This document shows, piece after piece, positions 1-43,070 of a DNA stretch of 43,070 bases. Below the pieces are notes generated by a model. That model worked only from the letters and a program-made list of their open reading frames with translations. It did not search any database and was not told the origin of the DNA. The stretch's first letter is position 1, and every line of letters starts with the position of its first letter. Both the position numbers and the translations under genes were made by a program. The DNA is from Deltaproteobacteria bacterium CG03_land_8_20_14_0_80_45_14 (lineage in GTDB: Bacteria > Desulfobacterota > BSN033 > UBA1163): positions 1 to 43,070 of the forward strand of contig PEUO01000073.1 of the NCBI GenBank assembly GCA_002780715.1. The letters are read 5' to 3'.

Positions 1-330
1 AGGTCCACAACAACCAAAAGTGTCACCCAATTTTACCCCCTTTTTTAGCTCATGAATAGGTAGCGTGTACACAGCGCTCCTTTGTTCCTCGAAAGCATCA
101 GAGATGTACTTCAAAACGATCAAGGCTAAGATTATATGTGTTTTTACTCGATAAAGTGAGAATGCGGGGAGAGGGAACGTTGTTGACTGAGTTGAATAAG
201 TCATAATATATTTTCATTTTCCTTTCTTGATTGAGCCTTCCTTCTACCTCTCAATCACGTCCCTGAAAAGCTTGTCTTTGCGAAGTTATTTTTCGATCCC
301 GATCTTGAATTCTCTTGCGTCTGTTTCACC

Positions 331-446
331 CCCCGGAAGTTGACCTATTTATATCAAAAATTCAATTTTATAGCAATTTCCAAATGGTTTCACTCACGGG
401 AGAGTTAGAAGGCACGAGGCAGTAGGAAGAGCGGATGGGGAGATGG
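331..446 (+). repeat. Dispersed repeat copy 1 (CCCCGGAAGTTGACCTATTTATATCAAAAATT...TATAGCAATTTCCAAATGG...GAGAGTTAGAAGGC...AGTAGGAAGAGCGGATGGGGAGAT)
   Basis: Near-identical segments recur at 4166-4303 and 40219-40269. Confidence 0.8.
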
Positions 447-624
447 GTAGAAACGGAGATGGGGATATAAACTGAGGAGAAATATCCCCTTTGAAGGAGA
501 GGGTCATCTTTGCCTCTGTGGAAATCCTCACAATTCCTTTCCACATTTCACACAAGGGTCACTCCTTTTTTCCAGCCTTATCGGAACTGCCCGAAGCACT
601 TTGAGGAACCCCTCGCAAAAAATC

Positions 625-661
625 AAACAAAAAAAACCCCCATTCTATAGAAAAGATGGGG
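625..661 (-). terminator. Rho-independent terminator downstream of the DUF4411/ImmA operon
   Basis: On the minus strand CCCCATCTTTTCTATAGAATGGGG hairpin followed by a run of T. Confidence 0.65.
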
Positions 662-700
662 TCCATTTTACCCACTGCCCATAAAAACTTTCCTTTTTTC

Positions 701-1282
701 TTAACTGCCAGGATAATTCCGATGGGTAAGTTTTTTGAATTTCCTTATTTGTCTATCAGGTTGTGGATCCTCATTATTTATTTTCCAATCAGCAAGGTAA
801 CTGTGAACTTCATCGCTCCACGTTATTAATCTTTTCTCTATCCACCTATTAAGCATTCCCAGGGGAGATATGTTACCCTTAAATTCCTCTTTGAATTCCT
901 TTAAAGCGAAATCCACTAAGTTTTGATCCCCAGTTGTCATTCTGTAGCCGTTTGCCAGGGCATAAGAGAGAAATATTTTATCGACAAAACTTAAATCAAA
1001 TGGGTGTCCCGTCTTTTCGTTTATCGCAACGTTGCGGATAAGATAATGGATCGCATCAAAATATCGTTTAAGACGTTCATCAGTGGCAAAGCTGTTTGGC
1101 AAACAACGGATTTTATCTTTATACTGGTTTCTCCATGGATACTTTTGGGAAAATTTTGTAGTTCTAAAAATCTCATCACGCACCTGATGGATTGTGCGAC
1201 ATTGGAACTGGTCCCCAGTAAACATTCCTGGAACTATACGGATTAGCATTAATATACTTGAGGTATCGCATAAGGTATCCAT
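701..1282 (-). CDS. DUF4411-like PIN-fold protein, putative toxin
   Basis: N-terminal LCDTSSIL acidic PIN-like motif and TTGDQNLVDFA C-terminal motif; directly downstream of an XRE-ImmA/IrrE gene, the usual DUF4411 partner. Confidence 0.6.
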   Translation of the reverse strand: MDTLCDTSSILMLIRIVPGMFTGDQFQCRTIHQVRDEIFRTTKFSQKYPWRNQYKDKIRCLPNSFATDERLKRYFDAIHYLIRNVAINEKTGHPFDLSFVDKIFLSYALANGYRMTTGDQNLVDFALKEFKEEFKGNISPLGMLNRWIEKRLITWSDEVHSYLADWKINNEDPQPDRQIRKFKKLTHRNYPGS

Positions 1283-1288
1283 TTAGCA

Positions 1289-2386
1289 TCAACTGCAATG
1301 AATCATCCTTTTCCATTCATCAAGCACTTCTCTTCCATCAAGACTGTTTTCCAAGGAAAGCCATTCTGCCATCTTTCTCGTTGTGACATTGTTAATTTGA
1401 TTTGAAACAATCTCGAAGAAAATCGGAGTTAGACTTTGAAGATTCTTGATGTAGCACTTGGGGTCCTGGTCTTCGAACAAAATTTCTCCGACAGACGGGA
1501 ACTCTTTCTTAAGATTTGCATTGGCACCAGCCACATTCAGGTCAAAAGGTGGGAATAGTTTCTTTAACTGTTCAGCAATTCCAAAAACTGAATGGCCGTT
1601 TGCTGCTGAAAATTCTTTGAGAAGATTAATTTGGTGAGAGTTTGGTCTCCCCTCAATAGCCTTGTGGACGATCTCGACATATTCAAGTGGAAATTGAACA
1701 TCGCCCGCTACAGAGTCACAAAAATCTTCCTCCTCTTGATCATAAGAATTGATACCCCTTTCATCCCGAATCGCATGGATTGTCTCATGGAGAAGAGGGA
1801 AGATAAGATCCAGGACATTTGTATCGTTGTCCACAAATACCACCCTATGATTATGAATTTTGCAGCAAAAAGCATAACCCTTTACGCTATCGGGAAAGTT
1901 ACGAAATATGATGACGATCTTAAGGTTCGCTAAGAGGTCAAAACAATGCCTATAATCCATTGGTTTGTCAGCTTCTGTCTTGGCAAGCCCCCTAAGCTGA
2001 CCGGCCATTTCGACTGCACTTTTTGGATCTCTCCTATTGATTCTTAGAATAGGGACAAGTCCAGGAGGAGGGGCAAACCTAAATAGATTTTCATATTCTC
2101 TTGCCATGTCCCTTGAATCTTGTTCCATGGCAGGCGTAACCTTTGCAACTCCTCTCTTTCTATGCAGAGGCACTGATATTTCTTCAGACACTTCATTGGG
2201 AAAAAAGTAGCCAGGATTAATGTCTAACGTGGTGCTGAGCCGAATTAAATGAGATCCTTTAGGAACCTGTCCCTTTATCCAGTCATTTACGGTCTGCCTG
2301 GATACATTTAGGAGATCAGCCAATTTAATTAAAGTAACTCCTCTTTCGTGGGCAAGGATTTTTAATTTAGCTCCATCCCAACTCAT
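1289..2386 (-). CDS. XRE-family HTH domain fused to ImmA/IrrE metallopeptidase
   Basis: N-terminal HTH (LADLLNVSRQTVNDWIKG), HExxH-type motif HETIHAIRDERG; AGGAGGTG Shine-Dalgarno supports ATG at 2386 rather than the track start 2395. Confidence 0.8.
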   Translation of the reverse strand: MSWDGAKLKILAHERGVTLIKLADLLNVSRQTVNDWIKGQVPKGSHLIRLSTTLDINPGYFFPNEVSEEISVPLHRKRGVAKVTPAMEQDSRDMAREYENLFRFAPPPGLVPILRINRRDPKSAVEMAGQLRGLAKTEADKPMDYRHCFDLLANLKIVIIFRNFPDSVKGYAFCCKIHNHRVVFVDNDTNVLDLIFPLLHETIHAIRDERGINSYDQEEEDFCDSVAGDVQFPLEYVEIVHKAIEGRPNSHQINLLKEFSAANGHSVFGIAEQLKKLFPPFDLNVAGANANLKKEFPSVGEILFEDQDPKCYIKNLQSLTPIFFEIVSNQINNVTTRKMAEWLSLENSLDGREVLDEWKRMIHCS

Positions 2387-3065
2387 GCAGTTCACCTCCT
2401 CTTTTTAGGAAACTTATACCCTTTTTGTGAAAATGTCAAGAAAACTTTACATTATTCAGCTTGGGAATGCAAGAATCTTGTGTTTGGGCCCTTAATTTGA
2501 GGAATTCTTGAACCAATTCTATCTAAAAATATTATTAATTTCTTAATGTTAAGACGGGTACGGAATCAAAAGAGAGGCGGGTTCAACAGAATGCTTAGAA
2601 TGGGTCTCGGCCTTGGCGGTCTGTCCCTAAGCCTTTTGATTTTGCTTAGTTGCAGCGAATTCTTTGTGATATATTAAGCGTGCTATAATTACGGTATTCT
2701 CTTAAATATGACACACGCAATATATTTATCTTGACGGAAGTATCTCCTTGATCTTCTGACTTCCAGGGCAGGATGCTCACAATGTCCTCTGGGATCTCGC
2801 CTACCAAGCTCACCGGCGCTGTGCCCTTGCCCTCACAAAATGTAACGAGAAGGATGAGATGTTGACCCCTCTATAAGATAGAGCGGGTTGAAGTGTTGAT
2901 GTGACCCATAAGGAAGATTCGACTTTCCAAGACGGCCCTCACCTTGTCACCTTTGTCTTGAAATACCGCTGTCGTACTTATATATTTTCACCAAAACACA
3001 ACCAACGGATATTCCCCAGATTGATGTCCTGATAATTTCAAATATCTCGAGATCGGAGACAAGCT

Positions 3066-3938
3066 ATGAACGAGCGCACTGAAATCTATGAACGTGAGAA
3101 ACTCTACGAAGAGGTCTGGAAGGAGCCTGTGCTGGTCGTCGCCAAGCGCTACCGCGTTTCCAACGTCGCCTTAGCAAAGGCCTGTCGGAAACTCGCTGTG
3201 CCCCTTCCGCCACGCGGATACTGGGCCAGAATCCGAGCCGGACAGAAGGCACTCCTGCGTCTGCCACTGCCGCTAACTTATGAGAATCCGGCTATCCAAA
3301 CCACCCGTCGGGGACCGGTAAGAACAGGCGCTGCACCCGATAAGGCCACCAACGGGAAAGGTGGAACCAGCCCCGCAAATTCCACCAGGGTACCTGAGAC
3401 GTCCAATAGCCCCTCCAGTTCGGAAGACAAGACAGCAGATAAGAACCGAACCCGGAGGAAGACCTCGCCGAAGGAATTCCCGGAATACCTTTATTGCACC
3501 ATCGACGGCTGGCAGCGTACATTTCGATTCGGGGTCAACCGTTTCCGGCCGATCAAAGGACTCCAAGATGAGGAAGAAGCGTACGACGAATGGGATCATC
3601 TACAGGTTTTTGCAACCGTCCGATATCACCACAAGCCTCGTAAGGGAAGAAAGAGAACCGGTCAACACGTCGAGCTATGGGTTCACCCGACACACGTTCC
3701 AAGAACAGACTGGCGGGATGATCCAGAGGCCGTCGGCGGCGTGTGGACGGAGCAGGGACGATTGTTCGGGACCCTTTCCATTCCGGCGGACGCGTTCTAT
3801 TCACTCTTCCCGTGCCTGGTCTCAAACCACTTCAAAGAACTCGAACTCAGGATCCTGCGGATGCATTACCGACAGGGGGACATCGATGGAATCAGATTCG
3901 CTCCGAAAGAGACGCCGATGGAAGACCTGCTCGAATAG
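3066..3938 (+). CDS. Hypothetical accessory protein
   Basis: 290 aa ORF in a GC-richer segment; N-terminus (YEEVWKEPVLVVAKRYRVSNVALAKACRKLAVPLPPRGYWARIRAG) resembles a family often seen near mobile elements. Confidence 0.6.
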   Translation: MNERTEIYEREKLYEEVWKEPVLVVAKRYRVSNVALAKACRKLAVPLPPRGYWARIRAGQKALLRLPLPLTYENPAIQTTRRGPVRTGAAPDKATNGKGGTSPANSTRVPETSNSPSSSEDKTADKNRTRRKTSPKEFPEYLYCTIDGWQRTFRFGVNRFRPIKGLQDEEEAYDEWDHLQVFATVRYHHKPRKGRKRTGQHVELWVHPTHVPRTDWRDDPEAVGGVWTEQGRLFGTLSIPADAFYSLFPCLVSNHFKELELRILRMHYRQGDIDGIRFAPKETPMEDLLE

Positions 3939-4165
3939 ACCAGGAAGTCAGGTACAGTTAAGAGTGGCCCCTCTTGAGCAGAATAATATGCTCTGCCCCC
4001 TTGAAGACCGGAAAGCAAATTGCCTTGTTGGGAGCGCTCGACGGCCAATATCTACTGATCCTTTTCAATAACTAAGAAACCTCCCGATCCAATACTATCA
4101 GAGATACGCGATGACCACCAGTCGAGCTTTCGTCGCCTGGACGGGATCGTATCTCCTGGATCTCC

Positions 4166-4303
4166 TATAGCAATTTTCAAATGGTTCCACTCGCGGGAGA
4201 GTTAGAAGGCCCTCCTGCGCTAACCTCCTACGCCGAGGCTACGGAGGTCAAGAAGCTTCGGCGGGTAAACAGGAGGCAGTAGGAAGAGCGGATGGGGAGA
4301 TCG
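4166..4303 (+). repeat. Dispersed repeat copy 2, carrying an internal 66-bp palindromic insertion
   Basis: Matches copy 1 on both sides of the insertion. Confidence 0.75.
4211..4276. repeat. 66-bp palindromic insertion (CCTCCTG...CAGGAGG termini)
   Basis: Present in repeat copy 2, absent at the same point in copy 1; terminal inverted repeat cctcctg/caggagg. Confidence 0.7.
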
Positions 4304-4737
4304 GGAGACGAACTGAGACTGAAGGCAGGAAGTAGTAAGCAGTAATCAATGATCAGTGAGCAGCAACCATAAAGGAGCGGAAACGAAAGGTCGCCCCCCC
4401 TTGGTGTCGGATTTTATTGTCAGGAAGAGAATCCGATTTCCTTATTTCGATCAATTGCTCGGCTGGTCTTTAAAGTAATCCAAACCAATTGCGGATCCCG
4501 GAATGCGGATTGCGGATTTCTGAATCCGAAAGATGAAACCTGGAATTTGAAATTACCGTTGATCATCAATCCGGAGCAATCGCTGGGCGTCACCCGTCAG
4601 ACAAGCTCAGGGCATGCCCGTTCGGCAAGCTCAGGGCATGCTTTTGGGGAAGCACATTATCAATGGCGGATTGCGGAATGTGGAATTTTGAGGCTGAATT
4701 TTACATTCAGTATTCCTGGGCCGCCCCACGGAGAGTC

Positions 4738-4781
4738 TGATTATTGCTATGTGATAGCATTTTGTGCTATCATAATAATCA
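4738..4781. promoter_or_regulatory. Nested palindromic operator candidate upstream of hicA
   Basis: TGATTATT...TGATAGCA TTTTG TGCTATCA...AATAATCA directly before the hicA ATG at 4782. Confidence 0.6.
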
Positions 4782-5036
4782 ATGAAGGCAAAACATCGCC
4801 GGACACTCGAAGCCATCTTCTCGACGCCGACCCGCGGAGGTATCGTCTTTTCAGACATCGAGGGGCTGATTCGCGCCCTGGGCGGAGAAGTCCGCGAAGG
4901 GGAGGGATCACGGGTTGTCTTTGAGCTGAAACGCAGCCGTAAGTATTTACATCGCCCCCACCCGGGGAAAGAGTCGAAAAAGTATCAGATTGAAGAACTG
5001 CGGGAGTGGTTCGATAAACTGGAGGTTAGACCATGA
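4782..5036 (+). CDS. hicA: HicA-type toxin, type II toxin-antitoxin system
   Basis: 84 aa; GSRVVFELKRSRKYLHRPHPGKESKKYQIEELREWF is HicA-like; overlaps hicB start. Confidence 0.8.
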   Translation: MKAKHRRTLEAIFSTPTRGGIVFSDIEGLIRALGGEVREGEGSRVVFELKRSRKYLHRPHPGKESKKYQIEELREWFDKLEVRP

Positions 5037-5374
5037 TGAATGTGATGACATACAAAGGCTACAAAGCCCGCGTCGAGTTCGATCCGCGTGACAACATCTT
5101 TGTGGGACGGGTTTTGGGAATTGAAGACGGCATCAGTTTTCATGGCACGACAGTCGCAGCCCTCAAAGAGAGTTTCGCAGCTGCCATAAATCACTATCTT
5201 GCCGACTGCAAAGCCATGTGCCGCAAGCCGGAAAAACCGGCATCGGGGAAACTCATGCTTCGCATCGCACCGGAGATCCATACCAAGGCCCTTGTGATGG
5301 CCCGAGCATCGGGCAAAAGCCTGAACCAATGGGCGACCGAGGTGCTCGCCAAGGCTGCCCATTCGACGCGGTAA
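5033..5374 (+). CDS. hicB: HicB-type antitoxin (RNase H-like fold plus RHH C-terminus)
   Basis: YKGYKARVEFDPRDNIFVGRVLGIEDGISFHGTTVAALKESFAAAINHYL and C-terminal RIAPEIHTKALVMARASGKSLNQWATEVL. Confidence 0.9.
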   Translation: MMNVMTYKGYKARVEFDPRDNIFVGRVLGIEDGISFHGTTVAALKESFAAAINHYLADCKAMCRKPEKPASGKLMLRIAPEIHTKALVMARASGKSLNQWATEVLAKAAHSTR

Positions 5375-5536
5375 GGCGGACAGAAGAGGAGAGAAGACTA
5401 TCTTCCCATCAGAAGGCCAATAACGAAAGCCGTTGCGTCTAGTAATCCCTGCAACTCCCAATTTGATTTTGGCTTGCCGACCTCAGCCAGCTTCAAGGCG
5501 CGGTCGGTGAGTTCCTTTTCTTATCGCCTCACAAAA

Positions 5537-6029
5537 ATGACCACTGGCCGGACATGGGATGCGCTTCCCTGCGACAGATTCACGGAAAGGGACATCGATC
5601 GGAAAGCTGTGAAGGACTAATCCCCGGTTGGCCCATGCATTTTATCGGGCGCGACTGATTGAGCATTGGGGAACGGGTACTTTGCGGATCATTCGTGCCT
5701 GTGAAGGATCTGACATTAAGGTGAAGTTCTCGATTCAGGCCGGTTCATTTGTTGTTCGCCTTCTGAAAAAACACCCCATCCCCCTTGAGGGGGTCGTTGA
5801 AAAGGTCGGTAAAAGGGTCGGTGAAAGGGTCGGTAAAAGGCTTTCTGCAAGACAGCAGGAAATTCTCAATCTCATTCAGCTTGATCCAAGAATTTCCGCG
5901 AAACGGATTGCATCCGAGATTGGGATTTCAACGAGGAAAACGGCGGATCAACTGCGGAAGCTCCAGATTGGAGGTTTTCTGCGCAGAGTCGGCCCCCGTC
6001 GTGGAGGTCACTGGAAAGTCCAGCCATGA
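5537..6029 (+). pseudogene. Remnant of an AlbA_2-domain ATP-binding / RecG-like transcriptional regulator with internal deletion
   Basis: GRTWDALPCDRFTERDIDRKAV fragment (5537-5620, ends at TAA), then in another frame AHAFYRARLIEHWGTGTLRI...GKRVGERVGKRLS...HTH; the intervening region of a full-length homolog is missing. Confidence 0.6.
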
Positions 6030-6088
6030 GCTTGTCCCTCATGGGTCCAGAGAACGTTTGGAGAACGTAATTTCAGGGAGATCAAAAA

Positions 6089-6120
6089 TAAAAAGCCCTT
6101 TAAAAACAAGGGCTTTTCTT
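6089..6120 (-). terminator. Rho-independent terminator for ssrA
   Basis: Minus strand AAAAGCCCTTGTTTTTAAAGGGCTTTTTATTTTT just past the tmRNA 3' end. Confidence 0.75.
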
Positions 6121-6128
6121 TTTCAAAT

Positions 6129-6484
6129 TGGTGGAGGCGGCGGGAATCGAACCCGCGTCCGGAAACCTTCCGACAGAACATCTACATACATAGCCTGTGT
6201 TTTAAATTCGCCCTTCCAAACTCCCACAGGCAGGATCTCAGAAGGACTATCTTATGGAGATTCGCCCCTCACCCTATAAGCGTCGGGGAGAGACTATCCT
6301 GTTTTTCTGACATCCCGTCCTGCCCTACAGGAAAGAACAGGGGGGACGCCTAGCTGCGCTTAGGCAGCCAGGGCATAATCGTAGTTGGTTGCGATTATGT
6401 TTATTCCCATTTGTTTTACGAGCCAATGGGACCTCGGTATGCAGCCCTGACGTCAACGATCCCCGTCGAACCCTTTTCGCCCCC
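6129..6484 (-). ncRNA. ssrA: tmRNA (SsrA), predicted tag ATNYDYALAA
   Basis: 5' GGGGGCGAAAAGGGUUCGACGGGGAUC and 3' GGACGCGGGUUCGAUUCCCGCCGCCUCCACCA; 7-bp acceptor pairing; AUAAUC-GCA ACC AAC UAC GAU UAU GCC CUG GCU GCC UAA. Confidence 0.95.
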
Positions 6485-6914
6485 TTTCCATTTCACGTTC
6501 CATGGTTTTCTTCTTGAGGGTCTCCCTCTTATCGAAGAGCTTCTTTCCCTTTGCGAGAGCGAGATCCACCTTAACCTTTCCATTGACAAAGTAAAGCTTG
6601 ACCGGAATCAGCGTATATCCCCTCTGCTCCACTTTGCCAATGAGGCGTTTGATCTCCTTTTTGTGAAGGAGGAGTCTCCTCTTCCTCAAAGGGTCGTGAT
6701 TCAATCTGTTAGCCTGGGCATAAGGGCTGATATGAGCATCGACCAGGAAGACCTCGCTCCTTTTGATATCGCCGTAACTATCCCCCAGGTTGACCTTTCC
6801 TTCCCGTAGGGATTTGACCTCAGACCCAAGCAGGGAGATCCCGGCATGGTACGTCTCTTCGATAAAGTAGTTATGAAATGCCTTCTTGTTCTGACAAATC
6901 AACTTTTCGCCCAT
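6453..6914 (-). CDS. smpB: SsrA-binding protein SmpB
   Basis: ICQNKKAFHNYFIEETYHAGISLLGSEVKSLREGKVNLGDSYG...; stop codon lies inside ssrA. Confidence 0.97.
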   Translation of the reverse strand: MGEKLICQNKKAFHNYFIEETYHAGISLLGSEVKSLREGKVNLGDSYGDIKRSEVFLVDAHISPYAQANRLNHDPLRKRRLLLHKKEIKRLIGKVEQRGYTLIPVKLYFVNGKVKVDLALAKGKKLFDKRETLKKKTMEREMERGRKGFDGDR

Positions 6915-7104
6915 CGATCAAAACCACGCATAGAGCATAGCGATAATAAAGTCAACTAATTAGGTTTATAGGAAAATCACCTTCTTGGCTATCTATATCT
7001 ATTTTAGCGGAAAAATAGATTTAAATCAAAGGATTCCTTTACTCTAACTGCTCTCCTCCCATCGAGTGAAAGGAAAAAGGGGGTCAATTTGCTGGTGGAT
7101 TCTT

Positions 7105-7140
7105 ACGCCATGCCCCATGCGCTATGCGCTCTGCGTTCTT
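7105..7140. repeat. Short dispersed repeat (ATGCGCTATGCGCTCTGCGTTCT type)
   Basis: Inverted copy at 25315-25345 (AGCGCAGAGAGCATGGCGCATAGCG) and a shorter piece at about 6925-6945. Confidence 0.6.
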
Positions 7141-9312
7141 TTAAATGCGGACGGGGAGTTCAATGAGGAAGGTGGTTCCTTTGGGTTTGTTGTCCCGCAC
7201 CCGGATATATCCGTTGTGATCAGAGATGATGGCGTTGATGATGGTCAGTCCTAACCCCGTTCCACTTTTTCTGGTCGAAAAATAAGGTTCGAAAAGTCTC
7301 CCTTTGTCTTCGTCAGGGATCCCACGACCATCGTCACTCACCTCAAGGCGAACCATCTGTAACTTGGAATCGTAACTCGTCTGGATTCTGATCTTTCCTT
7401 CATTTTCGATGGCAGCAAGACTATTCTTGATCAAATTGATCATCACCCGTTTCATCTGATCCCGGTCGATCTTAAGGACAGGAAGCTCATTGGGAATAAA
7501 TTCAAAACGGACTTGTTTTTGAATCCCCTGGAAGAGAATCAGGGTCTCCTGAATGATCTCATTGAGATGATTGGGAGTAGGTTGGGAGGCTGGCATACGA
7601 GCAAAGTTCGAAAATTCGTTGACCATTCCCTTCAATTCTTCAACTTGTTTCACGATCGTCCGGGTGCACTCATCAAAGACCGTCCCATCGGGTTGAAGTT
7701 TTTCCAAATACCGTTTCCTGAGCCGTTGAGCAGAAAGTTGAATAGGGGTGAGTGGATTTTTGATCTCATGAGCAATCCGCCGAGCCACCTCTCTCCAAGC
7801 CGCCATCCTCTGTGCTTTGATCAACTGGGTGAGGTCATCGAAGACAGCCACGAAACCGAGGGATTTTCCCTCCTCATCCCTCAAGGTGGTTAGATTGATC
7901 AACAGGGACAGGGATTTCCCCTCCAGGTTCACAATGACCTGTCTCTCAATAGAATCCTTTCCAGAAGATCTGAGTTCATTCAATAATCGCTCAATCTGCT
8001 CCACATACTCCTTCGGCAATGCCTCGGAGAATTTTTTCTCCAGGACGGCTTCCCCTTTGAACTCTAACATCTGTTCCGCAGAAGTGTTGATGGTCGTCAC
8101 ATTTCCTTTCTCATCGATGGAGATGACTCCAGCGGCTACATTTTTCAGGACGATCTCCATGTACTTCTTCCGTTGCTCCAACTCAGAACGGCTCACCTGA
8201 AGATCTCCCGTCATTTGATTGAAGGATTGGACAAGCATCCCAATCTCATCTGCCGCTTTCATCTGAATTCGGAAATTGAGATCTCCCGTGGCAATCCGAT
8301 GGGTGGCCTCTGCCAAATCTTTAATCGGAACGGTAATATCCTTAGCTAAATGGAAACCAAACCACGTGGCCGAGAAGACGATGAGAAGGGTGACCATCAG
8401 CAGAGCCATCATGTAGCTAAACTTGATCGGCTTTTTCAAAATCTTCAATTGTTTATATTCCACAAAGGCCTGTGAGATCTCACGCATCTTGACCGTTAGA
8501 CTTTTAGGAATAAAATGCGAGGCCACGACGATTCCCACCACCTCCCCTCCTTCCGAAGGATTGAAAATGGGGGCAATGCCAGTGATCATCTCTCCCTCTC
8601 CCACCGACAAGATTCTGGAAACCTCTTTTCCTGAAAATCCTGCTTCCAACAAATCCTTCGGAAGATGGAGAGAAACAGGTTTGAGCATGGGATCCTCTAC
8701 TCCAATCGTATTCCCCTCTCCTTTCAAAAATATCCCAAGGGTGCTGAGATGGTGTTCCTGTCGTCTAACTTCCAGTTGCTCTCTCAACAGGCTCATTTCT
8801 CTTGATCCTTTGTTAAGGCCTTGTTTGGAGAGGAATTTACTAATCTGTTGAGCGGTGGAAACTGTATTGTTAGCAAAATCTCGATAATAGGTCTGAGCCA
8901 CTTCTAAGGATCCTTGAAGGGACTGCTCCACCTGGGCGCTAAACCAATGTTCCACACTATTGGTGATGAATCCCACTGCTACCAAAAAGAGGAGAATGGT
9001 TGGAATGAGGGAAAGGCTGACAAAAGCCACCACCAATTTGGTTCTGAGCTTGGCTCCCAAGACTTTCCGCTTTCGCTCAAAGATCAGTTTTACCAGATTC
9101 CGGATCACCAAAAAGATCAGGAGGAGAATCAGGATAATGTTGATGTTGATCAGGCTGAAAATGATGATATTGTTGGCGACAGGGATTTTCCCTCCTATTT
9201 GGGGGAATTTCATCTCGAAGGTTGTAAAGATGAGGATGAGGATAGAGATGATCCCAATGATGATCAACTCATTTCGTCGTTTTCTTGCTTCAGGGGAAAT
9301 TGCTTTCTTCAT
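7141..9312 (-). CDS. NtrY-like sensor histidine kinase (TM, HAMP, PAS, HisKA, HATPase_c)
   Basis: HAMP region, PAS-like segment, ARRIAHEIKNPLTPIQLSAQRLRKRY H-box, DDGRGIPDEDKGRLFEPYFSTRKSGTGLGL. Confidence 0.92.
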   Translation of the reverse strand: MKKAISPEARKRRNELIIIGIISILILIFTTFEMKFPQIGGKIPVANNIIIFSLININIILILLLIFLVIRNLVKLIFERKRKVLGAKLRTKLVVAFVSLSLIPTILLFLVAVGFITNSVEHWFSAQVEQSLQGSLEVAQTYYRDFANNTVSTAQQISKFLSKQGLNKGSREMSLLREQLEVRRQEHHLSTLGIFLKGEGNTIGVEDPMLKPVSLHLPKDLLEAGFSGKEVSRILSVGEGEMITGIAPIFNPSEGGEVVGIVVASHFIPKSLTVKMREISQAFVEYKQLKILKKPIKFSYMMALLMVTLLIVFSATWFGFHLAKDITVPIKDLAEATHRIATGDLNFRIQMKAADEIGMLVQSFNQMTGDLQVSRSELEQRKKYMEIVLKNVAAGVISIDEKGNVTTINTSAEQMLEFKGEAVLEKKFSEALPKEYVEQIERLLNELRSSGKDSIERQVIVNLEGKSLSLLINLTTLRDEEGKSLGFVAVFDDLTQLIKAQRMAAWREVARRIAHEIKNPLTPIQLSAQRLRKRYLEKLQPDGTVFDECTRTIVKQVEELKGMVNEFSNFARMPASQPTPNHLNEIIQETLILFQGIQKQVRFEFIPNELPVLKIDRDQMKRVMINLIKNSLAAIENEGKIRIQTSYDSKLQMVRLEVSDDGRGIPDEDKGRLFEPYFSTRKSGTGLGLTIINAIISDHNGYIRVRDNKPKGTTFLIELPVRI

Positions 9313-9334
9313 CTATTAACCTTTTTAATCCCCC

Positions 9335-9413
9335 CCTGCCTACCGGCAGGCAGGCAACCCCCCTTTAGTCTCCGACCCAGAGCGGTCTCTGACCCGGAGG
9401 GTAAAGGGGGGCG
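9335..9413. repeat. Composite palindromic intergenic repeat (CCTGCCTACCGGCAGGCAGG plus CCCCCTTTA...TAAAGGGGG)
   Basis: Visible inverted repeats; related CCTGCCTGCGGTAGGCAGG at 25380-25400. Confidence 0.6.
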
Positions 9414-9424
9414 AGGGGGGATTT

Positions 9425-10015
9425 TTAAGGCGGAAGAGGTTCGATATGCCAATCGGTTTCGAAATCCCATAAGGAGACGAAAAAGAAGAGATACTCTAAA
9501 TGAAGAGGAAGCCTGACTGGATCCAATTCGGCCTTGATTCGAAAGTAAGTAGGAATTCCGGGTTCGAGTAGAGAGGAAGACCAAATTTCAAGCTCTTTCA
9601 CTTTAGACATCAGCTTTTTGGCCTCCTCCAAACTGGAAGCAACCGGAGAGGAACGGTTTTCTTCTAGTGTCACTTGATAGACTTTTTGAATGGGATGGTA
9701 TTGGACAGTATGATGAAACTCGTGAGAGGCCACTTTCCGATCCTTCCACCAACTTCTTTTCTGATAAAGATTAATATAAAAGGTGAAGGTCGTCCGTATC
9801 CCCGACTGGATGGCCTCCTCCATCTTCTCCGTAAAACAGTCCTCCACATCGAAACTGACCTTCCAGACCCCATTCGCCCCCTTCACATTGACATCCTTAA
9901 TGGAGGCTTTTTGACAAAAGGCTGAAAGAGGAAAAATCCAGATCAAAAGGAAGGCGATCCCTCCGATGAACCATTGATTTCGTCTCTTGTGTTTCAAATT
10001 GGTTTTGATCGCCAT
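9425..10015 (-). CDS. DUF4390 family protein
   Basis: Signal/TM N-terminus, WKVSFDVEDCFTEKMEEAIQSGIRTTFTFYINLYQKRSWWKDRKVA; start at MAIKTN because the longer ORF runs into rnpB. Confidence 0.8.
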   Translation of the reverse strand: MAIKTNLKHKRRNQWFIGGIAFLLIWIFPLSAFCQKASIKDVNVKGANGVWKVSFDVEDCFTEKMEEAIQSGIRTTFTFYINLYQKRSWWKDRKVASHEFHHTVQYHPIQKVYQVTLEENRSSPVASSLEEAKKLMSKVKELEIWSSSLLEPGIPTYFRIKAELDPVRLPLHLEYLFFFVSLWDFETDWHIEPLPP

Positions 10016-10217
10016 AGTGTATAAGTAAAAAAAGGGGATTTTCGAAGGGGACCATAAGCCGAGTTCTGTCATCCCGATCCCGCTTTTCAGTGGGAATCGG
10101 GAGGATGGCCATTTATCTAGGGCCCTGATTGCTCAGGGTCTCAAGCGACCTCACCCGTCCCGCCTTTGTCCCGATGCTATTGCCTCGGGACAAATTTGAA
10201 TGGGCTTTTCTTATCTC

Positions 10218-10252
10218 CCCTGTGGAGTAGGCGTAGCCGCCACTCCACAGGG
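10218..10252. repeat. Palindromic repeat within rnpB, copy 1 (inverted orientation)
   Basis: CCCTGTGGAGTAGGCGTAGCCGCCACTCCACAGGG. Confidence 0.9.
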
Positions 10253-10352
10253 AGGAAGCGGAACCTATTTGGTCTTGCTCCGGGTGGGGTTTACCTAGCT
10301 ACCCCAATCGCTCAGGGTACTGGTGAGCCCTTGCCTCGCCTTTTCACCCTTA

Positions 10353-10387
10353 CCCTGTGGAGTGGCGGCTACGCCTACTCCACAGGG
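10353..10387. repeat. Palindromic repeat within rnpB, copy 2 (P12 position)
   Basis: CCCTGTGGAGTGGCGGCTACGCCTACTCCACAGGG. Confidence 0.9.
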
Positions 10388-10415
10388 CGGTATGTTTTCT
10401 GTGGCACTTTCCTTA

Positions 10416-10452
10416 CCCCCGTGAAGTGGCGGCTGCGCCTACTTCACAGGGG
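10416..10452. repeat. Palindromic repeat within rnpB, copy 3 (P9 position)
   Basis: CCCCCGTGAAGTGGCGGCTGCGCCTACTTCACAGGGG. Confidence 0.9.
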
Positions 10453-10605
10453 CAGTCCGTGTTACGGACCACCCTGCCCTTTGGAGCTCGGACTTTCCTC
10501 TCCTCCTCATTTCCCGCTTCGCGTGATATCAGGAGGAGCGACCATCTGCTCCCCTTCGACTCCCCTCCTTTCCTGAGATTTCTGGAAAACTGAAGAAATC
10601 TCTGA

Positions 10606-11103
10606 TTAATCAAGAGAGCTTATCGTAGTCTTTTTGAGCTCTCTTCCTTTTTCCTTTACGATCCTCCTCTGGATCGCTTGATTCGCCAAACGGTCTGCTT
10701 CTTTATTCTCTTCCCTTGGAATGGATTCAATCTCAAAGAATGAAAATGTTTTTAAATTCTGGAGCGCTGTTTTGTGGAGGGCCTTTAAATTCAAATCCTT
10801 CACGCGATAGACCCCTTTAATTTGTCTTTCGACCAATTCTGAATCCGTGAAGATTTGGAGGGTGTTACCCCCCAATCGCTTTGCTTCTCTCAGCCCTAAA
10901 AGAAGGGCCCAGTATTCTGCCTGATTATTCGTCTTGTGGCCGAGATATCGGCTTACCTCCGAAATTTTTTTCCCTTCTCCATTCGTAATCCAAATCCCTG
11001 CCCCTGCACTCCCCGGATTTCCCCTGGAGGCTCCATCAATATAAATGACCAATCGATCTTCTGGTCCCGAGGATTTCATTTCCTGCTTCGATCTCCATCC
11101 CAA
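10606..11103 (-). CDS. rnhA: Ribonuclease HI family protein
   Basis: IYIDGASRGNPGSAGAGIWI, NNQAEYWALLLGL, FTDSELVERQI, REENKEADRLANQAI. Confidence 0.93.
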   Translation of the reverse strand: MGWRSKQEMKSSGPEDRLVIYIDGASRGNPGSAGAGIWITNGEGKKISEVSRYLGHKTNNQAEYWALLLGLREAKRLGGNTLQIFTDSELVERQIKGVYRVKDLNLKALHKTALQNLKTFSFFEIESIPREENKEADRLANQAIQRRIVKEKGRELKKTTISSLD

Positions 11104-11816
11104 TAGAGAATTCGGTTACAGTTGGGACACCGAATGAGGGCATTGTTTTTTAGAACCTCGATGAACATTTGAGGGGGAACATTTACAAAACAGCCCTGGC
11201 AGGTCTCGTTCTTGACGCTGACCACACCCACCCCCTGTCTTTTTTCCTTCAAGGTATGATAGAGTTTGAACAGTTTGGATTCGATCTGTTTAGAAAGGAC
11301 CTCCCTTCGTTCCATCTTTTCGTTCCAGGCCCCCTCATCATGGTCCATCTTTTCTTGAAGCTTTTTTCGCTCCACCTCAATTTTTTCGAGGGTCATCCCC
11401 ACTTCCTTTTCTCTTTTAGAGATATCCTTCTTGAGTTCGTCGATTTCCTCCAAAACCTGGAGGACCTCTTCTTCCATCCGGCTGTTCGCTCCCTTGATAG
11501 CATCGATTTCGATAAGGAGGGCCTGATACTCTTTGTTGGTCTTCACTTCGGACATCCTTCCTTCTGCCCTCTTGATTTTTTCTTGCTCCAAATTCAGCTG
11601 CCCCTCTCTCTGCCTCCGCGTCTTCTCTAAGGATTCGATCTTTTCCTTCTCCTTCTGAATCTTCTCTTTCTCGATCTTCTGTTTTTCATCCAACTTTTTC
11701 ATCTCTTTGGGATACCGATCTTTTTCCTCCTTAATACTCTTGAGTTCAAGATCAACTTTTTGAAGTCCCCAAAGCAGTTCTAATTGCTTCTTCAATCCTT
11801 GCCTCCTATCTGACAA
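11076..11816 (-). CDS. Coiled-coil protein with C-terminal C4-type zinc ribbon
   Basis: Long charged coiled coil, then CQGCFVNVPPQMFIEV...IRCPNCNRILYW. Confidence 0.88.
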   Translation of the reverse strand: MSDRRQGLKKQLELLWGLQKVDLELKSIKEEKDRYPKEMKKLDEKQKIEKEKIQKEKEKIESLEKTRRQREGQLNLEQEKIKRAEGRMSEVKTNKEYQALLIEIDAIKGANSRMEEEVLQVLEEIDELKKDISKREKEVGMTLEKIEVERKKLQEKMDHDEGAWNEKMERREVLSKQIESKLFKLYHTLKEKRQGVGVVSVKNETCQGCFVNVPPQMFIEVLKNNALIRCPNCNRILYWDGDRSRK

Positions 11817-11853
11817 ATTTTGTAGGAATAAATCCTAAACGGTTTGTCCCCAA

Positions 11854-11890
11854 ATAAAAAGAGTGCATCCCTTTGGTGCACTCTTTTTAT
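11854..11890. terminator. Bidirectional intrinsic terminator
   Basis: Perfect 14-bp inverted repeat ATAAAAAGAGTGCA-N9-TGCACTCTTTTTAT. Confidence 0.8.
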
Positions 11891-11958
11891 CCCGTCCAGA
11901 CTCACGGAGCATCTTTTCTTTTACCCCCAAGGAGTGCATAAGAAATTCTTCCCTTTCT

Positions 11959-12034
11959 TGGTGGGCCCACCTGGGTTCGAACCAGGGACCTACCGGTTAT
12001 GAGCCGGTGGCTCTTCCAGCTGAGCTATGGGCCC
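11959..12034 (-). tRNA. tRNA-Met (anticodon CAT)
   Basis: GGGCCCATAGCTCAGCTGGAAGAGCCACCGGCTCATAACCGGTAGGTCCCTGGTTCGAACCAGGGTGGGCCCACCA; cloverleaf closes; tRNA-Ile2(CAT) not excluded. Confidence 0.93.
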
Positions 12035-12129
12035 CATCCTTATTATATGTCATCCCCCAAGAGTGTCAACCCCATGCACCACATCGGGTGCATGGCTTCG
12101 CCCTGAACCGCGATAGATTCAGGCCAAAG

Positions 12130-12153
12130 CCCTGAACCTCACATGGTTCAGGG
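12130..12153 (-). terminator. Hairpin immediately after the rpoD stop codon
   Basis: CCCTGAACC-ATGTGA-GGTTCAGGG, no strong U-run; a second hairpin CCATGCACC...GGGTGCATGG lies at 12072-12095. Confidence 0.45.
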
Positions 12154-13884
12154 TTATGTTTCGAGGAAACTTTTCAACTTCTTCGCCCGGCTGGGATGTC
12201 GTAATTTCCTTAATGCCTTTGCCTCAATCTGCCGGATTCTTTCCCGGGTGACATCGAAATCCTGCCCCACTTCTTCCAAAGTATGGTCGTATTTTTCCCC
12301 AATCCCAAATCGCATCCTCAAAACCTTCTCCTCTCTGGGAGTGAGACTGGCTAGGACCTTTCGAGTTTGTTCTGATAAATTGGCATTGATCACAGCCTCC
12401 TGGGGTGAGATAATTGCTTTGTCTTCGATAAAGTCCCCTAAGTGGCTATCTTCCTCCTCACCGATGGGTGTTTCAAGAGAGATTGGCTCTTTGGCAATCT
12501 TCAACACCTTCCTCACCTTATCCAAAGCCATATCCATCTTCTCCGCGATCTCTTCGGGAGCGGGCTCTCTCCCTATCTCCTGCACGAGGTATCTGGAGGT
12601 TCGGATCAATTTATTGATCGTCTCGATCATATGAACGGGGATCCGGATGGTCCGCGCCTGATCCGCAATGGCTCGTGTGATGGCTTGCCGGATCCACCAG
12701 GTCGCATAGGTGCTAAATTTATAACCTCGTTGGTATTCAAATTTATCCACCGCTCTCATCAACCCGATATTCCCCTCCTGAATGAGGTCTAAGAATTGAA
12801 GCCCGCGATTGGTATACTTTTTTGCAATGGAGACAACCAGCCTCAGGTTCGCCTTCACCAATTCACTCTTGGCCTCATTGGCTTTTGTCTCCCCTTCCAC
12901 AATAGCCTTCACCGCGGTGGCCAACTTGCCAGCAGTCAGGCCACATTCAGTTTCCACCTTGTGGATCTTCCTCTGGACATTCATGGTGGCCCGGGAAATC
13001 TCTTGGAGATCGGATTTATTCAATTTTCGGGTCCGAAGAAGTTTCTTCTCACTCACACTCCTTGCCTTCAACTTCTTCAGATAGCTCCGCGCCTCCTGAA
13101 CAGAAATTCCCTGCTTTTCTTCAAACTTCTTGATCTCGTTTTCGCCTTTTTCAACCCGGTTCAGCATCTGCTTCATTTTTTGGACAATTTTATTAATCTG
13201 GACGTCTCTCAAATTCATCTGATTGAAACATTCTAAAATCTCCTCCTGTTTCTTTTTAACCTGCCTCTGTATCTTGCCTCTCGGAATTGACCTTTTTTTC
13301 AGAAGCCGCCGAACCTCCTCATTCCTTCGCTTGATTCGATCGATGAGTTCCAAAATCTTTTTTTTCTGGGCCTGTTCTTCTTCGAAGCTAACTTCTTCCT
13401 CGTCGATTTCGTTGGTCACTTCCCGGATCTCTACCTTGCCAGCCTTGATCGCATTGCCCAGATTGATAACCTCTTTGACGACCATGGGACAGTTCAAGAC
13501 GACGCTCAGCACTTCTCTCTTACCCCTTTCAATTCTTTTAGCAATCTCTACCTCTCCTTCTCGGGTGAGAAGGGAAACCGATCCCATCTCGCGGAGATAC
13601 ATTCGAACGGGGTCTGTGGCCCTGCCAAAGGTCTCCATTTCCAATTCATCGCCTTCTTCCTCTTCCTTCTCCACGGCCTTCTCTTCTTCCACTTTCAACC
13701 CTTGTAGATCATCCACCACATCGATGTCCATTTCGTCGAACATCATGAGGACATCATCAATCTGATCAGAGGAGACGATATCGTTAGGAGGGATACCATT
13801 CACCTCATCGAAGGTCAGAAATCCCTTCTCCCCCTCTATTTTAATCAAGTGCTCAACCGCTTTGATCTTTCCTCCCTTCGCCAT
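12154..13884 (-). CDS. rpoD: RNA polymerase primary sigma factor RpoD
   Basis: [97 protein letters not shown]. Confidence 0.98.
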
Positions 13885-13896
13885 TGACCTCTCCCC

Positions 13897-15699
13897 CTAG
13901 CCTTTCCGAAAACTATCTTTCTGAAGGCCTTTCTCCCTCTTCGCCAGTTCCTGGCGTTCCTTTAAAAGAGGGACCAGCCTTTTTTCCTCTGGATGTTTCT
14001 CCGCCTCTTTAATCCTTTTAAGCAACTCGCCCCTTTCTCTTTTTAACCTCTTTTCACGAATCTTTTGGATACAATCCTGCAATATTTTTCCTCGATCCCC
14101 TCCCTCCAGCCCACTCTCCTGAAAGACAAACTCACACAACCTCCCTTTGAGTTCCTCCTCAAAATTGGCTAAGGCCTCTGGCAGGTCAAGCCTTCCTTTT
14201 CTCTGATAAAGATCTTCCAGGACCTCAGCTATTTTTTGTAAGACGGGGTTCTCAAACTCCTTGACGACACCCTCCTTTGAAATAGTTGGAATGACATCAG
14301 GATCGTGAACCATGAGACGGACCACCATCTCCTCTGACTTTGGAAAAGTCTTCTCTAGGAATGACTTTTTTAAATCTTCTCCTGTCTTGGGGGGCTCCTT
14401 TGGAGAAGATCGGAGCATTTCATAAAGGAAGGACTCCTGGATATCGAGCCTCTCTGCTAAAGCCTTTATATAGAAATCCCTTCGAATCTTATCTGGGATC
14501 TTCCCGAGGAGGGCCATGCCTTCCTTTGCTACTCTAACCTTCCCATCGATAGATTTCAAATCATAGGTCTTCATCAGCCGTTCAAAAAAGAAATCGACGA
14601 GGGGCGTCGCACGCTCCACCCTTTTCCTGAAGTCTTCCAGATTTCCTTTTCTTAGAAACCCATCCGGATCCTCCCCTTTCGGAAGGACGATCGTCTTTCC
14701 TGCCACCTCCTCTTCTAACAAGAGAGGAAGGGAGCGAAGGGTGGCTTGGACCCCCGCCGGGTCCGCATCAAATATGGCGATCAAGTTTTTTGTATATCGT
14801 TTGAGGGTTTGAATATGTTGTGGGGTCAGCGCTGTTCCTAAAGTGGCAACACTATGCTTCAATCCAAATTGGTGGAGAGTTAACAGATCAAAATAACCTT
14901 CAACAATGATAACACAATCCTTCTCCGTGGCATATCGGTTGGCCACATGGAGGCCGTAGAGGACCTCTCCTTTATGATAGATAATCGATTCTGGAGAGTT
15001 AAGATATTTAGGTTGTCCTTCTCGAATCACCCTTCCCCCGAATCCGACTATCCGTTGATGGAGGTCAAAGATGGGGAAGAGGATCCTTCCCCGAAAAGCA
15101 TCATACCAGCCCTCTTTCTTCTTGGGAAAGACCAAACCCAGTTCCCACGCCAGTTCGAGAGAAGCCTTCTTCTCTTGGAGATGTTGGACCAATCCATCCC
15201 AACGATCGGTGGAAGTTCCCAATCGGTGTTCCGCAATGACCTCCTGGCTGATCCCCCTTTGAGATAAATACTTTCTACCCTCCTCACCCTCTCGCTGCTT
15301 GGTCAGGAGATCGTAGAAATACCCTGAGGCAATCTGGTTGACTTGGAAGAGGGCCTCTCTTTTGGCCATCTCCTTCTTTTGGGTTGCAGAAAGTTCACGG
15401 GTGGGGAGTTTCACTCCATAGCGCTTTGCCAGTTCCTCCACTGCTTGTGGAAAAGAAAAATGTCCCGCTTTCATTAAAAAAGTGAAGACATCTCCCCCTT
15501 CCCCGCAGCCGAAACAATGAAATATTTGCTTTTCCTCATTGACCATGAAAGAGGGAGTCTTTTCGGAATGAAATGGACAGAGGCCCTTATAGTTTTTCCC
15601 AGTCTTTTTCAGGGTCACATAATCCGAGACGACTTCCAGAACGCTGGACCGGTCCCGAATTTCCGAAACTTTTTCTTCGGATAAAAACCCAACGGCCAA
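13897..15699 (-). CDS. dnaG: DNA primase
   Basis: CHC2 zinc finger (CPFHSEKTPSFMVNEEKQIFHCFGCGEGGD) and Toprim (VEGYFDLLTLHQFG). Confidence 0.97.
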   Translation of the reverse strand: MAVGFLSEEKVSEIRDRSSVLEVVSDYVTLKKTGKNYKGLCPFHSEKTPSFMVNEEKQIFHCFGCGEGGDVFTFLMKAGHFSFPQAVEELAKRYGVKLPTRELSATQKKEMAKREALFQVNQIASGYFYDLLTKQREGEEGRKYLSQRGISQEVIAEHRLGTSTDRWDGLVQHLQEKKASLELAWELGLVFPKKKEGWYDAFRGRILFPIFDLHQRIVGFGGRVIREGQPKYLNSPESIIYHKGEVLYGLHVANRYATEKDCVIIVEGYFDLLTLHQFGLKHSVATLGTALTPQHIQTLKRYTKNLIAIFDADPAGVQATLRSLPLLLEEEVAGKTIVLPKGEDPDGFLRKGNLEDFRKRVERATPLVDFFFERLMKTYDLKSIDGKVRVAKEGMALLGKIPDKIRRDFYIKALAERLDIQESFLYEMLRSSPKEPPKTGEDLKKSFLEKTFPKSEEMVVRLMVHDPDVIPTISKEGVVKEFENPVLQKIAEVLEDLYQRKGRLDLPEALANFEEELKGRLCEFVFQESGLEGGDRGKILQDCIQKIREKRLKRERGELLKRIKEAEKHPEEKRLVPLLKERQELAKREKGLQKDSFRKG

Positions 15700-15707
15700 A
15701 CGATTTA

Positions 15708-15801
15708 CCCCGTTAGAAAGCCCCTCCGTTTATGGCGGGGATGACATTAATGAAAATTCAATTCCCTGCCCTGTTAGAAAGCCACGTATTTTCTAACGGG
15801 G
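15708..15801. repeat. Intergenic inverted/direct repeat between dnaG and mutS2
   Basis: CCCCGTTAGAAAG, CCCTGTTAGAAAG and inverted TTTCTAACGGGG within 95 bp. Confidence 0.7.
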
Positions 15802-15802
15802 T

Positions 15803-18154
15803 TTACCTCAATTCCACAATCGTGATCCCAGGACCACCCTTCATCGTCTCCCCGGGAGAAAAACTTTTAACAGCCCGATGTCCATTCAGGTATTGACTGA
15901 TCGCATTTCGCAACCTACCAGAACCCACCCCGTGGATAATAGTGACTTTCTCCAATCCATGAAGGAGGGCTTGATCAATAAATTTATCGACCTTTGGGAG
16001 GGCATCCTCCACGGTCAGACCGATGACATTCAATTGAGAGGAAGGCTCTTCGACATCCCCCTTTAAAAGGGGGTGGCTTTTTTGAATCCCCATCTCCTTT
16101 TTCTCTTCTCCATCCGTCACCTGAACGATCTCAGAAAGAGGGGCTTTTACTTTGGCCTTATCCGTCAATATCTCTGCTCGATTTAATGGCTCTTTTACAT
16201 TCGTCAGAATCCCAGTGCTTCGAAGGCTCTCAATTCTAACACGTTCCCCCACCTTCAAGCCACCCGGGATCGCAGAACGTCCTTTTTTTCTGATGGACGG
16301 GAGAAATTTCTCCCTGATCTCCTGAAGTCCTTTATGCTGAAGGCCAAGAGGGGCCTTTTCCTCTTTTCTTCGACGAACCCATTCTTTTAACTCCTCTTCA
16401 ACCTTTTGGACCGCTTTTCTTGACTTCTCCTCAGCCTTGGAATAAATTTCCAGTCTCCTCTCCTTAATCGTCTCCAGTATTTTTTTCAGTCTCTGATGTT
16501 CAAGCCCAACCTCTTCCTTCATCTTGGAAGCTTCCAGCTTTTCTCTTTGTGCATCCCTTTTCAACCTCTCCAAGGTCTCTAAAGCGTGCGTCACTTGCTC
16601 ACCCCTCCCATCTTGATGAGTATGTGCCGCTTCGAGAACCTTTTCTGAAATACCCAGCTTCTCAGCGACTAAAAAGGCATTGCTCAACCCTGACGATCCA
16701 TAGGTGAGTGTATATTGGGGCTCCAAAGTTTCTTCATCAAACTCAACAGCCACATTCTCCACATCTGGGTGAAGGTATCCATAGGCCTTGAGCCGATCGA
16801 AGTGAGTGGTAACCACGATCGAGGCTCCGCTCTCTCGGAATTGATCCAAAAAACCCATGGCCAGTGCACATCCCTCCTGGGCATGGGTTCCCACTCCCAG
16901 TTCATCCAAAAGGACGAGGGATTTCGGCCCTGCTTTTTCTAAGATTTGATCCACATGGAGGAGATGACTGGAGAAGGTGCTCAGATTTTCTTCGATATTT
17001 TGTTCATCGCCAATCACCGCAAAGATGTCTTGAAAGATTCCGACCTGGCTTCCCTCTTCCACAGGGATGGGTAGACCAGATTGAGTCATCAAGGTGAGAA
17101 GTCCCAATGTCTTCAAAGCAACGGTCTTCCCCCCTGCATTCGCTCCGCTCACGATGAGAACCTTAATCCCCTCTCCCATCCGGAGGTGGATGGGAACCAC
17201 CTGATCTTCACGCTGAAGCATGAGAAGAGGATTTCGAGCTTCCTTCATCTCAATCCTTCCCTCTTCATTCAAGCGAGGCGAAATCCCCTTCAAAGGGATG
17301 GAGAGCTTTGCCATTGCATAGAGAAGGTCTAATTCTCCTAATATCTCAAAGTCGTTCCATAGATTTTGTCTTTCCCCTCGGACCTTATTGGTAAGATCTG
17401 CCAGAATTCGAAATTCCTCTTCCTTCTCTTCTCCCATGAGGATATTAATCTCATTGTTGAGAGCGACGACTTGAAGGGGTTCAAAGAAGAAGGTCATCCG
17501 GCTTTGGGACTGATCATGGATGATTCCTTCCAGCCGATTTTTGAAATCGGATTTGATGAGAAGAACGTATCGCCCACTTCTTAAAGTAATGAATTGCTCT
17601 TGAAAGATGGACTGAAGTTCTTCTTGATGGAGAAGGGATTCGAGCGCTCCCTTCACTTTTTCTCTGACCACTCCCAGCCGATGGCGGATATCTAAAAGGG
17701 CCGGGCTGGCTCGGTCGAGAATCTCACCTTTTATATTGATCGTTTGGAGGATCTCCTTCTCCAATGCCTTTTGGTAAGAAAGTCTGGAGTTCTTCTCCTG
17801 AAGATGAGGCGCTTTAACATTCTCCAACTTCTGGAAGAATCGCCTGAGCCCCTTGCACAATACCATTTGTTGATAGAGATCTAATAATTCTTTAACCTCC
17901 AGGATAGATCCTTCGATTTCTAATTTATTTAAAATCCCTTCAATATCTTTCAACCCTCCCAGGGGGATGTCTCCCTCTATTTCAAAAATTTTTTTAAGTT
18001 CCATCACTTCAGCTAATCTGGATTGGATCGAAGGAAGGTCTTTGGAAGGTCTCAAGGCTTCACAGCGTTTTCGACCTAAGGGGGAGATGGAATATTCTTT
18101 CAAAATATCTAATAAATGGTAAAACTCTAAAAGCTTGAGGGAACGATCATCCAT
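15803..18154 (-). CDS. mutS2: Endonuclease MutS2 with C-terminal Smr domain
   Basis: VSGANAGGKTVALKTLGLL Walker A, LVLLDELGVGTHAQEG, C-terminal LNVIGLTVEDALPKVDKFIDQALLHGLEKVTIIHGVGSGRLRNAI. Confidence 0.97.
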   Translation of the reverse strand: MDDRSLKLLEFYHLLDILKEYSISPLGRKRCEALRPSKDLPSIQSRLAEVMELKKIFEIEGDIPLGGLKDIEGILNKLEIEGSILEVKELLDLYQQMVLCKGLRRFFQKLENVKAPHLQEKNSRLSYQKALEKEILQTINIKGEILDRASPALLDIRHRLGVVREKVKGALESLLHQEELQSIFQEQFITLRSGRYVLLIKSDFKNRLEGIIHDQSQSRMTFFFEPLQVVALNNEINILMGEEKEEEFRILADLTNKVRGERQNLWNDFEILGELDLLYAMAKLSIPLKGISPRLNEEGRIEMKEARNPLLMLQREDQVVPIHLRMGEGIKVLIVSGANAGGKTVALKTLGLLTLMTQSGLPIPVEEGSQVGIFQDIFAVIGDEQNIEENLSTFSSHLLHVDQILEKAGPKSLVLLDELGVGTHAQEGCALAMGFLDQFRESGASIVVTTHFDRLKAYGYLHPDVENVAVEFDEETLEPQYTLTYGSSGLSNAFLVAEKLGISEKVLEAAHTHQDGRGEQVTHALETLERLKRDAQREKLEASKMKEEVGLEHQRLKKILETIKERRLEIYSKAEEKSRKAVQKVEEELKEWVRRRKEEKAPLGLQHKGLQEIREKFLPSIRKKGRSAIPGGLKVGERVRIESLRSTGILTNVKEPLNRAEILTDKAKVKAPLSEIVQVTDGEEKKEMGIQKSHPLLKGDVEEPSSQLNVIGLTVEDALPKVDKFIDQALLHGLEKVTIIHGVGSGRLRNAISQYLNGHRAVKSFSPGETMKGGPGITIVELR

Positions 18155-18198
18155 AAAGCGTGAAAAAGGGAATTGGGTTAACTACAAAGAGGAGGATT

Positions 18199-18645
18199 TT
18201 ATGGGGAAAGCCTTTCTTTCACCAATTGATTGATCAGTTTTCCATCGGCTTTCCCCCCAATTTTTGGCATGACTGATTTCATTACTTTTCCTATATCTTT
18301 TAAGGATGAAGATTGGGTTTCTTGAATGCTTTGATCAATGATCTTTAATATCTCTTCCTGGCTAAGGGGTTGGGGTAAAAAGGATTTTAATATCTCTATC
18401 TCTTTTTTCTCTTTCTCGACCAGGTCCATCCGTCCACCTGTTTGAAATTGTTCAACAGATTCCTCACCCTTTCTCACCATCACCTGGATCACCTTCACCA
18501 CATCTTCGTCCTCCAACTTCTTTCTCAGCTCAATCTCCTTATTTTTCAACGCCGAACGAATCATCCGGATGGTGGAAAGTCTCAATTTATTGTTGGATTT
18601 CAGGGCTTGTTTCATTTCTTCGACCAGTCTCTCTTCCAGGCTCAT
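18199..18645 (-). CDS. yqeY: GatB/YqeY domain-containing protein
   Basis: MKQALKSNNKLRLSTIRMIRSALKNKEIELRK, C-terminal DIGKVMKSVMPKIGGKADGKLINQLVKERL. Confidence 0.94.
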   Translation of the reverse strand: MSLEERLVEEMKQALKSNNKLRLSTIRMIRSALKNKEIELRKKLEDEDVVKVIQVMVRKGEESVEQFQTGGRMDLVEKEKKEIEILKSFLPQPLSQEEILKIIDQSIQETQSSSLKDIGKVMKSVMPKIGGKADGKLINQLVKERLSP

Positions 18646-18648
18646 CCT

Positions 18649-18873
18649 CTATCCCCTCTCCATTATTTTTCTCATTCTTTTCATTGCTCTTTTCTTGGCG
18701 GCCAACGCTTTCTTCTTTCTTTTGATGCTGGGCTTCTCATAATGCTCCCTTTTTCGCATCTCTGACAATATCCCCGTTTTTTCCACTTGTTTTTTAAACC
18801 GCCTGATTGCATTTTCAAAAGATTCGTTTTCCTTAATTTTAATCCCTGGCATCCATTTTTCCCCTCCTTCCAT
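18649..18873 (-). CDS. rpsU: 30S ribosomal protein S21
   Basis: [50 protein letters not shown]. Confidence 0.95.
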
Positions 18874-19049
18874 AAATTATTTTAAGGAAATAATTATATT
18901 ATTTTATATTATAAAGTCAAATGTTTTTACCTCTTTGCTTACTTTTCCCTGCTTACTTTTCCCTTGACAAAGCATTTTTACTCTTTTAACTTTATAAATT
19001 AAACAACATCCCCACCCGATTCTTCCAAGAAAAAAGCAAAACGAAGAAT

Positions 19050-20180
19050 ATGGAAAAAGAGAGACAAATGATTAGGGCTGCCGCCGAAAAAACTGGACAA
19101 AGGATTGTCCAGCCTCGGGCGGCAAAGATTGATGCCACTGGAGAATTTCCCTGGGATTTAGTAGAAGCCTTTGGAAAACAGGGTTTTCTCTCCCTTCTCC
19201 TCCCTGACCGATACGGTGGGGCTGATGGAGACCTGACCTCATTTTGTATCGTTGTTGAAGAGATTGCAAAGGTTTGCGGTTCCTCCTCTCTCATCATCCT
19301 CGCCCAAGGGGTCGGCACCCTACCCATTTTATTAGGAGGGAATCCATCCCAAAAAGATCTCTATCTCATAGAGATTTCCAAGAAGAACAGCCTCGCCGCC
19401 CTTGCGCTAAACGAACCGGGGGAAGGATCAGAAGTTCCCTTCATCAAGACGAGGGCTGAAAAGCAAGGAACGGATTATCTGATCAACGGGCGTAAATGTT
19501 TCATTACCCATGGGAGCCTGGCCAAATTTTACTCTGTCTTTGCTGTAACCCAACCGGAACACGAAGCAGAAGGAATCTCCGCTTTCATAGTGGGAGATGG
19601 AACGCCTGGCCTCCTTTTTGGGAAGAGGGAGGAAAAGATCGGGATGAGGGGGACAGTGACGACCGATGTGATCTTTGAAAACTGTCGGGTCCCCCAAGAA
19701 AATCGTCTTGGAGAGGAAGGGAAAGGTTGGAAGGTCGCAATGAACACGCTCAACATGTCGAGACCAGCCATTGGGGCGCAGGCCGTAGGTATTGCCCGGG
19801 GAGCCCTTGACTTCGCCATTCGCTATGCCAATGAACGGATTCAGTTTGGGAAACCCATCTCCTCATTTCAAGCGGTTCAATTCATGATCGCCGATATGGC
19901 CACTCAAGTGGAAGCCGCTCGAGCCCTGGTCTATAAGGCAGCCTCTCAGATTGATGAAAAGTTTGGAGACACAGAAAAACTCTCAGCTATCTCAAAATAC
20001 TTTGCCTCCGAAATCGCCATAAAAGTGACCACCGATGCCGTCCAGATCCTGGGAGGTTATGGATATATGAAAGATTATCCTGTGGAGCGGATGATGCGGG
20101 ATGCCAAGGTCACCCAGATTTATGAAGGAGCCAATCAAATCCAGCGGTGGAGGGTGGCTCAACAATTACTAAAAGGTTAA
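19050..20180 (+). CDS. Acyl-CoA dehydrogenase family protein
   Basis: ACAD signatures (RKCFITHGS, GMRGTVTTDVIFENCRVP, ILGGYGYMKDYPVERMMRDAKVTQIYEGANQIQR). Confidence 0.95.
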   Translation: MEKERQMIRAAAEKTGQRIVQPRAAKIDATGEFPWDLVEAFGKQGFLSLLLPDRYGGADGDLTSFCIVVEEIAKVCGSSSLIILAQGVGTLPILLGGNPSQKDLYLIEISKKNSLAALALNEPGEGSEVPFIKTRAEKQGTDYLINGRKCFITHGSLAKFYSVFAVTQPEHEAEGISAFIVGDGTPGLLFGKREEKIGMRGTVTTDVIFENCRVPQENRLGEEGKGWKVAMNTLNMSRPAIGAQAVGIARGALDFAIRYANERIQFGKPISSFQAVQFMIADMATQVEAARALVYKAASQIDEKFGDTEKLSAISKYFASEIAIKVTTDAVQILGGYGYMKDYPVERMMRDAKVTQIYEGANQIQRWRVAQQLLKG

Positions 20181-20196
20181 TCCGTTTGAGGCGGAA

Positions 20197-22659
20197 ATGA
20201 GTGGAGCCTTCCACCTTCCTCTCATTCCTATTTTCATCGTCTACACCAGTGGTATTTATTTTGGCCATTTTGACTTTCCTTTTCTTCCTCAAGGTTGGAT
20301 TCTCTTCCTAATACTTCTGTTTTTTTGGGCTCTCCTGATGGCAATGAAAAGAACCCGTTCGGGTTCTTGGATGGCCTTCTCCATTTTCTTCCTTCTCGGA
20401 ATTTTTTCTATCCAGCTTTATCTCCATCCACAGCGCTCCCCCTCTCACATCTCTTATTTCACTGGTTTGGAAAGAATCTCATTGGAGGGAATCATCGATC
20501 GCCCTCCTGAACGCTCTCAAGGAAGAACCCAATTACTTATCCAATCACAAAAGATCATTCTGTCGAACCGCCACATCCCTGTCGACGGTCTTCTCTTGAT
20601 CTTTCTTAAAGAGGAGGATCCCTCGCTTCGAGTGGGGGATCGCCTTCGGTTTTTATGTAAACTCTATCCCCCTCGTGGATTTCATAATCCAGGTGGATTT
20701 TGTTACGAACGCCATCTTGCCTTTGAACGAATTCATACGATTGGATTCTTATCTGAGGAGAAAGGGTTGATTAAATTGGGGGAGGGATTTAAAAATCCTT
20801 TTCTTCTCCGGATGGAAAGCTTGCGAGATCATATTCGTGATTTTTTAGGGAGGGAGGCAACCCCCCTCTCCTCTGGTATTTTTAAAGCCTTAGTGCTGGG
20901 TGAACAGGGAGACATTCCGGAAGAGGTGAAGGAACATTTTATCGCCACAGGAATTGCTCATCTCCTTGCCATTTCAGGTGATCACCTTGGAATCGTTGCG
21001 CTCCTTTCTTTCTCTTTACTGATTTGGATCATGAAGCGTTCAGAATTTCTCCTCCTCACTATAGACGTTAAAAAATGGGCAGCGGCCTTGACTCTCCCCT
21101 GTCTTCTTCTTTATACCTTTATCGCAGGTGGAGGAATCTCCGTGATCCGAGCGACCATCATGGTGATCACCTTCTTCCTCTCCATCCTGTTCAATCGGGA
21201 GAGAAACCTCCTTCACACGCTGTCTCTGGCAGCCTTTCTCATCCTCATCTTCTCACCCCCTTCCCTTTTCGATGTTTCTTTTCAGCTCTCTTTCCTTGCT
21301 GTGCTTTCAATCCTCTATCTGGTGCCACGCATCCTTCAGGGTCTAAAACAAGAGGGAATCTTCCTTCTTCCAAAACCCTCTTGGAAGAAGAACATCTTGA
21401 AATATATCATGTTCCCCCTTCTCGTCACCGGAGTGGCTATTTTGGGTACCGCCCCCTTTGTCGCCTTTCATTTCAACCGGTTCTCCCCCATTGGATTTCT
21501 CACCAACCTCTTCATCATCCCGTGGGTAGGCTTTCTCATTGTTCCCCTCAGCCTTGTGGCCTCCCTCTTCTCCTTTTTCTTCTACCCCTTCGCTACCCTG
21601 TTGTTACATATCAATGATTGGATCGCTCTTATCCTCATTAAGGTGGTTGCCTTCTTTGCCTCCATCCCCTATGCGTCCCTCTATGTCTCTACTACAACAG
21701 TTTTTGAAATAATCATTTTTTACCTCCTCCTCTTTTTAGTCGTCCATCTCCGAAAAGGGAATAAGATCCGATATGTTTTTGTAGGACTCTGCGTTGTTCT
21801 CGTCTTCGATTTGGCATTTTGGAATCTGAAAGATTTATTCCAAAAAGATCTCGGGTTAACTTTTATAGATGTGGGACATGGAGATTCCATTCTCGTCGAA
21901 TTTCCAGGGGGAAAAAGAATGCTGATCGATGGAGGGGGTCTTCATGAGGATCGTTTCGATATTGGAAAGAATGTCATTGCCCCCTTTCTATGGAAAAAGA
22001 AGATTCGAAGGATCGACACCCTTGTCCTCACTCATCCTGACCCAGACCATCTAAAAGGTTTAAACTTCATCGCCTCGCAATTTTCAATTGGCCAATTCTG
22101 GGATAATGGTTTTCAGACAGACTCAGAGCCCTATCTTCAGTTAAGAAAAAAACTTAACGAGAAAAAAGTCAGGACCCAGTCCCTCAATGAGGAAACCCCT
22201 CCTCAAATCATCAATGGAGTTGAGATTTCTGTTCTAAACCCACCCGTGTGGAATGCAACACAAATGAAGGCTCCTAATCTTCGGGATCTGAACAATTCCT
22301 CCCTGGTTATGAAGCTACAATTTAAAAATGTTTCTGTGCTTCTCGCAGGAGACATTGGAAAGGAAGCAGAAGGGCGAATACTGAGAAAAGGTTATCCCTC
22401 CAGATCTGATATTTTAAAGATTCCCCATCATGGAAGTTCCTCCTCCAGTTCCCCGCTTTTTCTGGAAAGGGTAAAACCTACCTATGCCATTCTCAGTGTG
22501 GGTGAACGGAACATTGGCAGACTTCCTCATCCAGAAGTATTGAAGAGATACCAGCAATTGGGTTCGAGGATTTTAAGAACTGATAAACATGGAGCCATTA
22601 CAGTGATTACAGATGGGGAAAATATTGAGGTGAAAACATTTCTAAAACGCGAGTTTTAA
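20197..22659 (+). CDS. comEC: ComEC/Rec2 family DNA internalization protein
   Basis: Competence TM domain (GIAHLLAISGDHLGIVALL) plus metallo-beta-lactamase domain (FIDVGHGDSILVEFPGGKRMLIDGGG, LTHPDPDHLKGL). Confidence 0.95.
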   Translation: MSGAFHLPLIPIFIVYTSGIYFGHFDFPFLPQGWILFLILLFFWALLMAMKRTRSGSWMAFSIFFLLGIFSIQLYLHPQRSPSHISYFTGLERISLEGIIDRPPERSQGRTQLLIQSQKIILSNRHIPVDGLLLIFLKEEDPSLRVGDRLRFLCKLYPPRGFHNPGGFCYERHLAFERIHTIGFLSEEKGLIKLGEGFKNPFLLRMESLRDHIRDFLGREATPLSSGIFKALVLGEQGDIPEEVKEHFIATGIAHLLAISGDHLGIVALLSFSLLIWIMKRSEFLLLTIDVKKWAAALTLPCLLLYTFIAGGGISVIRATIMVITFFLSILFNRERNLLHTLSLAAFLILIFSPPSLFDVSFQLSFLAVLSILYLVPRILQGLKQEGIFLLPKPSWKKNILKYIMFPLLVTGVAILGTAPFVAFHFNRFSPIGFLTNLFIIPWVGFLIVPLSLVASLFSFFFYPFATLLLHINDWIALILIKVVAFFASIPYASLYVSTTTVFEIIIFYLLLFLVVHLRKGNKIRYVFVGLCVVLVFDLAFWNLKDLFQKDLGLTFIDVGHGDSILVEFPGGKRMLIDGGGLHEDRFDIGKNVIAPFLWKKKIRRIDTLVLTHPDPDHLKGLNFIASQFSIGQFWDNGFQTDSEPYLQLRKKLNEKKVRTQSLNEETPPQIINGVEISVLNPPVWNATQMKAPNLRDLNNSSLVMKLQFKNVSVLLAGDIGKEAEGRILRKGYPSRSDILKIPHHGSSSSSSPLFLERVKPTYAILSVGERNIGRLPHPEVLKRYQQLGSRILRTDKHGAITVITDGENIEVKTFLKREF

Positions 22660-22741
22660 ACTTCACAAGTCAACGAAAATTAAGAGATTGTTCGATGATT
22701 CACAGAAGATCACTTGCCCTGTTAGTCAGCAAGAGGATAAA

Positions 22742-22770
22742 TTGACAATTCATAAAAGGAACGATATGTT
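22742..22770 (+). promoter_or_regulatory. Predicted sigma70 promoter of the MerB-like gene
   Basis: TTGACA - 17 bp - TATGTT. Confidence 0.5.
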
Positions 22771-22830
22771 TAACATTAAATAGTTATAAATTGAGGAAGA
22801 ATTGATAACGCTTATTTATAGGAGGTGAGC

Positions 22831-23541
22831 ATGATGACCAATCCAACTGATTTAGATCGGACATTTCATTTTATTATGAAAAGAATGGTGGCATCTGGGC
22901 AGGCGCCGCACTATACGGAGATCGCCTCCGGGTTGGGGATTCCTGTGGAAGAAGGCCGAAAAGCCCTTCACGACCTTTTTGCAGCAGGGATTCCTGGATG
23001 GCTATTTCCAAATACTGATTACATCGCCTCCTTTGCCCCGTTTAACAATCTTCCCACTCAGTATCGGATCACTATCGAGGGCCAGCAGAAATGGTTTGGC
23101 CAGTGAGCGTTCGAATCGCTAGCAGTCTGCTGGCTCTTTTTAGGGAAAACAATCCAAATCGATGCTCCCTGTCTCGATTGTGGGCTTCCGATTCGTGTGG
23201 AGATCCGCAACGGGCAAATCCTTCGAACCGAGCCTGAAGGTCTGATGGGGTATGTGGCTGTGCCCTTTTGGAAGTGGTTTGAAAACGCTCCCTATGCCTG
23301 AAGCACGATGAACCTCTTCCGGTCGGAAGAGCATATTCGGAATTGGGCCCGTTTCGACCCAGCCACAGCCGAGGGTATCGTTTCACTTTTAGATTTGGTC
23401 AAACTCTTTTCAGGCAACTATTTTCACAGACGCCTGGACCTTGACTGGGTCTCACGTAGTCGAGAATATGCCCGGGAAATGGTCACAACGCTTGCGGAGC
23501 TTGGAAAGACCGGCCCTTTCTGGAAGCGACCGAAACCATAG
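22831..23541 (+). CDS. Organomercurial lyase (MerB)-like protein, candidate selenoprotein with two Sec (UGA) codons at 23104-23106 and 23299-23301
   Basis: Single open frame except for two TGAs: ...YRITIEGQQKWFGQ-U-AFESLAVCWLFLGKTIQIDAPCLDCG...RTEPEGLMGYVAVP...NAPYA-U-STMNLFRSEEHIRNW...; aligns with MerB YVFEIDDRRLYAWC96ALD...EPAGMAVSLVLP...FC159CHVHFFAS; AGGAGGT ribosome-binding site. Confidence 0.85.
23107..23134 (+). promoter_or_regulatory. Candidate bSECIS element 1
   Basis: 11-nt spacer then GCUAGCA-GUC-UGCUGGC 7-bp stem, GUC loop; same geometry as the fdhF 17-nt upper stem-loop. Confidence 0.75.
23302..23331 (+). promoter_or_regulatory. Candidate bSECIS element 2
   Basis: 12-nt spacer then CUCUUCC-GGUC-GGAAGAG perfect 7-bp stem, GGUC loop. 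Confidence 0.8.
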
Positions 23542-23627
23542 CCATTAAGGGTTTCACCTGACGAAGGCATGGTTGTTGCCCCTCGTCAAATAAAAAATCA
23601 TTTTCGATCAAATGGAGGAAAATTCCT

Positions 23628-24425
23628 ATGAAAGAATGGCAAGAGCTTGGTAAGGAACTGAGGCGTTATATCAATCCTGAGACTTTTCTGGTGGCGATAA
23701 GGATATTAAAAGATAAAATAGAAATTCCAAGTGGAACCCGAACTCCTCTGAAGGACCTTAAGGTCAAAATGGCACACTGTCAGGCCCAAGCCATCTGTCG
23801 AAAATACGGTTGGACCATTGCTATGACCAGGGAGGACTTAGGTTGTGCTATTTCAGGGCACACCTACGGGTGGGAGCCAGTAAATCAAAAAGACGCAATT
23901 GATTTTTTCATTCGAATGAATTACGCCGCCGATACTACAGTGGCTCTTAACATCTTTCAATCCTTTAGAACTCTGAAACCGGGTCAATGCGAGGCAGTGG
24001 TTTATTCTCCTCTGGAGTGGACCAAGATAGAGCCAGATGTCATCTTGATCTATCTGAATCCTGCCCAACTCATGCGTTGTTTACATGGAAGCACTCAGCG
24101 TACGGGTCAACCTGTTACCAGCTCTTTTTCTGGTCGGGCGGCTTCATGTTCAGAGGGAGTTCTTGGGGCTTTCTTAGATCAATCCCCTAAAGTGGTCATC
24201 CCTGGAAATGGTGATCGGGTTTGGGCCACAGCCCAAGACCATGAAATGGCTTACGCATTACCCGCTTCGCACCTCAAAGATCTTGTAGAGGGACTTGCCA
24301 GGACTCACGAAAGGGGAATACGATACCCCATCCCCAGTTTTTTACGCTATCAACCTGAGGTGGGACTTACACTTCCTTTGACGGATATCTTTAAACAGGC
24401 TGGGGAAAAGATTAAAAAGGGTTGA
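23628..24425 (+). CDS. DUF169 domain-containing protein
   Basis: LKVKMAHCQAQAICRKYGWTIAMTREDLGCAISGHTYG; EGVLGAFLDQSPKVVIPGNGDRVWATAQDHEMAYALP. Confidence 0.8.
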   Translation: MKEWQELGKELRRYINPETFLVAIRILKDKIEIPSGTRTPLKDLKVKMAHCQAQAICRKYGWTIAMTREDLGCAISGHTYGWEPVNQKDAIDFFIRMNYAADTTVALNIFQSFRTLKPGQCEAVVYSPLEWTKIEPDVILIYLNPAQLMRCLHGSTQRTGQPVTSSFSGRAASCSEGVLGAFLDQSPKVVIPGNGDRVWATAQDHEMAYALPASHLKDLVEGLARTHERGIRYPIPSFLRYQPEVGLTLPLTDIFKQAGEKIKKG

Positions 24426-24578
24426 TGTGTGAGAGAACGATATGTTTTCATTACAGAGGATTCGAGCGGCCAAGGATTCAAGCGGTCGAGTGAAATACAC
24501 TAGACCCCATGAACCCTTGAATCCTTGAACCCTTTTAAAGACTTTTAAATCGTATATTCAGAATCAAGGAGGTTAGCC

Positions 24579-25061
24579 ATGGAATTGAAGACGGAGCGAT
24601 TGGAGATTCCAGAAGGAGGTAATATCATTTTTGGTCAAACTCATTTCATCAAGACAGTTGAAGATCTTTTCGAGATCATGGTGGGATCTGTTCCCAATGC
24701 CAAATTTGGAATTGGGTTCTGTGAATCCTCGGGTGCCTGCCTCGTTCGGCTTGAGGGAAATGATGAGGCATTGAAGGAGGTCGCCAAGAAGAATGCCCTG
24801 AAGATTGGAGCAGGCCATACCTTTGTGGTCATTTTAAAGGATGCCTTCCCGATCAATGTCCTCAATGCGGTGAAGATGTGTCAGGAGGTCTGTACGGTCT
24901 TCTGTGCCACGGCAAATCCTGTCGAAGTGATCCTGGCTCAGTCAGAACTGGGCAGAGGAGTCCTCGGTGTCATTGATGGTTCCTCTCCAAAAGGGGTTGA
25001 AAAAGAAGATGGAATTGCCTGGAGGAAAGACCTTCTGAGAAAATTCAATTACAAATTGTGA
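24579..25061 (+). CDS. Adenosine-specific kinase family protein
   Basis: GNIIFGQTHFIKTVEDLFEIMVGSVPNAKFGIGFCESSGACLVR...CTVFCATANPVEVILAQSELGRGVLGVIDG. Confidence 0.9.
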   Translation: MELKTERLEIPEGGNIIFGQTHFIKTVEDLFEIMVGSVPNAKFGIGFCESSGACLVRLEGNDEALKEVAKKNALKIGAGHTFVVILKDAFPINVLNAVKMCQEVCTVFCATANPVEVILAQSELGRGVLGVIDGSSPKGVEKEDGIAWRKDLLRKFNYKL

Positions 25062-25596
25062 AGACAATACGGTATTTCCGATGTCTGATTCTCATTCTTC
25101 CGAAAAGGGACCTGGAAAATTTATGACAGCTGAAGATGTAACCCTTTCTATTGCTCTACCTTTTTTATGGATGAACCTAATTTCTCTTTATTTAGGAAAT
25201 TCAATTTCGAGCTGCAAAGGACGCCGCAGACCTAGCCGAACAACCCCGCGCACCCCCCTTGATTTTCATATTTTGAAGGTGACAAAGTCGTCATGGCCGA
25301 TTAGCTATAAAATCGCAAAGCGCAGAGAGCATGGCGCATAGCGTTAATGAAAAAATGAAGATCATTTCCATTGTTTGTGCCTGCCTGCGGTAGGCAGGGG
25401 TGATGAAACCGCCATAACAAGAGATTACCTATATCCCACACTTTATGGCTTAGGAGGGTTAAAACAAAACCCTGTCAAACCCAAATAAGATCCTGAAAAC
25501 TTGGGATGATATTATCAAATCGGAATCAAAATGCAACAAGAAATTTTGGAGAAGCCATATGCTTTTTTTTAATATCCACCATGAGGAACAAATTTC

Positions 25597-25628
25597 TTGT
25601 TGACAAATCTGTCAACAAATAATATCAT
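25597..25628 (+). promoter_or_regulatory. Promoter with overlapping palindromic operator for the XRE-methyltransferase gene
   Basis: TTGTTGACA-AATC-TGTCAACAA perfect 9-bp inverted repeat containing the -35 TTGACA; 17 bp to TATCAT; ATG 7 bp further on. Confidence 0.7.
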
Positions 25629-25635
25629 TCGAAAT

Positions 25636-28122
25636 ATGAAGTTCGGCAATTATCTTCGTCATTGTAGACAAGCTGCTGGGCTGTCTCTTCGAGAATTGGC
25701 AGAGCTTGGTCAAATCAATCCAGCTTATCTTTCTCGTGTGGAACGTGGAATCGTTCCACCTTCGGACGCACTAATACAGTCGGTCGCCGATGCATTGAAG
25801 ATCAAGTCTGAGAGCCTATTTCTCCTGGCTGGGCGTGTGCCTGCAAATTGGCAGAAGGCTATATCTTACTCACCTTCCCGAATTGCCGAGACTTTCCGCA
25901 GCGTTCTCGATAGCTATGTTGCCGAACCGAAGAGCCCCTACGGTAGAACCCTACTTTCCTTTGGAGGGGTCCGAGCTATCGAAGATCCTGCTTTTCCATT
26001 TGAATATTTTAGTGACATCGCAGAACTTGAGAGTTGGCGAAAGGAGATCTACCGTCCCATTTACCACATCCACAAGTGGTGGGCCCAACGGCTCGGTTCA
26101 GTCTTCCGGGCTATCATAATAGGCGCTTTTGCTCCCAAGGGATCAAATGTTTTTGAGATGTTCTATCAGCCTGTGAGATTGACAGGAGCTGTTATCTTCG
26201 ACCCCTTCATGGGAAGCGGTACCACCATCGGCGAAGCTCTCAAACTTGGCGCTCGCTCTATAGGCCGTGATATCAATCCCGTTTCCCATTTTATTGTGAA
26301 AAACGCCCTGGGTCTCCATCCCCGTAAAAAAATCATTGAGATCTTTCGAGGCATTGAACGAGATGTTGCCCCTGCTATTCGTCGCCTTTATCAAGCCCGT
26401 CTCCCGGAGGGAGGGATGGCAGATGCTCTCTATTATTTTTGGGTAAAGGTTGTTCAGTGCCCAGAGTGTGAACGCATGGTCGACCTTTTCTCATCCTACA
26501 TATTTTCACAGCATGCCTACCCTGCTCGTAATCCAGAGGCGCATGCACTTTGCTCCAATTGTGGAGCTATCAATAAGATTCGTTACGACACTGAACTTTA
26601 TAAATGCTCGGCCTGTGGCCTGGCCCAGAATCCACAGGTTGGACCTGCAAAGGGTTTAAATGCAGTTTGCCCAGGTTGTGGACACAGCTTCCCAATTGCA
26701 AAAACTGTTCAGAAACATAAAGAACCACCGGCGCACCGCCTGTATGCTAAAATGATCATACGGCCAAATGGCTCAAAGGAATATCTCCTAATTGATGATT
26801 ATGATCTCCACCTATATCAAGAGGCCTCTCAAACTCTCAGGAAACGGAAGAACCCCTATCCTGTTGTCTCAATTGAAGCCGGTTATAATACCAATCAAGT
26901 CCTCAATTACTGCTACCATTACTGGCATCAAATGTTCAATGACCGTCAACTTCTTTGCTTAAGCCTTCTTGCAGATCGCATTCGAAAAATCCCCGACAGG
27001 AGGTTGCGGGATCTTTTTGCTTGCCTCTTCTCTGGCACTCTTGAATTCAACAATATGTTTACCTCGTTTAAAGGGGAAGGCACGGGCGCTGTCCGCCACA
27101 TGTTCTCCCATCACATCCTCAAGCCAGAGCGAACACCTTTGGAGGCAAACCTTTGGGGGACGCCTAAGAGTTCTGGCGCTTTTTCAACACTCTTTGAAAG
27201 TCGCCTCCTTAGGGCTCTCGATTACTGTGAAAACCCTTTTGAAATCGGTTCCACATACAAAAACGGAAAGGCTATTGGGGAGAAGGTATATGGTCTCTCT
27301 TCTCCCTTGGGCATTGACATTGTGGAGACTTTTGATGAGTTCCAAGGAGGTAAGGATTTATACCTCTACTGCGGTGATTCTGCAAAAACCGACCTTTCAA
27401 TAGAAAGCGTAGACGCAGTTGTTACCGATCCGCCTTTTTTTGACAATGTCCATTATTCACAGCTTGCAGATTTCTTTTATGTCTGGCAGCGCCATGTCCT
27501 TGGAGCGAATGGCAACCATAACCCCCAAAGCACCCGTTCTGAGGAAGAGGTTCAACAAAGCGATCCAACGATCTTCACCGATCGCCTTTATGGTGTATGG
27601 AAGGAATGCAATCGGGTTCTCCGACGTGAGGGGCTCCTTATATTCACCTACCACCATTCTCGAAATGAAGGCTGGCGTTCAGTGTTAGAAGCGATTGTCA
27701 GGGCAGATTTTGCAATCGTTGCGACCCATCCGATCAAGGCAGAAATGTCGGTGGCCAAGCCAAAGTTTCAGGCCAAGGAACCCATTGACCTGGATATAAT
27801 TATTGTTTGCCGAAAACGTGATACCACTTTAACTGAATCGTCAGATTCCAAAAGGATCATTAAAAACGCAACCCAAGAAGCTGCCGAGCAGGTCGCTCGC
27901 CTCAATGGATCAGGCAGGTCTTTGAGTCGGAACGATGTTTATGTAATATTAATGTCACAGATCATCAAGCGGTTGTCTTGGCAGCCGTCTCTCCATGAAA
28001 GTCTAAGCTTCCTCGACTCAAACCATACATCGATTGAAAGAGCGATTAGCGAGCTACATGGGGGCCAAAGAATATCCGAGCGTCCTCCGAGCAGGCAATC
28101 AAAACAACTCTCCCTCTGGTGA
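25636..28122 (+). CDS. XRE-family regulator fused to a DNA methyltransferase with zinc-ribbon insert (DUF1156-like organisation)
   Basis: N-terminal HTH (LAELGQINPAYLSRVERGIVPPSDALI), DPFMGSGTTIGEALKLGARSIGRDINPVS, four CxxC pairs, VVTDPPFFDNVHYSQLADFFYVW. Confidence 0.88.
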   Translation: MKFGNYLRHCRQAAGLSLRELAELGQINPAYLSRVERGIVPPSDALIQSVADALKIKSESLFLLAGRVPANWQKAISYSPSRIAETFRSVLDSYVAEPKSPYGRTLLSFGGVRAIEDPAFPFEYFSDIAELESWRKEIYRPIYHIHKWWAQRLGSVFRAIIIGAFAPKGSNVFEMFYQPVRLTGAVIFDPFMGSGTTIGEALKLGARSIGRDINPVSHFIVKNALGLHPRKKIIEIFRGIERDVAPAIRRLYQARLPEGGMADALYYFWVKVVQCPECERMVDLFSSYIFSQHAYPARNPEAHALCSNCGAINKIRYDTELYKCSACGLAQNPQVGPAKGLNAVCPGCGHSFPIAKTVQKHKEPPAHRLYAKMIIRPNGSKEYLLIDDYDLHLYQEASQTLRKRKNPYPVVSIEAGYNTNQVLNYCYHYWHQMFNDRQLLCLSLLADRIRKIPDRRLRDLFACLFSGTLEFNNMFTSFKGEGTGAVRHMFSHHILKPERTPLEANLWGTPKSSGAFSTLFESRLLRALDYCENPFEIGSTYKNGKAIGEKVYGLSSPLGIDIVETFDEFQGGKDLYLYCGDSAKTDLSIESVDAVVTDPPFFDNVHYSQLADFFYVWQRHVLGANGNHNPQSTRSEEEVQQSDPTIFTDRLYGVWKECNRVLRREGLLIFTYHHSRNEGWRSVLEAIVRADFAIVATHPIKAEMSVAKPKFQAKEPIDLDIIIVCRKRDTTLTESSDSKRIIKNATQEAAEQVARLNGSGRSLSRNDVYVILMSQIIKRLSWQPSLHESLSFLDSNHTSIERAISELHGGQRISERPPSRQSKQLSLW

Positions 28123-28172
28123 ACACTGGACACCGTCTTTCATTTGTTAGAATTTATTTTTTAATAGTGTCA

Positions 28173-29102
28173 TTAATTCGTAGGTTGAAAATTCAATCGA
28201 AATCGACCACGTGGCTGTGTTTTTTCTGTTCTGGTAGGCAAAGGGAAGGGGTCCAAGAGCTTAAATTGCCTATGATCTTCTGGAACATCATCGGCAAGGC
28301 GATAACAATAAAAAACGTTTGTACCCCCTCCCTGTATCGTCCGCTTTATGAATCCCACCTGTCGAAGTTGCGAAACGTCCCTCTCTAAGTCATCTCTGGA
28401 ATGGATCAAGGTAACACCATGATCGAGTTGTATGGTACTGAGCGGATTTGAAAAAATGAGCATGGGGCGGGTGCGATTAGTCCCGTTACCATAGGTTCCA
28501 AGACCAATCTCTTTTACTCTTTCTCCAACAATCGACAAGTAGTAATCGAAGTCTTCGTTCAGAAGGTTACCGTCACACAAAACGAACGCCGACAGTCGAT
28601 ATTTACCTGCTTGATTACGAACAGTTTCTTGACACACAAAAAGATAAAACCCACGAATGTCCAATGCGGCCCCACTCGAATCGTAAACGCGAACAGTGCC
28701 ACAAGGCGGAGTAGTATTGTAATCCATACCTGAAGGCCGGGCTATTGTGCCACTTTGCGTCCTTTCGAGCTTTTTTACCTCAATTGCCACAATATGTGTC
28801 AAGTTTGAGGCCAAAGTTGCTTTTGCAGCCGCCTTACAGACTTCCGGTCGCAGAACAACCAAATCGGGGGTTATAAGAGGGCCAGGTGCTTTCAGACAAT
28901 CAACATCGGCTGGGAGGTGATCTGAAAGAAGTCTGTGAATATATTCATCCAAGGGATCATCTTGAGTATTTCGCTTATCACGGAGTCGAAAGGGTCTTGG
29001 CTTTGCACCTTTACCAAAGAAAGAATTTCGAAGAATCAGGAATGATCCCGCTGTCAAATCAGCGATTTTCGGCCTTTTGAGAGTATGTAACATTTCAGAC
29101 AT
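28173..29102 (-). CDS. Putative restriction endonuclease, PD-(D/E)XK-like
   Basis: TPDLVVLRP...HIVAIEVKKLERTQSG catalytic-like motif; convergent with the methyltransferase. Confidence 0.6.
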   Translation of the reverse strand: MSEMLHTLKRPKIADLTAGSFLILRNSFFGKGAKPRPFRLRDKRNTQDDPLDEYIHRLLSDHLPADVDCLKAPGPLITPDLVVLRPEVCKAAAKATLASNLTHIVAIEVKKLERTQSGTIARPSGMDYNTTPPCGTVRVYDSSGAALDIRGFYLFVCQETVRNQAGKYRLSAFVLCDGNLLNEDFDYYLSIVGERVKEIGLGTYGNGTNRTRPMLIFSNPLSTIQLDHGVTLIHSRDDLERDVSQLRQVGFIKRTIQGGGTNVFYCYRLADDVPEDHRQFKLLDPFPLPTRTEKTQPRGRFRLNFQPTN

Positions 29103-29155
29103 CCATTATCTTTTTCAACAATTGGAACAAATAATTGCTGACATTATGATGGAGA

Positions 29156-30148
29156 TCAGCTCCCATTTTTCACCAGGCATTCCAGGGCGGTGATGTATTC
29201 CTCTGTCATGCAAGTGGGAATCTTGTTCCTCTTCAGACATTCAAAACATTTGCTGGGTTCATAGAGAGGAGTGCTTACATATTTCTCTCCACCGTCCGGG
29301 AAGAGTGTAACCATCATACCTTGATCTAATTCCATTGCTTTCTGTAATGTCCCCCACATCGCTGCCCCAGAACTGATTCCACAAAAGATTCCTTCTCGAA
29401 CGGTGAGGGCCCTTGCCATCTCGAAAGCATCCTCATCCTTCACATTGATTTTTTCATCCAATCGGCTGGCATCATAGATCTCCGGGACATACTGGGAACT
29501 CAGGTTTTTTAACCCCTGGATACTCGAATTGGGATAGGGCTCCACACCAACGATTTTGATTTCAGGGTTGTATTCTTTCAGGCGTTTAGAAACACCCATC
29601 AGGGTCCCGGTGGTTCCTAAACCTCCGACAAACATCGTCACTTTTCCTTTCGTCGCTCTCCAGATCTCCCCTCCCGTTGTCTCATAATGGGCAAGCACAT
29701 TATACTTATTCTCAAATTGGTGAGGCATATAATATTTAGAGTCTTTAGCCATCTCCTCGGCCAAATCAATCGCCCCATCCATTCCCTTGGAACCCTCGCT
29801 TAAAATGATCTTCGCTCCAAAGGCAGTGAGGATCTTTCTTCTTTCCATGCTCATCGTCTCCGGCATCACCAATTCCAACCGATATCCTTTGACCGCGCAG
29901 ACCATCGCCAGAGCAATGCCGGTATTTCCGCTGGTGGGTTCGATGACGATCTTATCTTTCGTCAGGAGACCTTCCTTCTCCCCATATTCAATCATGTATT
30001 TGGCAATCCGATCTTTGACCGAACCGACCGGGTTATATCGCTCCAACTTCGCATAGACCTTCACCTTTTTGTTGGGAACAATATGGTTAATCCTCACTAA
30101 GGGCGTATATCCCACTAAATCGACCATATTCTTAGCCACACGATACAT
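29156..30148 (-). CDS. Cysteine synthase family PLP enzyme
   Basis: YAKLERYNPVGSVKDRIAKYMIE, EPTSGNTGIALAMV, GGLGTTGTLMGVSKRLKEYNP. Confidence 0.94.
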   Translation of the reverse strand: MYRVAKNMVDLVGYTPLVRINHIVPNKKVKVYAKLERYNPVGSVKDRIAKYMIEYGEKEGLLTKDKIVIEPTSGNTGIALAMVCAVKGYRLELVMPETMSMERRKILTAFGAKIILSEGSKGMDGAIDLAEEMAKDSKYYMPHQFENKYNVLAHYETTGGEIWRATKGKVTMFVGGLGTTGTLMGVSKRLKEYNPEIKIVGVEPYPNSSIQGLKNLSSQYVPEIYDASRLDEKINVKDEDAFEMARALTVREGIFCGISSGAAMWGTLQKAMELDQGMMVTLFPDGGEKYVSTPLYEPSKCFECLKRNKIPTCMTEEYITALECLVKNGS

Positions 30149-30223
30149 AATTCTTCTGCCTCCCCTGAAACCTATTCACGTGCTGCGATGATGCGGTGTT
30201 GCATTACTTCAGTGATAACGGCA

Positions 30224-30255
30224 ACACAGCAGCACGGCAACACGGCAACACTTCC
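30224..30255. repeat. Short GGCAACAC repeat cluster
   Basis: Three copies of GGCAACAC in ataacggcaacacagcagcacggcaacacggcaacac. Confidence 0.6.
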
Positions 30256-30260
30256 TCAAA

Positions 30261-31007
30261 TTACAAAATGCTTAAAATCTCAGCTCCATCGTCAGTGATG
30301 GCAACAGTATGCTCAAAATGGGCGGACCTTTTTCCATCCGCCGTTACGACGGTCCAGCCGTCAGAAAGAACTCTAACCTCGTAGGTTCCTTCATTCACCA
30401 TAGGCTCCAGGGCGAAGACCATGCCTTTCTCAAGTCTCGGTCCTTGGTGGGGCGCCCCAAAATTTGGAATCTGTGGTTCCTCATGGAGATCTCTCCCAAT
30501 CCCATGCCCTACAAAATCCCTCACCACAGAAAATTCATGAGACTCCACCCATCTCTGAATGGCGTAGGAAATATCGAAAAGCCGATTCCCTATCTTTGCC
30601 TTCTCAATACCAATATAGAGAGCCTTCTCCGTAACTTCAAGAAGCCTTTTGGCTTCCGGATCTACCTCCCCCACAGGAAAGGTGATGGCTGCATCTCCAA
30701 AATAACCAACAAAATTGACTCCTACATCCAGGCTTACAATATCCCCCTTCTTCAATCGGCGTTGACTGGGTATGCCGTGGACCACCTCCTCATTGATGGA
30801 GATGCAAAGGGTCGCCGGAAATCCTCTGTATCCTTTAAAGGCAGGCCGCGCTCCCTTTAGAAAGATATATTCTTCGGCAACCTGATCCAATTCCTTTGTG
30901 CTGATCCCCGGTACAATCATCCCCTTCAGTTTCTCAAAGACCTCTGCCACAATGGCATTGGATTTCTTCAATTGCTCAATCTCTCGGGGTGATTTGATAA
31001 TAATCAT
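30261..31007 (-). CDS. map: Type I methionyl aminopeptidase
   Basis: MIIIKSPREIEQLKKSNAIVAEVFEKLKG, SLDVGVNFVGYFGDAAITFPVG, VGHGIGRDLHEEPQIPNFG; start placed at the internal Met. Confidence 0.94.
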   Translation of the reverse strand: MIIIKSPREIEQLKKSNAIVAEVFEKLKGMIVPGISTKELDQVAEEYIFLKGARPAFKGYRGFPATLCISINEEVVHGIPSQRRLKKGDIVSLDVGVNFVGYFGDAAITFPVGEVDPEAKRLLEVTEKALYIGIEKAKIGNRLFDISYAIQRWVESHEFSVVRDFVGHGIGRDLHEEPQIPNFGAPHQGPRLEKGMVFALEPMVNEGTYEVRVLSDGWTVVTADGKRSAHFEHTVAITDDGAEILSIL

Positions 31008-31120
31008 AGCATTAATATGCATTTGAACCAGGGAATTGTCAATAATGAACAACCCGTTTCTTATTGACTTTTCAACACCATTCAGTAATATAGTTCTATG
31101 CATTCCATAAGGAGCCTGAG

Positions 31121-32419
31121 ATGATTCCAAGATATACCCGGCCGGAGATGGGAAAGATTTGGGCGGATCAGAGAAAGTTTGAAACCTGGCTCCAGATTGA
31201 ACTCTTGGTCTGCGAGGCTCTTTCCCAATTAGGCGAGATTCCAGCGGAGGTTGTTCGAGAGATCAAAGAGAAAGCCTCCTTTGATATCCACCATATTGAT
31301 GAAATAGAGAAGGTGACGAAACACGATGTCCTCGCCTTCCTGACCAATGTGGGAGAGTCTATCGGTCCCCTTTCGAGATATCTCCATTATGGCCTTACCT
31401 CCTCTGATATCCTCGACACCTCCCTGGCCATGCTTTTAAAAGAGGCCTCTGAACTCATCCTTCAAGATATCCAACGGCTTTTAGAAGTGTTGAAGAAAAA
31501 AGCCTTTCAATATAAGAAAACCTTGATGATCGGCCGATCTCATGGCATCCACGCTGAACCCATTACGTTCGGCCTCAAAATGACCCTCTGGTATGATGAG
31601 ATGAAACGAAATCTCGTCCGCATGGAGAGGGCTAAAGAGGCTGTGAGTGTGGGAAAGATCTCAGGGGCTGTAGGAACATTTGCTCATATTCCTCCCTTTA
31701 TTGAGGAGTTTGTCTGCGGAAGATTGGGACTCAAACCAGCGCCCATCTCGACACAGGTTGTTCAGAGAGATCATCATGCCGAATTCTTCACCACCCTGGC
31801 TATCATTGCCTCTTCAATAGAAAAATTTTCTGTGGAACTCAGGCACCTCCAGCGGACCGAAGTCTTAGAAGTTGAGGAATTCTTTTCCAAAGGGCAGAAA
31901 GGTTCCTCTGCCATGCCGCATAAGAGGAATCCCATTTCCTCAGAAAATCTCTCCGGTTTAGCACGCCTTGTGCGATCTTACAGTATGGCTGCTTTGGAAA
32001 ACATTCCTCTCTGGCACGAGCGTGACATCAGCCATTCCTCGGTAGAAAGGGTGATCGCTCCGGATGCCACAATTTTAATCGACTACATGCTCAACCGCCT
32101 CACCTCCCTGGTTGAGAATCTCATCGTCTATCCGGAGAACATGAAAGCCAATTTAGAAAAGATGGGAGGTCTTATCTTTTCGGAATCAATCCTTCTCCAT
32201 CTGACGAAGAAAGGCCTTTCGAGGGAAGAGGCTTATGGGGTGGTCCAAAGGAATGCGATGAGGGTTTGGGAAAAGGGCGAGGATTTCAAAACCCTTCTCT
32301 CCCAGGACGAAATTATCAGGCGTCTCATGACCCAAAAGGAACTGGGCGCTCTCTTCGATGTCCGGACTCATCTTAAACACGTGGATGATATCTTTCGAAG
32401 AGTATTTGGAGATTCTTAA
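31121..32419 (+). CDS. purB: Adenylosuccinate lyase
   Basis: [53 protein letters not shown]. Confidence 0.97.
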
Positions 32420-32420
32420 G

Positions 32421-34307
32421 ATGAAGAAAGATCAAAAACCTACCTCTGACCTGAGAGATCTTCTTCGAATCAAAAGACCTTCAGATCGAGGCGGAAAGAC
32501 CCCCATTCTTAAAAAGACCCGCTTTACGATCTGGTATTTTGTGATCGCTTTTCTCATCATCTTGCTCATCCAGAATTACCTCATGACAAGAAAGGCCGAG
32601 GATGTCATTCCTTATAGTGAATTTAAGGAGTCATTAAGGGCGGATAAGATTAAAGACCTGACCCTCACTCCGGAATCAATCAACGGAAAGAGGGAGACCG
32701 AAAAGGGTCTCTGGGGATTCCAGACCATTCGAGTAGAAGACCCAGATCTGGTGAAGGAACTGGAGGCTCGCCATGTGAAATATACAGGGAAGATCGACAG
32801 TAAATGGCTAACCAACATCGTCTCGTGGATCATTCCTCTTGTCTTTTTCTTTATACTATGGAGGATCCTCTTCTCTCGAATTGGACCGGAGACGAGTGTG
32901 ATGTCCTTTGGAAAGAGCCGGGCTAAAATCTATGCGGAGAAGGAGAAAAAAAACACCTTCGCCGATGTGGCTGGAATCGACGAGGCGAAAGAGGAATTGA
33001 AGGAGGTGGTGGAGTTTCTTAAAACGCCTGGAAAATTTCAACGCCTCGGCGGAAAAATTCCAAAAGGAGTTCTCTTGGTGGGAATGCCCGGAACAGGAAA
33101 AACCTTACTCGCCCGGGCAGTGGCCGGAGAGGCGAATGTTCCCTTTTTCTCCATCAGCGGTTCCGATTTTGTGGAGATGTTTGTCGGCGTGGGCGCGGCG
33201 AGGGTCAGGGACCTCTTTGCCCAGGCTCAAAACCATGCCCCCTGTATCATCTTCATTGATGAACTGGATGCCCTGGGAAAGGCGCGCGGCGTCAATCCCA
33301 TGGGCCGACACGACGAACAGGAGCAGACCCTCAACCAACTCTTATCGGAGATGGATGGTTTTGACCCCAATACAGGGGTGATCATTATGGCCGCCACCAA
33401 CCGACCTGAAATTTTGGATCCGGCTCTTCTTAGACCAGGGAGATTTGATCGCCACGTGGTGGTCGACCGACCCGATATCATTGGCCGGGAGGAGATCCTG
33501 AAGATCCATACTCGAAATATCAAATTATCTCCGGATGTCGACTTGAAGATTATTGCCTCACGAACTCCTGGATTCGTGGGCGCCGATCTTGCCAATATCA
33601 TGAACGAGGCCGCCCTCCTGGCCGCCCGGAAGAATAAAGAGGCTGTAGAAATGGCTGATATTGAAGAGGCGATCGACCGTGTGGTGGCAGGATTGGAGAA
33701 AAAGAGAAGATTGATGTCGAAGAAGGAAAAGGAGATCGTAGCTTTTCACGAATCTGGTCATGCGATTGTAGCCACCCTCTTACCGAACGCTGATCCAGTT
33801 CGTCGAATCTCCATCATTCCAAGAGGGATCTCTGCGTTGGGCTACACGCTTCAATTGCCCACGGAGGATCGCTATTTAATGACCAAAACAGAGCTCCTCG
33901 ACCGCCTGGCAGTTTTGCTGGGTGGAAGGGTGGCCGAGGAAATCGTTTTTGGAGAAATCTCCACCGGCGCTCATAACGATCTTCAGAGGGCGACCGACAT
34001 TGCCACCAGCATGGTGAAAGAATTCGGGATGAGCGAAAAATTAGGCTATGTCACGTTTGAAAAAGAAAAACAACCTCTGTTTCTTCCCTCTTCACTTTTC
34101 CCCGCGAGGGAATACAGTGAGGACACAGCCAAACAGATTGATGAAGAAGTGAAAAAGATTGTGGATGAAACGTATCTGAGGGTCAAAGAAATCCTGATGG
34201 GGAAAAAAGATAAATTGGAAGAACTCGCCCGTCTCTTACTGGAAAAAGAGGTGGTCGAGGAGGGGGATCTGAAAAAGATTCTCGGATTAACACCATCGAA
34301 TCCATGA
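32421..34307 (+). CDS. ftsH: ATP-dependent zinc metalloprotease FtsH
   Basis: [21 protein letters not shown] region, [13 protein letters not shown] zinc site; ATG at 32421 preferred. Confidence 0.97.
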
Positions 34308-35005
34308 CAAAAAGAATTTTTAAACATCTTCGAACAAAGATCTTTGCGGGAATTTTGGTCATCCTACCCCTCGGGATCACTTTTTTCATCCTGAAGTTCG
34401 TCTTCAACACCCTGGATGGTATCCTGGATCCGCTGATGCCCCGGTTGACTGTCTATCTTTTTAATCGAGAATATTCCATTCCTGGGTTGGGGATCATCGG
34501 TTTCTTCCTCTTGCTCTACCTGATCGGGGTGGTCGCCACCAATGTTTTGGGTCGTAAACTGGTCCATTGGGCTGATCGTCTCTTTACTAATATACCGGTT
34601 GTAAAGAAGATCTATCTTTCTTCAAAACAACTCACCGATGCCTTCTCGGCAACTCGTAAGGGCTCCTTCCGGCAGGCTGTCTTTGTTGAATTCCCACAGG
34701 AAGGAAATTATGTGCTTGGTTTTGTGACGAATGAGTTGACCGATCTCGAGCGCCAAACCAAGGTCACTGTTTTTATCCCGACAGCCTTCGTCCCACCTCA
34801 AGGTTTCCTCCTCTTTCTTCCTAAAGAGAAGATACTCCCTTCCCAGTTGACCATCGAAGAGGCGATCAAAGCCATCATGTCTGTGGGGATTGTCACTCCT
34901 CATACCCTTTCGGTTCCATTATCCAGCCCGAAATCTGAGAAGGAATCGGTTGAAAATTTTAAAGGGATGAAGTATCTTAATTCAAAAATCGAAGGAGGTT
35001 CTTGA
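34304..35005 (+). CDS. DUF502 family membrane protein
   Basis: [53 protein letters not shown]; 4-nt overlap with ftsH. Confidence 0.88.
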
Positions 35006-35244
35006 TTATGGAGGGTATCACGCTTCTTATAGCAGTGGTCGCACTCATCATCGCTATTCTCGCCTATCAGCGCACAGGGGGAACGGGAGAATTGAAACGA
35101 CAGATCGAAGCCGGCGCTTCTTCTCCTGATTTGAAGAAACAGATAGACGCCTTGGCAGCGATGACCGATTCCTTGAGGGAGAAGACCGCCGATGCGCTGG
35201 ATCGTTTAGAAAAGGCAATTCGAAAAACAGAAAAGGGCGAATAG
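35002..35244 (+). CDS. Small membrane-anchored coiled-coil hypothetical protein
   Basis: N-terminal TM then coiled coil; 4-nt overlap with the upstream gene. Confidence 0.65.
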   Translation: MIMEGITLLIAVVALIIAILAYQRTGGTGELKRQIEAGASSPDLKKQIDALAAMTDSLREKTADALDRLEKAIRKTEKGE

Positions 35245-35303
35245 GCTGCAGGCAGGCAAATTTCCATTTTTCATTTTACATTTTGCATTGAGATTGAATT
35301 CAT

Positions 35304-36788
35304 ATGGACAAACCCTTACAAATTCTCTTTGCGACGCCTGAGGCTGTCCCCTTTGCTAAGACAGGAGGGTTGGCGGATGTAGCAGGATCCCTTCCTAAAT
35401 CCCTCCAGGCATTGGGATGTGAGATAAAGTTAATCATGCCCTACTACCGAATCGTGAAGGAGTCTGGGCTTCCCCATCAGTATTTGGGTGAAGAGATTGA
35501 AGTTCCCATTGGGGATGAGAAGCTCAAGGCGGATATCTATCTGGGCCATCTGAACCAGGACATCCCAGTCTATTTCATCGGTCGGGAAGAGTTTTTTGAC
35601 AGGGAATATCTCTACAGTACGCCCAAAGGCGATTACTTTGACAATGCCGAGCGCTTCATTTTCTTCTCCAAAGCCATTTTCATCTTTTGCCAGCGTATGG
35701 GGTTCTCCCCTGATATTATCCACCATCATGAATGGCAAACGGGATTGATCCCGGCTTATCTTAAATCAGTCTACCAGAACGATCCTCTTTTTTCCCATAC
35801 CGCGGCGGTGTTCACCATTCATAACATTGCCTATCAGGGATTGTTCAAGAAGGAGAAGTTCTGGCTCACCGGCCTCCCCACAGAGATGTACAATCCAGAA
35901 GGAATAGAATTTTGGGAGAGGATCAACTTCATGAAAGCGGGTATTGTTTATGGCGATGCGATCAATACTGTAAGCCAAAAATATAGCCAAGAGATCCAGA
36001 CCCCTGAATACGGCTATGGGTTGGAAGGCATCTTGAGAAAGAAAAGGGAAAACCTTTATGGGATCCTCAATGGGGTGGATTATGAGGATTGGGACCCTTC
36101 TCATGACCCTCATCTGATCGCCCAATATGACCTGAAAGATATCTCCAGGAAGAGGGATTGTAAAAAGGACCTTCTGAAGGAATTCCATCTGCCCTCTTCC
36201 CTTGAGAACGCACCTCTTTTAGGGATGATCTCTCGATTGGCCGACCAGAAAGGATTTGACCTTCTGATGGAAATTTTAGAGCAACTTTTCGCCCTCAATA
36301 TCGGATTCGTTCTTCTGGGAACAGGGGAGCAGAAATATCACGATCTCTTTACCCAAGTCGCCCGCAAATATCCCCAAAAAGCAGGGATCCGAATCGCCTA
36401 TGATGACCGATTGGCTCATAAAATCGAAGCCGGAGCAGATTTTTTCCTTATGCCATCGAAATATGAGCCGTGTGGTCTCAATCAAATTTATAGCCTGAAA
36501 TATGGGACGATCCCCGTGGTGCGCGCCACCGGAGGGCTGGATGACACCATCACCCATTATGACCCTGCCACAAAGAAAGGAAACGGCTTTAAATTTATCC
36601 GCTATGACGCCAAGGAATTCCTCAACACTATCAAAGGGGCTATCAGTTTTTATTCTCAGCCAGAGCATTGGAGACAACTCCTCCGGAATGCCATGACAGC
36701 GGACTTTTCGTGGGAAAGATCGGCAGAGGCTTACCTGCAACTCTATCGAAAAGCGTTGGAAAAGAAGAGAGGGAGTATCTCAGGCTAA
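35304..36788 (+). CDS. glgA: Glycogen synthase (ADP-glucose type)
   Basis: FATPEAVPFAKTGGLADVAGSLPK, IHHHEWQTGLIPAYL, MPSKYEPCGLNQIYSLKYGTIPVVRATGGLDDT. Confidence 0.97.
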   Translation: MDKPLQILFATPEAVPFAKTGGLADVAGSLPKSLQALGCEIKLIMPYYRIVKESGLPHQYLGEEIEVPIGDEKLKADIYLGHLNQDIPVYFIGREEFFDREYLYSTPKGDYFDNAERFIFFSKAIFIFCQRMGFSPDIIHHHEWQTGLIPAYLKSVYQNDPLFSHTAAVFTIHNIAYQGLFKKEKFWLTGLPTEMYNPEGIEFWERINFMKAGIVYGDAINTVSQKYSQEIQTPEYGYGLEGILRKKRENLYGILNGVDYEDWDPSHDPHLIAQYDLKDISRKRDCKKDLLKEFHLPSSLENAPLLGMISRLADQKGFDLLMEILEQLFALNIGFVLLGTGEQKYHDLFTQVARKYPQKAGIRIAYDDRLAHKIEAGADFFLMPSKYEPCGLNQIYSLKYGTIPVVRATGGLDDTITHYDPATKKGNGFKFIRYDAKEFLNTIKGAISFYSQPEHWRQLLRNAMTADFSWERSAEAYLQLYRKALEKKRGSISG

Positions 36789-36807
36789 AAGGTTCAGGGA
36801 GGTCAGT

Positions 36808-37740
36808 ATGGAGAAACAAAGATATCACGTCCTGATAGGAGGAGTGCTGATCTCAATGGTTTTATTTCTTCCGGGTTTCCTCTCTGCAAAGGCCTCTCCC
36901 TTAAAAAATTTTGACCATCCCAGGCTTATTGAAACGCGAGAATTGCTAAACCTGACCAGCCATCCTTCGATTCGTCTCATTGACATGAGAACTTCGCTCC
37001 TTGATTATCTCAAAGGCCATATTCCAAACGCCGTCTATCTTCATTTTCAAAATCTCCAGATTCCAGACAAAGGCATACCCGACCAGGCGCCCGACCGGAT
37101 CTGTTTAGAAAGATTATTAGGAGACAATTTAAGCCTTTCCAATCACATGTGGGTGATCCTTTACTCCGAGAAATCAAATCCCAATGCAACGTTCCTCGCT
37201 TGGACCTTGGATTACTTGGGCCACAAAAAAGTGGGGATCCTGAATGGGGGCTGGGAGAAATGGATCTCAGAAAAACTTCCCATCACTCAAGAGTACCCTT
37301 CCTTTACCCCTAACAAATTTTTTGGGAAAGTGATCCGTGACACGTTAGCTGAGAAAAAATGGGTTCGTGATCGACTCACGGCGAAAAATGTTGTGATCCT
37401 GGATGCTCGCCCCCCAAAACAATACGGCGGCGAAGAAGGCGAAGAGATCCGAAGAGGCCATATCCCCGGAGCCAAGAACGTATTTTGGGAAACGACTTTG
37501 GAAGGGGAAGAGGTAAAGGTCTGGAAGAAAAAAGAGGAGCTGGAGAAACTCTTTGCCGAGTCCGGAGTGACAAAGGATAAAGAGATCATCGTCCATTGCC
37601 GGACAGGACGGGAGGCGAGTCATCTCTATTTCACCCTGAAATATGTCCTTGGGTTCCCCGATGTTCGTCTCTACCGGGGATCCTGGGTCGAGTGGTCTGC
37701 GGATAAAAACATGCCGGTCAAAATCGGAATGGATCCTTAA
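36808..37740 (+). CDS. Exported two-domain rhodanese / sulfurtransferase
   Basis: N-terminal signal sequence; active loop VHCRTGREAS; two rhodanese repeats. Confidence 0.88.
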   Translation: MEKQRYHVLIGGVLISMVLFLPGFLSAKASPLKNFDHPRLIETRELLNLTSHPSIRLIDMRTSLLDYLKGHIPNAVYLHFQNLQIPDKGIPDQAPDRICLERLLGDNLSLSNHMWVILYSEKSNPNATFLAWTLDYLGHKKVGILNGGWEKWISEKLPITQEYPSFTPNKFFGKVIRDTLAEKKWVRDRLTAKNVVILDARPPKQYGGEEGEEIRRGHIPGAKNVFWETTLEGEEVKVWKKKEELEKLFAESGVTKDKEIIVHCRTGREASHLYFTLKYVLGFPDVRLYRGSWVEWSADKNMPVKIGMDP

Positions 37741-37764
37741 ATTTCTGGTTTTTCCCCACACAAT

Positions 37765-37959
37765 TTATTTTTTCCTTTCCTCAGCCGTTTTTTGCTTATG
37801 GAGACTTTTGGGAATCAATTGCATAGTTGAGGATTCGTCTCTTCCTCCTTTAGAAAGAGGAATGATATGGTCCACCTCATACCCTGAGGGGATCTTTTTA
37901 TATCCATTGTTTCTTAAAAATCTCTTCTTAGCTGATTCACTGCGTTCAACCTTTGGCAA
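37765..37959 (-). CDS. Small HNH endonuclease domain protein
   Basis: GYEVDHIIPLSKGGRDESSTMQLIPKSLHKQKTAEE. Confidence 0.7.
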   Translation of the reverse strand: MPKVERSESAKKRFLRNNGYKKIPSGYEVDHIIPLSKGGRDESSTMQLIPKSLHKQKTAEERKK

Positions 37960-38240
37960 CCCAGAACCTTTATAGGTTTCATTTGAATGGTATGCCTGAT
38001 TTGCTCATTGCTCCACCCAAAATCCTTTTTAAGCGTGCCAGTTAGCTCCTTTAAAATAAAAGGGGAAATATAAACTTCTATTTCCCCTTTCCATGCCAAG
38101 TCTAAGACCTCTCTGGGTTGCCCTTTAAACGTTAATCCCGATACAAAAACGTTGGTGTCTATGACCACCCTTGGTTTTGTTTTACCTTCGCCGGGCATCG
38201 ACATTTTTCTCAAGCGGGATGATATCGCAAACCCTGGCAA
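37914..38240 (-). pseudogene. C-terminally truncated PIN-domain protein (COG1569-like toxin)
   Basis: RVVIDTNVFVSGLTFKGQPREVLDLAWKGEIEVYISPFILKELTGTL; later conserved PIN acidic motif absent. Confidence 0.65.
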
Positions 38241-38312
38241 GAGTCTCCAGTGATATACGTTGAGGTGGGCGGAGGCTAAGGCGATTGGAGATCGTGTTTA
38301 CATGGGAGCCGT

Positions 38313-39347
38313 TCATCTCTTTTTCCTCCGGTCCTTTCGCTCAAGTTGCCTGGCCACCTTCTCAAATTCCTCTTCTTCCTTCGCCGCTTCTTCGACAAGG
38401 CGGTGCCGGTTGAATTTCTGATATTCCTCCAGTGCCAGGGCCTTGGCTACCTCCATTGACGCCTTCCCCGCATCTTTAAGAATAGCGCGTTCGTTGAATT
38501 TAAGAAAAGCGTCAATTTTTTCACGCCAATCACGCATGTAAAGGGGTTTCCGGCGACGGGCTTGATCCTCCGCATAATCAAGATACATGACGACGATCCT
38601 ATTAAGTTCGCCAATTTCCTCGATGCTCAGGTAATTCTTGGCAACAGCGACATCGGTCCTGCGAACTTTGGACCCTTTCCAGCTCGTCAGCCCCATGTTC
38701 GCTTTGGAAGAATCCGCGCGTTCCGCAATCAACTCCGCTGCCGTCTTACCGGTAATGGCCCAGTGAAGTTTGTTCTGTACGATCTGGAAGAACTCCTTTG
38801 TTTCTTCCGCCTCGGCGTCGTAGTCAATCGCCAATTTATAGATGTCCCTGATTTTCTGGTAGAAGCGTTTTTCGGATGCACGGATGTCACGAATGCGCTC
38901 AAGTAGTTCATCAAAGTAATCTGCCCCTATGTTCCGGCCTTCCTTGAGCCGCTCGTCGTCCATCGTAAAGCCCTTGACCAGATACTCCCGCAACCGTTCG
39001 GTCGCCCACCTTCGGAATTGCGTGCCACGATGAGACCGGACTCGATATCCGACGGAAATGATGACATCGAGGTTATAGTAATATGTCAAATAGCTTTTTC
39101 TATCAGCGGCAGTTGTCAAGTATTCCTTGACAACTGAATCCGGGTCTAATTCACCTTCTTTGAAGATGTTTTTTATATGGAGGCTGATGTTCTGCTTGGT
39201 CGTCTGAAACAGTTCAGCCATAAGGCTCTGTGAGAGCCAGACAGTATTGTCTTCGAGCCTTACTTCGATTCGGTTCCGGCCATCTTCGGTTTGGTAGAAT
39301 AGAATCTCTGAAGAGGGTGTCCGTTTTTCGGGAAGATGATCAGTCAT
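38313..39347 (-). CDS. RhuM family (virulence RhuM) protein
   Basis: VWLSQSLMAELFQTTKQNISLHIKNIFKEGELDPDSVVKEYLTTAADRKSYLTYYYNLDVIISVGYRVRSHRGTQFRRWATERLREYLVKGF. Confidence 0.93.
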   Translation of the reverse strand: MTDHLPEKRTPSSEILFYQTEDGRNRIEVRLEDNTVWLSQSLMAELFQTTKQNISLHIKNIFKEGELDPDSVVKEYLTTAADRKSYLTYYYNLDVIISVGYRVRSHRGTQFRRWATERLREYLVKGFTMDDERLKEGRNIGADYFDELLERIRDIRASEKRFYQKIRDIYKLAIDYDAEAEETKEFFQIVQNKLHWAITGKTAAELIAERADSSKANMGLTSWKGSKVRRTDVAVAKNYLSIEEIGELNRIVVMYLDYAEDQARRRKPLYMRDWREKIDAFLKFNERAILKDAGKASMEVAKALALEEYQKFNRHRLVEEAAKEEEEFEKVARQLERKDRRKKR

Positions 39348-39376
39348 TTCTCTTACCGCCTTTCACTCCAGCCAGG

Positions 39377-40045
39377 TCAAAAAGAATGCCCTGTTTTGGT
39401 ATGGGCGTCGATGAAACTCACCAAACCAAATAGCTCCAGCAAGGAATTCTGTAGGGGTGTGGCAGTCAAAAGAAGCTTCGGCGAGTCCTTCAACGCCTCC
39501 TTAAGCGTGTTGGCAATCACGTTTGACGGCTTATAGACGTTACGAAGGCGATGGGCCTCGTCAATGACTACCAGATCCCATCGAATCTGGTTGATCTCTG
39601 TCGCCTTTTTTCGGGCAAACTGATAGGAACAAAGAACGATGTCATCTCCTTCAAAGGGATGAATATCTCCTTTTCGTACCAGGTCATTGTAGGATTTCGT
39701 TTCTATGATACGGCATGGTAGGAAGAACTTCTCCTGCAGTTCCTGGTGCCATTGTTTGCGGAGATTGGGAGGGGTGATGATCAGGACCTTGCGCTTTCGT
39801 TCGGCCCATTTCTGCGAGAGGACAAGTCCAGCCTCGATGGTTTTGCCCAAGCCGACTTCATCGGCGAGCATGGCTCCCCTTGACAGAGGAGACTTGAATG
39901 CAAACAAGGCAGCTTCAATCTGATGGGGATTGAGATCCACGTGTGCATCGACAAGCACCCCCGCGAGCTTCTCAGTGCTGTCCGAGGGACATCTTTTGGT
40001 CAGTCCATGAGCGAAGTACTTGGCGTGGTAGTCGGTTAGTTGCAT
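39377..40045 (-). pseudogene. N-terminal fragment of SNF2/DEAD-like helicase
   Basis: LNPHQIEAALFAF, ADEVGLGKTIEAGLVLSQ, VVIDEAHRLRNV, LLLTATPLQNSLLELFGLVSFI then stops; C-terminal helicase motifs absent. Confidence 0.8.
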
Positions 40046-40218
40046 TTAAATCATCCACATCCGTGGTTCGAGACGAACTTTGTGGACCAGACTTAGGGTT
40101 ATTACACGGCTCGCAACCTCTCCCTATATTCCTGCATATTCCTGTCCTTCAAGAGTGGCTCTTCTTCTCGTAGATGAACTCCAATATGGCCCAAAGAATT
40201 GTAAAAAATACTAATCAT

Positions 40219-40269
40219 CCCCGAAGTTGACCTATTTATATCAAAAATTGAGTATTATAGCAATTTCCA
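40219..40269 (+). repeat. Dispersed repeat copy 3
   Basis: CCCCGAAGTTGACCTATTTATATCAAAAATTGAGTATTATAGCAATTTCCA, near-identical to 331-382. Confidence 0.8.
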
Positions 40270-40468
40270 GACGTGGGAAGGGGAGTGAGAATAAGGAAGA
40301 GGGAAGGTTGCTGTTGTTACGGCCGGGTGCAGCAAACTCCTCCCTCTTGCCTTGTCTGATTCGAGCAAAAAATAAATTTTGGCTTGACATTTTCAAGCGA
40401 TTTATGTCATTAATTTAAAAATGTTTTTTAAATTCCCCCTATCGCCTCGAAAACTCAGGAGGATTTTT

Positions 40469-42172
40469 ATGAAAAGCAAGGTCTTAGTGTTGGGGATGAT
40501 CTTGCTCCTCTCTTTTGCATGCCTACCCCATCGAGGCCCTCTTCACGAAAAAACCCCTTCGAATCCTCCTCCCACAAAAGAAGAGGCCCCCTTGATTGCC
40601 GAAACAGAAATGGAAAAGTCCTCTTTCCAAGAAATCTCTCCCTCTCCAAAGGCATCCTCACCTTCCGATTCTCCGCCTTCAACGGAAAATCAGTTTGTAT
40701 GGAGTTTAGAGCTTCCGATCAGTGATGAATCCAATGACGATTTCAGCCTGGAGATCCTTCCCGGAGATCGGCGTAAAAAGGAACCCGATTTCGATATCCC
40801 TATTGTGATCAATGCGAAAGTGGAACAATTTGTCCAATACTTTCAAACCACAGCGAGAGATAGGTTTTCCAACTGGCTTGCACGATCTGAAAAATATATC
40901 CCCTTCATGAGAAATCTTCTGAAAGAAAACGGCCTTCCAGAAGATCTTGTCTATTTAGCTCTCATCGAGAGCGGCTTCAACCCTTATGCCTATTCCAGGA
41001 GTAAGGCATCCGGTCCGTGGCAATTCATTTACCTCACAGGGAAAAGATATGGGTTAACGTCAAATTGGTGGATCGATGAGAGGAGAGACCCTGAGAAATC
41101 AACCATCGCTGCCGCTAAATATCTCAAAGACCTTTATGATATGTTTGAATGTTGGTATCTTGCCGCCGCCGGTTACAACGCCGGTGAAAATAAGATTGCC
41201 ACCGCGATGAAACGCTATCAGACAGAGGACTTCTGGGAATTGATAAAATATCGATACCTGAAACAGGAGACGAAGGACTATGTCCCCCAGATGATTGCCG
41301 CCGCCCTCATTGCAAAAGACCCGGAGAAATACGGATTCGTCGGCATCGAATATCAAGAGCCTCTCCGATATGATAAGGTGAAGGTGCCTGAAGTCACAGA
41401 CCTTCGTCTGATCGCCCACGCCTGCGAAGTTACCGTTGATGAAATAAAGGACCTCAATCCCGAGCTGTCGAGATGGTGCACCCCTCCCAACTTCCCAGAT
41501 TATGAAATTAAAATTCCTTTTGGGAAGAAGGAGATTTTTTCAAAAAATTTTGAAATCCTTTATCCCGGTGAAAAATTCCAGTTCAAAACCCATATTGTGA
41601 AAAAAAAGGATACCCTTCCAAAAATTGCCAGACTTTATCGGGTCGATCTGGAACCGATCCTCGAGATCAACCGATTGAATAAGAAGAGCCGCCTCTCCAG
41701 GGGAATGAACCTCCTCATCCCCTTGCCGAAAGATCCGGATCCGAAACAGGCTAACGCGGCCAAGGAAAAATTCGATGGAATGGGCCAAAATTCAAAACCT
41801 ATTGAAACAACCTATACGATTAAAAAAGGGGATTCCCTGTGGAGCATTGCCAACGAGACGGGAGTGAATATCGGCGCCCTCAGCCGCCGGAATAACCTCT
41901 ATCCGGAAAAGAAACTGATGCCGGGAGATAAACTGAAAATCAGGATGACTAGGATCTCTAACCCACTGGATGAACCCCATGGAAAACGGGTGGGAAAAGA
42001 AATTATTTATGTAGTGAAAGAGGGAGACACCCTTTGGGGTATTGCCAAAAAGTTTAACCTCACCATTTCAGAAATCAAAACCTGGAATCATCTTAACGAG
42101 GCGGATCTTATTCACCCTGAGGATCAATTGAAATTGAGGGTGGGTGGGATTAAATCTTCAACTCTAAATTGA
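40469..42172 (+). CDS. Lytic transglycosylase with LysM repeats (MltD-like lipoprotein)
   Basis: Lipobox LLSFAC; ALIESGFNPYAYSRSKASGPWQFIYLTGKRYGL; LysM motifs YTIKKGDSLWSIANETGV and YVVKEGDTLWGIAKKFNL. Confidence 0.94.
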   Translation: MKSKVLVLGMILLLSFACLPHRGPLHEKTPSNPPPTKEEAPLIAETEMEKSSFQEISPSPKASSPSDSPPSTENQFVWSLELPISDESNDDFSLEILPGDRRKKEPDFDIPIVINAKVEQFVQYFQTTARDRFSNWLARSEKYIPFMRNLLKENGLPEDLVYLALIESGFNPYAYSRSKASGPWQFIYLTGKRYGLTSNWWIDERRDPEKSTIAAAKYLKDLYDMFECWYLAAAGYNAGENKIATAMKRYQTEDFWELIKYRYLKQETKDYVPQMIAAALIAKDPEKYGFVGIEYQEPLRYDKVKVPEVTDLRLIAHACEVTVDEIKDLNPELSRWCTPPNFPDYEIKIPFGKKEIFSKNFEILYPGEKFQFKTHIVKKKDTLPKIARLYRVDLEPILEINRLNKKSRLSRGMNLLIPLPKDPDPKQANAAKEKFDGMGQNSKPIETTYTIKKGDSLWSIANETGVNIGALSRRNNLYPEKKLMPGDKLKIRMTRISNPLDEPHGKRVGKEIIYVVKEGDTLWGIAKKFNLTISEIKTWNHLNEADLIHPEDQLKLRVGGIKSSTLN

Positions 42173-42623
42173 TCATATCCCCTCTTGTAAATCCCATGGC
42201 ATGAAAAAATTGGAGGAGGTCCCAATCGTTCCAGCTCACCAGGGTATAAATGGTCTTCACCTCAAAGGCCTTTAAATTTTTAATCAGCTCATGAGCTAAA
42301 GCCGTCGCCAACCCTTTTTTCTGATAGATTGGATCAACACCGATGGTATCGATCCAGCCAATGGTTTCCGGCACTCCAAATTCCCAACCACTGACATCGC
42401 CGAGAATGAATCCCACAACTTCCCCCTCTACCTCGGCCACCAATGAGATTTGGGAAGATTTATTGTTCATCAATTCCAATTTTCTCTGCCAATAATTCTT
42501 CCGGTTCTCTCCCAGAACCTTTTCATCAATCTCGACGATGGCATCCAGGTCTTCCTTTTTTAGAGTCCGGATTTTCACATCTTCCAGTGAATTCATATCT
42601 CTTTCACCCCTTTTTAAATCCAT
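42150..42623 (-). CDS. GNAT family N-acetyltransferase
   Basis: IDTIGVDPIYQKKGLATALAHELIKNLKAFEVKTIYTLVSWNDWDLLQFFHAMGF. Confidence 0.9.
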   Translation of the reverse strand: MDLKRGERDMNSLEDVKIRTLKKEDLDAIVEIDEKVLGENRKNYWQRKLELMNNKSSQISLVAEVEGEVVGFILGDVSGWEFGVPETIGWIDTIGVDPIYQKKGLATALAHELIKNLKAFEVKTIYTLVSWNDWDLLQFFHAMGFTRGDMINLELKI

Positions 42624-42969
42624 TAAACAAGAGTGGAAAATTTGTCAAGTAAAAACTTGTCAGACCTAAAATGAGATTTCTGAAAAAGTCCAGAAATCTC
42701 TGAATACACGGATTAGAAATTTATTGAAAATAAAGAAAAATCTGTGTAATCCTTTTTGGAATCTATGTAATCAAGAGAGCGAAAGGCGGTTTTTCAGAGC
42801 TCTCAAAATTTTAGCTTGACAAAAGACTATAATTTGTATACAGTATACATTATTTACGCCTTTTCTCCCAAATTTGCAATATGAATATAATCTTTTTAAA
42901 TTATTGAATAAAATAAATATCGAAGAAAAGAAAAAATTATTTAGGGTCTGTCCATAAAGCCTGTTAGTC

Positions 42970-43065
42970 CGTCATGCCGGACTTGATCCGGCATCCAGAC
43001 GTCGTCCCGACGAAAGTCGGGAACCATCTTAAAGACTGGGTCCCGGTTTTCACCGGGAACCCTGG
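42970..43065. repeat. Tandem-hairpin dispersed repeat, truncated by window edge
   Basis: GCCGGA-CTTGA-TCCGGC, CCCGAC-GAAA-GTCGGG and TCCCGG-TTTTCA-CCGGGA in series. Confidence 0.7.
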
Positions 43066-43070
43066 ATTCC

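Follow-up and report, generated by a model that had tools for sequence, protein, structure and literature searches.

The RNase P RNA gene (rnpB) of Deltaproteobacteria bacterium CG03_land_8_20_14_0_80_45_14 (G000, 3.24 Mb) contains three hairpins that, judged by sequence comparison, are very probably copies of a small, non-autonomous, dispersed palindromic repeat, which was copied into the peripheral helices P9, P12, and P16/P17 and displaced the native hairpins there. The copies in rnpB are homologous to copies dispersed elsewhere in the same genome, and their presence differs among related genomes from helix to helix. The gene is part of a 43,070-nt stretch of DNA (contig PEUO01000073.1, positions 1–43,070), the whole of which was analysed and is referred to as the window.

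The rnpB gene was identified as class A RNase P RNA with the Rfam model RF00010 (RNaseP_bact_a), which matched over its complete length (model positions 1–367; gathering score 100; E = 5.9e-85) and only once in the whole genome. The core is aligned throughout and intact, and with 520 nt the gene is long, partly because of the three hairpins (Table 1). A first-pass annotation of the window, made from the letters alone, had described an intact core and three palindromes of about 35 nt in P9-, P12-, and P16/P17-type peripheral helices; a repeat search returned the same coordinates, and the Rfam structure placed each palindrome in the helix proposed for it, with helix names that we take to apply by comparison with the E. 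coli RNA. Copies 1 and 2 are reverse complements of each other (35/35), and positions 10,417–10,451 of copy 3 match either of them at 31 of 35 positions, with one added outer C-G pair extending the copy at both ends. Two finer details of the annotation also hold: the bulged base, located on the 5' side of copies 2 and 3 in RNA sense, confirms that copy 1 has the opposite orientation, and copy 3 has the compensatory pair GUGAAGU/ACUUCAC. Each copy folds into at least 11 bp, one bulge, 4 bp, and a tetraloop, with a hairpin energy of about −31 to −32 kcal/mol as compared with −14.6 kcal/mol for the plain P12 of congener G002. The hairpin of copy 1 sits 5' of a GCCC strand, presumably one side of P6. 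A search of the window with the half-site (≤3 mismatches) gave five matches against 0.39 expected, all five of them inside rnpB.

Table 1. Location of rnpB and its three repeat copies in the window. Bit scores of the copies are from a covariance model built from dispersed copies of other organisms.
Feature	Position	Strand	Evidence
rnpB, RNase P RNA class A, single copy	10039..10558	-	RF00010, 263.4 bits
Repeat copy 1, additional P16/P17 hairpin with its interior flipped compared with the other two copies	10218..10252	-	Repeat search, 36.4 bits, fold
Repeat copy 2, helix P12	10353..10387	-	Repeat search, 42.4 bits, Rfam alignment position
Repeat copy 3, helix P9, compensated pair	10416..10452	-	Repeat search, 24.5 bits, Rfam alignment position

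An RNase H-like gene (PF13456/PF00075; positions 10,606–11,103, minus strand) is located immediately upstream of rnpB. This rnhA-rnpB neighbourhood is conserved in the window and in loci L062, L063, L065, L066, L068–L071, L073–L075, L302, and L043, and an RNase H C-terminal signature 100–255 nt upstream of a conserved rnpB motif was found in most family members and one distant family. The window also encodes tmRNA (positions 6,129–6,484, minus strand), some 3.5 kb away from rnpB, and the repeat model found zero copies in the tmRNA gene.

Outside rnpB, the repeat is dispersed in the G000 genome. A two-armed pattern that permits paired changes matched nine times, including two matches in rnpB, with zero matches for the reversed control pattern and zero in the genomes of four congeners. 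A covariance model of the repeat extended the set to twelve loci, namely the three in rnpB and nine others (C12, C47, C61, C83, C115, C142, C147, C231, and C249), i.e., many homologous copies in unrelated places of one genome. Because this model contained the rnpB copies, a second one was built exclusively from the dispersed copies of other organisms. It recovered all three copies of the window, and across 57 loci all of its matches at E ≤ 0.1 lay in an rnpB, except a borderline one at window position 26,607; E-values of such custom-built models are rough. The copies C83 and C231 match the rnpB copies at 32 of 35 positions, comprising both arms and interior. Most copies are situated between genes. 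The one clear case in a protein gene is C12, which is translated in frame within an ATP-grasp gene (L081:754–1971, minus strand; element at 1501–1532) and at which gaps open in the alignment to a solved relative. The copy in C47 is nested in a GATTCTTCG...CAGAATGACA hairpin repeat, and those in C12, C115, C142, and C147 have a GGGGGAGGGCT...GGTGGGGG context, the uninterrupted form of which is present in L273. The C249 match, at 27 bits, is weak; it lies in a VanZ-like gene whose VanZ domain has no extra length, and may be due to chance. C122 of the same genome has two copies of about 97 nt (L223:1336–1432 and 3435–3531), approximately 2.1 kb apart, with CCCTGTGGAGT ends and a long interior, which may represent an extended version of the element. 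A single 520-nt gene holds three of the twelve genomic copies, where 0.002 are expected; the clustering in rnpB is thus not random placement and may reflect either targeting or retention.

Presence of the repeat varies by helix and by species among relatives, most of which are represented by metagenome assemblies. The rpoB tree of the genus has the topology ((G004,G001),(G002,(G003,G000))), in which the pairing of G003 and G000 is only moderately supported. P9 contains the repeat in G000 and other hairpins in G002 and G003. P12 contains it in G000 and G003 and is plain in G002; the contig of G001 breaks inside P12, with the first bases of a copy at its end. At P16/P17, G000 has a copy and G003 a decayed one, G001 lacks a hairpin, and the hairpin of G002 is plain. 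G002 therefore has no copy in any of the three helices, and rnpB was not found in G004. A single gain in P12 within the genus with subsequent loss in G002 is possible. We consider it extremely improbable that the hairpins are an assembly artefact of the metagenome bin: repeats do break contigs at this place, as at the contig end in G001, but the independently assembled G003 has both the P12 copy and the decayed one at P16/P17, the sequence of copy 3 is not that of the others, and the RNA is complete, its core intact.

In the sister genus, P9 of G011 contains a copy whose interior has the opposite orientation to that of the P9 copy of G000, and P12 of G011 is plain; G009, G014, and G015 have a short form of the repeat in P12. 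In G003 and G011 the covariance model detected only the rnpB copy genome-wide, and the repeat is not visibly dispersed there. A P12 copy sharing the GGCGUAGCCGCC interior was found in G288, from outside the family, and five members of the family of G288 have other P12 hairpins. Copies inside P12 with the outer stem kept were found in G094 and G059, and in G103 the repeat ends flank a long P12. Pattern screens of 396 genomes from the phylum of the window organism identified six with a P12 copy, and in 398 genomes of the Bacteroidota, the phylum of G107, no rnpB had one; the sole match of the P12 pattern in the latter (G632) was dropped, as it is not in an rnpB. The motif occurred in eight of 63 P12 helices, as compared with a mean of 0.02 in shuffled sequences and none of 2000 shuffles reaching eight, in a sample that leans to relatives and whose related genomes are not independent. 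Judging from the relatives, such repeats have entered, or been swapped into, the outer arms of rnpB several times. Similar sequences could in principle also be ancient or have arisen by convergence if selection at P9, P12, and P17 favoured stable, GC-rich hairpins, since the native P12 and P9 helices of relatives also start and end with CC...GG. However, the copies share non-palindromic details (bulged base, UAGC loop, and orientation) and an identity of 35/35, homologues with the same interior are dispersed in the genome, and the frequency of the motif in P12 far exceeds that in shuffles, which makes this explanation highly improbable.

The repeat is not confined to the Deltaproteobacteria. 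Its ends are approximately YTYRCCCTGTGRARTA...TAYTYCACAGGGYRAR (CCCTGTGRART...AYTYCACAGGG) and enclose a short and variable interior. The pattern CCCTGTGRARTN{3,30}AYTYCACAGGG, run against a single genome of each GTDB species, matched at least 118 stretches with the same ends; by our own estimate, about a dozen matches would arise by chance in the whole collection. The matches listed derived from Bacteroidota, Deltaproteobacteria, Cloacimonadota, Marinimicrobia, Scalindua, Nitrospirae, Ignavibacteria, and others. Each of the two variable stem positions is paired in 114 of 117 copies among the matches listed, with a pattern that allowed any purine with any pyrimidine, i.e., the arms are kept self-complementary by paired changes. 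Also among the matches listed, the four bases outside the stem are mostly TTCA, TTTA, or CTTG on the left and TAAA, TGAA, CAGG, or CAAG on the right, and the varying interiors often form one or two mini-hairpins. No earlier report of the repeat or of its invasion of bacterial rnpB was found in the open-access literature, which likewise contained nothing on point regarding palindromes in rnpB; a literature search with the letters of the repeat returned no bacterial repeat among the best matches. The repeat thus appears to be undescribed in the open-access literature, and an earlier description elsewhere is possible.

A second repeat family occupies the same helix in other bacteria. P12 of two Phaeodactylibacter MAGs (G107 and G108) holds CCGAAGCTTTAGCGAAGGCGG, which has 41 and 24 copies in the respective genomes (≤2 mismatches; none for the control). 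A close variant is present in P12 of one relative, G012, with few other copies in that genome. Further repeat-like inserts were observed among the relatives of the window organism. The rnpB of G014 (L073) has a P16/P17 insert of about 130 nt with inverted ends GAGGCTGTGTCGCAAT...ATTGCGACACAGCCTC and further hairpins within, which is absent in its close relatives G009 and G010. P12 is long and repeat-like in G008 (L067) and G010 (L069), of the GAGTTAAGAGTT type in the latter, and is a short palindrome in G009, which is near-identical to G010. With a second repeat family and other repeat-like inserts, the peripheral sites of rnpB look like general entry points for hairpin-forming repeats and not for one element only.

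The first-pass annotation had offered intragenic gene conversion as an alternative, in which, if acting alone, one helix acquired the sequence once and passed it to the other two with no dispersed element involved. Conversion would fit the concentration of copies in one gene and the identity of the P12 and P16/P17 copies over 35 nt, given that G000 and G003 differ from each other at four positions in their orthologous P12 copies (31/35). As the sole cause it is nevertheless unlikely and largely refuted by the copies outside rnpB: C83 and C231 have the same interior, copies are present in other genomes, G011 has the repeat in P9 only and other lineages in P12 only, and the first arrival would be left unexplained. 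Conversion probably also acted after arrival; the P12 and P16/P17 copies may have been homogenised recently, or one made from the other, because they are identical while the orthologous P12 copies have diverged.

We thus favour copying of the dispersed repeat into the peripheral helices of rnpB, where it would have replaced native hairpins. Copies would persist at these sites because a well-paired hairpin preserves the fold of the ribozyme, and selection on rnpB may keep them paired while copies between genes decay. The copying step could be transposition, with the enzyme supplied in trans, or a swap between hairpins via template switching or gene conversion at a shared CCC...GGG base. The copies in G000 begin and end where the native helix does, flush at the CCC/GGG base and with no leftover native hairpin, and at P9 and P12 they are followed by UAAGG, which is native rnpB sequence and also resembles the outer bases of the repeat. 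These junctions favour, as far as sequence can indicate, a swap between hairpins that have short ends in common, and less so a clean insertion into a loop; the copies in G094 and G059, where the outer stem is retained, rather resemble insertions. No transposase travelling with the copies was found in the loci examined around them, no target-site duplication is visible in their flanks, and the loci examined have no unpaired repeat ends around a transposase. With flush replacement, no transposase, and no target duplication, we give template switching or gene conversion the same likelihood as transposition. A Y1/RAYT transposase was rejected as a neighbour, since, of the ten Y1 matches in the genome, those examined have no two-armed copy nearby; the C83 copy shares a contig with one Y1 gene, more than 6 kb away. 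Half-sites bounding a larger autonomous element were also considered, with no convincing case. Among the GTDB matches listed, no shared neighbour gene was apparent, the largest recurrent clusters being few and mostly distant from the repeat. The proposal of the first-pass annotation that a small palindromic element had spread into rnpB with its structure preserved is thus supported by the occurrence of the sequence at about nine further loci and in many genomes of other phyla and by its patchy presence in relatives, with an opposite orientation at P9 in one of them. The outcome that the annotation had named as refuting, hairpins common to all relatives and diverging gradually with no occurrence elsewhere, was observed on neither count. 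Mobility driven by an enzyme is only one possibility, as neither an adjoining transposase nor target duplications were found and the native hairpins were replaced flush. A bolder reading, which we consider possible but less likely than not, is that bacterial rnpB offers landing sites in its peripheral helices, chiefly P12, at which dispersed palindromes of several families replace whole hairpins time and again, hairpin for hairpin and with no need for a dedicated transposase, and that the cross-phylum family spreads in this way.

Bacterial RNase P RNAs gain and lose peripheral helices, but the origin of a new helix is rarely observed. In this case the donor is identified as a dispersed palindrome, a tree of congeners locates the helices that received it, and at least two repeat families entered one and the same helix in separate lineages, so that the idea of selfish hairpins as a source of RNA structure becomes directly testable. 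Several known systems are comparable in part. Short tandem direct repeats (STRRs) are dispersed in genomes and also occur inside cyanobacterial rnpB, but are tandem direct repeats, unlike the palindromes that replace a helix here. REPs, which typically lie outside genes, and RAYT-mobilised REPINs are likewise short, dispersed, non-autonomous palindromes with many copies; in contrast, no copy described here adjoins the examined Y1 genes or has a GTAG-like foot. Like MITEs, the repeat is non-autonomous with inverted ends, and two 97-nt copies with the same ends are located on C122, but no parent transposase or target-site duplication was found in the loci examined. Rickettsia palindromic elements are 100–150 nt long and mostly known from protein genes of Rickettsia. 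By description, they resemble the present repeat in being dispersed palindromes that genes can carry, the one clear case here being the in-frame copy of the ATP-grasp gene. They differ from the present repeat in that it is 35–50 nt long and occurs in other phyla. Double-hairpin elements of fungal mitochondria are short, potentially mobile, and located between genes and inside rnl and rns (PMC10085805). Likened by description only, they share with the present repeat that hairpin elements occur both between genes and inside structured RNA genes; they differ in being mitochondrial, GC-rich, composed of two hairpins, whereas the copies here are single hairpins, and reported in rRNA genes and not in bacterial rnpB. 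These mitochondrial elements and those of Rickettsia appear, by analogy, to be nearest in concept. Palindromic repeats in a structured RNA gene are thus of a known kind; what we rate as new is that here they replace individual helices of a bacterial ribozyme.
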